Positions 1-64,000 of a stretch of DNA of 64,000 bases are shown here, one piece after another. The stretch is from Prevotella nigrescens (GTDB lineage Bacteria; Bacteroidota; Bacteroidia; Bacteroidales; Bacteroidaceae). The first letter of the stretch is position 1. Each line of letters begins with the position of its first letter. The translations under genes and the position numbers were made by a program. The stretch spans positions 312,501 through 376,500 of the forward strand of contig NZ_CP133465.1 in assembly GCF_031191185.1 (NCBI RefSeq), written 5' to 3'. The notes beneath the pieces were generated by a model. The model made no database searches, was not told the DNA's origin, and saw only the letters and a list, made by a program, of their open reading frames with translations.

Positions 1-112
1 ATCGGTTATTCTTTCTTGTTGCCACACGCTGCAGGATCTATTCTTGGAGTACCCCACCATAGGACAGTCGATGTTTGTCAGGGGGAGAGTGTTTTCATTT
101 CCGTGCTCAATG

Positions 113-120
113 CAAAGGTA
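113..120 (-). promoter_or_regulatory. Predicted -7 promoter box for a transcript leaving the left edge
   Basis: On the minus strand this reads TACCTTTG, a match to the Bacteroidetes -7 consensus TAnnTTTG. No good TTTG box lies 19-21 bp upstream, so it is only a candidate. Downstream (positions 96 to 1, minus) there is a six-codon ORF (ATG AAA ACA CTC TCC CCC, stop) and then a second ATG at about 62 whose frame stays open to the window edge. This could be the leader of a gene outside the window. Confidence 0.4.
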
Positions 121-183
121 AAAAAGCCTTCTTGTATTTGTAAAAATAATTCTGCTAAAACGTGATAATTGTGCTTTGGCATT

Positions 184-271
184 GCGAAAGCGGCTATTTT
201 ACGGCGTAAAACAACCGTTCTTACAGTTCCAAAGAGCCGTTTTTGGAATGCAAAATAACGGATTTCATAAT
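184..271 (+). repeat. Four-unit 22-bp intergenic array, copy A
   Basis: Four consecutive imperfect units of exactly 22 bp (starts 184, 206, 228, 250). Each has AAA near its start and a T-rich run about 11 bp later around a short C/G core. The same 88-bp arrangement recurs at 8147, 14088 and 35256. A further looser unit precedes it (gtgataattg..., 162-183). It lies between the secDF terminator and the left-edge promoter, and no credible gene covers it. Confidence 0.85.
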
Positions 272-437
272 ATATTGATAAACAAAAAGTTAGACAATAG
301 CTACTTTTGCAGAATATTTTTACAGTATCATTCTCTCCCTTTCGTCCGTAAAATATCTTCTATTCGTCAAAAGTCCACTGCCCCACTCCATCAATGGAAC
401 AAGGCAAGAGCAACCCCATCAGACAGGAAAAGTAAAA

Positions 438-475
438 AAAATGGCAGATGCTTTTATCGAACATCTGCCATTTTT
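438..475 (-). terminator. Rho-independent terminator of secDF
   Basis: A hairpin with arms atggcagatg (441-450) and catctgccat (462-471), an 11-nt loop, and A/T runs on both sides, so that the minus-strand transcript ends in a U-run. It starts about 22 bp after the secDF stop codon. The flanking runs could let it work in both directions. Confidence 0.85.
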
Positions 476-496
476 CCTATTTATGTGTACCTGCGT

Positions 497-3400
497 TTAT
501 TCTTCCGCAGGAGCATTCTTCAAGCGGTTTTCAAGCTTCTTGCCCAATACCAAGTAGGCAACTGGAGAGGCAATGAAGATTGAAGACAATGTACCGAAGA
601 ACACACCGAGTATCATTGCGAACGCAAAGCTACGGATACTGTCGCCTCCAAGTATGAAGATTGAAAGCAACACGATTAACGTAGAGAACGATGTATTGAT
701 TGTACGTGCCAACGTTTGGTTGATGGAATCGTTGAACAATGTCTGGTAATCCTGCTTTGGATGCAAGCGCATGTTTTCGCGGATACGGTCGAACACAACC
801 ACCTTGTCGTTGATAGAGTAACCAATCACGGTCAAGATAGCACCGATGAAGGTCTGGTCGATTTCGAGAGAGAAACCTATCCAGCCGTAGCAGACAGAGT
901 AGAAACCTATTACTATCAATGTATCGAGTGCCAACGCCACAACTGAACCTACAGAGAAACCAAGATTACGGAAACGCAGCAAGATGTAAATGAAGATAAA
1001 TATCAACGCCAATACAACGCTTCGGATAGCTCCGTGTGTGATGTCCTTGGCTACTGAAGGCCCCACTTTCGAAGAACTGATGATAGAACCGCCCTCGCGA
1101 ATGTCCGGATTCTTGAAGCTATCCACATTTGCCTGACTTACGAAGCCACCCTTCTTCAACGCATTGTAGAGCACTGTTTCTGCGTGGTCGTCCTCAGCCG
1201 GGTCGTTCGATTCGATGTTATAGTTGGTAGACACACGAATGGTGTTGCCCTCTGTACCCAATGCAATTACGGTTGTTGTGGCTGGTTTGCCCGCATTTTC
1301 GCCAGTGGTATTCACAAACGCGTTGTTCAAAACCTTGCGGACATCTTCTACGTGTACCTTTTTGTTAAGCGCAATGACATAGTTACGTCCACCAGTAAAG
1401 TCGATACTCTTGCTCAACCCCCTTACGAAGAAGATGCTGACGAGGAAGAGCACGGCAGTAATCGCTGAAATAGTGAATGTCGTCTTGTAAAGACTCATGA
1501 ACTTGATGTGTGTATTCTGCATCAGGTTCTTGCTGATTGAAGTATAGAACTTCTGGTTTAACCACTTGTCTTTCTTCAAACGGTTCTCATAAATGAGACG
1601 TGTCAGGAACACAGCTGTGAAGAATGAGCAGACAATACCAATAATCCATGTCGTTGCAAAACCACGAATAGGTCCTGTTCCCGTTACAAGAAGAATGATA
1701 CCAGTAATGAGCGACGTGAAGTTAGAGTCGAAGATGGCAGAGAAAGCATTGCTGTAACCAGCTTTCAACGCATCTTTAATGCCCTTTCCAGCTCGCATTT
1801 CTTCCTTGATACGCTCATAGATGAGCACGTTAGCATCGACTGCCGTACCGAGCGTAAGCACAATACCCGCAATACCCGGCATGGTAAGTGCCGACTGGAA
1901 CGATGCCAGAATGCCCAGCGTAAAGAACAAGTTGGCAAGCAAAGCGCAGTTTGCCAACATACCGGGAATAAGGTCGTACATCACAACCATGTAGATCATC
2001 AAGAGTACGAATGCGATAGCAAACGACCAAAGACCTTGCTGGATTGACTGCGCACCCAGCGTAGGACCAACCACTTCTTCCTGAACGATGCGTGCAGGAG
2101 CAGGCATACGACCAGACTTTAAGGTGTTAGCCAAGTCTTTTGTATCTTCGATAGTGAACGAACCTGAAATAGATGACGAACCACCGGTGATTTCAGAATT
2201 GATGCGAGGTGCTGTATAAACAAGTCCATCGAGCACAATGGCAACAGCTTTGCCAAGGTTCGCCTTTGTAATGGCAGCCCATTGACGTGCACCATCAGAG
2301 TTCATTGTCATGCTAACCTCCGGGCGTCCGTACTGGTCAAACTGGTCTTTGGCATCTGTAATCACATCGCCTTCCAGTGGAGCACGACCATCAGATGTTG
2401 TAACCTTCAGGGCATGGAGTTCGAAAATGTTCTTCTGCTTCAAGCCGTCAGCAGGCTTTGCACTCCAGCGAAGGCGCAAGTCGCTCGGTAATACCTGTTG
2501 TGCAAGTTTGCTATAGATAATTTTATTGATTGCTGCAGTATCACGGACACTTGCATAACCGACAACACTAAGAGCATCGCCAGGAGTAAGTTGGAGGATA
2601 GAAAGCAAAGGATGTTCTTTCTTTGCTGCTGCAGTCTGTGCATTGCTACCTACGTTTTCGTCAATATTATCGCTTTTCAATGAAAGTTTAGTTGTGTTTT
2701 TCTTCTCTGCAACCTGCTTTTTCCCAGTGGCGTTGGCTGTAGAATCTTTAGCCTCTGCCTTTGTTTCGCCGTTTGCCAAGCGCTGATCGAGCTGTGTCAG
2801 GTACGGTTCAATCTCTTGGTTATTGTATGTTTCCCAGAACTCGAGGTTGGCTGAGCCTTGCAATAACTTACGCATACGCTCTGGTTCACGTATACCGGGC
2901 ATTTCTACCATAAGGCGTCCTTCTTGCCCTTCGAGCTTTTGAATGTTTGGTTGAACGACACCAAACTGGTCGATACGGTTGCGAACTACGTTGTAAGAAT
3001 TATCAATTGAAGCTGTAACCTCTTCACGGAGGGCTTTCTCTACCTCCTTGTCGGAGCTCTGCGTGCTAACTTTTCCCTTCAATTGTTGCGTTGCAAATAT
3101 CTCGGCAAGCTTTCTTCCTGGAGCAATTTTGTGGAAAGCATCAACGAAAAGCGTGATAAAGTCACTCTGACTTGTTGCTTCTTGTGCTTTAGCTTCCTTC
3201 ATTGCCTTTTGATAAGCAGCATCGGTTTTGTGGTCGGCGAGTACATCTACGACATCAGGAACTGAAATTTCGAGGATAACGTTCATACCACCTTTAAGGT
3301 CAAGACCCAAACCTATCTGTGTCTCTAAACACTTTTGGTAAGAGTAAATGCCCAAGTACTTCACAGAATCTTTGTAATCCTGCCGTGCAATAGGGTCTTT

Positions 3401-3514
3401 AATCTTCGCAGCTTGCCCGTCGTAATAGCTTGTTGCTACCGAGAAAGACAAGTAGAAAATGCTTGCGAGCGTCAGCAAGACGGCAACACAAATTACTAAT
3501 CCTTTGTTTTGCAT
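497..3514 (-). CDS. secDF: Protein translocase subunit SecDF (fused)
   Basis: A fused SecD-SecF membrane protein of 1005 residues that would use the proton gradient to help SecYEG export proteins. The SecD half begins with a membrane segment (residues 5-27), then LGLDLKGGMNVILEI, the periplasmic P1 region with NRIDQFGV and MVEMPGI, and the membrane block with VDANVLIYERI. The SecF half starts near residue 660 with SIDFTGG and contains INDKVVVFDRIREN. A Lys/Ser/Thr-rich low-complexity stretch (about 245-300) sits inside P1. Fusion of SecD and SecF is normal in Bacteroidota. It has its own promoter-like box upstream and a terminator downstream, so it appears monocistronic. Confidence 0.97.
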   Translation of the reverse strand: MQNKGLVICVAVLLTLASIFYLSFSVATSYYDGQAAKIKDPIARQDYKDSVKYLGIYSYQKCLETQIGLGLDLKGGMNVILEISVPDVVDVLADHKTDAAYQKAMKEAKAQEATSQSDFITLFVDAFHKIAPGRKLAEIFATQQLKGKVSTQSSDKEVEKALREEVTASIDNSYNVVRNRIDQFGVVQPNIQKLEGQEGRLMVEMPGIREPERMRKLLQGSANLEFWETYNNQEIEPYLTQLDQRLANGETKAEAKDSTANATGKKQVAEKKNTTKLSLKSDNIDENVGSNAQTAAAKKEHPLLSILQLTPGDALSVVGYASVRDTAAINKIIYSKLAQQVLPSDLRLRWSAKPADGLKQKNIFELHALKVTTSDGRAPLEGDVITDAKDQFDQYGRPEVSMTMNSDGARQWAAITKANLGKAVAIVLDGLVYTAPRINSEITGGSSSISGSFTIEDTKDLANTLKSGRMPAPARIVQEEVVGPTLGAQSIQQGLWSFAIAFVLLMIYMVVMYDLIPGMLANCALLANLFFTLGILASFQSALTMPGIAGIVLTLGTAVDANVLIYERIKEEMRAGKGIKDALKAGYSNAFSAIFDSNFTSLITGIILLVTGTGPIRGFATTWIIGIVCSFFTAVFLTRLIYENRLKKDKWLNQKFYTSISKNLMQNTHIKFMSLYKTTFTISAITAVLFLVSIFFVRGLSKSIDFTGGRNYVIALNKKVHVEDVRKVLNNAFVNTTGENAGKPATTTVIALGTEGNTIRVSTNYNIESNDPAEDDHAETVLYNALKKGGFVSQANVDSFKNPDIREGGSIISSSKVGPSVAKDITHGAIRSVVLALIFIFIYILLRFRNLGFSVGSVVALALDTLIVIGFYSVCYGWIGFSLEIDQTFIGAILTVIGYSINDKVVVFDRIRENMRLHPKQDYQTLFNDSINQTLARTINTSFSTLIVLLSIFILGGDSIRSFAFAMILGVFFGTLSSIFIASPVAYLVLGKKLENRLKNAPAEE

Positions 3515-3563
3515 TTTATTTATTTATTTTTAATTATTTCCTTTTCAGGGATAGTTAGACGTG

Positions 3564-3571
3564 CAAAGATA
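3564..3571 (-). promoter_or_regulatory. Predicted -7 box upstream of secDF
   Basis: Minus strand reads TATCTTTG (TAnnTTTG consensus) about 50 bp upstream of the secDF start codon. The -33 position is poor (TTTTC rather than TTTG). Confidence 0.5.
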
Positions 3572-3620
3572 GTTATTTTTTCACATTTCGGAAAATTTAA
3601 GCGCTTTTATTCGCTTACTT

Positions 3621-4721
3621 TTAATATTTTGGACGATATTTTAGCCATACATATATGGGATAATGATCGGAAGTAGAGATATTGTCGTCAACTTTCGCAC
3701 CGTATGCCTCGAATTCGCTTGAACAGAAAATGTTGTCTATCCGTACGTACATTCCGCTTCGATGATACGATATTCCCGGTCCATTTCCACTGGCTATGTA
3801 AGCATCGGTAAGTTGCCTGGCAATGGTCTTATGGGTGTAACTAATCGGGTTGTCGTTGAAGTCGCCGCACAAGATGACAGGTATTTTCTTCCTTAAGTAT
3901 CTTTCAACGTAAGCAGCAACGGCATCTGCTTGTGGTGCCCGTATAATGGCAGCTTCGCCAAGCTTATCCAATATGCGCTTACTTTCTGTCTTGGTGTTTC
4001 CTCCTTCAAAGGGAGAACGCACTATATCCTTGTATCCTTGCTTATCAGCTTCGCTGAAATGATTGCTTTCAAAATGATTATTGACTACCAATACCTCTTG
4101 GTTATTGTAATTAATGACATAGGCAAAGCTTATGTTTCCCGCTGACTTATACATTATTCGTTCCTTTTTTAGGATTGGATAATGGCTCAACAGCATCATG
4201 TGCTGGTGTCCTGGAGCTGGCATACTTACAAAATCGTGATAGGGATAAGCTTTTGCGAGTACCTTATAAATATAATCGCGTTGTTTGCCATAGGCATCTG
4301 TTTCTTGCAAGCAGACTATATCCGCATTACTTTTTACGATATAATCGACGATGGGATTATGAGCTTGGGGTTCGAAATCCCACAACGAGAACATGTAAAC
4401 GTTATAGGACAGCACTTTAATAGACCTTACAGGAATTTCCTTCTTTATATTAAATGGTATGTATTTGCGAATGGGTACATAGCAAATGAGTAGTCCCAAT
4501 AAAGGCAACCAGACTCTTTTAGGACATAATATTACCCAAACTACAATGAAAAGCAAGTTTAGGACCAGCACAATAGGAAACCCTAAACCAAAATTTGCCA
4601 ACCATGGGTGGTCAGCTGGCTGCAGTTTATCTACATTACCAATAAGGAATAATAGGACTATTGCGATGATGTTGGCAACCGAGACAAGTTTAAGGACAGT
4701 GCCTTTTATTTTATATAGCAT
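3621..4721 (-). CDS. Endonuclease/exonuclease/phosphatase family membrane protein
   Basis: 366 residues. Three hydrophobic segments within residues 8-85 anchor the protein, followed by an EEP (DNase I-like) hydrolase domain from about residue 100. Recognisable motifs are SYNVYMF, VCLQETDA (metal-binding Glu), VNNHFES, CGDFNDNP and the terminal SDHYPIYVW, so the catalytic set looks complete. The substrate could be nucleic acid or a phosphoester lipid and cannot be told from sequence. It starts 37 bp after the rhomboid gene on the same strand, and the two are probably co-transcribed. Confidence 0.85.
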   Translation of the reverse strand: MLYKIKGTVLKLVSVANIIAIVLLFLIGNVDKLQPADHPWLANFGLGFPIVLVLNLLFIVVWVILCPKRVWLPLLGLLICYVPIRKYIPFNIKKEIPVRSIKVLSYNVYMFSLWDFEPQAHNPIVDYIVKSNADIVCLQETDAYGKQRDYIYKVLAKAYPYHDFVSMPAPGHQHMMLLSHYPILKKERIMYKSAGNISFAYVINYNNQEVLVVNNHFESNHFSEADKQGYKDIVRSPFEGGNTKTESKRILDKLGEAAIIRAPQADAVAAYVERYLRKKIPVILCGDFNDNPISYTHKTIARQLTDAYIASGNGPGISYHRSGMYVRIDNIFCSSEFEAYGAKVDDNISTSDHYPIYVWLKYRPKY

Positions 4722-4758
4722 ATATTTCTTGCCTTTTCTTCTTCTTCATAGCTTGTCG

Positions 4759-5718
4759 TTACTGCTTGTTGCTATCGAAAAGTTTCTGCTTTTCATCTTT
4801 CGTCAAACTGTCGTATCCACTTTTTCTTATCTTATCGAGTATGCGGTCTATTTCTTCTTGTTCCTTTTTCTTTCGTAAATTATAGTCCCAATCGCTTTCT
4901 TTTTGTTGCGTCTGCTGTGTGTATGACGTATTTGTCTGAAAGCCTCCACCATCTTTTCCTCGATTATTTCCAGCTGAACGATGGGTACGGTTTTCCCAAT
5001 TGTTACGCAGATTGTCAAAGAATTGGTGTCCTTTATTCATACCTGAGGAACCATCAGAGTAAGGGTGCTTGCGCCAATACCTTATAAGTAGATAGCCGAA
5101 CAGCATTCCTCCGAGATGTGCCAGATGTGCTACTCCGTCGTTGCTTGTGCCCATTGCAGAGAGAAGTTCCATCGCAATAGACCCCATAATAATCCATTTT
5201 GCCTTTAATGGAATAGGAATTGGAATAATAAACATGCGCTCGTTGGGGAATGTAAGTCCGAATGCTAATAGCACACCATACACTGCTCCCGAAGCACCAA
5301 CGGTTGTCCAAAGGTTTAGATAGGCGTCCATTGGTATCCGTCCCATCTCGGTTGCCACATATTGATAGCGGCTCAAGCCTTCAGCCATATAGGTTGCATA
5401 TTGCGCTAACTCTTGGCAAAGCCCTGCACCAACCCCAGTTACGATATAATAAAATAGAAATTTCTTTGATCCCCACACGTTTTCCATTACCATTCCGAAC
5501 ATCCATAGCATGAACATATTCATAAGAATGTGCATGAAACTGCCGTGCATGAACATGTAAGTAATGAGTTGCCATAGATGGAAATCATCGGCAAGAAAGA
5601 AATGAAGTCCTAAAACGTTGTTAAGATCAATACCCATTCTGCTGAACATAATACCGGCAATGAATGCCAATATATTAAGAACGAGTAAGTTTTTTGTTGC
5701 TGTTGGTATGTTGCGCAT
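4759..5718 (-). CDS. Rhomboid family intramembrane serine protease
   Basis: 319 residues with six or so membrane segments in the first 215. The catalytic serine is in GASGAVYG (Ser143) and the histidine in AHLAHLGG (His201). HGSFMHILMNMFMLWMFG is the typical TM2 region. After residue 215 comes a hydrophilic Gln/Lys/Glu-rich tail of about 100 residues ending in a short helical DEKQKLFDSNKQ. Rhomboids cleave membrane-protein segments; the target is unknown. It heads a two-gene unit with the EEP protein. Confidence 0.93.
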   Translation of the reverse strand: MRNIPTATKNLLVLNILAFIAGIMFSRMGIDLNNVLGLHFFLADDFHLWQLITYMFMHGSFMHILMNMFMLWMFGMVMENVWGSKKFLFYYIVTGVGAGLCQELAQYATYMAEGLSRYQYVATEMGRIPMDAYLNLWTTVGASGAVYGVLLAFGLTFPNERMFIIPIPIPLKAKWIIMGSIAMELLSAMGTSNDGVAHLAHLGGMLFGYLLIRYWRKHPYSDGSSGMNKGHQFFDNLRNNWENRTHRSAGNNRGKDGGGFQTNTSYTQQTQQKESDWDYNLRKKKEQEEIDRILDKIRKSGYDSLTKDEKQKLFDSNKQ

Positions 5719-5810
5719 ATTCTGTTTACTGTTTTTTTCTAATATTCCCTACCTTGCGAGAAGTATGTATCGCAAGTGCCAAACTTCCAAATGTTTCTAC
5801 TAAACACCTG

Positions 5811-5818
5811 CAAAAATA
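5811..5818 (-). promoter_or_regulatory. Weak -7 box for the rhomboid operon
   Basis: Minus strand reads TATTTTTG, fitting TAnnTTTG, about 93 bp upstream of the rhomboid start. No convincing TTTG box at -33. Confidence 0.35.
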
Positions 5819-5901
5819 CTAATTTTTTCTGCATTATTGGCAAGAAATCGCCCTGTTAGGCTATTTTTTTAGGTAAAAGTTTAGATTTCTTTGCCTTTTT
5901 G

Positions 5902-5932
5902 TTTGTTTTATAAAACTAAACAAGTATATTTG
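5902..5932 (+). promoter_or_regulatory. Promoter of the HU gene
   Basis: TTTG at 5902-5905, a 19-bp spacer and TATATTTG at 5925-5932, a full match to the Bacteroidetes housekeeping promoter. It lies 52 bp before the HU start codon. Confidence 0.8.
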
Positions 5933-5983
5933 CAAAGACGTTAGAATAGTTTTTATAAAATATTAAACAATAATTCAAAGATT

Positions 5984-6259
5984 ATGAACAAAACAGAATT
6001 AATCGAAAGAATCGCAGCCGGTGCAGGCTTAAGCAAGGCTGACTCAAAAAAGGCATTAGACGCAATGACTGCCGCTATTAAAGAGGCACTCGTAGCTGGC
6101 GACAAGGTACAGCTCGTGGGTTTTGGTACTTACTCTGTAACTGAGCGTCCTGCACACGAAGGTATTAACCCTTCTACAAAGCAGAAAATACAAATCGCTG
6201 CCAAGAAAGTTGCCAAGTTCAAACCAGGTGCTGAACTTGCTGATGCAGTGAACGCATAA
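5984..6259 (+). CDS. hup: HU family DNA-binding protein
   Basis: 91 residues, the standard length for HU. It opens with MNKTELIERIAAGAGLSKAD (helical dimerisation part), has the VQLVGFGTYSVTERPA beta segment and the arm with GINPSTKQKIQI, then VAKFKPGAELADAVNA. HU binds and bends DNA as a dimer and compacts the nucleoid. The gene stands alone, with a clear promoter and a strong terminator on either side. Confidence 0.96.
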   Translation: MNKTELIERIAAGAGLSKADSKKALDAMTAAIKEALVAGDKVQLVGFGTYSVTERPAHEGINPSTKQKIQIAAKKVAKFKPGAELADAVNA

Positions 6260-6284
6260 AGCGTATTGTAAGGAAAGATACAGT

Positions 6285-6315
6285 AAAGGCGACCTCTTTT
6301 AAAGAGGTCGCCTTT
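6285..6315 (+). terminator. Terminator of the HU gene
   Basis: A near-perfect palindrome with arms aaaggcgacctcttt and aaagaggtcgccttt, followed by a T-rich stretch, 25 bp after the HU stop codon. Confidence 0.9.
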
Positions 6316-6363
6316 ATTCTTGTCAGTAAGTTCAATTGTTTAATTGAAGACTAAAAACATCTG

Positions 6364-6416
6364 ATGGATTTCAAACTACCGCCTGTTAGGTTTTAATGGT
6401 ATAGTTTAAAATCCAT
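6364..6416 (-). terminator. Possible terminator hairpin after pdxT
   Basis: Arms atggattt (6364-6371) and aaatccat (6409-6416) plus an inner AAACTA/TAGTTT pairing form a long interrupted hairpin just after the pdxT stop codon on the minus strand. The U-run is modest. Confidence 0.5.
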
Positions 6417-6424
6417 TCTTTTTC

Positions 6425-6997
6425 TTATTTCAGCATATCAGCGAATAGCTGATGTACACGAGTATCAGTACCTAACTCGGGGTGGAAAGCTGTAACAAGT
6501 TGCTTTCCTTGGCATGCAGCTACGATGTGTCCGTCTACTTCGGCAAGCACTTCTACGCCTTCGCCTGCTTTTTCAATATACGGTGCACGTATGAAAGTCA
6601 TCGGCACGGGTTCGGCAATACCTTTCATCGGTGCATCGACAGCAAAGCTTCCCATCTGTCTGCCGTATGCGTTGCGGCAGGTGCGAATGTTCATCGTAGC
6701 GAAACGGTCGTACGGGCTTTGTGCATTTTCCACCTCTTTCGATAGCAGAATAAGTCCTGCACAAGTGCCATAAACTGGCAAACCGCCTTCGATGTCTTTC
6801 TTTATAGGCTCAAACAAGTTCAACTCGTGTAGGAGTTTCAGCATTACGGTGCTTTCTCCGCCAGGAATAATCAGTCCGTCTTTAGGCTTATTCCAGTCAG
6901 CAAGCTGGCGCACTTCAAAGGTTTCGTGCCCCAGTCGCTGCATCATTTTAGCGTGTTCGGCAAATGCTCCTTGTAAAGCTAATATGGCAATTCTCAT
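6425..6997 (-). CDS. pdxT: Pyridoxal 5'-phosphate synthase glutaminase subunit PdxT
   Basis: 190 residues, the usual PdxT length. It hydrolyses glutamine and passes ammonia to PdxS. Visible motifs are ILALQGAFAEH at the N-terminus, IIPGGEST, the nucleophile in YGTCAGLILLS (Cys79) and the His/Glu pair in TAFHPELGTD. It follows pdxS by 11 bp on the same strand, the standard pairing for the DXP-independent vitamin B6 pathway. Confidence 0.96.
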   Translation of the reverse strand: MRIAILALQGAFAEHAKMMQRLGHETFEVRQLADWNKPKDGLIIPGGESTVMLKLLHELNLFEPIKKDIEGGLPVYGTCAGLILLSKEVENAQSPYDRFATMNIRTCRNAYGRQMGSFAVDAPMKGIAEPVPMTFIRAPYIEKAGEGVEVLAEVDGHIVAACQGKQLVTAFHPELGTDTRVHQLFADMLK

Positions 6998-7008
6998 ATT
7001 TTGCTGAA

Positions 7009-7884
7009 TTATTTGCCACGTTCTGCCATCAGAACAGCTATCTCGTTCTCGTTGATACCTACCATTGCTTCGCCAAGGTCTTCGCTCAGTTTAGCTATCA
7101 TCTTTGCATCATTATAGTTGGTAACAGCCTGAACGATAGCGCGAGCGCGCTTTTCCGGATTGCCTGACTTGAAGATTCCCGATCCAACAAATACACCTTC
7201 AGCACCTAATTGCATCATTAGAGCAGCATCGGCAGGTGTAGCTACACCACCAGCAGCAAAGTTTACAACTGGAAGTTTACCATTATCGTGAACGTATTTC
7301 ACCAATTCGTATGGTGCACGGAGTTGCTTTGCTGCTTCGTAGAGTTCGTCTTCGCCAAGCGACGTAAGGCGACGCATCTCCGTTTGTATCATACGCATGT
7401 GGCGCACAGCCTGAATAATGTCGCCTGTGCCCGGCTCGCCCTTCGTTCTAATCATGGTTGCACCTTCGGCAATACGACGCAATGCTTCGCCAAGGTCCTT
7501 TGCTCCACAAACGAAAGGAACATCGAACTTAGCCTTATCTATATGGTAGACATCGTCAGCTGGTGAAAGCACTTCGCTTTCGTCTATATAGTCGATTTCG
7601 ATGGCTTGTAAAATCTGAGCTTCTACAAAGTGTCCGATACGTACTTTTGCCATTACAGGAATGCTGACAGCCTCCTGAATGCCACGTATCATCTTGGGGT
7701 CGCTCATGCGAGACACACCGCCTGCTGCACGAATATCGGCAGGAATGCGCTCCAAAGCCATTACTGCACAAGCACCGGCAGCCTCGGCAATACGAGCTTG
7801 CTCAGGAGTTGTAACGTCCATAATAACACCGCCTTTAAGCATTTGTGCCAAATTCCGGTTTAGTTCTTTTCTGTTCTCTTTCAT
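7009..7884 (-). CDS. pdxS: Pyridoxal 5'-phosphate synthase lyase subunit PdxS
   Basis: PdxS builds PLP from ribose 5-phosphate, glyceraldehyde 3-phosphate and ammonia. From the ATG at 7884 it has 291 residues, close to the family norm. A further in-frame ATG at 7920 would add 12 residues (MAFKTNN...) that look unlike the family, so I prefer the shorter form. Motifs include [37 protein letters not shown] (catalytic Lys), [16 protein letters not shown] and [15 protein letters not shown]. It forms an operon with pdxT behind a strong promoter-like sequence. Confidence 0.95.
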
Positions 7885-7939
7885 AGTTTTATATTCTTTA
7901 TTGTTTGTTTTAAATGCCATTTATTCGTAAATATGGCAA

Positions 7940-7971
7940 CAAAGATATGTCTTTTTGTTGTATTTACCAAA
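7940..7971 (-). promoter_or_regulatory. Promoter of pdxST
   Basis: On the minus strand TTTG (7968-7971), a 20-bp spacer and TATCTTTG (7940-7947) match the Bacteroidetes consensus fully. Transcription would start near 7933, leaving about 50 nt before the preferred pdxS start and only about 13 nt before the upstream ATG. Confidence 0.75.
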
Positions 7972-8146
7972 CGTTAATTCTCTTATGGTAAACTATTATA
8001 TACGAATAGGAAAAAAGAAAAAGGGTGTTTTATAACGATTACATACGACGAAAGACATATACTTCTGCCTTTTATTCAGCAGCGAAAAACAGTCCTTGGT
8101 TGTAAAGAAAAACTCCAGCATAAAACAGCAACGGTGTTCTGATGTT

Positions 8147-8234
8147 GCAATAACGGCTATTTTGCGATGCGAAACCCACTGTTTTGTCGTGTTAAAGCCA
8201 CGTTTTTGGACTGCAAAATAACGGATTTTGCAAT
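8147..8234 (+). repeat. Four-unit 22-bp intergenic array, copy B
   Basis: Units start at 8147, 8169, 8191 and 8213. The last unit, gcaaaataacgg then attttgcaat, differs from the last unit of copy A (at 250) at only two positions. It lies in the roughly 430-bp gene-free stretch between the pdxS promoter and the sucCD terminator, where I see nothing else. Confidence 0.85.
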
Positions 8235-8353
8235 ATACTGTAAGTCAGACGATTATGCCATGGTTTCATTTATGAAAGATAACGACAGTTTCCTACGTTT
8301 TTAGATGGCGGCAAGAAAGGGGTAATTGTGCCCTGATTGGAGTAAAAACACAA

Positions 8354-8385
8354 AAGGTATGTCCATTAGGAAACGGACATACCTT
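8354..8385 (-). terminator. Terminator of sucCD
   Basis: An 11-bp perfect stem (aaggtatgtcc with ggacatacctt) around a 10-nt loop, followed on the minus strand by a T-rich run. It lies about 40 bp after the sucD stop codon. Confidence 0.85.
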
Positions 8386-8424
8386 CAATTGAAAACTATG
8401 ATCGAATTTAAGTCGGAGTTATTT

Positions 8425-9297
8425 TTACTTGCCTAACTTTTGCTTTAGCAGTATTGGAATCTCGTATGTCTCACGAGCAACAGGGATTCCTGCAGCTTCG
8501 AACGCAGCAACCTTTTCTGCAGCAGTACCGGAACTGCTTGAGATAATGGCTCCCGCATGTCCCATCTGCTTGCCTTTCGGTGCTTCTCTACCCGAAATAA
8601 AGGCAACAACAGGTTTTGTAACATACTGCTTAATGTATTCGGCTGCACGTTCTTCTGCATCACCACCTATTTCGCCAATGATTGCAATGCTGTCGGTTTC
8701 AGGGTCGTTCTGGAACATTTCGAGCAATTCTTGGAAGTAAAGACCTACAATAGGGTCGCCACCTACACCGATAGCCGATGATTGTCCAAGACCTTCTGCA
8801 GTAAGCGCAGCCACAACCTGATAGGTCAAAGTACCTGAACGGCTGATGACACCCGTGTGCCCTTTCTTGAAGATGTTTGTTGGCATAATGCCAACCATGC
8901 TCTCTGCAGGAGAGATTAAGCCAGGACAGTTAGGTCCGATAAGCTGTGCGCCTTTAATTTGGATATAGCGATATGCCTCAACAACGTCGAGCGTAGGAAC
9001 ACCCTCGGTTATACAGATAATCAATTTGATGCCTGCATCAGCAGCTTCGAGCATTGCATCTTTTGCAAAAGCAGCAGGAACGAAGATTACAGAAGTGTTT
9101 GCATTCGTTGCCTCTACTGCATCGCGGACAGTATTGAATACAGGAATGCCTGCAACTTCTTGTCCAGCCTTGCCCGGCGACGTGCCACCTACAACGTTAG
9201 TACCATATTCTTTCATCTTTGTAGCGTGGAAGCTACCATCGCGACCAGTAATACCTTGAACAATAAGGCGTGTATCTTTATTAATTAAAATACTCAT
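8425..9297 (-). CDS. sucD: Succinate-CoA ligase, alpha subunit
   Basis: 290 residues. With SucC it interconverts succinyl-CoA and succinate with nucleotide phosphorylation. CoA-binding fold at the N-terminus with [21 protein letters not shown] and [20 protein letters not shown] in the middle; the phosphohistidine is in GHAGAIIS near residue 245. It follows sucC by 28 bp on the same strand and precedes a terminator. In Bacteroidota this enzyme serves the branched TCA/succinate route together with the neighbouring KorAB. Confidence 0.97.
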
Positions 9298-9325
9298 TTT
9301 TCTTGATGTTTTAAAGTAAAATAAA

Positions 9326-10459
9326 TTATTTACAGAGGTCTACTGCCATGTGTCCCGCCTCGCTCATAGTTGTAGCAACGTGGAACTTGGTACCTTTAAG
9401 CAATTCTCGTCCTTCGGTTTCGTTAGTACCTGTAAGTCTGATAACGATTGGCATATCGGTCTTTATAAGTTTGAAAGCCTCTATAAGACCTTTTGCAACG
9501 TCGTCGCAACGGGTTATACCACCGAAGATATTAATGAGAACAACCTTCACATGCTTGTCTGAAAGAAGAAGCTTCATGGCTTCAACTATCTTCGTAGGGT
9601 TAGAACTGCCACCTATATCGAGGAAGTTTGCAGGGTTGCCACCATAGAGTTTTATCATGTCCATGGTAGCCATGGCAAGTCCGGCACCGTTTACCATACA
9701 GCCAATTTCGCCGCCAAGGTTAACATAACTGAAGCCTTTGTCTTTCGCTTCCTGTTCTTTCTTCTCTTCTTCTGTAGGTTCGAAAAGTTCAAACACGTCA
9801 GGGTGGCGGAAGAGAGCATTGTTGTCGAATGTCATCTTTGCGTCTACTGCAGACAGTTTGTCTTCTTCCGTAATAACGAGTGGGTTAATTTCAACCAAAG
9901 AAGCATCTTTTTCTACGAATAAACGATATAGATTCTTGAACAATGGAACCGCCTGATTAACATATTTCTTGCCGTCAAAGAGTTTGAAAGCTATCTCACG
10001 AGCCTTGTAATCCTGTAGTCCTACTGCTGGGTCTATGGCTATTTTGGCAATTTTTTCAGGTGTTTCTTTTGCCACAGCCTCAATATCCATACCACCTTCA
10101 CGGCTTATCATGAAGATAGCAGACTTTGTTTGACGGTCGGGAAGAATACTAACGTAATACTCTGACTTAATATCAACAGCTGCACAAAGAAGAATTCGGT
10201 CAACAATAAAGCCTTTTATGTCCATACCGAGGATATTGCTTGCGTGTGTCCGTATCTCTTCGACGTTTCTACCTAACTTGACACCGCCTGCCTTACCGCG
10301 GCCACCAGTGTGCACCTGAGCTTTAACAACCGCCAGCTCTACACCTAACTTCTTGTAGGCTTCTACGGCTTCATCTGGTGTTCGGCAGACTATTCCACGC
10401 TCTACTGGAACCCCATAACTTGCAAAAAACTCTTTTGCTTGATATTCATGAACTTTCAT
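9326..10459 (-). CDS. sucC: Succinate-CoA ligase (ADP-forming), beta subunit
   Basis: 377 residues, typical of SucC. The start [12 protein letters not shown] is the canonical one. ATP-grasp features include [17 protein letters not shown], a [12 protein letters not shown] motif and a C-terminal domain with NFLDIGGSS and [11 protein letters not shown]. First gene of the sucCD pair. Confidence 0.97.
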
Positions 10460-10645
10460 AGCAAATGTAATTAGTTTATACTTTTATTTTATTTTGATTG
10501 TTTCTTGGGGAAGAAAACGCTCCATTTAGCTGCAATCGTACTGATAACGAATTGCCAACAGAGCCGTAATCGTATTTGGTTATATGGTTTGTAACACAAA
10601 ATTCTTTGTCAAATGAATTCAGTCTTAAATACTCCAACACCAATT

Positions 10646-11653
10646 TTACTTAACTTCCCAAATGTCGTTCGTTTCGAGTAGCTCCGCAAAGTTATGGTAA
10701 GGCTTCTTTGCTTTCACCTCTTCTATTTGTTCCCAGACAGCATCATTGTAAGTCGGAGCCTCAACATCGCGGATTATTCCCAATGCTATTGGGAAACCAT
10801 CTTTGGTATCCATCATCGCCAACTTCAGCTGTAGAGTATCGTCTTCGCAGTGGGCATCGTGAACAAGTATATTATCGATAGTGTATCCGTCCTCACCTAA
10901 CTTAACGATCTTTAAGCCGAAGCCTTCTTGAACTAATCCAAATTCATTGTCAGCACCGAAGACCAATGGTTTGCCATGCTCCAAATAGATAGCGTTTGTT
11001 TTGCGTCCTTCCTTATTATATACGGCATCATGGCAACCTTCGTTAAAGATAACGCAGTTCTGAAGTATCTCGCAAACTGCAGCACCTTTATGTTGTTTGG
11101 CTGCTTTCAGTACAGCTATGGTTTCTTGTGCGTCTGTAGCTACAGTGCGCGCAAAGAATTTTCCGCGTGCACCAAAGCAAAGTTCAGCTGGGCGGAATGG
11201 ATCCTCTACAGTTCCATAAGGGCTTGATTTAGAAACAAAGCCACGGGGACTGGTTGGAGAATACTGTCCTTTTGTTAAACCATAGATGCGGTTATTGAGA
11301 AGAATTATATTTATATCGATGTTTCTTCTCATTGCGTGAATGAAGTGGTTACCACCGATAGCTAATCCGTCGCCATCGCCAGAAACCTGCCAAACTGTGA
11401 GTTTTGGGTTCGCAACCTTTAAACCTGTTGCAATCGCAGCCGCACGACCGTGAATTGTCTGCATTGCGTAGGTGCTGACATAATAAGGTAAACGGCTTGA
11501 ACAACCAATACCAGAGATAACGGCAGTCTCGTATGGAGGAACGCCTAACTCTGCCATTGCTTTATGTAAACTTGCCAAGAAGAAATGGTCTCCGCAACCT
11601 GGGCACCATCTTGGCTGACCTTTCTTGTAATCTTTGTCTGTATACTGAGTCAT
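10646..11653 (-). CDS. korB: 2-oxoglutarate:ferredoxin oxidoreductase, beta subunit
   Basis: 335 residues with the thiamine pyrophosphate-binding features of the class: CPGCGDHFFLASL at residue 18, GIGCSSRLPYY, GRAAAIATGLK and the diphosphate/Mg motif SGDGDGLAIGGNHFIHA followed by NNRIYGLTKGQ. With KorA it converts 2-oxoglutarate, CoA and oxidised ferredoxin to succinyl-CoA. The sucCD genes immediately downstream support 2-oxoglutarate rather than pyruvate as substrate. It starts 17 bp after korA. Confidence 0.93.
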   Translation of the reverse strand: MTQYTDKDYKKGQPRWCPGCGDHFFLASLHKAMAELGVPPYETAVISGIGCSSRLPYYVSTYAMQTIHGRAAAIATGLKVANPKLTVWQVSGDGDGLAIGGNHFIHAMRRNIDINIILLNNRIYGLTKGQYSPTSPRGFVSKSSPYGTVEDPFRPAELCFGARGKFFARTVATDAQETIAVLKAAKQHKGAAVCEILQNCVIFNEGCHDAVYNKEGRKTNAIYLEHGKPLVFGADNEFGLVQEGFGLKIVKLGEDGYTIDNILVHDAHCEDDTLQLKLAMMDTKDGFPIALGIIRDVEAPTYNDAVWEQIEEVKAKKPYHNFAELLETNDIWEVK

Positions 11654-11670
11654 CTTATTTTCCTCCTTGA

Positions 11671-13569
11671 TTATTGTAATATTCTTGAATAGAACGTACC
11701 GCTTTCGTCCTTTGGTGCCGGAAGTGTCAGTAAGCGCTCAAAACCTTGTACAAGCTCTTGAACAACAAATGGCTGACCTTTCACTTGGTTGTACTGATAT
11801 GGGGCGAAGTTGTTAATACGAATACGAAGTAATGCTGCGAGCTGACCAAGGTTTTGCTCCGCTACAACAACTTTCTTGTATCGAGACAATACTTCGGCAG
11901 TGTTCTTTGGCAATGGGTTTACATACTTAAACTGCGCAAGCGCAATCTTGTATCCCTTTGCACGGAGTTCTTGCATTGCTGAATACAAGTGCCCATATGT
12001 ACTTCCGAAACCTACGATGAGCAAGTCGGCATCGTCCTTATCGCCTTGTACTTCCAAGTCTGGCACAGGTATACGTGCAACTTTGTCGAAACGCAAGTGG
12101 TCCATGAGGTTATGGTTTTCGGCATCGGTTGAGATGGCACCAGTCTTTCCGTCCTTCTCAAGTCCACCAAGGATATGCTCGTAGCCTTCCATTCCCGGAA
12201 CAGCCCAATAGCGAACGTTGCTGTATTCGTCGCGCTTGTAAGGAGTATATTTATAACGTTGTGCTTCAGTAGCGTAATGAGGACGGATTTCAGGAAGGTC
12301 TTCAAGATTTGGTAACTTCCAAGCTGAAGAACCGTTTGCGATGAAAGCGTCAGTAAGCAATACAACCGGAGTCATATATTCGAGTGCCATTTTACAAGCT
12401 GCGAAAGCTGCATCGAAACAGTCTGTCGGGCTTGTAGCGGCTATTACAGGCATAGGACTTTCGCCATTACGACCGTAGAGCACTTGTAAAAGGTCGGTTT
12501 GCTCACTCTTTGTAGGCAGTCCGGTAGATGGTCCGCCACGCTGAACGTCAATAATAACGAGTGGCAGCTCGTCGATAACAGCAAGGTTCAAAGCCTCACT
12601 CTTCAAACAGATACCGGGACCTGATGTTGAAGTAGCAGCCAATGCTCCTGCAAAAGCAGCTCCAATTGCAGATGCTGCACCTGAAATTTCGTCTTCGCAT
12701 TGTACAGTAACAACGCCCATAGACTTGTGTTTTGCCAATTCGTGGAGAATATCTGTAGCCGGCGTAATAGGATAAGAGCCCAAGAAAAGGGTCAAACCAG
12801 CTTTTTCTGCAGCTGCCATCAAGCCATAGGCTGTAGCTTTGTTCCCCGTGATATCCATGTATCGTCCTGGTACCTTCTTCTTAGTTTCAATACGATAGGT
12901 ATTAGGTACTGATGCATGAATGTTGTGGCCATAGTCGTAACCGGCAGCAACTACTTTAATATTAGCTTCCGCAATAGCTAATTTCTTCTTAAATTTGTCT
13001 AACAAGAAGTTGTTTACCAGTTCTAAATCTCGATTGAATAGCCAGCAGACCAAGCCGAGTGCAAACATATTGCGGCACTTCAGCATGGACTTATTGTCCA
13101 TTCCCGTGTCGGCAAGACAGTCTTTTACCATCTTTGTAATAGGACAAGCTACTACACGGTCGGGATCGATACCCATTTCTTTCAAATAATCATCTGTCGC
13201 GAAATCTGCTTTTCTTAAGTCGCGTGGACTAAAAGAATCAGTGTCAATAATAATTGTTCCTTGCGGTTTGCAGTTCTTGTACTGCGTTTTAAGGGCTGCT
13301 GCATTCATTGCAACCAACACGTCGCATTTGTCTCCAGGTGTGTAGACTTTACCTGCACCAATGTGAACTCTGAACCCACTGACTCCGGTAAGCGAGCCTT
13401 GCGGGGCACGAATATCGGCAGGATAGTCTGGGAATGTAGAAATTCCGTTACCTACAGTGGCAGAAACATTTGAAAAAATATTTCCTGCCAACTGCATTCC
13501 ATCACCCGAGTCTCCGGAGAATAACACTACGACGTGTTCAAGCTCCTTCACTTCGATCTGTTCTTCCAT
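11671..13569 (-). CDS. korA: 2-oxoglutarate:ferredoxin oxidoreductase, alpha subunit (gamma-alpha fusion)
   Basis: 632 residues. The N-terminal gamma domain (about 8-200) has LFSGDSGDGMQLAGNIF and FPDYPADIRAPQGS; the pyrimidine-binding alpha domain follows with GNKATAYGLMAAAEKAG, GSYPITPATDILHEL, QCEDEISGAASAIGAA and TSTSGPGICLKSEALNLA; a transketolase C-like domain ends it (VVAEQNLGQLAALLRI). This gamma-alpha fusion is the form usual in anaerobes. It is the first gene of korAB. The 1-kb stretch upstream contains no gene I can support. Confidence 0.94.
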   Translation of the reverse strand: MEEQIEVKELEHVVVLFSGDSGDGMQLAGNIFSNVSATVGNGISTFPDYPADIRAPQGSLTGVSGFRVHIGAGKVYTPGDKCDVLVAMNAAALKTQYKNCKPQGTIIIDTDSFSPRDLRKADFATDDYLKEMGIDPDRVVACPITKMVKDCLADTGMDNKSMLKCRNMFALGLVCWLFNRDLELVNNFLLDKFKKKLAIAEANIKVVAAGYDYGHNIHASVPNTYRIETKKKVPGRYMDITGNKATAYGLMAAAEKAGLTLFLGSYPITPATDILHELAKHKSMGVVTVQCEDEISGAASAIGAAFAGALAATSTSGPGICLKSEALNLAVIDELPLVIIDVQRGGPSTGLPTKSEQTDLLQVLYGRNGESPMPVIAATSPTDCFDAAFAACKMALEYMTPVVLLTDAFIANGSSAWKLPNLEDLPEIRPHYATEAQRYKYTPYKRDEYSNVRYWAVPGMEGYEHILGGLEKDGKTGAISTDAENHNLMDHLRFDKVARIPVPDLEVQGDKDDADLLIVGFGSTYGHLYSAMQELRAKGYKIALAQFKYVNPLPKNTAEVLSRYKKVVVAEQNLGQLAALLRIRINNFAPYQYNQVKGQPFVVQELVQGFERLLTLPAPKDESGTFYSRILQ

Positions 13570-14565
13570 AGGATCTTCTCTTTGTTTTAGTTATGGTTAG
13601 ATTCCGCTGTAAAGGTCTATATAATAATTGAATTGGCAAAATATTTTTTGATTAAAAAGTTAAAGAAAAATGATATGCAGGAAAATTGTAATTCACATTA
13701 TGTGTAGTATTTTGTCTTAATACTTTTATTATAATATCAAAAGGAGAGCTTATAAGAGCAAAACGTTTTAAATGCCATTGATTTATGTCAAGTTTGTAAG
13801 TTGCATTTTTTTTGTATTAATGTTTCAAAATCTGTCTAAAATTAGGAACAAAAGCACTTATGTCCTTCAAATAACATTTATGGGGCAAATCAAAATGTCA
13901 AAAATAAAGTATAGATTCTCCAATCTCAGTTTAATTGAAATTATGGTATCTAAAGTTGGGGAGTCCTTTAACCCAAACTGATTATTAAACAGCCATCTTG
14001 CCGTTTTGTATTCTTGGCATCGTTTCTCATCATTCTCTATTCTCTTGTTGGTACTTTATTGAATTGCCGTTATATCTATTTCGGAATGTAAAACAGCCGT
14101 TTTTGGAGCACAAAACAGCCTGTTTTGCGTTGCAAGACAATGGGTTTTGGAATTCAAAATAACGGGTTCTATAATTTATTGGAAATCTTGCAGTTACAAA
14201 GCAGGGGATTTCTATGGATTTATTAGTGCTCTCAAGGCTTATTCTTTATGTGGAAAATGATATCTTATTGTCTAAGACAACCAATGGAAAAAGGAGACAG
14301 ATAGATATTAAGATTGAAGAATGTACGTGTCTGTAACAAGTTTAGTGCTGTGGGAAACGGCTCGGAATGATTGTTAATTCGATGCCTCACCGTTCTTTTA
14401 AGGTAGATTGGTTCTTGTCATTCAATATCTCTTATCAACAGTTTGCCTGCCGTCTTCTTTCAACGTAGTTCATTACGTTTTAGAAAAGACGGCAGACCAT
14501 CTGCCTAAATATTAATGATGTGTACTGGACTTAACCGAAGGTGCGTTTATAAACCAATAGTTCCG
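13570..14565. other. Gene-free stretch between korA and the LRR gene
   Basis: About 1 kb, AT-rich, without a convincing gene. It holds the 22-bp array copy C (14088-14175) and a compound hairpin at 14447-14485 (arms ctgccgtctt and aagacggcag with an inner aacgta/tacgtt stem), next to a small ggcaga/tctgcc hairpin. A 69-codon ORF at 13772-13981 has no start context or recognisable features and is probably chance. Confidence 0.6.
14088..14175 (+). repeat. Four-unit 22-bp intergenic array, copy C
   Basis: Units start at 14088, 14110, 14132 and 14154; each runs caaaa/taaaa, a C/G core, then gttttg or similar. The last unit again ends ...aacgggttctataat, parallel to copies A and B. Same orientation as the other copies. 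Confidence 0.85.
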
Positions 14566-16500
14566 TCAGCGCCTTACCTTTATGACGAGATGCTCCTGCT
14601 TTATTATAATAAGGTGTCCTGCCGGCAGTGAGATTACAGCATCACCATTAGCATTTGTAATACCTATATGGAGAAGTTTGCCAGACACATCGTAAATGGA
14701 GTAATTCTTTTCGGCTTGCAGTCCCATGACAACAATATTTCCATTGTGTCGCCCCACTCTTACGGTTTCTGCCTGTGTATCACGAATACCATTATCTACA
14801 TCGAACACGGCTGCAAGAAATCCATATTGCTGTATTTTGAACTTGTTGGCAGTAACATCTTCACCGTTGAGCATGGTTTTAACTAACTTATAGCCTTTTA
14901 TTGGAGAGGCTTCAATCTTCACTTCCTTACCTTTTTCTATTGGCGTCCATTCCGGAATGTCTTTTCCATCGACTATTGTCTTGAATGTTCCCTGTGTGTT
15001 TTCCTCGAAGCGCAGACGCACTGTGTTGCAGCCAGAACCATCGCCTGTAACGTTCATATTCCAGTTCTTGCCTTCCAACAGCGTGTTGTCGCAAGTGCCA
15101 GAGCCTGTATTGCCTTTTATTTGCAAGGTAGCTTCGTCTTCTTTTTGTACTTTTGGAAGTGTAAACAGAATGTCGTTTATGGCACAAGCGTCCATTTGGT
15201 TGTTGTCTAAGTCTAATTTACGGAGCAAAGAATTCTTGGAAAGGTTGATGTTTGTAAGCCGATTGCCCGATAAATCCAAGAATTTTAGTTTGGGAAATAT
15301 AGTTGCATCAAAACCTTTCATGCCGCAATCTTCCATATCAATCCATTTCATCGATGTTTTATTGCTTAGGTCGGGGAATGTAGCATAGTTGTTTTTACCT
15401 GCCGTAAGGTTTTCGAGTTTAGCATTTTTGCTAAGGTCTAATTCCGTCAAACCCATAGCAGCACACGCCAAAACTTCAAGGTCGGGGTTCTTGCTTGTAT
15501 CTAATTTGCCCACCTTATTATAACTGCCATAAAACTGTTGTAGCTTTTTAAGGTAGCCAAGGTCTATAGATGTTAGCTTATTATTGGTAACAGAGAGTTC
15601 GCGCAGATTAGGAAGTTGTGTCAAATTAAGCTCGGAAATCTTGTTCATCATGAGGTCGAGAACCTCCAAATCGTCGTTTTTCCCTAATTCGCAAGCCACC
15701 AATCGGTCAGCTTGAGCCTTGAAAGCACGTAATCTGCCATATACTTTTATAACGTCGTTCGGCTCTACTTCCAATTGCACAGAGTTAGCAATAGTTTTAC
15801 TTAACGTGTAATCGGTCTTTTGTCCGTTCTGTTCTATCGTTACATTCTGCCCGTCTTCAAGACCTTGTAACTCTAAATACGCATATATTGGCTTAGGTTC
15901 GCCATCTTCGTCGTATTCTACTTTTATGCTCGGATCCACCTTAAGTGTAAAGTTTGGCTTCGTTTCGGGAGTCTTGGCACCTGGTTCTGGGTCTCCGTTC
16001 TTTACACAATAGACCATCGCTTTCCAGCCCGGCATGGTCGTAGCAGCATAGCAAGCCACAGAAAGACCGCCATCGGCAGCAGTAGAACTTATTCTAAGGG
16101 GTAGCTTCTCTGGCTTGTCCGTTATTGTTTTGAGTGGTTCTTGTTTTGCCCACCCCCAAAGATAGTCTCCGCTATCCTCGTCTCTTTCGCACGAAAGCTC
16201 GATTAAACCGTTATAAATTCGCAATTCGTCGCCTTGTCCGAACTCTATTTTCTCGAATATAACTGTAATGTGCGAATCTGAATTTTTAGGTCTTAACCGT
16301 TGAAGCGTGTAAGCATAGTTGCCTCGCATGCCTTTTTCAGGACCGCCATAGTCGTAGTATTCCATTGGTTTTCCTTGTTCTATTTCTTTCTCGAACCACG
16401 GTCCTTCACTTCCCGGTTGGAATATCCAGCCTGCACTTTGCCCAAACGTTGATAGTATTCCCACCATTAGGAACACAAAAGATAAATAGATTTTCTTCAT
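14566..16500 (-). CDS. Exported leucine-rich-repeat protein with CUB-like region and T9SS-type tail
   Basis: 644 residues. A signal peptide (MKKIYLSFVFLMVGILSTFGQ) is followed by a CUB-like region (about 25-150, with VIFEKIEFGQGDELRIYNG), and then leucine-rich repeats of about 21-23 residues (about 270-450; for example LRELSVTNNKLTSIDLGYL). A beta-rich part with VKIEASPIKGYKLVKTML follows. The last 70 residues (YSIYDVSGKLLHIG ... LPAGHLIIIK ... VIKVRR) look like a type A T9SS sorting domain, so it is probably secreted and attached to the cell surface. The binding partner is unknown. Confidence 0.85.
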   Translation of the reverse strand: MKKIYLSFVFLMVGILSTFGQSAGWIFQPGSEGPWFEKEIEQGKPMEYYDYGGPEKGMRGNYAYTLQRLRPKNSDSHITVIFEKIEFGQGDELRIYNGLIELSCERDEDSGDYLWGWAKQEPLKTITDKPEKLPLRISSTAADGGLSVACYAATTMPGWKAMVYCVKNGDPEPGAKTPETKPNFTLKVDPSIKVEYDEDGEPKPIYAYLELQGLEDGQNVTIEQNGQKTDYTLSKTIANSVQLEVEPNDVIKVYGRLRAFKAQADRLVACELGKNDDLEVLDLMMNKISELNLTQLPNLRELSVTNNKLTSIDLGYLKKLQQFYGSYNKVGKLDTSKNPDLEVLACAAMGLTELDLSKNAKLENLTAGKNNYATFPDLSNKTSMKWIDMEDCGMKGFDATIFPKLKFLDLSGNRLTNINLSKNSLLRKLDLDNNQMDACAINDILFTLPKVQKEDEATLQIKGNTGSGTCDNTLLEGKNWNMNVTGDGSGCNTVRLRFEENTQGTFKTIVDGKDIPEWTPIEKGKEVKIEASPIKGYKLVKTMLNGEDVTANKFKIQQYGFLAAVFDVDNGIRDTQAETVRVGRHNGNIVVMGLQAEKNYSIYDVSGKLLHIGITNANGDAVISLPAGHLIIIKQEHLVIKVRR

Positions 16501-16585
16501 ACTTGTAATGCTTTTGTTTGTTTAATAATAACTATTGATGTTTCATATTGTTTACCCAGACACTTGAAAGTATGGCACAGTGTTG

Positions 16586-16617
16586 CAAATATACAGATTA
16601 TTACACAAACATGCAAA
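16586..16617 (-). promoter_or_regulatory. Promoter of the exported LRR gene
   Basis: On the minus strand TTTG (16614-16617), a 20-bp spacer and TATATTTG (16586-16593): a full consensus match about 85 bp upstream of the start codon. Confidence 0.75.
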
Positions 16618-16702
16618 AATTATTATCTTTTTGTTGCTATTGTGAGAATACCCTTTGTCGTTCGATTAGTGTCTTAATTGTTCGTTTTTCTTTATATAAA
16701 TA

Positions 16703-16737
16703 GGGGGAATTTCCTTTAAATTCCCTCTAATTCCCCA
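16703..16737. other. Hairpin-forming sequence between LRR gene and dusB
   Basis: gggaattt and aaattccc pair around ccttt, and a second aattcccc follows that could form an alternative pairing with the leading ggggaatt. It lies in the 394-bp divergent region between the two genes. Function unknown. Confidence 0.35.
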
Positions 16738-16882
16738 TTATGCTACAAACTATATATTGGTATCTTTTCCTTGGCAAACTATCATCTTATCGACTGAGAG
16801 CCAATATATTTAGTACGATTAGACGAACAGTTATAGCCTTTGTCAGTGCATTTTTTTAACTTGCAATTCGAATAAAAAGCAC

Positions 16883-16890
16883 TACCTTTG
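16883..16890 (+). promoter_or_regulatory. -7 box immediately upstream of dusB
   Basis: TACCTTTG ends only 4 bp before the dusB ATG at 16895, with a TTG 19 bp upstream of it (16861-16863). If it is used, the dusB mRNA would have almost no leader. Confidence 0.55.
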
Positions 16891-16894
16891 CAGT

Positions 16895-17866
16895 ATGAAA
16901 ATAGGAACGATAGATTTTGGAGAACGCCCTTTGTTCTTGGCACCGATGGAAGATGTAACCGATATAGGCTTCCGTAAAATGTCCAAACGCTTCGGTGCAG
17001 CAATGGTCTATACAGAGTTTGTGTCGGCAGATGCTGTCATACGCAGTATAAAATCGACACTCAACAAGATTGTTATTGACGAAGAGGAACGCCCCGTAGG
17101 TATTCAGATATATGGAAAAGATGTAGAATCGATGGTTGAAGCTGCCAAGATAGTAGAGCAGGTAAAGCCCGATGTAATCGACATAAACTTTGGTTGCCCC
17201 GTGAAGAAGGTTGCCAATAAAGGGGCAGGCTCAGGTATGTTGAAGAACATACCGTTGCTATTGGAGATAACACGCGAGGTTGTGAAGGCTGTAAACACAC
17301 CTGTTACGGTGAAAACACGCTTGGGTTGGGACGATAACAACCTCATTATAACCGACCTTGCCGAACAACTTCAGGACTGTGGAATACAGGCATTGACTAT
17401 CCACGGTCGCACTCGCGCACAGATGTACACAGGTGAAGCCGACTGGACACTTATAGGTGAGGTGAAGAAAAATCCACGAATACATATTCCTATTATAGGA
17501 AATGGCGATGTAACCAGCGTTGCCGATGCACAGAAGCGTTTCGACAGCTATGGCGTAGATGCCGTAATGATAGGCAGAGCCACCTTTGGCTGCCCGTGGT
17601 TGTTTAGCGAAACCAATGCTCCAGATGCCCAAAAACTTACTTTGGACCATAAAATAGACATCTTGGAAGAGATGTTGCGCATCAACGTAGAGAAGATTGA
17701 CGAGTATAGGGGCATACTGCATACCCGCCGACACCTTGCAGCTTCGCCCATTTTCAAAGGTGTTCCAGATTTCAAGCAAACACGAATTGCGATGCTTCGA
17801 GCTAACAAAATGGACGAACTCATCGGCATTTTGGAGATTTGCAGAGAACGTTTGCGGACACTTTGA
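16895..17866 (+). CDS. dusB: tRNA-dihydrouridine synthase DusB
   Basis: 323 residues. An FMN enzyme that reduces uridines in the tRNA D-loop with NADPH. TIM-barrel landmarks are LAPMEDVTDIGFR, VGIQIYGKD, the active-site cysteine in DINFGCPVKKVANKGAGSG, VKTRLGWDD, LTIHGRTRAQMYTG and IGNGDVTS / MIGRATFGCPWLF. The ATG is preceded almost directly by a promoter box, so the transcript may be nearly leaderless. It is followed by ruvB with its own -7 box. Confidence 0.95.
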   Translation: MKIGTIDFGERPLFLAPMEDVTDIGFRKMSKRFGAAMVYTEFVSADAVIRSIKSTLNKIVIDEEERPVGIQIYGKDVESMVEAAKIVEQVKPDVIDINFGCPVKKVANKGAGSGMLKNIPLLLEITREVVKAVNTPVTVKTRLGWDDNNLIITDLAEQLQDCGIQALTIHGRTRAQMYTGEADWTLIGEVKKNPRIHIPIIGNGDVTSVADAQKRFDSYGVDAVMIGRATFGCPWLFSETNAPDAQKLTLDHKIDILEEMLRINVEKIDEYRGILHTRRHLAASPIFKGVPDFKQTRIAMLRANKMDELIGILEICRERLRTL

Positions 17867-17936
17867 CGTGAATACAGCTACCGAAAACGTTAAATGTTTT
17901 ATGGAGGAACCCACTTCGTTTCTCGTTTTTATTGGC

Positions 17937-17944
17937 TATCTTTG
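17937..17944 (+). promoter_or_regulatory. -7 box upstream of ruvB
   Basis: TATCTTTG, 48 bp before the ruvB start codon. The -33 region is weak. Confidence 0.5.
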
Positions 17945-17991
17945 CAAACTACAAGTCTATTTGTTCGTGATAAAGACAGACGAAAGAAGGT

Positions 17992-19026
17992 ATGAATGAA
18001 GATTTCGATATAAGAGAAGAACGATTTACAACAGCTGAAAAGGAATTTGAAAACGCACTGCGACCGCCGAAGTTCGACGACTTCAGTGGGCAAGACAAGG
18101 TGGTGGAAAACCTTCGGGTGTTTGTTGAAGCTGCCAAATATCGTGGCGAACCACTCGACCACACGTTGCTTCACGGTCCTCCGGGACTGGGAAAAACCAC
18201 GTTGAGCAACATTATTGCCAACGAGTTGGGCGTCGGTTTTAAGATTACTTCGGGGCCTGTACTCGATAAACCGGGCGATTTGGCTGGCATTCTTACATCG
18301 CTCGAACCTAACGACGTGTTGTTCATCGACGAAATTCACCGCCTTTCTCCCGTTGTTGAAGAGTACCTTTATTCGGCAATGGAGGACTATCGAATCGACA
18401 TTATGATTGATAAAGGCCCTTCGGCACGCTCTATTCAGATAGACTTAAATCCGTTTACACTTGTTGGAGCGACTACCCGCAGCGGACTTTTAACGGCTCC
18501 TTTGCGTGCTCGTTTTGGCATTAATCTGCATTTAGAGTATTATGCACCCGAAACTTTGAGCCGCATTATAAAGCGTTCTGCCAATCTTTTGAAGGTGCCC
18601 ATTGAAGGCGATGCTGCCGTTGAAATAGCCCGACGCTCGCGCGGCACGCCCCGTATTTGCAATGCCTTGCTGCGTCGTGTACGCGATTTCGCACAGGTAA
18701 AAGGCAACGGAACCATCGACCACGCTATCGCACAGTCGTCGTTGCAGTCGCTGAACATCGACAAATACGGTCTTGACGAGATAGACAACAAGATACTTCT
18801 GACCATTATAGACAAGTTTCGTGGAGGTCCTGTCGGCGTTTCTACCATTGCAACGGCTATCGGCGAAGATGCAGGAACGCTGGAAGAAGTTTACGAACCT
18901 TATCTTATTATGGAAGGATTCATCAAGCGAACACCACGCGGACGTATGGCAACAGAGTTGGCTTACGAGCATCTTGGCAAGACAATGCGCGGTTCGGCGG
19001 TAAGCGAACCTTCGCTCTTTGAGTAA
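17992..19026 (+). CDS. ruvB: Holliday junction branch migration DNA helicase RuvB
   Basis: 344 residues, the family norm. AAA+ ATPase: Walker [14 protein letters not shown], Walker [11 protein letters not shown], sensor [10 protein letters not shown], arginine-finger region LRARFGI, sensor [11 protein letters not shown], and a C-terminal winged-helix domain with [16 protein letters not shown] and [13 protein letters not shown]. It drives branch migration with RuvA. ruvA and ruvC are not in this window. Confidence 0.98.
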
Positions 19027-19194
19027 CAATGGCTTGAGGTGCCCGTGCGGTACCTCAAGTATGGTTTTTATAAACTGCAATAAAGAAAAAATCAAATAAA
19101 AAGTATTTTTTCTTTTTTTCTCTGCCACAAAATCGCAACAACTTACGTCTATACCAATACAAGCAAATTAAAAACTCTTTAAAAGAATACGATT

Positions 19195-19665
19195 ATGAGA
19201 ACATTATTCATTTCACTTGCCCTCCTGGCAGTAAGTATGGTTGCTAAAGCACAAAATGTTGAAAGCATTTTTGAGCAGTTCAAAAATCACGAAAACGTAG
19301 AATTGGTAGACGTTCCTAAAGAATTGCTGGCTTTTGGCCTAAAGGCTTCGGGCAATAAAGATGCACAAAAGTGGGTAGACAAGATAGACCATCTGCGTGT
19401 ATTGTCGCTCGAAGAGGCTACCAAAGCTACAAAGAAAGAATTTCAAAAGGCAGTGGAAGCCTTCAATTGGAAGGGCTACGACGAAATGATAAAAGTAAAT
19501 TCGGAAGGTTCAAAGGTTAGAATAATGACGCAAGGTACCAATGAAATTATCAAACGTTTGGTTATTTACACCGTAGAGGACGACGAATGCGCCTTTGTAG
19601 TAATAGATGGCAACATCGCTCCGAAAGACATTGATGGCATCATAGAAAGTGCAACATCAAAGTAA
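19195..19665 (+). CDS. Exported DUF4252 protein 1
   Basis: 156 residues with a signal peptide (MRTLFISLALLAVSMVAKA) and a DUF4252-like domain. It is the first gene of a five-gene cluster that also encodes an ECF sigma factor, a single-pass membrane protein and two other DUF4252 paralogs. The family has no established biochemical role. No lipobox cysteine is seen at the signal peptide end, so it is probably periplasmic. Assigned from overall family resemblance and context. Confidence 0.75.
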   Translation: MRTLFISLALLAVSMVAKAQNVESIFEQFKNHENVELVDVPKELLAFGLKASGNKDAQKWVDKIDHLRVLSLEEATKATKKEFQKAVEAFNWKGYDEMIKVNSEGSKVRIMTQGTNEIIKRLVIYTVEDDECAFVVIDGNIAPKDIDGIIESATSK

Positions 19666-19669
19666 GAAT

Positions 19670-20170
19670 ATGAGAAAACTACTTTTTATATTTGTTCTTG
19701 TTCTAAGCACGAGTACTGCAAGTGCCAGCCAACGAGTGGGCGATGACGTGCATAGCCTAATGGCGACATTCAAAAACGCCAAGCACGCAGAGTACAACCA
19801 CGTAGGAAAACTGTTGTTTGCGTTTGCCAAGACCTTTATAAAAGATAGCGACGAAGATGCGCAGGCTATGCTGAAGTGCATCAAATCGGTAAAGACGTTA
19901 GACCTTTACCTGTGTTCAGATGATGTGAAAAGAAACTTTTGGACACAGGCAAAACGCATAAACGACAGAAGCTACCACGAACTTGTCAGGCAGAACAAGA
20001 AAGATGGCTTTTCAAGTGTTCAGATTAAGATGAAGCATGGTGTAGTTCGCGAACTTGTTGTCATTGATGCTGAAGGCTCCGATTGCTCCCTTGTATTGGT
20101 AAAAGGTAAAATCCCTTTGAGCAAGCTCAGCGAGGTTATCAATAGCCAAAGCAAGAAAAAGAAGAAGTAA
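19670..20170 (+). CDS. Exported DUF4252 protein 2
   Basis: From the ATG at 19670 the protein has 166 residues and a signal peptide (MRKLLFIFVLVLSTSTASA); an upstream GTG at 19649 overlaps the previous gene and would spoil the signal. The mature part resembles its two neighbours in pattern (a predicted helix, LDLYLCSDD, SVQIKMKHGVVRELVVID, LVLVKGKIPLSKL). It ends in an unusually Lys-rich tail (SQSKKKKK). It starts 4 bp after gene 1, and the ECF sigma gene follows 23 bp later. Confidence 0.75.
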   Translation: MRKLLFIFVLVLSTSTASASQRVGDDVHSLMATFKNAKHAEYNHVGKLLFAFAKTFIKDSDEDAQAMLKCIKSVKTLDLYLCSDDVKRNFWTQAKRINDRSYHELVRQNKKDGFSSVQIKMKHGVVRELVVIDAEGSDCSLVLVKGKIPLSKLSEVINSQSKKKKK

Positions 20171-20193
20171 ACACGCTCACGAAACAGTTATAA

Positions 20194-20694
20194 ATGGAAG
20201 CCTCGCAATTCAAAGCAATCTTCTTGCCGTGCCATCGCAGACTTTATGTGGTGGCATGGCGCCTGACGGGCAATACGCAGGCTGCCGAAGACTTGGTGCA
20301 GGAAACCTTTCTGCGACTCTGGACACGTCGCCATCAGCTTGCCGACATCGAAAACCCAGAGGCTTACAGCATTATGACGTTGCGCCGAATATTCTACGAT
20401 ATAAAACGTACAAAGCACATTGATGAAGCCGAACGGGACGTTAGCGAAATGCAACATAAAGCAACCGAGAACCTAAGCGAGCGTATTGACGCGCAAGACC
20501 AATGGCAACGCATCAGAGCAATGATACTTGCGCTGCCCGACCCGCAAGGAAAGGTGATGCTTATGCGCGATGTGGAAGGGCGGACATACGAAGAAATCAG
20601 TGCCGAAACAGGACTTACGGAAGTTAATCTACGTTCTGTTCTGAGTCGGGCACGAAAGAAAATAAGAGAAAGAATAAAGGAAATAAAGCGATAA
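20194..20694 (+). CDS. RNA polymerase ECF-type sigma factor
   Basis: 166 residues, the normal ECF length. Region 2 is at the N-terminus (FLPCHRRLYVVAWRLTGN, AAEDLVQETFLRLW) and region 4 at the C-terminus (LPDPQGKVMLMRDVEGRTYEEIS, VNLRSVLSRARKKIRERI). Its stop codon overlaps the start of the next gene, which encodes a membrane protein of the size and layout expected of an anti-sigma factor. The flanking DUF4252 genes are therefore its probable targets or partners. Confidence 0.9.
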   Translation: MEASQFKAIFLPCHRRLYVVAWRLTGNTQAAEDLVQETFLRLWTRRHQLADIENPEAYSIMTLRRIFYDIKRTKHIDEAERDVSEMQHKATENLSERIDAQDQWQRIRAMILALPDPQGKVMLMRDVEGRTYEEISAETGLTEVNLRSVLSRARKKIRERIKEIKR

Positions 20695-21185
20695 TGGAAA
20701 CGAAGGAAACAAAGAAACTATTGGAACGGTTTTACAACGGATTGACCGATGAAACCGAGGAAAAACGTCTTGCGGAGTACTTCTGTAGCAATGAGGTAGA
20801 CGAGGAATTGCGCGAGGAGGCCGAAATGTTCCTTGCGCTGCAGCAAAATGCAGCCATTGAGGTGCCGTTCGATTTGGAAAGCAAGATAGAACGACAAATA
20901 AATCAATGGAACACGGTAGAGTCTACGGCACGCAAAACGGCACGCAGGGCAGGCTTGCGTTGGGTGGTAGGCATTGCAGCCAGTATATTGATATTGCTGG
21001 CGGTAGGTATCTTTGTCGATAAACACGAAAGCAAGCAGTTGTCAGACATTGATAAGATCGATACCTACGATAACCCCGAAGATGCCTATGCCACAGCAAA
21101 CAAAGCCCTGACCAAGTTTTCCGTATCGCTCAACAAGGGATTGGAAGCAATCAATAACGTAACAAAACAATCAACAGACAAATAA
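20694..21185 (+). CDS. Single-pass membrane protein, probable anti-sigma factor
   Basis: 163 residues: an acidic, helical cytoplasmic part (1-85, with LLERFYNGLTDETEEKRLAEYF), one membrane segment (about 92-112, WVVGIAASILILLAVGIFV) and a short outer part of about 50 residues. The start overlaps the sigma stop by one base, implying translational coupling. The N-terminal segment resembles small anti-sigma-type proteins of Bacteroidota, but there is no classic zinc motif (HxxxCxxC), so the role is inferred from position and topology. Confidence 0.65.
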   Translation: METKETKKLLERFYNGLTDETEEKRLAEYFCSNEVDEELREEAEMFLALQQNAAIEVPFDLESKIERQINQWNTVESTARKTARRAGLRWVVGIAASILILLAVGIFVDKHESKQLSDIDKIDTYDNPEDAYATANKALTKFSVSLNKGLEAINNVTKQSTDK

Positions 21186-21187
21186 AA

Positions 21188-21637
21188 ATGAAGAAGATAT
21201 TACTATTTTTACTATTCGGGTTCACATTCAATTTTGCTTTCGCACAGAAGGCATTCTTCGAGAAGTACGACGATAAGGAAGGCATATCGACCGTTTATAT
21301 TTCGGCAACAATGTTGAGAATGATGGGCAATGTGCAGGCGGGCAACAAAGACATAACCCGCATTGCAAAACGATTAGACCATATTCAGGTGTTGGAATGC
21401 GAGCGTCCTTCGCTCATCAATAGTATAAAGAATGCTGCCTTTGCTTACTACAAACAAGCTAAGTACGCCGTTGTGATGAAAACGAAAAGCAATGGCGAAG
21501 ATGTAACGATATATGAGAAGAGATACAAGAACGGCAAAAACGAATACGTACTGCTGACAGTTGAACGCGACGAACTTACCATTGTAAACCTGTTAGGTCG
21601 TGTCTCGTTAGAAGAAATTCAGGCTATTGCGAAGTAA
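21188..21637 (+). CDS. Exported DUF4252 protein 3
   Basis: 149 residues with a signal peptide (MKKILLFLLFGFTFNFAFA) and a domain resembling the other two: EGISTVYISATMLRMM, LDHIQVLECERPS, VVMKTKSNGEDVTIYEK and LTIVNLLGRVSLEEIQ. It starts 2 bp after the membrane protein gene and closes the cluster. The 220 bp after it contain nothing I recognise. Confidence 0.8.
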   Translation: MKKILLFLLFGFTFNFAFAQKAFFEKYDDKEGISTVYISATMLRMMGNVQAGNKDITRIAKRLDHIQVLECERPSLINSIKNAAFAYYKQAKYAVVMKTKSNGEDVTIYEKRYKNGKNEYVLLTVERDELTIVNLLGRVSLEEIQAIAK

Positions 21638-21861
21638 TTTGTTTTCGTTTTATCCTACAACTCTAAGGTCTTTCAGAATTAGCTTATTGAAACTTCCAAA
21701 AAATCAGACATCAGTTTTGAACGTGACTGATATCTAAAACGAGTGTGACAGATCTAATTTTTTGCTTATTAACACACAATAAGAGACTGATTGTACCGAT
21801 GAAACTGTTTATATATTCGTGTAAATGTGTAGTTCTTTCTCTGTTTTATCCAAATAGATTC

Positions 21862-24567
21862 TTACGATTTCTTTTTGGAGGTAAACCATCTGAAGACTTC
21901 GCCAAGTAGTAATACTCCCGATGAAGCCAAAATAATAGTAGTCCAGTCGGTAAGGCTTAAAGGCGTTACGCTGAACATCTGGCCGCCCAATTCGACAATG
22001 AGAATTTGTCCAATAAGTATCATTAGAACGATGAAGTTGACCCCTTTACACCCTTTGAAGTGGAAAGCGCTTCGGTTTGTGGCAAAGGCACGGGCATTAA
22101 ACATGTTCCAGAACTGCAGCATAACGAACATTGTGAAGAACAAACTTAACTCGTATAGCGTAAGTCCTCTATGACTTCCCAAGTGTAGATGCAGCAAGTC
22201 GGTCATTTGTCTGACATCAGCATATTCCAAAACATAGAGAAATGCCAAGAGTGTAACGAAAAAGATACCACCCAGTGAAGCAATGCGTATCCACATGCTA
22301 CGTGTTATAATAAAGGCGTGCCGGTCGCGTGGCTGGTCGTTCATCACCCTTTGTGAAGGAGGTAACGATGCAAGAGCCATTGCAGCAAAAGTGTCCATGA
22401 TAAGATTTACCCATAACATTTGCGTAACAGTGAGCGGACTTTGCGTTCCCATAAAAGCACCAGCAACAACAATGAGACATGCAACAACGTTTACAGTAAG
22501 CTGGAAAAGTATAAAACGCTGTATGTTTTGGTACAAGCTTCGTCCCCACATTACAGCACGACCGATGGATAGAAATGAATTATCTATAATGGTAATGTCA
22601 GATGCCTCCTTTGCAACACTCGTTCCGTCCCCCATCGACAGACCAACATGTGCAGCCTTCAGTGCAGGAGCATCGTTGGTTCCATCACCCGTAACTGCCA
22701 CTATTTGATTGAGCGATTGCAAACTCTCCACCAAACGCTTCTTGTCCATTGGCTTTGCACGTGCAATAATCTTTAAGTCAAGCACACGCTGCTTCAGTTC
22801 CTCATTGGTAAGCGCTTCAAGTTCTGGTCCGGTAATAATGTTCCGGTCGGTATCATTCGGTGTCCACAACCCTACCTGTCTTCCAATTTCTTTTGCTGTT
22901 CCAGGTGTATCGCCCGTAACAATTTTTACGCTGATACCCGCATTCATACATTCTTTTACAGCAGCTGGCACTTCCTTGCGCACAGGGTCTGAGATGGCAA
23001 CGATACCCAGGAAACAGAAGTTTACGTCAATGTCGGTCGCACCATTCATTATTTTACCAATAATGCCAGCTTCCAAATTAGCCGAAGTTGTTTGTGGTAG
23101 TTCAAGATAAGCGAAACCTAATGTACGCATAGCCTGGCTTTGCCACGTTTGCAGTTGAGCAAAAACTTCGTCCCATGAAGTGTCGCCTGCCAATGACTTA
23201 CAATATTGCCAAATAATGTCGGTTGCACCTTTCAGATATAATATATTCTTGCCAGGGAACAGAGCCGAACGCACCAGTGTTGCCATATATTTTCGGTCGG
23301 TGGAGAATGGGAGTTCATCTATAACCTCAACATCGTCACGCATTTGTTGATAGCTAATTCCTTGTTCGTACAACCATAAGAGCAGAGCTCCCTCGGTAGG
23401 GTTACCCAAGGCAACAGGTTTCCCAGGGGTAGAAAGGTCGAGCGATGCTGTAGAGTTAACAGCGATGCCTTCTGTCAGCAAAGCTTTGTGTGTACTATTT
23501 CTATTATCAGCTCGCATAGCATATACACGCATTTGGTTTTGTGTAAGCGTACCAGTTTTATCAGTACAAATTACGGTCGTAGCACCCATAGTTTCGCATG
23601 CATGCAACTTCCTTACAAGATTGTTGGATTGTAGCATTCTGTGCATAGAGTATGCCAAACTCAATGTAACAGCCATTGGTAATCCCTCGGGAACGGCAAC
23701 CACAATGAGCGTTACACAAATCATGATACTGTCTAAGAGATACTGAATGAAATGTACCCAACTAAAAGAATATTCGTTGAAGAACATTAGTACACGACCA
23801 GCCAGAATTAATATGCCCAAGGCATAGCTCAGCCATGTAATGAGTCTTCCAAGCCCGTTTAATTGCTCTGTTAATGGTGTTTTTACACTTTTATCTATCT
23901 GTGCCGCAGTGAAGACTTTGCCGTTCTCCGTTGCATCGCCTATGCGAGTAACGAGGAAAATGCCGTGTCCCTCCATAACTTTCGTTCCTCGTAGAACAAA
24001 GTTGGTGGGGAAAGTAGCATCAGCGTCAAACTCTTCAGGTTTGGTGCTTTTTTTACAAATGGGTTCACCTGTTAGCGAAGATTCGTCCACACTTAATACA
24101 ACAGCAGAGAGAAGTTCTCCATCGGCAGGAATATTTGCCCCAGTATTGAGTAGAACTATGTCGCCCACAACAATATCGCGTTTTGGAATGTTCGTGGGAT
24201 TGCCGTCTCTTATAACTTCAACAAGTTCGTCATCGTCTACTTGGTTTAGTATGGCAAAAGCCTTGTTTGCTCTTTCTTCAAAGAAAAATGCCAAACCTGT
24301 AGCAAGCAAGATTGCTATAAAAATACCTACCGGTTCAAAAAAAACTTTCGTTCCTTCGTTAAGACCAAAATATTCGTAGAATGATATACTGACAGAGAAG
24401 ATACCGGCAATAAGAAGTATGACAATGAGCGGATCGTTAAATTTTGCAATAAATCTCTTCCAAAGTGGGGTTTGCAATGGTGGAGTTAATATGTTCGCTC
24501 CGAATTTTGCCCTGCTCTCTTCGACTTCTTGTTCGCTAAGTCCTACATAATGTTGCTTGTGTTCCAT
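21862..24567 (-). CDS. Calcium-translocating P-type ATPase (PMCA type)
   Basis: About 901 residues from the ATG at 24567; an in-frame TTG at 24588 lies within the promoter box and is rejected. P-ATPase landmarks are the N-terminal cation ATPase region, DESSLTGEP, the membrane motif VVAVPEGLPMAVTLSLAYS in TM4, the phosphorylation site ICTDKTGTLTQNQM, KGATDIIWQYC, VKIVTGDTPGTAKEIG and VTGDGTNDAPALKAAHVG. Ten membrane segments are expected. It should export Ca2+ from the cytoplasm. It appears to stand alone. Confidence 0.93.
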   Translation of the reverse strand: MEHKQHYVGLSEQEVEESRAKFGANILTPPLQTPLWKRFIAKFNDPLIVILLIAGIFSVSISFYEYFGLNEGTKVFFEPVGIFIAILLATGLAFFFEERANKAFAILNQVDDDELVEVIRDGNPTNIPKRDIVVGDIVLLNTGANIPADGELLSAVVLSVDESSLTGEPICKKSTKPEEFDADATFPTNFVLRGTKVMEGHGIFLVTRIGDATENGKVFTAAQIDKSVKTPLTEQLNGLGRLITWLSYALGILILAGRVLMFFNEYSFSWVHFIQYLLDSIMICVTLIVVAVPEGLPMAVTLSLAYSMHRMLQSNNLVRKLHACETMGATTVICTDKTGTLTQNQMRVYAMRADNRNSTHKALLTEGIAVNSTASLDLSTPGKPVALGNPTEGALLLWLYEQGISYQQMRDDVEVIDELPFSTDRKYMATLVRSALFPGKNILYLKGATDIIWQYCKSLAGDTSWDEVFAQLQTWQSQAMRTLGFAYLELPQTTSANLEAGIIGKIMNGATDIDVNFCFLGIVAISDPVRKEVPAAVKECMNAGISVKIVTGDTPGTAKEIGRQVGLWTPNDTDRNIITGPELEALTNEELKQRVLDLKIIARAKPMDKKRLVESLQSLNQIVAVTGDGTNDAPALKAAHVGLSMGDGTSVAKEASDITIIDNSFLSIGRAVMWGRSLYQNIQRFILFQLTVNVVACLIVVAGAFMGTQSPLTVTQMLWVNLIMDTFAAMALASLPPSQRVMNDQPRDRHAFIITRSMWIRIASLGGIFFVTLLAFLYVLEYADVRQMTDLLHLHLGSHRGLTLYELSLFFTMFVMLQFWNMFNARAFATNRSAFHFKGCKGVNFIVLMILIGQILIVELGGQMFSVTPLSLTDWTTIILASSGVLLLGEVFRWFTSKKKS

Positions 24568-24585
24568 AAAAATAACAATGAGATG

Positions 24586-24593
24586 CAAAGGTA
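24586..24593 (-). promoter_or_regulatory. -7 box of the Ca-ATPase gene
   Basis: Minus strand reads TACCTTTG, 18 bp upstream of the ATG, giving a leader of roughly 12 nt. A TTTA lies near the -33 position instead of TTTG. Confidence 0.5.
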
Positions 24594-24663
24594 ATTAATT
24601 TACAATAAACTACGTTTGTTTTCTATAAGAATGTACCTTGACATAAAGAAAAGCTATAAAATA

Positions 24664-24695
24664 TTTGGCAGTCAACAGATTTATTACTAACTTTG
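24664..24695 (+). promoter_or_regulatory. Promoter of rimP-nusA-infB
   Basis: TTTG (24664-24667), a 20-bp spacer and TAACTTTG (24688-24695): full consensus. The leader to rimP would be about 130 nt and includes a small GC hairpin with aatgagggg near 24711. Confidence 0.8.
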
Positions 24696-24833
24696 CACCC
24701 GTTCAGAGGAATGAGGGGCTTTAGAAAGTTCCTCATTTTTCATATCCTTTAGTGAGATAAGTTGGCTGTTTTCGATTTCTATCTTAAAATGTAATTGTAA
24801 AACCCGTGGACGATAAAGACACTTTAGACGCAT

Positions 24834-25301
24834 ATGATAGATAAAAACATTGTAAAAAGGCTTGTAGACGAATGGTTGGAAGGTAAAGAATACTTTATTG
24901 TCGATATCCAGATAAGTCCTGAAAGTAAAATCGTAGTTGAAATAGACCACGCTGATGGCGTGTGGATTGAGGATTGCGTTGAATTGAGTAAGTTTATTGA
25001 GGAACACCTCTCACGCGATGAAGAAGATTACGAGCTTGAAGTTGGTTCGGCAGGATTAGGGCAACCATTCAAAGTACCACAACAATATATTAACTTTATA
25101 GGAAAAGAAGTTGAGGTGTTAGACCAAGACGGGAGCAAGGTGAAGGGAATTCTGAAAAGTGTTGATGGAAATAAATTTATAGTTTCGGTCAATGAAAAAG
25201 TACGCGTGGAAGGAAAGAAACGTCCTGTAAAGATGGACGTTGATCACGAGTACGACATGAATGAAGTAAAATACACAAAATATCTAATTAGTTTCAAGTA
25301 G
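24834..25301 (+). CDS. rimP: Ribosome maturation factor RimP
   Basis: 155 residues, helps assemble the 30S subunit. The N-terminal domain has VDEWLEGKEYFIVDIQISP and the C-terminal Sm-like part has YINFIGKEVEVLDQDGSKVKGILK. It is followed by nusA after 4 bp, the universal rimP-nusA-infB order. The leader carries the operon promoter. Confidence 0.95.
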   Translation: MIDKNIVKRLVDEWLEGKEYFIVDIQISPESKIVVEIDHADGVWIEDCVELSKFIEEHLSRDEEDYELEVGSAGLGQPFKVPQQYINFIGKEVEVLDQDGSKVKGILKSVDGNKFIVSVNEKVRVEGKKRPVKMDVDHEYDMNEVKYTKYLISFK

Positions 25302-25305
25302 AACT

Positions 25306-26568
25306 ATGGCATTAAAAAAAGAAGAAGAACGTCCGAATATGATCGAGACTTTCAAAGAGTTTAAAGATACGAAGAGCATCGATCGAACAACATTGGTAAG
25401 CGTTTTGGAAGAGAGTTTCCGTAACGTTATTGCCAAAAAATACGGATCTGACGAAAACTTCGATGTTATTGTAAACCCTGACAAGGGCGATTTAGAGATA
25501 TATCGGAACCGTGTTGTTGTCGCAGACGGAGAGGTGCAAGATGAAAATAAAGAGATTAGTTTGACCGATGCACAGAAAATAGAACCTGATTATGAAGTGG
25601 GAGAAGATGTCTCTGAACCCGTGAACTTTGCCAAGTTTGGCCGTCGGGCTATTCTTAATCTCCGTCAGACGTTGGCTTCGAAAGTGTTAGAATTAGAACA
25701 CGATTCTTTATACAACAAATATAAGGACCACGTAGGACAGATTATATCAGGAGAGGTATATCAGGTTTGGAAGCGGGAAGTGTTGCTCGTAGACGAGGAG
25801 AATAATGAACTAATTCTTCCTAAAGGAGAACAAATTCCGCGCGACCAATATCGTAAGGGCGAGACTATACGTGCCGTGATTTTACGTGTTGATAACGAGA
25901 ATAATAATCCGAAGATAATTCTTTCGCGTACAGCACCAACTTTCTTGGAACGGTTGCTTGAAGCAGAAGTCCCAGAAATAGAAGATGGACTTATTAGTAT
26001 AAAAGGTATAGCACGTATGCCTGGCGAACGTGCAAAGATTGCTGTAGAAAGTTACGACGACCGTATCGACCCTGTTGGTGCCTGCGTTGGTGTACGCGGT
26101 AGTCGTGTTCATGGTATCGTACGCGAACTTTGCAACGAAAACATCGATGTTATCAACTGGACTGCTAATACAAAGCTATTCATACAACGTGCTTTGTCTC
26201 CTGCTAAAGTAAGCAGTCTGACTATCAATGAAGAAGAGAAAAAGGCAGAAGTGTTTTTACAACCAGAAGAGGTTAGTCTGGCTATCGGACGTAGCGGTAT
26301 GAACATTAAGTTAGCAAGCATGCTGACGGGCTACACCATTGACGTGTTCCGTGAACTTGATGAACAAACAGCCGAGGAAGATATCTATTTAGATGAATTC
26401 TCTGATGAAATAGACAAATGGGTTATTGATGCCATAAAATCTATAGGACTCGACACAGCTCGTCAGGTATTGAATGCTCCTCGTGAGATGCTAATAGAGA
26501 AGGCAGACCTCGAGGAAGAGACTGTTGATAACGTTTTGAATATCCTCAGAGCGGAGTTTGAAAGTTAG
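25306..26568 (+). CDS. nusA: Transcription termination/antitermination factor NusA
   Basis: 420 residues: an N-terminal RNA polymerase-binding domain (1-130), an S1 domain (about 135-205, VGQIISGEVYQVWKREV), then two KH domains (about 215-350) with PEIEDGLISIKGIARMPGER, RVHGIVRELCNENIDVI and SLAIGRSGMNIKLASMLTGY. A C-terminal helix-hairpin-helix-like part (LDTARQVLNAP) replaces the acidic repeats of E. coli NusA. The start MALKKEEERPNM is a little long but no better start is nearby. Confidence 0.95.
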   Translation: MALKKEEERPNMIETFKEFKDTKSIDRTTLVSVLEESFRNVIAKKYGSDENFDVIVNPDKGDLEIYRNRVVVADGEVQDENKEISLTDAQKIEPDYEVGEDVSEPVNFAKFGRRAILNLRQTLASKVLELEHDSLYNKYKDHVGQIISGEVYQVWKREVLLVDEENNELILPKGEQIPRDQYRKGETIRAVILRVDNENNNPKIILSRTAPTFLERLLEAEVPEIEDGLISIKGIARMPGERAKIAVESYDDRIDPVGACVGVRGSRVHGIVRELCNENIDVINWTANTKLFIQRALSPAKVSSLTINEEEKKAEVFLQPEEVSLAIGRSGMNIKLASMLTGYTIDVFRELDEQTAEEDIYLDEFSDEIDKWVIDAIKSIGLDTARQVLNAPREMLIEKADLEEETVDNVLNILRAEFES

Positions 26569-26576
26569 GTGTCTAT

Positions 26577-26628
26577 GAACAGATATTCCGTTTAAGGCTT
26601 TTTTATAATAAGCTCGTAGTATCTGTTC
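26577..26628 (+). promoter_or_regulatory. Hairpin between nusA and infB
   Basis: gaacagata (26577-26585) pairs with tatctgttc (26620-26628) around a loop that contains an internal T6 run. It lies just after the nusA stop and before infB and could act as an attenuator or processing site. Function is inference. Confidence 0.35.
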
Positions 26629-26682
26629 TTTAGTTCGAGAGTAAAAACATAACACCACATTCAGAAAAAGAAAGGAATATTA

Positions 26683-29562
26683 ATGAGCATCAGATTAAAC
26701 AAAGCAATTCGAGAACTAAATATAGGACTCCAAACAGCAGTGGAGTTCTTGGAAAAACGACAGGAACTGGGTGAAGTAAAGGGAGATCCCAACTTTAAAC
26801 TTAGTGATGACCAATTTAAGGCGCTTGAAAAAGAATTTAAGCCAGACCAGGTTGTTAAGAATGATGCTGCTAAAATCTTCCAGAAAAAACAAAAAGATAA
26901 AGTACGCACAAAGAAAACGTCTGAACACAAGACAGAAAAATTAGCGAAACAAGAAACTCCCAAAATTAAGATGCTTGGAAAAATAGACCTCGAACAGCTG
27001 AGTAAGCCTACTACTAAAGTATCTGTTGCTTCTAAAGAAAAGAAAAGTAGAAAGAATGAGGCGGAAATTAATAAACAAGTAGAAAAAGAAAAGAAGACCG
27101 AAATAACCTCTTCTAAGGAAAAAGAAGCTGTTGAAGTAAAGTCTGCTGTAAAAGAAAAAGTTGAAGAACTCCCAAACCAAACAATTACGAAAGAAAAATC
27201 AAAGAAGGTTGAAGAATTTCAGAAAACCGATATTTCTACATCGGAAACCTTAAAGAAGGAACCTATGGTTGAAAAAGAAAAGGAAGAGAAGAGGAACAAA
27301 AAAGAAATGACAGCTGAAGACAATGGCATATTTCAAACATCGAACGAAAAGAAAATGCTAAATCAGCCGAAGGTGAATATCTTAGGTAAAATAGACCTTA
27401 GTAGTATTAACCAAAGTACACGTCCAAAGAAAAAGACGAAGGAAGAACGCAGAAAAGAACGTGAAGATAAGTCTGCACAAAACGTGCAGGGAAAGAAGAA
27501 GCGTGTTCGTATAAACAAGGAACGTGTAGATATAAACGCTGCTGCAAACCAACAACAACCTGGTAAGCGTAACGGAAAGAAAAATAATAACGACAACTAT
27601 GGCAAAAATGCTACTGGTGGAAAGAAAAAGCATAACCGCAACCAGAAACCTTTAGAGGTTGATGACGAAGCAGTAGCACGTCAGGTAAAAGAAACGCTTG
27701 CACGCCTTACAAGCAAGAGTCAGAATAAAAAAGGTGCTAAGTATCGTAAGGAAAAGCGTGAAGCCGTTCAAGAACGATTGAGTGCTGAGGCTAAGGCAGA
27801 ACGCAAGGAAAGCAAAACGCTGAAGCTGACAGAATTTGTTACCGTTTCAGAGTTGGCTACAATGATGAATTTGCCTGTAACACAGGTTATTTCAACTTTG
27901 ATGTCAGTTGGTATAATGGTGTCAATCAACCAGCGTCTCGATGCGGAAACCATTAACTTGGTAGCTGACGAATTTGGCTTTAAGACCGAATACGTGAGTG
28001 CAGAAGTTCAAGAAGCTATCAGCGAAGAGGCTGACGAAGAAACCGACCTTGTAAGTCGCGCACCTATCGTAACGGTAATGGGACACGTAGACCACGGTAA
28101 GACATCATTGCTCGACCATATCCGCAATACCAACGTGATTGCTGGTGAGGCGGGGGGTATTACACAGCACATCGGTGCTTACAGTGTAACTCTGAAGAGT
28201 GGACGTAAGGTAACATTCCTCGATACTCCAGGACACGAAGCGTTTACCGCTATGCGTGCTCGTGGTACACAGGTAACAGATATTGCCATCATCATTATTG
28301 CTGCCGACGACTCTGTCATGCCTACTACAAAAGAGGCGATAGCGCACGCTCAGGCAGCAGGCGTACCAATGGTATTTGCCATTAACAAGATTGATAAACC
28401 CGGTGCTAACCCTGATAAGATACGTGAAGACTTGTCGCAAATGAATCTGCTCGTAGAAGAGTGGGGCGGTAAGTACCAATGTCAGGAGATTAGTGCAAAG
28501 AAAGGTTTGGGCGTTGCCGACTTGCTTGACAAGGTTTTACTCGAAGCTGATATGCTCGATTTGAAAGCTAATCCTAATCGCAATGCAACAGGTACAGTCA
28601 TTGAATCTTCATTGGACAAGGGACGTGGCTATGTAAGTACTGTGCTTGTTTCTAATGGTACATTGAAAGTTGGCGACAATATGATTGCAGGAACATCGTG
28701 GGGACGCATCAAGGCGATGTTCAACGAACGTAACCAACGTGTAGAGAAGGCTGGTCCTTCTGAACCTGTTATAATTCTTGGATTGAACGGTGCACCGACA
28801 GCGGGTGATACATTCCACGTTATGGAAACCGAGCAAGAGGCGCGCGACATTGCCAACAAGCGTGAACAATTGCAGCGCGAACAAGGCTTGCGTACACAAA
28901 CACGTTTGACATTGTCGGATATTTCTCATCGTATCGCCCGTGGCGAGTTCCACGAAATGAACATCATTGTGAAGGGTGATACCGACGGTTCTATCGAAGC
29001 ACTTGCAGATTCATTCATCAAGCTTTCTACCGAAAAGGTGAATGTGAACGTAATCAGCAAGGCGGTTGGACAGATTTCTGAAAACGACGTGATGCTTGCT
29101 GCAGCTTCAGATGCTGTCATTGTCGGCTTCCAAGTGCGCCCTTCTGCCGATGCGCGTAAGTTGGCAGACCGCGACGGCGTAGAAATCAACACCTATTCAG
29201 TTATCTACGATGCGATTGACGACGTAACGTCAGCGATGGTCGGAATGCTTGACAAGGTGAAGAAGGAAATCGTTACCGGTCAGGTGGAAGTGCAACAAGT
29301 ATTCAAAATATCAAAGGTTGGTACTGTTGCAGGTTGTATCGTTACCGAAGGAAAGGTACACAGCAAAGACAAAGGCCGTGTTATTCGCGATGGTATCGTA
29401 ATCCATACGGCACCAATCAGTGCGTTGAAGCGTTACAAAGACGATGTGAAGGAAGTTGTAACAGGATTGGAATGCGGTATTTCGCTTGTTAATTACAACG
29501 ACCTGCAAACGGGTGATATGATTGAGACATTCACCGAAATAGAGGTAGAACAAAAACTCTAA
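26683..29562 (+). CDS. infB: Translation initiation factor IF-2
   Basis: 959 residues. A long Lys/Glu-rich N-terminal region (about 40-370) full of charged repeats precedes the core. The GTPase domain starts near 465: [20 protein letters not shown], then [27 protein letters not shown] and [11 protein letters not shown]. Domains II, III and IV follow to the C-terminal [16 protein letters not shown]-2 places initiator tRNA on the ribosome. The large N-terminus is usual for the Bacteroidota protein. A terminator follows. Confidence 0.97.
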
Positions 29563-29571
29563 GATATGTGC

Positions 29572-29612
29572 CAAACCGCCTCTCATTTCCATAGGAAAAG
29601 CGAGGCGGTTTG
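29572..29612 (+). terminator. Terminator of rimP-nusA-infB
   Basis: An 11-bp stem (caaaccgcctc / gaggcggtttg) with a loop of about 19 nt, then a T-rich stretch, 10 bp after the infB stop codon. Confidence 0.85.
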
Positions 29613-29698
29613 TATTTTGGTAACAAATGTTACGGAAAAGAATATCGGCACAATCTTTGTCTGCATATAATACATTATGTATAAGGTGGTGCAAGAAG

Positions 29699-29732
29699 AA
29701 TGAAAAGCAGATGTTGGAATTTGCTTTTCATT
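29699..29732 (+). promoter_or_regulatory. Hairpin in the suf leader
   Basis: aatgaaaagca (29699-29709) and tgcttttcatt (29722-29732) form an 11-bp perfect stem 34 bp before the sufB start. No U-run follows, so it is not a simple terminator; it may be part of the promoter/operator or mRNA leader. Confidence 0.4.
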
Positions 29733-29765
29733 AGTTCAACCGCCTAATAAAAAGGTAAAAAGTAA

Positions 29766-31211
29766 ATGTCAGAAAATAATAGCAATGAGTATGTAAGGAA
29801 AGTGGCTGAACAAAAATACGAGTTTGGGTTCACCACTGATGTGCATACGGATATTATCCCGAAGGGCTTAAACGAAGATGTCGTTAGGCTTATTTCGGAG
29901 AAGAAAGGGGAACCTGAATGGCTCCTCGATTTTCGTTTAAAGGCGTTTCGCCATTGGCAAACTATGGAGATGCCAAAGTGGCCGCATCTGAACTTGCCTG
30001 AAATAGACTATCAGGCGATTTCCTACTATGCCGACCCATTGGCGAAGAAGCCTAAGAACAAGGAAATAGACCCTGAATTGGAAAAAACCTTCGACAAACT
30101 TGGTATTCCACTTGAGGAACGGTTGGCATTGAGTGGTGTGGCGGTAGATGCCATTATGGACTCGGTGTCGGTGAAGACTACCTTCAAGAAGCAGTTGGCT
30201 GAAAAAGGAATTATCTTTTGTTCGATTGGTGAAGCCGTGAAGGAGCACCCCGAATTGGTGCGCCAATATTTAGGAACGGTCGTTCCCTACAAGGATAACT
30301 TTACGGCGGCACTCAACTCGGCAGTATTCAGCGATGGCTCGTTTGTGTATATTCCGAAAGGCGTTCGCTGTCCGATGGAGTTGAGTTCGTACTTCCGCAT
30401 CAATGCGATGAATACGGGGCAGTTTGAGCGCACATTGATTATTGCCGACGACGATTCGTATGTGAGTTATCTTGAAGGTTGCACGGCTCCGATGCGCGAC
30501 GAAAACCAACTTCACGCAGCCATTGTCGAAATCGTCGTATTGGCGAATGCGGAAGTGAAGTATTCAACGGTTCAGAACTGGTATCCAGGCGATGAAAACG
30601 GCAAAGGTGGCGTGTTGAACCTCGTAACCAAGCGTGGCGACCTGCGTGGCAAGAACTCTAAACTCTCGTGGACACAGGTAGAAACGGGGTCGGCTATTAC
30701 GTGGAAATATCCATCGTGCATCTTGCGTGGCGACAACTCGCAGGCGGAGTTCTATTCTGTAGCCGTTACCAACAACTATCAAGAAGCCGACACGGGCACG
30801 AAGATGATACATTTGGGCAAGAACACAAAGAGTACCATCATCTCAAAAGGTATTTCGGCAGGCAAGAGTCAGAACTCCTATCGCGGATTGGTGCGTGTTG
30901 CGCTCAATGCCGACAATGCGCGAAACTACAGTTCTTGCGACTCGTTGCTCTTGGGTTCAACCTGCGGTGCGCACACTTTTCCTTATATGGACGTGCATAA
31001 CGATTCGGCAATCATCGAACACGAAGCTACGACATCGAAAATCAGCGAAGACCAACTGTTCTATTGCAATCAGCGAGGCATTCCTATGGAAGATGCTATC
31101 GGGTTGATAGTCAATGGTTATGCAAAAGATGTGCTGAATAAACTTCCGATGGAATTTGCTGTTGAGGCGCAAAAACTTCTCTCCGTTACCTTGGAAGGTA
31201 CGGTGGGCTAA
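29766..31211 (+). CDS. sufB: Fe-S cluster scaffold complex subunit SufB
   Basis: 481 residues, standard for SufB. The start is the only ATG near the leader. Features: [31 protein letters not shown], then the beta-helix core with a conserved tail [19 protein letters not shown] and [19 protein letters not shown]. It works with SufC and SufD to assemble Fe-S clusters on sulfur from SufS. In this operon sufB is separated from sufC by an array and an extra gene. Confidence 0.96.
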
Positions 31212-31318
31212 AACGAAAGATACAGAACAGACTCCAAAAAGATACCGAGCGAACTCCAAAAAGATATCGAGCAATCTTCAAAAAGATATCGAGCAATCTG
31301 CGAAAAGATATCGAGCGA
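31209..31318 (+). repeat. 22-bp tandem array between sufB and the extra exported gene
   Basis: Units of exactly 22 bp start at 31231, 31253, 31275 and 31297, each with AAAAGATA followed by a tCGAGCR motif; a degenerate fifth copy (aaagatacagaacag) occupies 31209-31230 and overlaps the sufB stop. Because 22 is not a multiple of 3 it cannot encode a repeat peptide. Same period as the A-D arrays but a different sequence. Confidence 0.85.
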
Positions 31319-31405
31319 TTTAAAGCAGACTCTCGAACTGCTTTTTCAGAGTAGAAAAGAAACAATACGAAAGGTATGGAATACCCATTGAAAAGGAACA
31401 AACAG

Positions 31406-31780
31406 ATGAAAAGAAAAATGCTGACGGCAGGACTGTTCTTAACTGTTTCTGTTTTGAATGCTCAAGATTGGCAACCCAAAACGTGGCAGAAATACGTCAT
31501 AGAACAGAAAGTAAAGAGCGACACGCTCTGTGCTTCGCAAACGATTATGACTTACCGCAGAGCCGACGACGTGAAGATTGCACCGCAGGCTTTTCGCTGT
31601 GGACCTTTCTATGTTCCCGAGCCTCCAAGTCTGTTTGCAGAGCAGGAAGACGCTATTGAAAGAGCACGTTGGGAAGATAGAGACTATACTTTCGGACAAG
31701 CAATGGGAGAAGTCTTCTTAGAATTCGTAGGAAATATCTTTGTAGGAGCATTAGATAATTTATTATTCAAGAAACGATAA
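31406..31780 (+). CDS. Small exported protein inside the suf operon
   Basis: From the ATG at 31406 the protein has 124 residues with a signal peptide (MKRKMLTAGLFLTVSVLNA, cleavage near QDWQPK). The mature protein has two cysteines (DTLCASQT and FRCGPFY) and a C-terminal hydrophobic helix-like part (GEVFLEFVGNIFVGALDNLLF). I do not recognise the family. It is placed between sufB and sufC, in the same direction and 12 bp before sufC, so it is almost certainly co-transcribed, although an exported protein has no obvious role in cytoplasmic Fe-S assembly. Confidence 0.7.
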   Translation: MKRKMLTAGLFLTVSVLNAQDWQPKTWQKYVIEQKVKSDTLCASQTIMTYRRADDVKIAPQAFRCGPFYVPEPPSLFAEQEDAIERARWEDRDYTFGQAMGEVFLEFVGNIFVGALDNLLFKKR

Positions 31781-31792
31781 TACAAAAACAAT

Positions 31793-32545
31793 ATGTTAGA
31801 AGTAAGAAATCTGCACGCTACTATTGCAGATAAAGAAATATTGAAAGGCATCGACCTTACCGTTAAAGATGGCGAAATACACGCCATTATGGGACCGAAT
31901 GGTTCAGGAAAATCAACCCTTAGTGCAGTGCTCACGGGCAATCCGCTGTACACCGTAACCGATGGTTCGGCAGTGTTCAACGGTAAAGACCTCTTGGAAA
32001 TGGGTGCAGACGAACGTGCCAACGAAGGCATCTTCCTTTCGTTCCAGTATCCAGTGGAAATTCCGGGCGTAAGTATGACCAACTTCATGAAAGCTGCCGT
32101 GAATGCAAAGCGCAAGTATCAAGGCTTGGAACCTTTGAAAGCAGCCGACTTTATGAAGCTGATGCGCGAGAAACGCGACCTCGTGGGTTTGGATTCAAAG
32201 CTTTCGCATCGCTCCGTAAACGAAGGTTTTTCGGGTGGTGAAAAGAAACGCAACGAAATTTTCCAGATGGCAATGTTGCAGCCAAAGCTCAGCATCTTGG
32301 ACGAAACCGACTCAGGTCTCGACGTCGATGCTATGCGCATTGTTGCCGATGGAGTGAACAAGATGCACACTTCGGAGACTTCAACCATCGTTATCACCCA
32401 CTACGACCGACTTTTGGATATGATAAAACCAAGCGTAGTACACATTCTGTACAACGGCCGCATCGTAAAGACAGGCGGTCCTGAACTTGCACGCGAAATA
32501 GAAAAGCGTGGCTACGATTGGATAAAAGCGGAAGCAGATAAATAG
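31793..32545 (+). CDS. sufC: Fe-S cluster assembly ATPase SufC
   Basis: 250 residues. ABC ATPase: Walker A MGPNGSGKSTLSAVLTG, the signature FSGGEKKRNEI (SufC form), Walker B LSILDETDSGLD and the switch histidine in VITHYDRLL. It powers remodelling of SufBCD. It begins 12 bp after the extra exported protein gene and precedes sufD by 11 bp. Confidence 0.97.
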   Translation: MLEVRNLHATIADKEILKGIDLTVKDGEIHAIMGPNGSGKSTLSAVLTGNPLYTVTDGSAVFNGKDLLEMGADERANEGIFLSFQYPVEIPGVSMTNFMKAAVNAKRKYQGLEPLKAADFMKLMREKRDLVGLDSKLSHRSVNEGFSGGEKKRNEIFQMAMLQPKLSILDETDSGLDVDAMRIVADGVNKMHTSETSTIVITHYDRLLDMIKPSVVHILYNGRIVKTGGPELAREIEKRGYDWIKAEADK

Positions 32546-32556
32546 AAAGGCTGAAC

Positions 32557-33900
32557 ATGCAAAGCGAAAAACAATATATAGACTTATATAACGAGACGCA
32601 AGGAATGATAAAGCAACATTCCTGCGACGTCTTGAACAAGGTGCGCGACAAGGCTTTCGAGGATTTCAAGGCACAGGGTTTCCCTACGAAAAAGGTGGAA
32701 CGCTACAAATATACCGATATTCCAAAGCTGTTCGCACCCGACTATGGATTGAATTTGCAGCGATTGAGAATGCCTATCAATCCTTACGAAGACTTTAAGT
32801 GCGACGTTCCAAACCTAAACACTTCGGTCTATTTCGTTGTGAACGACCAGTTCTACAACGACCAGTTGCCCAAAGCGCAGCTCAACGACGGCATAGTTGT
32901 CGATAGCTTCTCAAACGCCATTAAGACGCATGGCGAAATCATAACCAACCATTATGCCAAGCTTGCTGATACAGCCAAAGATGCCTTGACGGCTTTCAAT
33001 ACAATGTTGGCGCAGGACGGCTTGTTCGTTTATGTGCCGAAAGGTGTAAAATCCGACCGCACCATACAGGTTATCAACATTCTTCGTTCCGATGTAGACC
33101 TTATGCTGAACCGTCGCATACTCATCGTACTTGAGGAGGGAGCGGAACTCTCAATGCTCTTTTGCGACGACTCTGCCGACGACCGCAAGTTCCTTGCCAC
33201 ACAGGTAATCGAGGCATACGTTGGCGACAATGCAAAGTTGGAACTGAACTGCTTGGAGGAAACCCATCTGAAGAACGTGCGCGTTTCAAATGTTTACATC
33301 GAACAGCAAAGCAACAGCCGTGTGTCGCACAACATTATCACGCTTCATAATGGAGTAACCCGCAACAAGCTCGATTTGACTTTCAGTGGCGAAGGCAGCG
33401 AATGTTTCCTGAACGGTTGCGTAGTTGCCGATAAGCATCAGCACGTTGATAACAATACCGTAATCAACCACGCAGTGGGCAATTGTACGAGCAATCAACT
33501 ATACAAGTATGTGCTCGACGACCACGCCGTGGGTGCTTTCGCAGGTCTTATCTATGTGGCAAAGGACGCACAGAAGACGCTTTCACACGAAGTGAACCAG
33601 AATCTGTGTGCTGCTTCTACTGCCCACATGTACACCCAGCCTATGCTTGAAATCTATGCAGATGACGTTCAGTGCAACCACGGCTCAACGGTTGGTCAGC
33701 TTAACGATGCCGCCCTCTTCTATATGCAGCAGCGTGGTATCGACAAGCGCGAGGCAAAGCTCCTTCTTGAGTTTGCTTTCGTGAACGAAGTAATCGATAA
33801 AATGGAACTTGTTCCGCTCCGCGACCGTCTCCACCACTTGGTAGAAAAACGCTTCCGTGGCGAACTCGACAAGTGTGGCGGCTGCAAGCTGTGCCAATAA
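32557..33900 (+). CDS. sufD: Fe-S cluster assembly protein SufD
   Basis: 447 residues. The SufB/D core is seen from about 130 on: VYVPKGVKSDRTIQV, ILIVLEEGAELSMLF and QMRG-like end with YMQQRGIDKREAKLLLEFAFVNEV. The C-terminus has a CGGCKLC cluster of cysteines. It partners SufB in the scaffold. Confidence 0.95.
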   Translation: MQSEKQYIDLYNETQGMIKQHSCDVLNKVRDKAFEDFKAQGFPTKKVERYKYTDIPKLFAPDYGLNLQRLRMPINPYEDFKCDVPNLNTSVYFVVNDQFYNDQLPKAQLNDGIVVDSFSNAIKTHGEIITNHYAKLADTAKDALTAFNTMLAQDGLFVYVPKGVKSDRTIQVINILRSDVDLMLNRRILIVLEEGAELSMLFCDDSADDRKFLATQVIEAYVGDNAKLELNCLEETHLKNVRVSNVYIEQQSNSRVSHNIITLHNGVTRNKLDLTFSGEGSECFLNGCVVADKHQHVDNNTVINHAVGNCTSNQLYKYVLDDHAVGAFAGLIYVAKDAQKTLSHEVNQNLCAASTAHMYTQPMLEIYADDVQCNHGSTVGQLNDAALFYMQQRGIDKREAKLLLEFAFVNEVIDKMELVPLRDRLHHLVEKRFRGELDKCGGCKLCQ

Positions 33901-33911
33901 AAGAAGTAAAG

Positions 33912-35150
33912 ATGATGTACGATATATCTAAGGTGCGTGCCGATTTCCCAATCCTTTCACGCACGATTTACGGAAAACCGTTGGTTTATCTCGACAATGC
34001 GGCAACCACACAGAAACCTCTCTGTGTGTTGGACGCCATGCGCGACGAGTATCTCAACGTAAATGCAAATGTGCATCGTGGCATTCATTGGCTTTCCCAA
34101 CAAGCTACCGACTTGCACGAGGCTGCGCGCGAAACGGTGCGGAAGTTCATCAACGCCCGTTCCACTGCCGAAATAGTGTTCACGCGTGGCACCACCGAGA
34201 GCCTTAATCTCGTGGCTTCTTCTTTCTGCGAAGGTTTTATGCAAGAGGGCGACGAGGTCATTGTTTCCAACGTAGAGCACCATTCCAACATCGTGCCTTG
34301 GCAAATTCTTGCCCAGCGTCGTGGCATAGTTCTGAAGGTAATCCCAATCGACGACGAAGGTGTGTTCGATATGGAGGCTTTCCAAAAGCTCATTACCGAG
34401 AAGACAAAACTCGTCAGTGTAGCCCACGTCAGCAACGTAATGGGTACGATTAACCCTGTTCGTGAAATCGTTCGCATCGCCCACGCCCACGATATTCCTG
34501 TAATGCTCGACGGTGCACAGAGTGTTCCTCACTTTGCCGTTGATGTTCAGGAGTTGGATTGCGAGTTCTTCGCTTTCAGCGGACACAAGGTTTATGGCCC
34601 TACGGGTATTGGTGTGCTTTACGGTAAGGAAGAATGGTTAGACAAGCTGCCACCTTATCAGGGTGGTGGCGAGATGATAGAGCGTGTCAGTTTCAGCGGT
34701 ACAACCTTCGAGCGTCCTCCTTTGAAGTTCGAAGCGGGTACGCCCGACTATGTAGCCACCCACGGTTTGGCAACTGCCCTTGACTATGTTGCCGAACTTG
34801 GAATGGAGAACATACACCAGCACGAGCAAATGCTTACAGCCTATGCCATAGAGCAGATGCGCAGTATTCCCGATATTCGCTTCTTAGGTGTGCCCAGCGA
34901 TGCTACTGCTGCAGTATCTAATCACGATGCTGCCATAAGTTTCCTCGTTGGCGATATACACCCAATGGACTTGGGAACGCTTCTCGACCAACTTGGAATA
35001 GCAGTCCGCACAGGTCATCATTGCGCCCAGCCACTTATGGAACGTTTCAATATTGCAGGAACAGTCCGTGCTTCCTTCGCACTCTACAATACAAAAGAAG
35101 AGATAGACACCCTTGTGGCAGGCATTGAGCGAGTGGTTAAGATGTTTTAG
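33912..35150 (+). CDS. sufS: Cysteine desulfurase SufS
   Basis: About 413 residues from the ATG at 33912 (a second ATG follows at once at 33915; an upstream GTG would overlap sufD). A PLP enzyme that removes sulfur from cysteine as a persulfide. Motifs are YLDNAATTQKP, the PLP-lysine region FAFSGHKVYGPTGIG and the active-site cysteine in RTGHHCAQPLM. It closes the suf operon; sufE was not found here, so the acceptor protein must be elsewhere. Confidence 0.96.
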   Translation: MMYDISKVRADFPILSRTIYGKPLVYLDNAATTQKPLCVLDAMRDEYLNVNANVHRGIHWLSQQATDLHEAARETVRKFINARSTAEIVFTRGTTESLNLVASSFCEGFMQEGDEVIVSNVEHHSNIVPWQILAQRRGIVLKVIPIDDEGVFDMEAFQKLITEKTKLVSVAHVSNVMGTINPVREIVRIAHAHDIPVMLDGAQSVPHFAVDVQELDCEFFAFSGHKVYGPTGIGVLYGKEEWLDKLPPYQGGGEMIERVSFSGTTFERPPLKFEAGTPDYVATHGLATALDYVAELGMENIHQHEQMLTAYAIEQMRSIPDIRFLGVPSDATAAVSNHDAAISFLVGDIHPMDLGTLLDQLGIAVRTGHHCAQPLMERFNIAGTVRASFALYNTKEEIDTLVAGIERVVKMF

Positions 35151-35627
35151 CAGATAGTCTTTGAGCATTTAAATTTTGACGATTGTCATTCGTCGAAATC
35201 GTTCTTGTTTTGTAAAGGATATTTCCTTAAAAAGTGATAACTGCGCTTTGACATTGTAAAAGCGGCTGTTTTGCACGGTAAAAGCGTAGGTTTTGCATCG
35301 CAAAAGAGCCGCTTTCGCAATGCCAAATCGAAATTACCGTTTTCTCAACGAATTATCTTTACAAAACCGAGGCGGTTTTTCCACGTGTTGGCTGAAAGTT
35401 TCTAGAAATCCTAGATAAACTAGAACTACTATATAAACCCTTTCTTATCCAGTGCCAGGAACGCAACAAACCACACCCCAACTTGCTCCAACATTATCCT
35501 CAAGCAACAGAAAAGGAAAATTATATCCCGTCTTATTTCCACTAAACAATAACCTTCAACCGCCCGTTCTTTTCTGCTTTCCACCAAATTAATTCGGCAA
35601 AAGACTTGCTATCCCTATTAAAATTAG
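35151..35627. other. Gene-free stretch between sufS and leuS
   Basis: About 480 bp that holds 22-bp array copy D (35256-35343) and an interrupted palindrome near 35401-35430 (ctagaaatcctag). No gene is supported. The leuS promoter box lies at the end. Confidence 0.6.
35256..35343 (+). repeat. Four-unit 22-bp intergenic array, copy D
   Basis: Units start at 35256, 35278, 35300 and 35322, for example gtaaaagcgg then ctgttttgcacg. The preceding sequence (gtgataactgcgctttgaca) closely matches the sequence before copy A, so the copies share more than the four units. Confidence 0.85.
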
Positions 35628-35635
35628 TAATTTTG
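35628..35635 (+). promoter_or_regulatory. -7 box of leuS
   Basis: TAATTTTG with CTTG 19 bp upstream. The leader before the leuS ATG at 35754 would be about 110 nt. Confidence 0.5.
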
Positions 35636-35753
35636 CAACTTGGATAGTAACGCATTGTTATTTAATGAACTAAGCAATAGGGTAGGGGAAGCATTTTGCC
35701 TTACCACGTTTATTGTTCGTAAACAGCGAAATCAAAATAAAACAAACATAAGA

Positions 35754-38735
35754 ATGGAATACAACTTCACAGACATTGAGAAGAAATGGCAGAAGAAATG
35801 GGTTGAAAACAAAACCTATAAGGTTGTTACAAATAAGAAAAAGCAGAAGTTCTACGTGCTGAATATGTTCCCCTATCCATCGGGAGCAGGGCTACACGTG
35901 GGGCACCCGCTCGGCTACATAGCCAGCGACATCTATGCACGCTACAAGCGTCTGAAGGGTTTCAACGTGTTAAATCCAATGGGTTACGATGCTTATGGAT
36001 TGCCTGCCGAGCAGTATGCCATTCAAACAGGACAGCACCCAGCTATCACAACCGAAAAGAACATTGCACGATACCGCGAACAATTGGACAAAATAGGCTT
36101 TTGTTTCGACTGGGACCGCGAAGTGCGCACCTGCGACCCGCAGTACTATCATTGGACGCAGTGGGCATTTCAGCGTATGTTCGAGTCGTATTACGACTAT
36201 AACGAGGGCAAGGCAAAACCCATTTCCGACCTCGTCCGACACTTTGAAGAAGAGGGAACACTCAACCTTAACATTGCGCAGGGCGAAGAAATAACCTTTT
36301 CGGCAGGCGATTGGAGAAGCATGAGCGAGAAGGAACAACAGGAGACGCTGATGAACTACCGCATTGCTTACCTCGGAGAAACCATGGTGAACTGGTGTCC
36401 AGGCTTAGGAACGGTGCTTGCAAACGACGAAGTTGTAGACGGAGTCAGCGAGCGTGGCGGCTATCCGGTAGTCCAGAAGAAGATGAAACAATGGTGTCTG
36501 CGTGTATCTGCTTATGCCCAGCGTTTGCTTGACGGCTTGGAAACGGTGAGCTGGTCGGACTCCATGAAAGAAACACAGCGCAACTGGATAGGCCGTTCAG
36601 AGGGTACAGAGGTTGTATTTAAAAGCATTACACCTGCTCAAGGAAAAGTGATTAAGTCTGGTTTTCGCAAAAGAATTAAGTCTTTTTGGCAAAAGTTGAT
36701 TCATATTTGGACAAAAATCAAGTCAGTTTTATTATCTCGTCCTATAAAGCATAGCCCCTGTACGCCTACCAATAATAAAAAAACAGAACACGACATCACC
36801 ATTTTCACAACACGTGCCGACACAATGTTTGGTGTAACCTTTATGGTGCTTGCACCCGAAAGCGAATTGGTTCCAGAGCTTACCACCGACGAACAGAAAG
36901 CAGAGGTGGAAGAATACTTGGCGTACGTGAAGAAACGAACCGAGCGCGACCGCATGACCGACCGCAAAGTTACGGGTGTTTTTACGGGTTCTTACGGCAT
37001 CAACCCCTTTACAGGCGAGAAATTGCCTATCTATATATCAGAATACGTGCTTTCAGGCTATGGCACAGGTGCAATTATGGCAGTGCCTGCACACGACAGC
37101 CGCGACTATGCGTTTGCCAAACACTTTGGTCTTCCAATCCGTCCGCTTATCAAAGGGGCTGACGTTTCGGAAGAAAGCTTCGATGCCAAAGAAGGTATCG
37201 TCATCAACAGTCCCGAGAAACCAATTGAAGGAGGCTTCTCTCTGAATGGACTTACGGTGAAAGAAGCCATCGCTGCTACCAAGAAGTATGTTACCGAACA
37301 GGGGTTGGGCAAGGTGAAAGTGAACTATCGCCTGCGCGATGCCATCTTCTCTCGCCAGCGTTATTGGGGCGAACCCTTCCCAGTCTACTATAAAGACGGT
37401 ATGCCTTACATGGTTCCAGCAGATTGTTTACCGCTCAAATTGCCTTCAATCGACAAGTTTGAACCAACCGAGACGGGCGAACCGCCATTGGGACGCGCCA
37501 AGATTTGGGCGTGGAACGAGCAGAACAAGAAGGTTGTAGACAAGGTATTGATAGACAACAAAACTGTTTTCCCATTGGAATTGAACACAATGCCGGGCTT
37601 TGCGGGCAGTTCTGCATACTACCTTCGCTATATGGATCCACACAATGACAAGGCTTTGGTGGGCAAGGAAGCCGACGAATACTGGCAGAACGTAGACCTT
37701 TATGTAGGCGGAACAGAGCATGCCACAGGACACTTGATATACAGCCGCTTCTGGAACAAGTTCCTTTACGACTACGGTTACAGCTGCAAGGAAGAGCCAT
37801 ACGAAAGGTTGGTGAACCAAGGAATGATACAAGGACGTTCCAACTTCGTATATCGCATCAATTCAGACGACCATTCCAAAGCTCCTGTATTCGTTAGTTA
37901 TGGTTTGAAAGAAAAGTATGAAACAACGCCAATCCACGTAGATGTGAACATTGTTCATGCCGATGTGCTCGACGTTGAGGCTTTCAAGGCATGGCGACCG
38001 GAATACGAAAACGCCGAATTCATACTTGAAGACGGCAAATATATCTGCGGTTGGGCAGTAGAAAAGATGTCAAAATCGATGTTCAACGTTGTCAATCCAG
38101 ACGACATTGTAGCGCAATATGGTGCCGATACCCTGCGTTTGTACGAAATGTTCCTTGGTCCTGTCGAAGCAAGCAAGCCTTGGGACACCAACGGTATCGA
38201 CGGTTGTTTCCGCTTCCTGAAGAAGTTCTGGAAGCTGTATCAGCAGGAACTGAACGACAACGAGCCTTCAAAGGAATCGCTGAAGAGCGTGCATAAGCTC
38301 ATTAAAAAGGTTTCGGGAGACATAGAACAGTTCTCTTACAACACTGCTATCTCTGCTTTCATGATTTGTGTGAACGAGTTGGGACAACAAAAGTGTAAAA
38401 ATCGCGGCTTATTACGCACATTGCTCATACTGATAGCACCGTTTGCGCCACACATTGCCGAAGAACTTTGGCAGCATATTGGCGAGAAGGGCAGCGTCTG
38501 CGATGCTCAATGGCCTACTTGGAACGAGGCTTATTTAACCGAAAACGAGGTTCAACTGACCATTTCGTTCAACGGAAAGGCTCGTTTCCAAATGACTTTC
38601 CCCACCAATGCAAGCAAGGAAGACATAGAGAAAGCAGCCCTGAACGATGAGAGAAGTGCGAAATACATAGATGGAAAAACTATCGTGAAAGTGATAGTAG
38701 TACCCAAAAAGATTGTAAACATTGTTTGCAAATAA
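35754..38735 (+). CDS. leuS: Leucyl-tRNA synthetase with an extra segment in the editing region
   Basis: About 993 residues from the ATG at 35754 ([16 protein letters not shown] is the family start; upstream in-frame sequence is leader). Landmarks: HIGH-type [18 protein letters not shown], the CP1 editing domain with [12 protein letters not shown], and the KMSKS loop EKMSKSMFN. Most striking is an insertion of about 50 residues (coordinates 36633-36790) just before TTRADTMFG; it is basic and Trp/Ile-rich and more AT-rich than its surroundings, and normal LeuS joins these regions directly. A terminator-like hairpin follows. Confidence 0.95.
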
Positions 38736-38743
38736 GACAAAAC

Positions 38744-38782
38744 GGCACATTCGTTGGTTTGAAACACAGCCACGAATGTGCC
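38744..38782 (+). terminator. Terminator-like hairpin after leuS
   Basis: ggcacattcgt-type arm (38744-38754) pairs with acgaatgtgcc (38772-38782). Only a mixed A/C run follows, so termination may be partial; the next gene starts 18 bp later. Confidence 0.55.
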
Positions 38783-38800
38783 AAAACACATTATTAGACT

Positions 38801-39784
38801 ATGACAATTAATCAGCAATTAATTAGAGACGAAGTAAAAGACTACATCTTATTGACCCTCGGTTTGGCTTTGTATGCAGCGGCATTCACAGTATTTCTTA
38901 TGCCTTACGAGATTGTAACAGGTGGCGTAACGGGTTTATCGGCTATCATTTACTATGCAACACAGTTCAAACTCGAGAACACTTACATGATTATCAACGC
39001 CGCATTGCTGGGCGTTGCATTGAAAATCTTGGGTTTAAAGTTCATGATGAAGACTATCTACGCCATTATTGTGTTATATTTCATGCTGAAATTTGCACAG
39101 GAATTAATGCCCGTAGATGCGAGCGGACACTTCGTGAAGATATTGGGCGAAGACCAAAAGTTTATGTCGCTCATCGTGGGGTGCTGCATTACAGGCACAG
39201 GAATGGCTATGGTCTTTCTCAATGGTGGCAGCATGGGCGGCACGGACATTGTGGCAGCCTGCATAAACAAGTATAAAAACATTTCGTTGGGGCAGGTATT
39301 GATGGCTGTCGATATATGTATCATCGGCAGTTGTATGCTTTTCCCACAGTTTGGAACATACATTGAGCGTTTCCACAAAGTTATCTTCGGTCTTTGTACA
39401 ATGTTTATTGAGTGCTCTGTATTAGATTATATAATGAACTTAAGACGCCAATCGGTGCAGTTTCTCATCTTTTCAAGGAAGTATGAAGAGATTGCCGACG
39501 CCATTATGCAAGAGCGCGACCGAGGCATAACCATACTCGACGGACACGGCTGGTACACCGGAAAGGACGTGAAAGTAATCTGCTTAATGGCAAAACGCAA
39601 CGAAAGTCAGTCTATTTTCCGCATCGTTAAGATTATCGATCCGCTGGCATTTGTCAGTCAGAGTTCGGTAATAGGTGTATTTGGCGAAGGCTTCGACAAA
39701 ATAAAAGCGAACACAAAGAATGCTGAAAAAGTGCTTTCGCAGGTCTATCCGAATAACGAATTAACAACAGATAGCGAAAAATAA
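38801..39784 (+). CDS. YitT family membrane protein
   Basis: 327 residues. Five membrane segments in the first 220 residues (starting [17 protein letters not shown]) followed by a C-terminal cytoplasmic DUF2179 domain (about 230-310, [22 protein letters not shown]). YitT proteins are widespread; a transport or permease role has been suggested but is not established. It opens a five-gene unit with rdgB 1 bp downstream. Confidence 0.88.
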
Positions 39785-39785
39785 G

Positions 39786-40364
39786 ATGAAAATAGTATTT
39801 GCAACGAACAACAAACACAAGCTTTCCGAGATTAAAGACATTCTCGGCAACGACTTTGATATTGTGTCGTTAAAGGATATTGGCTGCGATGTGGACATAC
39901 CCGAAACAGCCGAAACATTGGAAGGAAATGCAAGCATAAAGTCGTATTACATCTACGACAACTATCATTTGAATTGCTTTGCCGACGACACAGGACTTGA
40001 AGTAGATGCGCTTAACGGCGAACCGGGTGTGCATTCGGCACGCTATGACGAGCACACCGACCACGACAGCGAAGCCAATATGCGCAAACTGCTCCGTAAG
40101 TTGGGCGATACAACAAACAGAAAAGCCCACTTCCGCACAGTGGTTTCGTTGATTATCGACGGCAAGGAACATCAGTTTGAAGGCAAAGTAGAGGGGCATA
40201 TCGCTACCGAAAAATCGGGAACGGAAGGCTTTGGCTACGACCCTATCTTTGTTCCAGAAGGCTACGACAAGAGTTTTGCCGAACTTGGAGAAGACGTTAA
40301 GAACCAAATTTCGCACCGAGCACGTGCCGTTCGCAAGCTCGCTGAATATCTAAAGCAACTGTAA
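39786..40364 (+). CDS. rdgB: Non-canonical purine NTP pyrophosphatase (RdgB/HAM1)
   Basis: 192 residues. Hydrolyses XTP/ITP to the monophosphates to keep them out of DNA. Motifs: [17 protein letters not shown] at the N-terminus, [43 protein letters not shown] and the terminal ISHRARA. Its stop shares a base with the start of the glycosyltransferase gene. Confidence 0.96.
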
Positions 40365-41254
40365 TGAGTAAGAGTTTGTCCATTCTGCTGCCTACTTACA
40401 ACTGCATTTGCACCGCACTTGTCGGTGAATTGCAGCGACAGTGTGTAGCAGAAGGGGCAGATTTCGAAATTATTGTAGCCGACGACGCATCGCCCGACAA
40501 ACGGTTCATAGCCGAAAACAGAGCCATTGCGCGCCTCGATGGTGTGCGCTACATAGAGCGGGAACGCAACGTCGGTCGGTCGGCAATCCGCAATTACCTT
40601 GTCTCGCAATCGGCGAAAGAATGGATTTTATTCATCGACGGCGACCTTTCGCTCAACAATGCTCAATTCATACACAACTATCTGCAAGCCGAAGGCGACG
40701 TCGTAGTGGGCGGTATCAGCATTGTTGAAGACGAAAACAGATGGGGCAACAACCTCAGATACCGCTACGAGCACGCTTCAAAAGAAACTATCAGTGCCGA
40801 AAACCGAAGAAAAACACCTTATCAGCACCTCAGCACCAACTTTATGGCACACCGAAAGCTGATAGGCACAACCCCTTACAACGAGCAAATAAAGCACTAC
40901 GGCTTTGAAGACGTGTTGCTTGGAAAACGCTTCAAAGCACTAAACGCACACGTAAACCACATTGACAACCCCGTTTTATTCGACGATTTTGAAATGAATG
41001 CGGTGTTCCTGCGCAAGACAGAAGAAGCATTGCGCACCCTTTCCATCTTCCAAACAGAGCTGAAAGGCTATTCAAACCTGTTGGAAATGGCTGAAAAGCT
41101 GCACAGAATGCACACCGACAGGGTAGTGGCGTGGCTTTATAAACTCCTGCATAAACCATTAAAACTCAACCTTAAAGGCAATAATCCGAGCGTTTTCTTG
41201 TTTAATATCTATAAGCTTGTTTATTTCTTACACTATAATTCGATAAGAAAATGA
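40364..41254 (+). CDS. Family 2 glycosyltransferase
   Basis: 296 residues. A GT-A fold enzyme: SILLPTYNC at the N-terminus, VADDASPD, the EFID-like metal motif FIDGDLSLNN near residue 90 and YGFEDVLLGKR near 185. The acceptor is unknown. Its position directly upstream of porZ (overlap ATGA) suggests a role in a surface glycan such as the anionic LPS used by T9SS, but this is inference. Confidence 0.85.
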   Translation: MSKSLSILLPTYNCICTALVGELQRQCVAEGADFEIIVADDASPDKRFIAENRAIARLDGVRYIERERNVGRSAIRNYLVSQSAKEWILFIDGDLSLNNAQFIHNYLQAEGDVVVGGISIVEDENRWGNNLRYRYEHASKETISAENRRKTPYQHLSTNFMAHRKLIGTTPYNEQIKHYGFEDVLLGKRFKALNAHVNHIDNPVLFDDFEMNAVFLRKTEEALRTLSIFQTELKGYSNLLEMAEKLHRMHTDRVVAWLYKLLHKPLKLNLKGNNPSVFLFNIYKLVYFLHYNSIRK

Positions 41255-43278
41255 TAAAAAGAACATATATACTTGTACTCTCTTGCTTGCTTTCCATACT
41301 TCCGCTCCGCAGTTTCGGCAGTGGCATAGGCACGTGGAAAAACTTTCTGGCATACAGCAATGTGCAGTGGATAGAGAAGGGTGGCAATGTGCTTTACGTA
41401 CTTGCATCGAACGACCTCTATGCTTACAATGAAAAGAACAACAGCATTCAGACCTTCGACAAGGTAAACGGACTGAATGATATCGACATTGACTTCATCG
41501 CATGGAACAATGTTGCCAAACGCTTGGTTATCGTTTATGCCAACCAAAACATAGATTTGCTCACCCAGAAAGGCGAAATCATCAGTTTGCCCGACTATTA
41601 CAGAAAGGCGATGACAGACAACAAGAAGGTAAACAGCCTTTATACCGAGGGGGCATACTGCTACGTTTCAACAGGATTTGGCGTGTTGAAGATAAACGTT
41701 GGCAGGGCTGAAATCAGCGATACCTACAATCTTGGCTTCAACGTAGACTATACTTACATCGAAGGAAACTATATTTACGCTGCAAGCAGCGAACGAGGAC
41801 TCTACCGAGCCTTGCTTTCCGACAACCTATTGGATAGAAACAATTGGAAAAGAACAGGCAACTTTGTGGCACAAAGCAAAACCATTGCACCCGAACTGAT
41901 GGAGAAAGTGAAGCCGTTACTGCCAGGTGGGCCCAAGTACAACCGCTTTTTCTTTATGCAATATCTTAACGACCGCCTCTATACAACGGGCGGAGCGTTC
42001 GAACCGGGCGCAGTAGGACTAAACCAGGCAGGCACCGTTCAGGTGTTGAAGAAAGACGAATGGACCATCTTCCAAGACGAATTGGACAAGATAACGGGCT
42101 ACTACTATCACGATATGAACTGTTTGGCAGTAGACCCACGGAACCCCGAACACGTATTTGTGGGCGGACGAGCAGGCTTATACGAGTTTCTGAACGGCAA
42201 GTTAAAGAAGTATTTCAACAAAGACAACAGTCTTCTGCGCCCCACGGTTTATCAAGGCAGAGAGTTAGGCAACGACTATGTGCCAGTGCAAGGATTGGTT
42301 TTCGACCGCAAAAACAATTTGTGGATACTGAACAGCGGTACCAAAACAACTTCATTGCTGAAGCTTTCGCCCGACGGAACTATGACCGACCACTCTAAAC
42401 CAGAGCTGATGAACAAGGGATTAAGCCTGCAAGTGATGCGCCGACCCATTCTCGACAGCCGCGGTTTAATATGGTTTGTAAACAGCCACTACGAAGCACC
42501 GGGCTTGTTCTGCTATAATCCTGAAACCGACAAGCTAAGCGTTTTCCATAATTTCAAGAACCAAGACGGCTCTTCCATTATGGTTATACAAATGCGTTGC
42601 GTGCTGGAAGATGCCTATCAGAACCTTTGGATAGGCACGAACGTAGGGCCGCTCCGACTCACTACCGAGCAGATGCAAAACCCTTCAGAGGCTATTTTCG
42701 AGCAGATAAAGGTGCCACGCAACGACGGAACAAACCTTGCCGACTACCTATTGGCAGGCGTAGACATTTCGTGTATGGCGATTGATGGCGGCGGACGCAA
42801 GTGGTTTGGCACGAATGGCAACGGTGCTTACCTCATCAGTGCCGACAATATGAAGCAGGTGAAACACTTCTTGAGCAGCAACAGCAAGCTCCTTTCAAAC
42901 AACATAGAGAGCATTGCCATCGACGACAAGACGGGTGAAGTGTTCTTCGGAACAGACAAAGGACTTTGTTCGTATATGGGCGATGCAACAAAACCGTCTG
43001 ACAATCCGGGCGGCGATGACACTTATGCCTATCCAAACCCCGTCCGCCCAGATTACAAAGGGCTGATAACGGTAGTTGGCTTAGCCTACAATTCCGACGT
43101 GAAAGTAGTTACCACCAACGGCATACTTGTGGCACAGGGCACGAGCAACGGCGGTACATTCACGTGGGACGGCAACGACTTAAACGGAAAACGTGTGGCA
43201 TCGGGAATTTATATGGTGCAGACGGCTGACCAAGAAGGCAACAACGGAACAGTATGCAAGATAGCAATCGTGAACTAA
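41251..43278 (+). CDS. porZ: PorZ-like type IX secretion system protein
   Basis: 675 residues with a signal peptide (MIKRTYILVLSCLLSILPLRSFG). The mature part has the WD-like beta-propeller repeats of PorZ: FLAYSNVQWIEKGGNVLYVLAS, then repeats such as MAIDGGGRKWFGTNGNGAYL and IAIDDKTGEVFFGTDKGLCSY. The last 80 residues form the sorting-type domain (AYPNPVRPDYKGLITVVGLAY ... DLNGKRVASGIYMVQT). PorZ helps attach A-LPS to T9SS cargo at the cell surface. The assignment rests on this pattern and on the T9SS cargo elsewhere in the window. Confidence 0.82.
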   Translation: MIKRTYILVLSCLLSILPLRSFGSGIGTWKNFLAYSNVQWIEKGGNVLYVLASNDLYAYNEKNNSIQTFDKVNGLNDIDIDFIAWNNVAKRLVIVYANQNIDLLTQKGEIISLPDYYRKAMTDNKKVNSLYTEGAYCYVSTGFGVLKINVGRAEISDTYNLGFNVDYTYIEGNYIYAASSERGLYRALLSDNLLDRNNWKRTGNFVAQSKTIAPELMEKVKPLLPGGPKYNRFFFMQYLNDRLYTTGGAFEPGAVGLNQAGTVQVLKKDEWTIFQDELDKITGYYYHDMNCLAVDPRNPEHVFVGGRAGLYEFLNGKLKKYFNKDNSLLRPTVYQGRELGNDYVPVQGLVFDRKNNLWILNSGTKTTSLLKLSPDGTMTDHSKPELMNKGLSLQVMRRPILDSRGLIWFVNSHYEAPGLFCYNPETDKLSVFHNFKNQDGSSIMVIQMRCVLEDAYQNLWIGTNVGPLRLTTEQMQNPSEAIFEQIKVPRNDGTNLADYLLAGVDISCMAIDGGGRKWFGTNGNGAYLISADNMKQVKHFLSSNSKLLSNNIESIAIDDKTGEVFFGTDKGLCSYMGDATKPSDNPGGDDTYAYPNPVRPDYKGLITVVGLAYNSDVKVVTTNGILVAQGTSNGGTFTWDGNDLNGKRVASGIYMVQTADQEGNNGTVCKIAIVN

Positions 43279-44264
43279 CGAAACCCAAGCGCAAACACTG
43301 GATAGACCTTTTGCGGGGTTTCTGTATGGTAGCTATATTGCTCGACCATACCGAAATATACTACACAGGCGACAACATCATCGGCTACAACTACTATGTA
43401 GCCAATGTGTTGGTCGCCTTTTTCTTTCTCTCAGGTTATCTTTTCTACAAGGAAACACCGTTTTCGCTACGCCATAAGCTCACCTACATCGCGCGCTACT
43501 TGCTATTGCCCTACTTCCTGTTCACCACTTTCATTGCCATTCCGAAGGCTTTCGCACACGATTTCGACATTTCCGACACCCTGTTCTCCGTCCTCACAGG
43601 GCAAGCATCGTGGTTTGTAGCTGCCCTCATCATTGCAGAAATCGTGTTTTCCACAGCATTATGGGCGTGCAAAAGCAAAACTTGGGGGTTGTCAATACTC
43701 GCCCTTGCAGCCTCAGCAGCTTGTTATCTTCTTTCCACACATTGTTCCGACCTTTATTGGCAAATAGAAAACGCCTGTATGGCACTGCCCATTCTCTGTT
43801 TTGGCTACTTCTACCACAAGTGGGAAAGCGTTTTCCACCGTTTCCACAACCTATCATCATCATTCTTTCTATTCATACTTTTAGTTATCATAAAAGTATA
43901 TGAACATACGCAGGGCATAACTCTGCTTGTCGAACCCATACGCATAAACAATTGGTACGTATTTGTTTTCGACGCCCTTGTATGCACCCTGTTCCTCGTA
44001 AGTTTAGCCAAACAGCTGAAAAGCGTTGCTTGGTTGGAATGGACAGGACGCCGCAGCCTCGTCTACTACTTCTTTTCAGGCGGCATACCCCTCATTGTTT
44101 CCGCCCTGCTCCAACGCACCGATATGGGCTATTCGGGGCACTACCACCGTGTTCTCCTCACCTTCCTGCTCGTCTACGCCCTTACTTCCATCATTGCGTG
44201 GGCAGTCTACCGCTACTTAGGCTTTATTGTTCAACAGCCTCCAAAAGCAGCAGACAAAGCGTAA
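43254..44264 (+). CDS. Acyltransferase family 3 membrane protein
   Basis: 336 residues, about ten membrane segments, beginning HWIDLLRGFCMVAILLDHTE (the acyltransferase 3 start with its histidine). Such enzymes O-acetylate or otherwise acylate surface sugars. The start lies 25 bp inside porZ, the tightest link in this operon. It is the last gene before the IS-rich region. Confidence 0.88.
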   Translation: MQDSNRELTKPKRKHWIDLLRGFCMVAILLDHTEIYYTGDNIIGYNYYVANVLVAFFFLSGYLFYKETPFSLRHKLTYIARYLLLPYFLFTTFIAIPKAFAHDFDISDTLFSVLTGQASWFVAALIIAEIVFSTALWACKSKTWGLSILALAASAACYLLSTHCSDLYWQIENACMALPILCFGYFYHKWESVFHRFHNLSSSFFLFILLVIIKVYEHTQGITLLVEPIRINNWYVFVFDALVCTLFLVSLAKQLKSVAWLEWTGRRSLVYYFFSGGIPLIVSALLQRTDMGYSGHYHRVLLTFLLVYALTSIIAWAVYRYLGFIVQQPPKAADKA

Positions 44265-44703
44265 ACCACTGCAAAAATATCCCACAAAAATTTTCTTTCC
44301 CAAATTACTTACAGGTCAATAATAATTTATCTACACGTAAAGAAATATTTACTTACACGTAGAAAAATATTTATTTACGTGTAAGTAATTCTTTAAACGA
44401 ACGATTTCGCAACTTTTAAGCATCGCATTTACTAAACCTTTTGCCAATATTCGCATAGAAAAAATGCAGCTAAAACATTAATATTCATATTTTATTTAAT
44501 TCCTAATTATCTTTTGTTATATAGGCATTAATTGCTAACTTTGTCAAAATTAATAGTTCTCAGAATAAAGATAATTCTATGAAAAATTTTAAAATGTTTT
44601 ATAACACTATTTCAATAGACTGCGGAGAATAGTGCGTTAACTACTCTTTAAAGGCAATAGAAATTAACACATAAATAAGTTAAGAGCAATGAATAATATT
44701 AAA
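44265..44703. other. Gene-free region left of the IS1380 element
   Basis: 440 bp of AT-rich sequence with the array at 44311-44398. No convincing gene. Sequence resumes after the element at 46317. Confidence 0.55.
44311..44398 (+). repeat. 22-bp tandem array downstream of the acyltransferase gene
   Basis: Four units of 22 bp start at 44311, 44333, 44355 and 44377, built around acacgtaa and an aaatatttac-type core. The best pair is 44333 and 44355. An 11-bp perfect inverted repeat (acttacacgta / tacgtgtaagt, 44351-44361 and 44376-44386) is embedded in it, so the array can form a hairpin with a 14-nt loop. Confidence 0.75.
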
Positions 44704-44708
44704 TAAAG
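44704..44708. repeat. Target site duplication of the IS1380 element (left)
   Basis: taaag, repeated at 46312-46316 on the other side of the element. Confidence 0.8.
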
Positions 44709-46311
44709 CCTTAATTCCGCAGCATTATTCCTTGTGAGGTACTTTTATATATTGAAGTGACATTTTTGGGCTCTATCCATTGATATGGGGATTTTCTGGG
44801 ATTTTTGGTTCTTGCATAGACATGAAATCCCCCACCCAAACCAATGGGGAATGTGAGAACCACAAAGACATGCTGTTTATTCAAGGAATACCTCAGAGTA
44901 GTATGCTTTATTTGTATATAGGTTCAGAACGTTCCGCCTTCCTGTTCGTACCCATTTTGCTGGTACACTGACAAAATGCAGGATAAAGGCTTTCAGCCTG
45001 CTTGTCTTTTTCAATGGCTTGACCTTCTCGCTGATATGACGGACGAGATAGAGATAGAAGTTTTTCAGCATGGCGGTAACCATCATGAAAACCATGTTCT
45101 CAGCCATAAAGGAAAATGGCAGATGTGCCCAGCCGAAGTCATTGTTCTGTATGTCGAAGTTCTTTTCGCTCGCTCCACGTTCATTGTAGAATGTAATGAT
45201 GTCCTTCTCGGTAGATGTCCGGTTGTTGGTAAGGATACAGCGGTATGTGTATATCACTCCGAACATATCCGTCTGTTCCCTGCCGTGCTTGTCTTTCAAG
45301 GGAGTACGCTGTACGACAAGCCTGTATGACTTTCCTTCGATGAGGTCGTCCATGCTGACGGAGGTGACATCGCACCTCTCATAACCAACCTCAACGCTCT
45401 TCCATTCTTCCAGCTGGCGGAAGTCCTCACACCGGCTGCCGCAGTTGGCAGCACGTATATAGAACGTGTTGCAGCGCGGCTCTACGGTCTGGATGATTTC
45501 CTTCGAGAACGACCCGCAGTCGGCACGGAAATGCTCTATCACAACACCAAGTTCGGAGGTCACACGGTCCATAATGCGACGGAGCGTGTCCTCCTGATGG
45601 AATTTCACATTGGTGTTCCCGTCACGGTTCTCACCTCCGACTATGATGCCCCCGATGGAAGCCCAGCCTGGGAAATAACCATGATCCTGCTTGTAGGAAT
45701 ACTTTGCATCGAACTTGCGGGATGGAATAAACTGGTGGTCAAAGTCCAAGTCAACATGACTGCCCGCCTTTATAAGCCCCATTCTACGTATCATCCGTAA
45801 AAGTAAGGTGTTCAGCTTCTCTGCAGTATTGAAACTATAAGACTTGCCTGATGTCTCGCTCTTGTAGATAATGTTCTCTTCGGCAAGCTCCTTCAGTCCA
45901 CGTCCCACGGTGTCGGCACCGGGTAATAGCGTGTCAGGCCTCTGCTTGAACTGCCCTATAAGCGCATTGATGTCCTCAAGGCATTCTCCACCACAAAGGT
46001 AACTGAAGAAGAGAGAGCCGAAAATGCTTCCATGGCTGAATGCCTTGCCACTGCTTCCGCGTCTGCCCAACACGGATTCGGTAAGTTTTTCAAAGCCCAA
46101 CTTTGAAAAAACATCCATAATGTGATACATTCCTCCGAAAGAAGTGATATTCTCGTTTTTAATTGCTACCTTTGTCATGTCAGATTTTTGCTTACTTGTT
46201 ATGTTTGTTGCACTAAGATTAGGTGAAAATTCTGACATATCCAAGTGTTTTGAGGACTTTGTTTCTCAGGCACTTGGATTTCTTAAAAGATTTTATGCTG
46301 CGGAATTGAGG
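44709..46311 (-). mobile_element. IS1380-family insertion sequence, complete
   Basis: 1603 bp bounded by inverted repeats: CCTTAATTCCGCAGCAT at 44709-44725 and its complement (one mismatch) at 46295-46311. The ends lie directly inside a 5-bp duplication (taaag at 44704-44708 and 46312-46316), so the element inserted once by normal transposition. It carries one transposase gene on the minus strand that looks intact. Confidence 0.92.
44877..46238 (-). CDS. IS1380-family transposase
   Basis: 453 residues from the ATG at 46238 (an in-frame TTG upstream would add two). DDE transposase with VDLDFDHQFIPSR, EHFRADCGSFSKEII and, later, ITFYNERGASEKNFDIQ, which fits the D-D-E arrangement of the family. 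Start and stop are both inside the inverted repeats. No frameshift is seen, so it may be active. Confidence 0.9.
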   Translation of the reverse strand: MSEFSPNLSATNITSKQKSDMTKVAIKNENITSFGGMYHIMDVFSKLGFEKLTESVLGRRGSSGKAFSHGSIFGSLFFSYLCGGECLEDINALIGQFKQRPDTLLPGADTVGRGLKELAEENIIYKSETSGKSYSFNTAEKLNTLLLRMIRRMGLIKAGSHVDLDFDHQFIPSRKFDAKYSYKQDHGYFPGWASIGGIIVGGENRDGNTNVKFHQEDTLRRIMDRVTSELGVVIEHFRADCGSFSKEIIQTVEPRCNTFYIRAANCGSRCEDFRQLEEWKSVEVGYERCDVTSVSMDDLIEGKSYRLVVQRTPLKDKHGREQTDMFGVIYTYRCILTNNRTSTEKDIITFYNERGASEKNFDIQNNDFGWAHLPFSFMAENMVFMMVTAMLKNFYLYLVRHISEKVKPLKKTSRLKAFILHFVSVPAKWVRTGRRNVLNLYTNKAYYSEVFLE

Positions 46312-46335
46312 TAAAGAGTAAAAATCAAAATAAAG

Positions 46336-46369
46336 TCTGTAATAGCTGAAGCCATATTACGGATTTTTG
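46336..46369 (+). terminator. Possible terminator right of the IS1380 element
   Basis: tctgtaata (46336-46344) pairs with tattacgga (46355-46363, one G-U), followed by tttttg. Before the IS inserted this would have lain downstream of the acyltransferase gene. Confidence 0.45.
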
Positions 46370-46377
46370 TACTTTTG
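46370..46377 (+). promoter_or_regulatory. -7 box upstream of the PD-(D/E)XK-like gene
   Basis: TACTTTTG, 73 bp before the start at 46450; no good -33 box. Confidence 0.4.
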
Positions 46378-46449
46378 TTTCCTCAATAACAAATTTACAA
46401 CAACGTATTATCTCGCAAACAACTATATTTAAATACAAAATAAATTATT

Positions 46450-47196
46450 ATGGCACAAATGGGACTCGGTTATGGAAGCGAATTCCAATTACTTCGGTTT
46501 ATGGGCAGACATAGACACGAACTTGAAAGGACAATAATTGATGCGCTTCAAGAAAAGCAGCAGACAATTAATGATAAGAATTTTGATTGGCTTGATTTCG
46601 AGTATTCTGATATTTACAAAGTTATCACCGGTGATCGTGAACTATATGGTTTATCTTTTCTTGAAAAGAAAATAGATAAAGGTTTGTATGATAAAATAAC
46701 AAGTGCTCTTCAAAAGGCAGGTTCCTTTATAAGTAATTGGCAACATTGGGATGCTGTTTTCGTATTAGATGATTGCTTTTATTTTGTGGAAGCTAAGGCT
46801 TATCCGGGCGAACTGTATTCAACTAATGACCATGGAGGAAGTAGTAAAAAAGAAATTCTAAATTTTATGAGGGAAAATATGCAACCCTATGGCATTGAAG
46901 TTGATAAAAACTGGTTAGATTCATATTATCAATTTGCAAACCGAATTTCTATGATGGCTTTTCTTAACCAAAACGGTCTGAATGCTAAAGCTATATATAT
47001 TTATTTTGAAAATGGATATAATAAACGGCAGTTTATCGGAAAAGAAATAAAAACTGTAAGTGATAAGGGAGCAGGAAAGATAGAATTTGATGAAGCGATT
47101 CAAAAAGAATTATCCCATCTCAATATCGAAAAAGCCAACCTTTCAGAGTTAGTCGTACATATTTATATAAATGCAACCCCAAAAGATATTAAATGA
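46450..47196 (+). CDS. Hypothetical PD-(D/E)XK nuclease-like protein
   Basis: 248 residues, no signal peptide. The segment WDAVFVLDDCFYFVEAKAYPGE (about 99-120) has the D...(E)xK core of PD-(D/E)XK nucleases, here an Asp followed by VEAK after a beta-strand, and the N-terminus (GYGSEFQLLRFMGRHRHELER) is helical. The next gene overlaps by 4 bp. The gene is AT-rich and lies between two transposable elements. I do not recognise a named family; a restriction or repair nuclease role is a hypothesis from the motif alone. Confidence 0.6.
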   Translation: MAQMGLGYGSEFQLLRFMGRHRHELERTIIDALQEKQQTINDKNFDWLDFEYSDIYKVITGDRELYGLSFLEKKIDKGLYDKITSALQKAGSFISNWQHWDAVFVLDDCFYFVEAKAYPGELYSTNDHGGSSKKEILNFMRENMQPYGIEVDKNWLDSYYQFANRISMMAFLNQNGLNAKAIYIYFENGYNKRQFIGKEIKTVSDKGAGKIEFDEAIQKELSHLNIEKANLSELVVHIYINATPKDIK

Positions 47197-47906
47197 TGAA
47201 AAAAGTTATTACACTTCTCTTGATTTTATTTCCTACTTATACCTTTGCTAAAGTTGGTTTTACTTTAATAAAAGTATTAGATGGTTCATTCAATTTAAAC
47301 GGAAACAGAATAATCGTAAAGAATGCGGAATACAAAGTCGTTAACCCTAACATTTTCACACTTTTCGATTGTATACCAATAGAGGTAGCTGAACTCTTCT
47401 GTACGTCACGTACAGAGAAAGATTTTAGAATAAAAGTTTACAATGCTAATTTAGATTGCGTTTTTGATAAAACTTTTACTCCAAAAATTCCCAATGATTA
47501 TAAAATATCTTCGACATATACAAACCGTTTCTTACTTGAAAATAACGAATGTCTTCATCTTATTCAGGTGATGTCAACAACAAAAAAGGATGGAGAAGAA
47601 GGATATGTAAAATTATATTTATGCAACTCTAATTGCAGTATAATGGAAGAATTATGTTCTTCTCCTAGTTATTTGATACCCCTTTATCTTTATATTGCCA
47701 ATAACGAAATAAGATTACTTGTTTGGGATAATGGTTATTCTCGAACACTTATTTATCGCTTTTATGATGATAAAAACACAAATATTGAAAACATAAAGGC
47801 ACGTATGTCAAAACTCAAAGGAACTTTTAACTTGCAGGGAATTCCTGTTCCCGAAGATGAAAAAGGCCTTGTCATAAGAAACGGTGTAAAGATACTAAAT
47901 AAATAA
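47193..47906 (+). CDS. Exported protein with a T9SS/Por-like C-terminal tail
   Basis: 237 residues. Signal peptide MMKKVITLLLILFPTYTFA, then a beta-rich part with several cysteines, and a terminal motif of the form GTFNLQGIPV ... KGLVIRNGVKILNK. This resembles the short tail (LQG.. / GIYIVNGKKV) found at the end of many Prevotella and Bacteroides surface proteins. It overlaps the PD-(D/E)XK-like gene by 4 bp. The pairing of a cytoplasmic nuclease-like protein with an exported one is odd. Function unknown. Confidence 0.6.
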   Translation: MMKKVITLLLILFPTYTFAKVGFTLIKVLDGSFNLNGNRIIVKNAEYKVVNPNIFTLFDCIPIEVAELFCTSRTEKDFRIKVYNANLDCVFDKTFTPKIPNDYKISSTYTNRFLLENNECLHLIQVMSTTKKDGEEGYVKLYLCNSNCSIMEELCSSPSYLIPLYLYIANNEIRLLVWDNGYSRTLIYRFYDDKNTNIENIKARMSKLKGTFNLQGIPVPEDEKGLVIRNGVKILNK

Positions 47907-47989
47907 CTTTTATAAAGAAAGGCTTATTCACACAAAGAACCTTACGTTTTGGAAGAAGCTACTTATACAGATTCAGAAACCAATAATCG

Positions 47990-47997
47990 GCAAAAGA
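47990..47997. repeat. Target site duplication of the IS256-like element (left)
   Basis: gcaaaaga, repeated at 49065-49072. Confidence 0.85.
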
Positions 47998-48048
47998 GGC
48001 GTAATGGACATTTGGTAGGCTGAAACCTCACAGAACGCTTTTATTTAC

Positions 48049-48056
48049 TACCTTTG
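48049..48056 (+). promoter_or_regulatory. Internal promoter of the IS256-like element
   Basis: TACCTTTG, 16 bp before the ATG at 48073, inside the element. Confidence 0.5.
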
Positions 48057-48072
48057 CAGCATTTGAAAACCT

Positions 48073-48998
48073 ATGAATAAAAAAACTGTATATTCTGCAA
48101 CAGCTCAAATGTTAAAAAGAATGGTCATCGACGTAATGTTCAGATGTATCTTTGCAGGGATTGTGGTAGGCAATTCCAAGGTGGTTTACGTATGGATAAT
48201 GTGTCTCTCTGGAATGACTATCTTGCTGCAAATGGAACAATTTCAGACCTATCCATTCTTTATAAATGCTCAGAACGAACCATACGACGTAGGTTAAGTT
48301 TAGTGGTGGATAGTTTTACTGCTACTTACCCCAAATCTGCAGTAATAATAATAGATACAACTTACTTTTCCAAGACATTTGGCGTGATGCTTTTCCAGGA
48401 CGCATCATCAGGTAAAATACTTTATCGCAAGTTTGTTAAGAACGAAACTAATAAGGATTATCTTGATGGACTTCGGTATATTGCGAAGCGTGGAACTACA
48501 ATAAAAGCAGTGGTATGTGATGGACACATGGGACTTTTACAAGCTATAAGTTTCTGTCCCGTACAAATGTGTCAGTTCCACCAATTCCAAATAGTTAGAA
48601 GGCTTCTTACTAACAATCCACATTTACCTGCAGGCGTTGAACTATTAACTTTAATGAGAAGTATGTTCTCTTTGGGAAAAGAAGAGTTTATAACAGCTTT
48701 TGAGAAATGGTGTGAACAATGGAAAGAGTTTCTAGACGAACGAACTCTTCTAATCTCTGGCAAGACGACCTATACACATAGAAGACTGAGAACTGCAAGA
48801 CGTTCTGTTAAGACTCATCTTAAATGGCTCTATACGTATGAGGATTATACAGAATTACAAATTCCTAATACAACAAATCTATTGGAAGGATTTAACTCAC
48901 AGCTTAAAAGGGCACTACATAATCATAATGGATTGAATAAAGCTAACAAGAAGAAGTTTATAGATGGATTCATAAATACAAAAAGTAGGCTGGAATGA
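48073..48998 (+). CDS. IS256-like transposase with N-terminal zinc ribbon, frameshifted at A7
   Basis: The main frame from at least 48081 encodes CIFCNSSNVKKNGHRRN, then MYLCRDCGRQFQGG (two CxxC pairs, a zinc ribbon), a helix-turn-helix part, and a DDE core: VIIIDTTYFSKTFG, AVVCDGHMGLLQAI, MCQFHQFQIVRRLL and TTNLLEGFNSQLKRAL. A stop at 48078-48080 precedes the frame; the only nearby ATG (48073, MNKK) is in another frame, and the A7 tract between them would let a -1 slip join the two. So it is either a slippage-expressed transposase or one inactivated by a single base. Confidence 0.75.
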
Positions 48999-48999
48999 A

Positions 49000-49061
49000 C
49001 AGCCTACCAAATGTCCATTACTAAAACACGTGAGGTTTTCAGCCTACCAAATGTCCATTAC
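49000..49061 (+). repeat. Duplicated right terminal repeat of the IS256-like element
   Basis: The core agcctaccaaatgtccatta occurs at 49001-49020 and again at 49041-49060, 40 bp apart. The outer copy matches the left end over at least 28 bp and is next to the target duplication; the inner one matches over about 22 bp. Confidence 0.85.
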
Positions 49062-49260
49062 GCCGCAAAAGACCGTTACATGGAACTACGGACTGGTTGA
49101 AGTTTTAATGGCTTACTCTGTAACGGCTTGCAGATACGGTCTTTTAGAGAGTATGATTATTCGCCCTTCAACTTATTTGGAAATATGATTGCCGAAAAGA
49201 ACGGAACGTTCAAAATAACTACTTGAAACAAATATTGTAGAATACAATTATAACAAATTC

Positions 49261-49839
49261 ATGAATATGAAAACAATCTTTAATGTCATCGCTTCTAATT
49301 TAGCTAATAAGATGCCTTTTAAGTCTCTTTTTGAGGAACTTGGAGATGCAAATATAAATGCAGAACAAAAGTTGAAATATCTGATGTTTGCAGCTTATTG
49401 TTTTTACTTTGATGGTGATATAACACACACGAAAGAAATTCTATCTGATTTAGTAAATTGCAGTTTTGATGGTGATTATAATAAATGGACTTGGATAGAA
49501 GGAGCCATTATGCTACAGCTGTATCTTGATAACTTTAATAATATAGAATTAAAGAATAAAGTTTTGGCAACCTTAGATTATGGCAACGATGAGTTGAAAA
49601 ATAAAATTAAGAAAAAGGCTTTTGCCAGAAGAAGCAATGGACTTTTATTGCATACAGACGAAAAGTCTTCTTTAGTAAACAATAAAGAAGTTGACTTTTT
49701 AAAACTAACACCCTATTTCAGTGAACTTATTTTTATAAAGTCATTTGGAAATGGAGATAAATTTACTGAAGAAGAATTGATGATTGACCTTAGTTCCTTA
49801 GAGAAGGAAGTTAAATCTGTAATATCACAATATAAATAA
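49261..49839 (+). CDS. Hypothetical AT-rich protein
   Basis: 192 residues, no signal peptide or membrane segment; predicted all-helical with segments LKYLMFAAYCFYFDGDITH and WTWIEGAIMLQLYLDNFN, and an acidic C-terminus. It may belong to DUF6707, but I cannot verify this. It sits just after the broken gene remnant and between two IS elements. Proteins of this size next to the end of a broken gene are sometimes immunity proteins, but there is no direct evidence of that. Confidence 0.6.
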   Translation: MNMKTIFNVIASNLANKMPFKSLFEELGDANINAEQKLKYLMFAAYCFYFDGDITHTKEILSDLVNCSFDGDYNKWTWIEGAIMLQLYLDNFNNIELKNKVLATLDYGNDELKNKIKKKAFARRSNGLLLHTDEKSSLVNNKEVDFLKLTPYFSELIFIKSFGNGDKFTEEELMIDLSSLEKEVKSVISQYK

Positions 49840-49918
49840 CATAAGTGGTGTTTCGAGAAAGTCAATTGGTAGTGTCCTAAAAAGTGTGTAATTTCTCTTT
49901 TCTTTGTTTTGTTTTTAT

Positions 49919-50240
49919 TCATTTTTCTTTCTTGTGTTTCCAGAATTTCCATTGATAAATTTTCCTGGCATATGTTGTTTTTGTTTCTTCCATGGCAACA
50001 CTTGCTAATAGAAAAAGTACCGACTTGTCTGATGACATTGATGTTCTCATTTTTATCGTTCTCTTATATTTTCTATTGAGCCTTTCAGTCCAGTTAGCCA
50101 TATATATGCACCTTTACACTTGCACGGGAAAGTCCATATATGTAAAGTAAGCCATGTTGCGGTCGGATTTATAGCTCCTCAATATAGCATGGTGCCCCCT
50201 AAAATGGTATGGTAACGTGAGTCCGACGAATTTATGGGTT
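49919..50240 (-). pseudogene. IS256 transposase C-terminal fragment
   Basis: On the minus strand the frame with ILRSYKSDRNMAYFTYMDFP leads to a stop; the frame one base over continues as AYMANWTERLNRKYKRT and LLASVAMEETKTTYARKI. The NW.ERLNR..KR pattern is the conserved C-terminal helix of IS256-type transposases. At least one frameshift separates the halves. Confidence 0.7.
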
Positions 50241-50267
50241 GTTTCCTCTTCCTGAAACCGCTTTCGC

Positions 50268-50367
50268 ACCCCATAGATGGAGTACGTTCATACCCCACGA
50301 GGGGCATATACTTGCGCCCTACTCGTGAGGTACGTTTGCATATCACTCGTGGGATACAGACATTGCC
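50268..50367 (+). repeat. Four-unit 25-bp array inside the decayed IS256 element
   Basis: Units of 25 bp at 50268, 50293, 50318 and 50343, built around a (c)ccacgagggg or actcgtgagg core with tac and a T/A-rich end. The units share the TCGTG/CACGA palindrome seen in alternating orientation. It has a period different from the 22-bp arrays. Confidence 0.75.
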
Positions 50368-50571
50368 CTATTTACAGACTATTGGAATTCGCTGAACGCA
50401 CGTTACAACAAGCCTCTTCAGAGACTTGTTTGTCCCTGCGAGTGCAATGAAAGTGGCATCGATACAAACTGCTGAATAATAAAAAGAAAGCGAGCCATTG
50501 AACCATTGCCCAACGTCTTCACGGCAGCTATTGCTCAAGTAAGACGTCTGCTGTCTACTATAGGAGTGCAC
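50368..50571 (-). pseudogene. IS256 transposase middle fragment
   Basis: About 67 codons on the minus strand with SYLSNSCREDVGQWFNGSLS and VCIDATFIALAGTN, matching the segment around the first catalytic Asp of IS256 transposases. It starts exactly at the end of the 25-bp array, suggesting that array gain and loss of IS sequence are linked. Confidence 0.65.
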
Positions 50572-50704
50572 ATAAAGTGTGTAAATCCCATTTTTCTATT
50601 TTATACAAAGATAAAAAAATATGGGCTTACACACTTTTTAAAGATTGTACCATCTAACTGGAGAAAGTAAATATGTCATAGCATATTATTTTCAACGCGA
50701 TAGG

Positions 50705-50736
50705 TTTGTCATTAACAAGATAATGTAGTAACTTTG
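50705..50736 (+). promoter_or_regulatory. Promoter of the M15 peptidase gene
   Basis: TTTG (50705-50708), a 20-bp spacer and TAACTTTG (50729-50736): full consensus. A GTG at 50738 would then lie upstream of the transcript start, so the ATG at 50759 is preferred. Confidence 0.75.
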
Positions 50737-50758
50737 TGTGAAGAAAATACGTACAACA

Positions 50759-51526
50759 ATGAGAAATAAATGGGTGTTTATAGTGCTTTGGCTTGCTTTT
50801 ACAAGTTTCATAATAGAAAATTTGCATAATAACGATGTTCAAAGACAATGGCAAACAACTAACAAACAAAGGCAAAAAACTTCATCTGCACAGCGCATGG
50901 AGCAGCAAGGATTCGTAGATATAAAAAGTATAGACCCTACAATAAAGGTGGCTTTGATGTATGCCCGGACCGACAATTTTTGCCACAAACAACTTTATAA
51001 AAGCTTACGTACAGCCTATATGCTACCCCAATGCGCCGCAGCTTTGAAGAAAGCACAAGCTGAACTGAAACGAATTCGCCCAGATTTAAGCCTCATCATT
51101 TTCGATGCAACACGCCCAATGAGCGTACAACAAACTATGTGGAACACTGTAAAGAATACCAACCATAGATTTTATGTCTCTAATCCTGCCAACGGAGGAG
51201 GCATGCACAACTATGGAATGGCAGTAGACATAAGTATTTGCAAAGCTTCGTGGAGCGAAAAGCTATGGCGCGATGGTGCAATACCATGTAAGATAGATAC
51301 TATTCCGATGGGAGTTAAGGTTGACCATTTGGGAAATGAAAGCCATATAGACAACGAACAACAGCTATTAATACGAGGTGTACTCAACAAGGAGAGCCTT
51401 GAGAACCGTAGATTGTTGCGCCGTGTTATGAAAGCAGCAGGTTTTCAGCCACTACGAACAGAGTGGTGGCACTTTAATCTTTGTACACGCAAATGGGCAA
51501 AGGTGCATTTAGAAGTTATTAAATAA
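50759..51526 (+). CDS. M15 family D-alanyl-D-alanine dipeptidase-like metallopeptidase
   Basis: 255 residues from the ATG at 50759. An N-terminal membrane anchor/signal (KWVFIVLWLAFTSFII) is followed by the M15D domain: IFDATRPMSVQQ, the zinc site MHNYGMAVDI (His/Asp), and the catalytic and third ligand in TEWWHFNL. Such enzymes cleave D-Ala-D-Ala-type dipeptides in peptidoglycan turnover. It lies just right of the IS island, behind its own promoter, and is followed by a methyltransferase gene after 24 bp. Confidence 0.88.
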   Translation: MRNKWVFIVLWLAFTSFIIENLHNNDVQRQWQTTNKQRQKTSSAQRMEQQGFVDIKSIDPTIKVALMYARTDNFCHKQLYKSLRTAYMLPQCAAALKKAQAELKRIRPDLSLIIFDATRPMSVQQTMWNTVKNTNHRFYVSNPANGGGMHNYGMAVDISICKASWSEKLWRDGAIPCKIDTIPMGVKVDHLGNESHIDNEQQLLIRGVLNKESLENRRLLRRVMKAAGFQPLRTEWWHFNLCTRKWAKVHLEVIK

Positions 51527-51550
51527 TTCTCACCTTATTATATATAGCAT

Positions 51551-52780
51551 TTGGAAACATCAGAATTTATCCGACAGTATGCTAACGATGATGTTAGGGC
51601 ACTCGCACTTATGGGAAAGCGTTTTCCAAAGGTGGACTTGCCCTACGCACTCGACCAGATTAGAGGGCGACAATTAGCACGAATAAAACTACCTACATGG
51701 GCAAATACGGAAGGAATAGTCTATCCACCGCACTTAAACATGGAACAATGTTCAAGCGAACCAACCGCTTTGTATAAACAAGATATTGTGAGGCGTTTGC
51801 TGCGAAAGCTTCCAACAGAGAATAATTCTACGCTAATCGATCTTACAGGAGGACTGGGGGTGGACTTTTCTTATATGTCAATGCTTTTTAATAATGCCCT
51901 TTATGTAGAACGAAACAAGCAACTCTACGACATAGCACTGCAAAATTTTGAATGTTTAAAGCTTAATAATATAACTACAGAAAATAAAGATTCCATAGAT
52001 GTCTTGCACCATCTCAGCAGTGTTTCTATATTTTTTTTAGACCCAGCACGTCGCAACAGCAATGGCGAGAAAGTTGTTTCGATGGCAGATTGCGAACCCA
52101 ACGTACTGGAATTGTGCGATGAAATGGTGAAAAAGAGCTGTTTTACCATTATAAAACTATCACCGATGTTAGACTGGCATAGTGTGGTGGCGCAACTAAA
52201 GCATGTGATTGAAGTACACATCGTATCGGTTAAAAACGAGTGTAAAGAGCTTTTAGTAGTGCTGGGCAACCATAAAAAGGAAGAGCAAGACGGTAAAGAG
52301 CAAACTATAAAAATATTTTGTGCAAACGATAACGATGTATTCTACTACGATGAGAATATAAATTACAGTCAGAAATACACATCCCAACAACCAATAATCG
52401 ACAAAAACACATTACAAACATCGTACCTATACGAACCGAATGCTTCTATTATGAAAGCTGGCTGCTTTGCCCAGTTAAGCGAAACATACCATGTAGCAGC
52501 AATAAGCAATAATTCTCATCTATTCGTGTCCCCAGTTTTACTGTCTAAATTTCCAGGAAGGAAGTTCAGAATTACACATATTTGCACGCTAAACAAGAAA
52601 GAAATACGCCGCGCTCTAACAAATATAACACAAGCAAACATAGCCGTAAGGAACTTTCCTATGGGAGTAGAAGACCTAAAAAAACGGTTAAAACTACACG
52701 ATGGTGGCACTAATTATATCTTCGCAACAACTTATGGCGAAAAAGAGCATGTACTAATATTCAGCAAAAAAGAGGTGTAA
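51551..52780 (+). CDS. THUMP-like SAM-dependent methyltransferase
   Basis: 409 residues, TTG start at 51551 (no ATG near; homologues start with a similar ETSEFIRQYANDDVRALAL segment). SAM-binding motif IDLTGGLGVDFSYMS (about 97-111), FFLDPARRNSNGEKV and FTIIKLSPMLDW, then a C-terminal PG_1098-type ferredoxin-like domain (KFPGRKFRITHICTLNKKEI). Substrate unknown; RNA is probable from the THUMP-like architecture. Confidence 0.8.
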   Translation: METSEFIRQYANDDVRALALMGKRFPKVDLPYALDQIRGRQLARIKLPTWANTEGIVYPPHLNMEQCSSEPTALYKQDIVRRLLRKLPTENNSTLIDLTGGLGVDFSYMSMLFNNALYVERNKQLYDIALQNFECLKLNNITTENKDSIDVLHHLSSVSIFFLDPARRNSNGEKVVSMADCEPNVLELCDEMVKKSCFTIIKLSPMLDWHSVVAQLKHVIEVHIVSVKNECKELLVVLGNHKKEEQDGKEQTIKIFCANDNDVFYYDENINYSQKYTSQQPIIDKNTLQTSYLYEPNASIMKAGCFAQLSETYHVAAISNNSHLFVSPVLLSKFPGRKFRITHICTLNKKEIRRALTNITQANIAVRNFPMGVEDLKKRLKLHDGGTNYIFATTYGEKEHVLIFSKKEV

Positions 52781-52781
52781 A

Positions 52782-52813
52782 TTTGGCAATATTGCTTAAA
52801 ATGCGTACTTTTG
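52782..52813 (+). promoter_or_regulatory. Promoter of the GNAT gene
   Basis: TTTG (52782-52785), a 20-bp spacer and TACTTTTG (52806-52813): full consensus, directly after the methyltransferase stop. This supports the ATG at 52852 as the start of the next gene. Confidence 0.75.
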
Positions 52814-52851
52814 TAAGTCGAAAAATAAAGTTACGAAAGAATTATAAAAAC

Positions 52852-53997
52852 ATGTCATCAATTCAAATTAAGAAGGTTACGAACAAGACAGACCTAAAAA
52901 ACTTCATAGATTTGCATTACGAACTATATGCAGGAAGTCCCTATGATGTGCCTAACCTTTATGACGACGAATGGAATACACTTTCAAAAGATAAGAATGC
53001 AGCTTTCGAATTCTGCGAAGCTGAATATTTTTTAGCATACAAAGACAATAAGATTGTTGGGCGTGTGGCAGCCATTATCAACCATAAAGCCAATGAAAAG
53101 TGGGAACGAAAGGACGTTCGCTTTGGTTGGATAGACTTCATTGATGATATTGAAGTGTCTACGGCATTGCTCAATGCCGTGGCAGATTTTGGCCGTACGA
53201 GAGGTATGGAAACCATTGCTGGTCCATTAGGCTTTACCGATATGGATCCTGAAGGTATGCTGACAATGGGCTTCGATCAGTTGGGGACAATAGCAACAAG
53301 CTACAACTACGACTACTATCCGCGACACATGGAACAAATGGGCGGCTGGGAAAAAGACGTAGATTATCTTGAATACAAAATAAGTGTGCCCGATGCCATT
53401 CCCGAAAAGCTTGTTAAGCTCTCTGAAATGATTCAGAAGAGATACAATTTGCGCATTAAGAAACTCACTAAAAAAGAAATATTTGAAGGTGGTTACGGGA
53501 GAAAGATATTCCAACTCATCAACAGCACATATAAAGATTTGTATGGTTTCTCCGAATTAACCGACCGCCAAATCGACCAATACATAGCACAATATTTCCC
53601 ATTTGCCAACTTGGAGTTCATCACCGTTATTGAAGATGGAAACAAAGACAACCAAATTGCAGGTATAGGTATTACTTTGCCGTCGCTTAGTCGTGCTTTG
53701 CAGAAGTGTAAAAAGGGACGATTGTTCCCTTTCGGCTGGTGGCACTTGCTGAAAGTAATTAAGTTTACGAAAACGGAAGGTATAGATTTGTTACTCTTAG
53801 GGCTTCTTCCCGAATACCGTGCAAAAGGAGCAAACGCACTGTTATTTTACGATTTAATTCCGCGTTACATCAAACACGGCTTTAAATGGGGCGAGAGTCA
53901 GGTGGAAATGGAAACCAATGGCGGTGTGCAAAGTCAATGGGACATGTTCGATACCGTGAATCACAAACGCCGTCGCTGCTTTAAAAAGAGTTTATAA
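52852..53997 (+). CDS. GNAT-type N-acetyltransferase-like protein
   Basis: 381 residues from the ATG at 52852 (a TTG 69 bp upstream overlaps the promoter). Begins MSSIQIKKVTNKTDLKNFID; contains a YFLAYKDNKIVGRVAAIINH strand-turn-strand, GFDQLGTIATSYNYDYYPRH, and the acetyl-CoA-type turn LLLLGLLPEYRAKGANALLF. This long two-lobe form is a conserved Bacteroidota family of unknown substrate. It ends 33 bp before parE. Confidence 0.8.
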   Translation: MSSIQIKKVTNKTDLKNFIDLHYELYAGSPYDVPNLYDDEWNTLSKDKNAAFEFCEAEYFLAYKDNKIVGRVAAIINHKANEKWERKDVRFGWIDFIDDIEVSTALLNAVADFGRTRGMETIAGPLGFTDMDPEGMLTMGFDQLGTIATSYNYDYYPRHMEQMGGWEKDVDYLEYKISVPDAIPEKLVKLSEMIQKRYNLRIKKLTKKEIFEGGYGRKIFQLINSTYKDLYGFSELTDRQIDQYIAQYFPFANLEFITVIEDGNKDNQIAGIGITLPSLSRALQKCKKGRLFPFGWWHLLKVIKFTKTEGIDLLLLGLLPEYRAKGANALLFYDLIPRYIKHGFKWGESQVEMETNGGVQSQWDMFDTVNHKRRRCFKKSL

Positions 53998-54030
53998 AAG
54001 AAGAAACAGAAATACCGTTTAAACGAGAAT

Positions 54031-55977
54031 ATGGCGGAAGAAAACAAGAAATCAGTAGCATACACCGACGATAATATCCGACATCTTTCGGATATGGAGC
54101 ACGTACGCACCCGTCCTGGTATGTATATCGGGCGATTGGGCGATGGAAAACTTCCCGAAGACGGTATCTACGTGCTGTTGAAAGAAGTTATCGACAATTC
54201 TATCGACGAATTCAAGATGAACGAAGGCACACGCATAGAAATAGAAGTGGAAGACAATCTTCGGGTTTCCGTACGCGATTATGGGCGTGGCATTCCGCAA
54301 GGAAAGCTCGTTGAGGCGGTATCTGTGTTGAATACGGGTGGCAAATACGACTCGAAAGCATTTAAAAAAAGCGTCGGACTGAACGGTGTTGGTATTAAGG
54401 CGGTGAATGCGCTTAGCACAAAGTTTGAAGTAAAGAGCTTCCGAGAGGGTAAAGTACGCTCATTAACGTTCGAAAAAGGAATCAAGAAGACCGATAAAAC
54501 GACGAAATCGAACGATGAACAGGGAACTTACATCTACTTTGAACCCGACAATACGCTCTTTAAGAACTACAGTTTCCAAGACGACATTGTCGTTACTATG
54601 CTGCGAAACTACACCTATCTGAACACAGGACTTACCATTATGTATAATGGGCATCGCATTCTCAGTCGCCACGGATTGAAGGATTTGCTCTCCGACAATA
54701 TGACCGTAGACCCGCTTTACCCCATTGTTCACATGAAAGGCGATGACATTGAGATTGCCTTTACGCATACTAACCAATACGGAGAGGAATATTACTCGTT
54801 CGTAAACGGACAGCACACCACGCAGGGAGGTACTCATCAGAGTGCATTTAAGGAGCATATAGCCAAGACTATCAAAGAATTCTTCGGGAAATACGAATAT
54901 GGCGACATCAGAAATGGTATGGTTGCCGCCATCGCCATTAATGTTGAGGAACCTGTTTTCGAGTCGCAGACCAAGATAAAGCTTGGTTCTACGGTAATGT
55001 CGCCTAATGGTGAGACAATCAATAAATTTGTTGGCGACTTCGTAAAGACCAATGTCGATAACTTTATGCACATTCATAAAGAAGACTTTACCGACATTCT
55101 GGAAAACAAGATAAAAGAAACCGAACGTGAACGCAAGGCTATGGCAGGCGTAACAAAGTTGGCTCGCGAACGCGCAAAGAAAGCAAATCTGCACAATAGA
55201 AAACTTCGTGATTGTCGTATTCACTTCAGCGATGCTAAGAACGAACAAAAAGAAGAAAGTTCTATCTTCATAACTGAAGGTGATTCTGCCAGCGGAAGCA
55301 TTACAAAAAGCCGAGATGTAAACACGCAAGCTGTATTTTCGTTGCGTGGAAAACCACTTAACTGCTATGGTCTGACAAAAAAAGTGGTGTACGAAAACGA
55401 AGAATTCAATCTTCTGCAGGCAGCACTCGACATAGAAGAAAGCTTAGATTCGCTACGTTATAATAAGGTAATTGTAGCCACCGATGCTGATGTTGATGGT
55501 ATGCATATACGTCTACTCATTATAACATTCTTCCTTCAATTCTTCCCAGAGCTAATAAAAAAAGGACACGTCTACGTTTTGCAGACACCATTATTTCGTG
55601 TACGCAATAAGCGAACTAAGATTAAGAACAAGCAAATAATAGAGGAACAGGACGCAAAACGACTGAAAGGTGAGAAGAAAAACGACCTCATCACGATTTA
55701 TTGTTACACCGAAGAGGAAAGAATAAATGCGATTGAGGCTCTCGGACCTGACCCTGAAATTACACGATTCAAAGGTTTAGGAGAAATTTCTCCCGATGAA
55801 TTTGCTCATTTTATTGGTCCTGATATGCGCTTGGAGCAGGTTACACTGCACAAAAACGACCAAGTGAAGAACTTATTGGAGTATTATATGGGAAAAAATA
55901 CAATGGAACGACAAAACTTTATCATCGACAACTTAGTGATAGAAGAAGACCTTGTGGACGAAATTCCTGTAGAATGA
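54031..55977 (+). CDS. parE: DNA topoisomerase IV subunit B
   Basis: 648 residues, the short type IIA topoisomerase B subunit of Bacteroidota. GHKL ATPase: [33 protein letters not shown] and QGGTHQSAF. The Toprim domain has [21 protein letters not shown] and [14 protein letters not shown]. parC is not adjacent; a peptidase gene follows instead. Named parE rather than gyrB from length and lack of the GyrB insertion; gyrB should be elsewhere. Confidence 0.9.
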
Positions 55978-56047
55978 AATACACTTAATCGTACAATATA
56001 AATCCAAAGTGAGCTTACAACCCTACTTGAAATAAGAACTGAAGATT

Positions 56048-57634
56048 ATGAAAAGAAGTTTTCTTTTATCAATAACGCTTTTGCTGTTCAGCACTTTTGC
56101 TGCTGCACAAATCAATCTGAACCTCGGCAGCGACTCGCCCATGCGCAAAATGCAGATGGCAGAGATAGCTATCTCCAACTTCTATGTAGATGAGGTAGAC
56201 GAGCAAAAAGTGGTGGAAGACGCCATTCGTGGTATGCTGAAAGGGCTCGACCCCCACTCCACTTATACCGATGCAAAGGAAACAAAGGCCATGAACGAAC
56301 CTTTGCAAGGCGATTTTGAAGGAATTGGTGTGCAATTCAATATGATTGAAGACACTTTAGTGGTAATTCAACCCGTGGTGAATGGTCCTTCAGAGAAGGT
56401 TGGCATTATTGCAGGCGACCGCATCGTGATGGTAGACGACACGTTAATAGCAGGCGTCAAGATGAACCGTACCGACATTATGAAGCGTTTGCGCGGGAAA
56501 AAAGGCACAAAAGTTAAGTTGAGCATCGTGCGTCGTGGTGTAAAAGGCATGCTCAACTTTATGGTTACACGAGCTAAAATACCCGTTCACACAGTTAATG
56601 CAGCTTATATGATTCGTCCAGGAATAGGTTTCATACGTTTAGAAAGCTTTGGAATGAAGACGCACGAAGAATTTATGGAGGCTGTTGAAAAACTGAAACA
56701 ACAAGGAATGAAACGCCTTATTCTCGATTTGCAAGATAATGGCGGTGGATTTCTCGAAGCGGCTGTCCGTATTGCAAACGAATTTCTGCAAGACAATGAT
56801 ATGATAGTCTACACAGAAGGCCGTCGCGTATCAAGGCAAAACTACAAAGCGCGAGGCAACGGACGACTAAAAGATATACCAGTTTATGTACTGGTCAACG
56901 AACTAAGTGCATCGGCTGCTGAAATAGTTTCAGGTGCAATTATGGATAACGACCGAGGAACACTCATAGGGCGTCGCACTTTTGGGAAAGGATTGGTACA
57001 AAGACCATTTGAACTACCCGATGGAAGTATGATAAGGCTAACCGTTGCACATTATTATATACCAAGTGGACGTTGCATTCAAAAGCCTTATAAGAAAGGA
57101 GACAAAGGTGATTACGATATGGATTTGGAAAACCGACTTAAACACGGAGAACTTACTAATCCAGACAGCATTCATTTCACTGACTCTTTAAAGTATTATA
57201 CTGTACGAAAACACCGTCTTGTTTATGGTGGTGGAGGTGTTATGCCCGATTATTTTGTACCGTTAGATACAACTAAGTTTACTGCTTTCCATCGTAAACT
57301 TATGGCGAAAAATATTATTATGGACACTTTCTTAAAGTACGTAGACAATAACCGTAAAGAACTAAAGAAGGATTATAAGACTTTCGAATCGTTCAAAAAA
57401 CAATACGAAGTCCCTACTTCTCTTACCAACCTGATTATTGCCGAAGCAAAGAAAGAAAAAATTGAGCCAAAAGATTCCGATGAACTTAAAAAGACATTGA
57501 ATTATATGCGCTATCAACTAAAATCGCTTGTAGCTCGCGACTTATGGGATATGACTGAGTATTTCCAAATATGGAACGAACAAAGCGACATTGTGAAAAA
57601 AGCACTCGAAGTAATAGATGCTGATAAGAAGTAA
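56048..57634 (+). CDS. S41 family C-terminal processing peptidase
   Basis: 528 residues. Signal peptide MKRSFLLSITLLLFSTFAAA, then a PDZ domain (about 85-175, VGIIAGDRIVMVDDTLIAG), the catalytic serine in ELSASAAEIVSGAIMD and the lysine in GRRTFGKGLVQR. A C-terminal helical part follows. Carboxyl-terminal processing proteases trim periplasmic or surface proteins. In related Bacteroides genomes the gene between parE and this protease is coaD; here it is missing. Confidence 0.92.
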   Translation: MKRSFLLSITLLLFSTFAAAQINLNLGSDSPMRKMQMAEIAISNFYVDEVDEQKVVEDAIRGMLKGLDPHSTYTDAKETKAMNEPLQGDFEGIGVQFNMIEDTLVVIQPVVNGPSEKVGIIAGDRIVMVDDTLIAGVKMNRTDIMKRLRGKKGTKVKLSIVRRGVKGMLNFMVTRAKIPVHTVNAAYMIRPGIGFIRLESFGMKTHEEFMEAVEKLKQQGMKRLILDLQDNGGGFLEAAVRIANEFLQDNDMIVYTEGRRVSRQNYKARGNGRLKDIPVYVLVNELSASAAEIVSGAIMDNDRGTLIGRRTFGKGLVQRPFELPDGSMIRLTVAHYYIPSGRCIQKPYKKGDKGDYDMDLENRLKHGELTNPDSIHFTDSLKYYTVRKHRLVYGGGGVMPDYFVPLDTTKFTAFHRKLMAKNIIMDTFLKYVDNNRKELKKDYKTFESFKKQYEVPTSLTNLIIAEAKKEKIEPKDSDELKKTLNYMRYQLKSLVARDLWDMTEYFQIWNEQSDIVKKALEVIDADKK

Positions 57635-57654
57635 TTGAACACAACAATAAATAT

Positions 57655-57694
57655 AAAAGCGAGCAATTTGCACCATAGCAGATTGTTCGCTTTT
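57655..57694 (+). terminator. Terminator of the S41 peptidase gene
   Basis: aaaagcgagcaat pairs with attgttcgctttt (13 pairs, one G-U) around a 14-nt loop, then T-rich sequence, 21 bp after the stop codon. Confidence 0.85.
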
Positions 57695-57786
57695 ATATTC
57701 TAATTTGGTTTTTTGTCATATAAGCCTATTTTCAAGAAACCAATAAAAAACATAATTCTAATTAACTACTCCCGATATGCCAGGCA

Positions 57787-58044
57787 TTATAAAAATGGTT
57801 GATATTGCAATAACATAAGAGAATCTAATATGCTCAAAACTATTAGTTCTTTTTCTTTTTTTATGTTCTTCTTATTTTCCTTTCCTATTTTATACAGCAT
57901 ACCAATTTCTAATATTGTGCATACTAGCAATATTGATAAACCTATAAAAAACATAATTTTACTATAATCTTTGCCTATAGGAATTATTATAAGGGGAATA
58001 ACATTAATAAGGATAACATTGTCTTTGAAATCTTTATTTATCAT
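57787..58044 (-). CDS. Small membrane protein, hypothetical
   Basis: 85 residues with two or three hydrophobic segments (VILINVIPLIIIPIG, IMFFIGLSILLVCTILEIGM) separated by a Lys-rich loop (GKENKKNIKKEKE). No recognised family and no clear promoter. AT-rich, like the surroundings. It could be a real small gene or chance; the hydrophobic pattern and basic loop make a gene somewhat more likely. Confidence 0.4.
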   Translation of the reverse strand: MINKDFKDNVILINVIPLIIIPIGKDYSKIMFFIGLSILLVCTILEIGMLYKIGKENKKNIKKEKELIVLSILDSLMLLQYQPFL

Positions 58045-58368
58045 TTTTCATTCTTTCTGTTTTTTTAAAAGTAATCATTTTATTTATTCTTAATGTTGAT
58101 AATCTATATCTAGATTTATTAATGTGATAAAGATATGATAATAATTTGATGTTTATAACATTTATGGTGTTGATTTGATTAATATTATTGAAAATAAACG
58201 AAACTTTACTTTTGGTTTTGTGTTTCTGAAATAGGTTATCATTACCAAAATGCCAATTATTGAGTATAAAGAATAGTTTTTTAGTATTTTCTGCCTTAGG
58301 GCATACGTTACAACCACTTTAGTATACCAATTATTGCTTTTTGGTAAACATTTTTGTTATATATAAGT
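58045..58368. other. Gene-free AT-rich stretch
   Basis: About 320 bp, very AT-rich, upstream of the small membrane ORF. It has no repeats of note or credible gene. Confidence 0.5.
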
Positions 58369-58404
58369 AAAGGGCTAAAATTCTCTCTTGAGTTTCAGCC
58401 CTTT
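58369..58404 (-). terminator. Terminator hairpin after the exported LRR-5 protein gene
   Basis: aaagggct (58369-58376) pairs with agcccttt (58397-58404), with further A/T pairing inside. Minus-strand transcripts of the next gene would end here. Confidence 0.6.
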
Positions 58405-58467
58405 TGTTATTTTTGTCAAAACTTCAATGAAATAAACAAATGTACAAATTTTATCGGAGTTTTTTTA

Positions 58468-60114
58468 TTAGATTTTCACAACCTTTACACTGCCATCATT
58501 AAACTTCAGTTTTGCAATATAAAAGCCATGATAAGGCAAAGTAATCAACACTTTGTTACTGTTAAACTGTCTAACTTCGCTAACCAAAGAGCCTGCTGCA
58601 TTGTACAATTCCACAGAACTGATATTTACATTGGCTGTTAAACAAGCTTCGTTTGCATTCAATCTAACTACAGAGCATTTCATATTCTCTGTTGCGACAT
58701 TGCCTATTCCATCTGCAATGTTTGGATAATCGCCTTCAATATTGTCGCCCCACAAGAACAACCAACCATTGTCTGCATACGATTTTTCCGAACCTTTCCT
58801 AACGTGTAAATATACTTTATTAAATTCAACATCGCCAAAAACTTCTTCTCCAAGTTCGGGAGCTGTTTCTCGATAGCTATAAATATCTTTTAAGCCATGG
58901 CAAGCATAAAAAGCACGATTTGCAATGCCAATTACCAAATCGGGAATATAAACTTTCTGCACATTATTGTTGTAAGCAAATGCATAATCGGCAATATAAG
59001 AAGTTTTTGACTGAAGAACGAATTCAGTTCTATTACCTTTGCAAGGAACAGCCATCAAATAGAGACCTTTGCCACTTGGACTTCGATAATAAAGCGCATC
59101 GTCTGCGAAGATAAAACTGTTGTTCGTAGCAAAATTAAACTTCGCCATACCATTATTTGCCAATGCACCCGTGCCAATTTTCTCAATATTAGCAGGAAGT
59201 GTAATTGCCTTTATATCCTGACACTCAAAAAACGCCATAGAACGAATAACTTTTGTTTCAGCTGGAACAACAAAATTATCGGTTGCTATAACTTGTGGAC
59301 ATTCATAAAGCGTAGTTTTATCCTTAGAATAAAGCACTCCGCCAACAGCCGTCATATATTTACTTGCAGCAACAACCGTAAAACCACCAAACTCTGGACA
59401 TTGTAAAAACAGTTTTGCACCAGTTTTCTCTACCGTTGCAGGAAGTTCGAGCGTTTCTAAAGCAATGCAACGCTGAAAAGCATTCGCTTTTATCTCTTTC
59501 AAGCCTTCGTTTAACTTTACGTTAGTTAATACCTTACAGTTATAGAAAGCACGTTCGCCAATAGTTTCTACTCCAGTAAGTGTTATAGAAGTAAGCGACA
59601 CACAGTTGGCAAAACAAGTTTCGTCTATCTCTTTCAACGTTTCGGGAAACTTCACCTTCATAAGGTTAGAACACGACATAAACGTACTACGCGAAAGTTT
59701 CTTAAGTCCTGTAGGAATAGCTATCTTCTTCAGATTTTCGCATAGCACAAATGCATTTGCTCCAATAGAATCCACCGAATTTGGAAGTTCTATTGTTTCA
59801 AGACTTGCACAATCGCTGAAAGCTTGTTCGCCAATAACCTTCAATTTACTATTTGGTGCAAATGTAACCGTCTTTAAACTGTTGGCATAAAAGAATGCAC
59901 ATTGCCCAATAACTTCGAGCGAAGCAGGAAATTCTACGCTTCTAACAGACGAAGTAGCAAAAGCATTGGGAGCAATCTCGCGTATTCCTTCTGGAATTTT
60001 GTAATCAACAGGAGCACCATTACCACTTACCAACACATCGCCTTTTATTGTCTGTGCAGACAATACTGCCGGAAAAGAAATTAAGACTGCAAACAATAGA
60101 AATTTAATTTTCAT
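58468..60114 (-). CDS. BspA-type exported leucine-rich-repeat protein with T9SS-type tail
   Basis: 548 residues. Signal peptide MKIKFLLFAVLISFPAVLSA. From about 30 to 420 it consists of LRR_5/BspA repeats, e.g. IGEQAFSDCASLETIELPNS and IGERAFYNCKVLTNVKLNEG, with spacing of about 23 residues. The last 80 residues, with VELYNAAGSLVSEVRQF and HGFYIAKLKFNDGSVKVVKI, look like a T9SS type A sorting domain. Such BspA-like proteins often act in adhesion. It is one of several probable T9SS cargo proteins in this window. Confidence 0.88.
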   Translation of the reverse strand: MKIKFLLFAVLISFPAVLSAQTIKGDVLVSGNGAPVDYKIPEGIREIAPNAFATSSVRSVEFPASLEVIGQCAFFYANSLKTVTFAPNSKLKVIGEQAFSDCASLETIELPNSVDSIGANAFVLCENLKKIAIPTGLKKLSRSTFMSCSNLMKVKFPETLKEIDETCFANCVSLTSITLTGVETIGERAFYNCKVLTNVKLNEGLKEIKANAFQRCIALETLELPATVEKTGAKLFLQCPEFGGFTVVAASKYMTAVGGVLYSKDKTTLYECPQVIATDNFVVPAETKVIRSMAFFECQDIKAITLPANIEKIGTGALANNGMAKFNFATNNSFIFADDALYYRSPSGKGLYLMAVPCKGNRTEFVLQSKTSYIADYAFAYNNNVQKVYIPDLVIGIANRAFYACHGLKDIYSYRETAPELGEEVFGDVEFNKVYLHVRKGSEKSYADNGWLFLWGDNIEGDYPNIADGIGNVATENMKCSVVRLNANEACLTANVNISSVELYNAAGSLVSEVRQFNSNKVLITLPYHGFYIAKLKFNDGSVKVVKI

Positions 60115-60494
60115 AATACATCGTTTAGGAAATAAATTAGAACTCTTGTTTTATGCTTTTTCTCTCTACAGTCCCACCCCAGTAAGAGTTCATAACTAAA
60201 AAGAAGGACACGCTACAAAGATAATAATGTTTTTTATACATTCGTCTAATTCCAACAATATTTTCTAACATAAAATAAGATTATCCGTATTACTATAACA
60301 AAACACACATATTATACAGCTTTAAAACACAATTTTGAAAATATAAAACAAGGCACAAATATAGCTTTACAATAAACTCTCTATTTTTTCATTTTAAAAT
60401 TTTATTTTTTAATTAGAATTTCAAAAATTCTAATTAAAAACTCTCGCGTCTTTTATTATAAAAAGAATTGTTCACTTATAACTATAAAAAATTA
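60115..60494. other. Gene-free intergenic region
   Basis: 380 bp between the LRR gene and the regulator gene, both on the minus strand. A -7 box (TATCTTTG on the minus strand, 60216-60223) could drive the LRR gene. The rest is A/T-rich with no other feature. Confidence 0.5.
60216..60223 (-). promoter_or_regulatory. -7 box of the BspA-type gene
   Basis: Minus strand reads TATCTTTG about 102 bp upstream of the start; no TTTG at -33. Confidence 0.4.
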
Positions 60495-61913
60495 TCACTT
60501 TAAATGCTGAATGTATTTCTCTAAATCTTCATTGTTGAGTCCTAATCGCTTTCTTAGTCTATAACGGAGTTTGTAAAAACCTGAACCAGATATATTAAGT
60601 ATAGACATAATTTTATGTCCGTCAAGTCCAATCTTTATGAGGTATAATAATCTTTTTTCGGCTTTGGTAATAGTTGGATATTGCTTTTCTAAGCGTTGGC
60701 AAAAATCATTATCCATAAATTGAAACTGCTCGTTAAAGAACTGCATTCTTTTCTTCTCCTTCTGGTCGCTTAGCATTGCTAATTGTAACGACATTGATAT
60801 ATTTTCTTGCTGTGATTTAATTAACTTCTCTTTTTCAATCTGCATTTTAAGTTTTGATAGTTCTCTTTCCAATTCAGTATATCGAAGCTTATCGGATAGT
60901 TCTTTTGCTTCAAGTTCTACAATCCGTTTACGTTGTTTGGTACGATAATAAATCAGAACAGCTACACATACTACGAATAGAGCAACTACAACTATAAGTA
61001 GTAATAGTACACGTTGTCCTTTTATTTCTTCGTATGCTTTAAGTTTTTCACTCTCTATTTTAGCCTTCTCTTGTATTTGTTTAATTTTAGAAGTCGCCAT
61101 TGCACCATTCAAAGAATCGCGCATATTGTAATATTGTGTAAAATGATTGATAAAAGAACGGTAATCCTGACGTATCGAATCTATATGAATCATTGCTTGT
61201 AATGCCTCCACTTGGATATTCAATTGCCTAAAACGTACACTCTGTTCAAGGCACTTCTGCGCAATATTATAAATGGAATCTGGACGGCTGTATTGTTTTG
61301 CTATAAGCAAACGACAATATAACAGTTGGGTGTGAAAGAAATTATTAACTTGCTTGTCTAAACTATTAAGAATTTTTGATGCTTCTTTTATCTTCCCTTG
61401 TTTAATATATATTTCTGCCAAGTTACTTAAGTCGGTTAGAAGGAAAACCTTATTACTTATACAATGGTCATTTGCAATAGCATATTTCATTACCCGGCCT
61501 GCTTCTGCATAATTCTTACAGTGTTCTAACAAGTATACTACATTTGCATAATAGTATCTATATTTCACTATTGGAGAAAGTTGCTTCAGTGCACTACGTG
61601 CTTTTTTCAGATTTTCGTGAGCCTCTTCCCATAAACCAATACCTTCATATAATAAGGCAAGATGAATTTGACATATTGCTTGTTTTTCTTGATTATTAGT
61701 TTTTTCATAGAAAGTCTGTGCCCTTGAAATATCTCTATATGCCTTAACAAAAGAATAATTTATAATATCCATATACGAATTATTTAGCAAACTATCGGCA
61801 TACGCTCTTTCTTTTGTATGCACAAAAGAAGAACAACCTATATTTATAAATGTGGTTGCCAACAGAAATAAAATTGTTACTATATCTATGTGATGTATTC
61901 GAGAAAATCTCAT
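60495..61913 (-). CDS. TPR-containing membrane-anchored LuxR-like regulator
   Basis: 472 residues: a hydrophobic start (VTILFLLATTFINIGC, with a cysteine that could be a lipobox), TPR-like helices (about 40-270, e.g. QAICQIHLALLYEGIGLWEEAH), a membrane segment (about 300-322, LLLIVVVALFVVCVAVLIYY), a coiled coil (325-395, LEAKELSDKLRYTELERELSKL), and a LuxR-type helix-turn-helix at the C-terminus (TKAEKRLLYLIKIGLDGHKI ... SGSGFYKLRYRLRKRLGL). The layout fits a sensor that spans the inner membrane with a cytoplasmic DNA-binding end. The genes on both sides are exported proteins that it might control. Confidence 0.8.
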   Translation of the reverse strand: MRFSRIHHIDIVTILFLLATTFINIGCSSFVHTKERAYADSLLNNSYMDIINYSFVKAYRDISRAQTFYEKTNNQEKQAICQIHLALLYEGIGLWEEAHENLKKARSALKQLSPIVKYRYYYANVVYLLEHCKNYAEAGRVMKYAIANDHCISNKVFLLTDLSNLAEIYIKQGKIKEASKILNSLDKQVNNFFHTQLLYCRLLIAKQYSRPDSIYNIAQKCLEQSVRFRQLNIQVEALQAMIHIDSIRQDYRSFINHFTQYYNMRDSLNGAMATSKIKQIQEKAKIESEKLKAYEEIKGQRVLLLLIVVVALFVVCVAVLIYYRTKQRKRIVELEAKELSDKLRYTELERELSKLKMQIEKEKLIKSQQENISMSLQLAMLSDQKEKKRMQFFNEQFQFMDNDFCQRLEKQYPTITKAEKRLLYLIKIGLDGHKIMSILNISGSGFYKLRYRLRKRLGLNNEDLEKYIQHLK

Positions 61914-61931
61914 GGTAATACCTTTTTGCTA

Positions 61932-61939
61932 CAAAGATA
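61932..61939 (-). promoter_or_regulatory. -7 box of the regulator gene
   Basis: Minus strand TATCTTTG about 19 bp upstream of the start codon, giving a very short leader. No TTTG at -33. Confidence 0.4.
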
Positions 61940-62073
61940 CAGAATTCTATATACTCCATCTTATTTTTTAACACTTATTCAATACATTGTCTATATGATG
62001 TCTATATTCATTTTTTGTTTTCTTGCAGAGAAATATATTATTTTGCGAAATCAATGTTAATAAAATTCACAAT

Positions 62074-62550
62074 ATGAAAAAGCTAAGGTTTTTAATTCTT
62101 ACAACAGCCTTGATAATGACAATAGGAGTCATGGGCGAGGAAGGAGTACTATTACAACTAAAGAATGGTTCAACTGTGGGGTTTGCCTTTTCTGATAAAC
62201 CTACAATGTTAATTGGATCAACATTAGAGATTCGTGCTAATAAAACGGTTGTTAATTATGATTATAATGAAGTAAAGCGAGTATATTGGGGAGAAGTTCA
62301 ACCCAATGGTATATCTTCTGCCAAAGATAATATCAATAGTAGTGTGGTCTTTCGCATAAATACCAATGGTTTGAGCGTATCTGGTCTTACAAAAGGAGAG
62401 CGTGTCAGTGTCTATGACACTACTGGACGACTGGTAACAACAGCAATTTCCACTCAAGATAATGGAACACTTGATTTATCATTGAAAACATCTAATGGTA
62501 TTTATATCGCAAGAACCCAGTCAGGTATATCCTTTAAATTCACCCGATAA
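62074..62550 (+). CDS. Exported protein with T9SS-type tail
   Basis: 158 residues from the ATG at 62074 (an in-frame ATG at 62023 would put 17 residues before the signal). Signal peptide MKKLRFLILTTALIMTIGVMG, then LQLKNGSTVGFAFSDKPTML and a sorting-type end with KGERVSVYDTTGRLVTT and SNGIYIARTQSGISFKFTR. Short proteins of this pattern often precede the DLGLSVKW-type proteins found downstream. Function unknown. Confidence 0.75.
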   Translation: MKKLRFLILTTALIMTIGVMGEEGVLLQLKNGSTVGFAFSDKPTMLIGSTLEIRANKTVVNYDYNEVKRVYWGEVQPNGISSAKDNINSSVVFRINTNGLSVSGLTKGERVSVYDTTGRLVTTAISTQDNGTLDLSLKTSNGIYIARTQSGISFKFTR

Positions 62551-62599
62551 GTTTTACACATTCTATTATTACCAATATAAATAAATACAAATAAGCAAC

Positions 62600-63313
62600 A
62601 TGAAGAAAGTTTTATCTATTATCTTTACTGCAATGCTCGCTTTAGGAGCAGGTGCACAAAATACTCATGACATAGTTATATGGCACGGAACAAAATCACA
62701 GACAATTCAAGCTGTAGATAGTATTACATTTGTCAAGTCAAAAGAAAAGGCAACTTACATAGATTTGGGACTCAGCGTAAAGTGGGGCACCTGCAATATT
62801 GGTGCAAAAAATCCTGAAGATTTTGGCAATTTCTATCAGTGGGGCGACGTCGAAACTAAGGAAAGTTACGACTGGAACACCTACAAACACGGCACAGACC
62901 GTAATAATTTAGAGAAATACAATGTAAAAGATGGCAAAACAACACTTGATTCGGAAGACGATGCAGCTATTGTTAATCTGAATGAAGGCTGGCGTATGCC
63001 TACACCTGAAGAAATAAAGGAATTAGTGAATGATTGTACATGGGAATGGACTACCGTCAACAATATAAACGGTTACAAAGTAACAGGTAAGAATGGCAAT
63101 TCTATCTTTCTTCCAGCAGCAGGCGTAATGTTTGGTAAGAATTCTTATTATGGTGGAAAGTACGGTTACTACTTATCTAATACGTTACGCGAAGGAGACG
63201 AGGCTTATATTAAGATGTATGCGCAGGGATTTTCTTTCCAATCTGATAAATATCAAGCAGACGATCGTATTGCACGTAATTATGGTATACCTGTTAGACC
63301 AGTACATAAATAA
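62600..63313 (+). CDS. Exported DLGLSVKW-type protein 1
   Basis: 237 residues. Signal peptide MKKVLSIIFTAMLALGAGA; then VIWHGTKSQTIQAVDSITFV, the core YIDLGLSVKWGTCNIGAK, FYQWGDVETKESYDWNTYK, WRMPTPEEIKELVNDCTWEW and GNSIFLPAAG. This resembles the Fib_succ_major / FISUMP-type domain common in Bacteroidota exported proteins. It has a close paralog directly downstream, so tandem duplication is likely. Function unknown. Confidence 0.82.
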   Translation: MKKVLSIIFTAMLALGAGAQNTHDIVIWHGTKSQTIQAVDSITFVKSKEKATYIDLGLSVKWGTCNIGAKNPEDFGNFYQWGDVETKESYDWNTYKHGTDRNNLEKYNVKDGKTTLDSEDDAAIVNLNEGWRMPTPEEIKELVNDCTWEWTTVNNINGYKVTGKNGNSIFLPAAGVMFGKNSYYGGKYGYYLSNTLREGDEAYIKMYAQGFSFQSDKYQADDRIARNYGIPVRPVHK

Positions 63314-63324
63314 GAGTATATATT

Positions 63325-64000
63325 ATGACGAAGAAATATATTTTATCTCTTCTTTTCTTAATCATAGCATCAGTAGTATTTGCACAGCAGCAAATAAGTG
63401 TTAAGATATGGAAAGGAGGAAAAGCCGAAATTATTGAACAAATAGACAGTGTCACTTTTCCAAATACTATGCAACATCTTATTTGTATAGACTTAGGATT
63501 GAGTGTAAAATGGGCTTCTTGTAACCTTGGAGCAGAAACACCGGAGGCTTATGGCGACTATTATGCATGGGGAGAAGTTAAGACGAAGGAAAACTATAAG
63601 TGGAACGGATATAAATATTACGAACCCATCTCCAAGAAGATAACGAAATATAATACTTCTGACAAGAAGACAATTTTAGAAGCAAGCGATGATGCCGCTA
63701 CTATTATATTAGGAAATGAATGGAGAATTCCAACTACAGCCGAAATGGAAGAATTAGTAAAGAAATGCACATGGAAATGGTTCGAAGATGAAAAAAGCGG
63801 ATATTGTGGCTATTGGGTTACTGGTCCCAATGGTAACCGCATATTCTTACCGGCGGCAGGTTGTATGAATGGAAATGAGCCTTATGCGGCAGAATTTTAT
63901 GGATATTATTGGACATCGGAGGTCGTTTCCTTTGAAAGTAAATTAGCCGTCCATCTATTTTTTGATGACAGTAAAGCAAATGCCTCAAATGTCAGCAACC
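63325..64000 (+). CDS. Exported DLGLSVKW-type protein 2 (partial, cut by window end)
   Basis: Starts with the ATG at 63325 and runs open to the edge (225 codons visible). MTKKYILSLLFLIIASVVFA signal, then KGGKAEIIEQIDSVTFPN, IDLGLSVKWASCNLGAETPE, YYAWGEVKTKENYKWNGYK, WRIPTTAEMEELVKKCTWKW and GNRIFLPAAGCM. The pattern follows the preceding gene block by block. It starts 12 bp after that gene and is probably co-transcribed. The 3' end lies outside the window. Confidence 0.8.
   Translation, partial: MTKKYILSLLFLIIASVVFAQQQISVKIWKGGKAEIIEQIDSVTFPNTMQHLICIDLGLSVKWASCNLGAETPEAYGDYYAWGEVKTKENYKWNGYKYYEPISKKITKYNTSDKKTILEASDDAATIILGNEWRIPTTAEMEELVKKCTWKWFEDEKSGYCGYWVTGPNGNRIFLPAAGCMNGNEPYAAEFYGYYWTSEVVSFESKLAVHLFFDDSKANASNVSN

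Follow-up and report, generated by a model that had tools for sequence, protein, structure and literature searches.

Arrays of palindromic 22-bp units in Prevotella nigrescens form the core of a dispersed ~186-bp element and recur, with different palindromes, in related species

The stretch of DNA analysed here, referred to as the window, comprises 64,000 nucleotides of Prevotella nigrescens (contig NZ_CP133465.1, positions 312,501 to 376,500). Four gaps between its genes each hold an array of four palindromic 22-bp units on the forward strand, as placed by unit alignment and matrix scoring. Copy A (180..267) adjoins secDF; copy B (8143..8230) lies between pdxS and sucD; copy C (14084..14171, placed by matrix scoring, L068) separates a korA-like gene from an LRR gene; and copy D (35252..35339) has an aminotransferase-V gene on one side and a leucyl-tRNA synthetase gene on the other. 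The original prediction had described four arrays of exact 22-bp period, all of them intergenic, and this description is correct with the unit starts set at 180, 8143, 14084 and 35252, which is 4 bp less than first given. Leave-one-array-out matrix scores were 70.0, 54.5, 67.5 and 57.1 for copies A to D, against a maximum of 3.8 in shuffled controls (15 shuffled windows for each array); the four arrays are real, exact in their 22-bp period and far above chance. The A-runs occupy unit positions 7-10 and the T-runs positions 18-21, which gives the distance of about 11 bp initially proposed, and the last unit of copies A, B and C is, again as first described, nearly the same (CAAAATAACGG followed by RTT). 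Tandem Repeats Finder, with scores down to 30, recovered no more than a fragment of a single array (35256-35297) out of the four.

The near-palindromic nature of the units, the position of each array in the middle of a longer element, and two further 22-bp arrays of other sequence in the window (31216-31316 and 44305-44392) had all been missed. The array at 44305..44392, identified by repeat search, is a palindromic array of a third type with a unit around TTTACRYGTAAA, and no second locus of this kind was seen in 0.52 Mb of sequence searched from the same genome. The repeat at 31216-31316 consists of 4.6 tandem copies of 22 bp with 87% matches and fills the gap behind a 481-aa ORF. It is unaligned in P. 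pallens, where the gap measures ~107 bp against ~223 bp in the window; not being clearly palindromic, it may be a young array. In addition, comparison with P. pallens identified a degenerate relic of a P. pallens-type array (CTGATATCTAAAACGAGTGTGACAGAT) on the forward strand at 21704..21757 (ends approximate), opposite which P. pallens carries the full array.

The genome that contains the window consists of 6 contigs totalling 2.68 Mb, of which two measure 2.11 and 0.57 Mb. Among named relatives, in a collection that may lack its own species, P. pallens and P. falsenii are the closest in SucD. Because the units have diverged too far to be caught by an exact pattern, a first pattern search for them returned no matches. 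With a profile built on the four copies, 200 matches were obtained in this genome, and those listed merge to at least 89 places, a lower bound since 150 of 1444 candidates were scored. The original prediction had regarded the arrays as a repeat family and proposed a genome search for more copies at the same period as the check; with the search made, the family stands.

When the 89 copies were stacked, conservation was seen to reach well past the arrays. The arrays are the cores of a dispersed, mostly intergenic element of ~186 bp, in which the four palindromic units are accompanied by two arms whose ends (TGTAAAGATAATTC / GAAAAATATTTACA) look imperfectly inverted. Both ends were recognised in 52 of the 89 copies, 38 of which are 186 bp long, and one or both were unrecognised in the remaining 37. 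As judged with a simple ORF caller, 80 arrays lie outside ORFs of at least 130 aa and 9 lie inside. Within the window, end recognition places the full element of copy A at 139..324 on the forward strand (186 bp, ends TGTAAAAATAATTC and AGAATATTTTTACA; L066) and that of copy B at 8101..8287 on the same strand, in the pdxS/sucD gap (187 bp; L067). The left arm of copy C was unrecognised. Copy D is a hybrid of two left arms that forms an imperfect, unstranded palindrome (35211..35363; L069), its arms at 35207-35283 and 35291-35367 being 71% complementary. Synteny with P. pallens breaks in the gap that holds copy D (35158-35542), and the two flanks, which are apart from each other in P. pallens, both have an array within 0.3-0.8 kb there, a pattern suggestive of recombination between repeats.

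The original prediction knew of no described element of this form. This was probably wrong, because the ~186-bp element fits PINSR, described as a 188-bp intergenic, highly amplified, non-coding repeat of P. intermedia and its relatives (PMC4755523, 2015). By its size, siting and hosts, these rather than the published consensus figure being the basis of comparison, the element is very probably PINSR. Both are intergenic, non-coding and present in high copy number; 177 and 184 copies are reported for two P. intermedia strains (PMC4755523), compared with at least 89 places here among the 150 of 1444 candidates scored. PINSR-type unit pairs were detected in P. falsenii and P. disiens, as in the published range, and also in P. 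pallens and P. aurantiaca, neither of which is given as positive in the text of PMC4755523. One detail differs: a PINSR copy lies downstream of tnaA in strain ATCC 25611 (PMC4755523), whereas in the window's genome no PINSR-type copy was found within 1.5 kb of the sole tnaA-family match, itself below the family cut-off; this may be a strain difference. The text of the PINSR paper, which left the function and source of the repeat unexplained, has no mention of a 22-bp unit, uses 'palindrom' for CRISPR only, and describes the repeat as having no terminal inverted repeats (PMC4755523), whereas the ends here look imperfectly inverted. The open-access PMC literature, as searched, yielded no account of palindromic arrays of 22 bp in Prevotella. 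What is new here is the palindromic units, their fixed 22-bp spacing, and their recurrence across the family with species-specific palindromes.

The unit of the window's genome reads TGCAAAA, seven variable bases, TTTTG. Column conservation is 0.89-0.97 for the AAA and TTTT positions and 0.32-0.63 for the seven core columns. The claim that all units share one orientation is weak for palindromic units, whose 7-bp cores were found both ways round. Despite widely differing cores, the best unit placement was 22 bp in 265 of the 267 steps within the 89 copies, although these were found with an array model whose detection may favour intact spacing. Length deviations affect 2 of 267 array steps, whereas among the 52 elements measured end to end, 14 deviate in length (p 0.0015 with all 14 attributed to the arms). 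The corresponding figure in P. pallens, 22 bp in 169 of 169 steps, arises largely by construction, since arrays there were found by 22-bp chaining.

The 22-bp layout is common to much of the family. Among 58 loci with Prevotellaceae-type titles, gathered by SucD and totalling 1.0 Mb, 45 windows showed self-similarity at lag 22, while other lags from 12 to 60 gave 0-7, except for the harmonic at 44 (20). Lag-22-positive loci made up 29 of these 58, compared with 1 of the 22 other loci in the sample. Significant palindromy was detected in 31 of 46 lag-22 arrays and in 16 of 46 tandem repeats of other lags (p 0.003), leaving 15 lag-22 arrays without it; for lag-23 arrays the figure was 3 of 8. 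Arrays of the class hold 2-7 palindromic units, mostly 3-5, exactly 22 bp apart, and the unit differs between species: CAGATATCTG in P. pallens, GTTCCA..TGGAAC in H. loescheii, and GGGAA..TTCCC in P. multiformis and others. Several related species thus each carry numerous arrays of this one layout, built on a different palindrome. A strong 23-bp array in P. falsenii (L148 11003; 0.92 self-match), ~130 bp after sucD, breaks the 22-bp rule of the group. Palindromic arrays with a 23-bp period were also observed at two Bacteroides loci (L208 349 and L212 431), and these, together with the BrickBuilt element discussed below, hint at a 22/23-bp class across Bacteroidales.

The distribution of the families was examined by searching 11 genomes for unit pairs with up to 3 mismatches; forward counts are given, because palindromic patterns match both strands over much the same sites. 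The H. loescheii-type pair occurred 547 times in its own genome, 4 times in H. shahii and in none of the other nine. The P. multiformis type was found 146 times in its own genome, 7 times in H. loescheii, once in the window's genome and in none of eight others, and the P. pallens type 262 times in its own, 13 times in the window's genome and in none of nine others, with one reverse match in P. multiformis. The palindromes of these three relatives are thus nearly confined to one of the 11 genomes each. The 13 forward P. pallens-type matches in the window's genome, with 14 reverse ones, fall at 9 places (control 0). The PINSR-type pair is more widely spread, with 181 forward matches in the window's genome, 143 in P. 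pallens (148 reverse), 568 in P. falsenii, 313 in P. aurantiaca and 152 in P. disiens; reversed-pattern controls gave 2, 0, 102, 0 and 8, respectively, which makes the P. falsenii figure the noisiest of the five. The six more distant genomes had 0-1 forward matches, or 0-3 on both strands. Together, these counts indicate that the families coexist and that lineages have amplified different ones. PINSR is described as absent outside the intermedia/nigrescens group, but the array model, run on 60 genomes at E ≤ 1e-4, matched 16, namely the window's own, G017 strongly and 14 weakly, some of the last with 20-42 weak matches. In P. aurantiaca, identical PINSR-type matches at 41258, 44910, 48562 and 52541 of one contig (G062:C148), spaced by 3652, 3652 and 3979 bp, suggest that the array belongs to a longer segment duplicated in tandem.

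The variable cores are not independent of one another in the PINSR-type arrays. In 57 of the 89 copies, two units have 7-bp cores that are reverse-complementary at 6 or 7 positions, against 26 copies expected and a maximum of 36 in 500 permutations. The exact complements stem from 10 distinct core pairs, and in the lower-scoring half of the copies alone the per-pair excess is weaker. P. aurantiaca behaves similarly, with exact complements in 15 of 84 adjacent core pairs, taken from the best 100 of 616 matches after merging (3.1 expected, maximum 10); 56 hand-picked rows of the same species had given 12 against 2.4. H. loescheii, in contrast, has no such excess (0 exact against 0.9 for adjacent units, 2 against 0.7 two apart), and in P. 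multiformis it is direct unit copies that are in excess (10 exact adjacent against 2.9). Core complementarity is accordingly a property of PINSR-type arrays and was rejected as a general rule; it perhaps derives from template switching or from hairpin selection.

Complementary cores in the PINSR-type arrays of two species would fit an action as RNA, in which the transcribed arrays form hairpins in 3' UTRs and serve to end transcripts or make them stable. Predicted folding is strong (mean z -4.58 in the window's genome, with 75 of 89 copies below -2; -5.21 in P. pallens, with 48 of 50), though any palindrome array folds well. The siting near gene ends in the window's genome, based on simple ORF calls, fits this too: 34 of the 89 copies lie in convergent gaps and 12 in divergent ones (p 0.0016), and in co-directional gaps the array is nearer the upstream stop in 33 of 43 cases (34 against 10, and 33 of 45, with a laxer ORF cut-off). 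The same bias is weak or absent elsewhere, with 16 convergent and 8 divergent of 49 in P. pallens (p 0.15; nearer the upstream stop in 14 of 25), 7 and 3 of 19 in H. loescheii, and 1 and 3 of 15 in P. multiformis, where 6 arrays overlap an ORF. Moreover, between co-directional genes the copies of the window's genome favour neither orientation (17 of 45, p 0.14), and GT and AC core mismatches are equally frequent (12 each), which leaves no sign of RNA wobble; a strand-specific RNA function is disfavoured on both counts. The P. pallens unit is a palindrome without a loop, which makes one hairpin per unit unlikely and a dimer site natural. Since no Rfam family reached its gathering score in the window, and since the H. 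loescheii and P. multiformis cores behave as described, an RNA-level role is unlikely.

A second possibility, put forward in the original prediction, is that the arrays are curved DNA recognised by HU or a similar nucleoid protein through shape and not sequence. In a wedge model, PINSR-type copies are indeed predicted to be curved (mean z 3.90, compared with 0.11 for control DNA), and to that extent the proposal holds for this family. However, P. pallens arrays of like geometry are uncurved (z -0.04), so curvature cannot be the shared function and was rejected as such, and several families are not built from A-tracts (GGGAA..TTCCC, GTTCCA..TGGAAC). A shape-read nucleoid site is accordingly very unlikely to explain the class.

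It had also been suggested that the arrays are a small mobile repeat. That they are a dispersed repeat is likely; transposition is a proposal only. In 52 copies no clear target-site duplication and no consistent offset were seen (longest shared flank word 5.71, against 5.47 ± 0.14 in permutations), in what is a weak test with fuzzy edges: weak conservation leaks to about -16 and +26. The inverted ends are identical at a mean of 9.8 of 14 positions against 6.3 for the best slid control, with ends that were chosen by motif and with the same fuzzy edges. No clean empty site was found. None of 10 proteins at four loci with close-set copies, six of them between two copies, is a transposase by Pfam; they comprise a phosphoglucomutase, HmuY, a BspA-type LRR protein, an NUBPL-type NTPase, a DUF2436 protein and five without a Pfam match.

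Two known systems offer parallels. REP/BIME elements with RAYT likewise have short palindromic units, high copy number, extragenic siting, species specificity and several units per element (PMC2817692, PMC3733652), but here the units keep a fixed 22-bp tandem register between fixed arms, lack GTAG in their consensus and mostly occur without RAYT. RAYT (PF01797) is absent from 9 of the 11 genomes, including the window's (0 matches) and every one of the seven that gave over 100 forward unit-pair matches, and was rejected as a present mobiliser in those nine; the REP mobiliser is thus not the general answer. H. pleuritidis and P. sp. oral taxon 376 have RAYT, and their loci also carry lag-22 arrays. 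The BrickBuilt MITE of Porphyromonas gingivalis resembles the present element in having a short repeat in tandem flanked by a leader and a tail, small inverted ends and an intergenic position (PMC4596501). It differs in its 23-nt unit, its 1 to 22.8 repeats and its IS5-like ends such as GAGACC (PMC4596501), compared with 22 bp, mostly 3-5 units and ends of the form TGTAAA..TTTACA.

Arrays of different sequence can occupy the same gap in sister species. P. pallens arrays of other sequence are situated in the gaps of window copies B and C and of the PINSR copies of L083 and L119, and the positions of pattern hits point to a fifth shared gap (L097/L289). Of the 5 other species that could be assessed for the gap upstream of korA, 4 have a lag-22 array there; the P. 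ihumii array is weak (0.58), and those of P. falsenii and P. disiens are themselves PINSR-like. Such sharing might mean that the site itself is selected for a host function, each species keeping an array in the gap while its sequence is replaced. The sample is, however, small and partly chosen for array presence; no array was seen in P. pallens at the site of copy A; two P. pallens arrays face gaps of the window's genome without PINSR, one of them in the next part of the L085 locus; and behind sucD a lag-22 array fills the gap in no more than 8 of 58 loci. Tolerance of the gaps could by itself account for the sharing, and a position-conserved function seems improbable.

At L085 itself P. pallens has a decayed PINSR with the complementary cores GCATTTG and CAAATGC. 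This remnant, the PINSR-type pairs of P. pallens and the P. pallens-type pairs of the window's genome are compatible with arrays that are purely selfish or inert repeats, their 22-bp period an echo of their origin with no present reader, and PINSR core complementarity produced by replication template switching in hairpins; the direct unit copies of P. multiformis agree with this. It is less easily reconciled with half-sites and spacing that stay fixed while cores diverge, and one 22-bp rule in families of unrelated sequence is hard to obtain without a common reader. A purely selfish or inert nature is on these grounds unlikely.

The 22-bp period and the palindromes are common to the families, as is the siting in most of them. 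Since curvature and core complementarity are unshared and the RNA evidence is contrary, a dimeric protein bound every two turns is the simplest common reader. It is moderately likely that the arrays are non-autonomous, REP/BIME-like elements whose units are serial, in-phase putative sites for a fast-diverging dimeric DNA-binding protein. Each palindromic unit would be a candidate site for one dimer, and 22 bp, about two turns, would place successive dimers on one face of the helix and allow side-by-side loading. The specificity of the protein would differ by lineage, each lineage having amplified its cognate family, and the elements, tolerated mainly behind gene ends as their placement in the window's genome suggests, would be copied or maintained by the candidate protein or by an element encoding it. 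Counting against this dimeric-protein model are PINSR-type core complementarity beyond what a pure operator would need, the 15 lag-22 arrays without significant palindromy, the failure to find a clear target-site duplication or a clean empty site, the absence of RAYT from 9 of the 11 genomes, a detection model that may favour intact spacing, and a gene-context bias that is faint in P. pallens and not seen in P. multiformis. More tentatively, it is possible that throughout Prevotellaceae a fast-diverging dimeric protein reads intergenic arrays through their fixed geometry while the sequence turns over by species, acting chromosome-wide or to propagate the elements.

Overall, PINSR becomes one member of a family-wide class with a 22-bp rule, which makes its function and source testable. 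If the protein model is true, the partner would bind the arrays of one species and not those of another, with a specificity that tracks the unit sequence. One array, copy D, lies at a point of chromosomal rearrangement between this genome and P. pallens. Beside a candidate protein reader, the arrays may help the host in chromosome organisation or at transcription ends, and they could serve as species markers for oral Prevotella.
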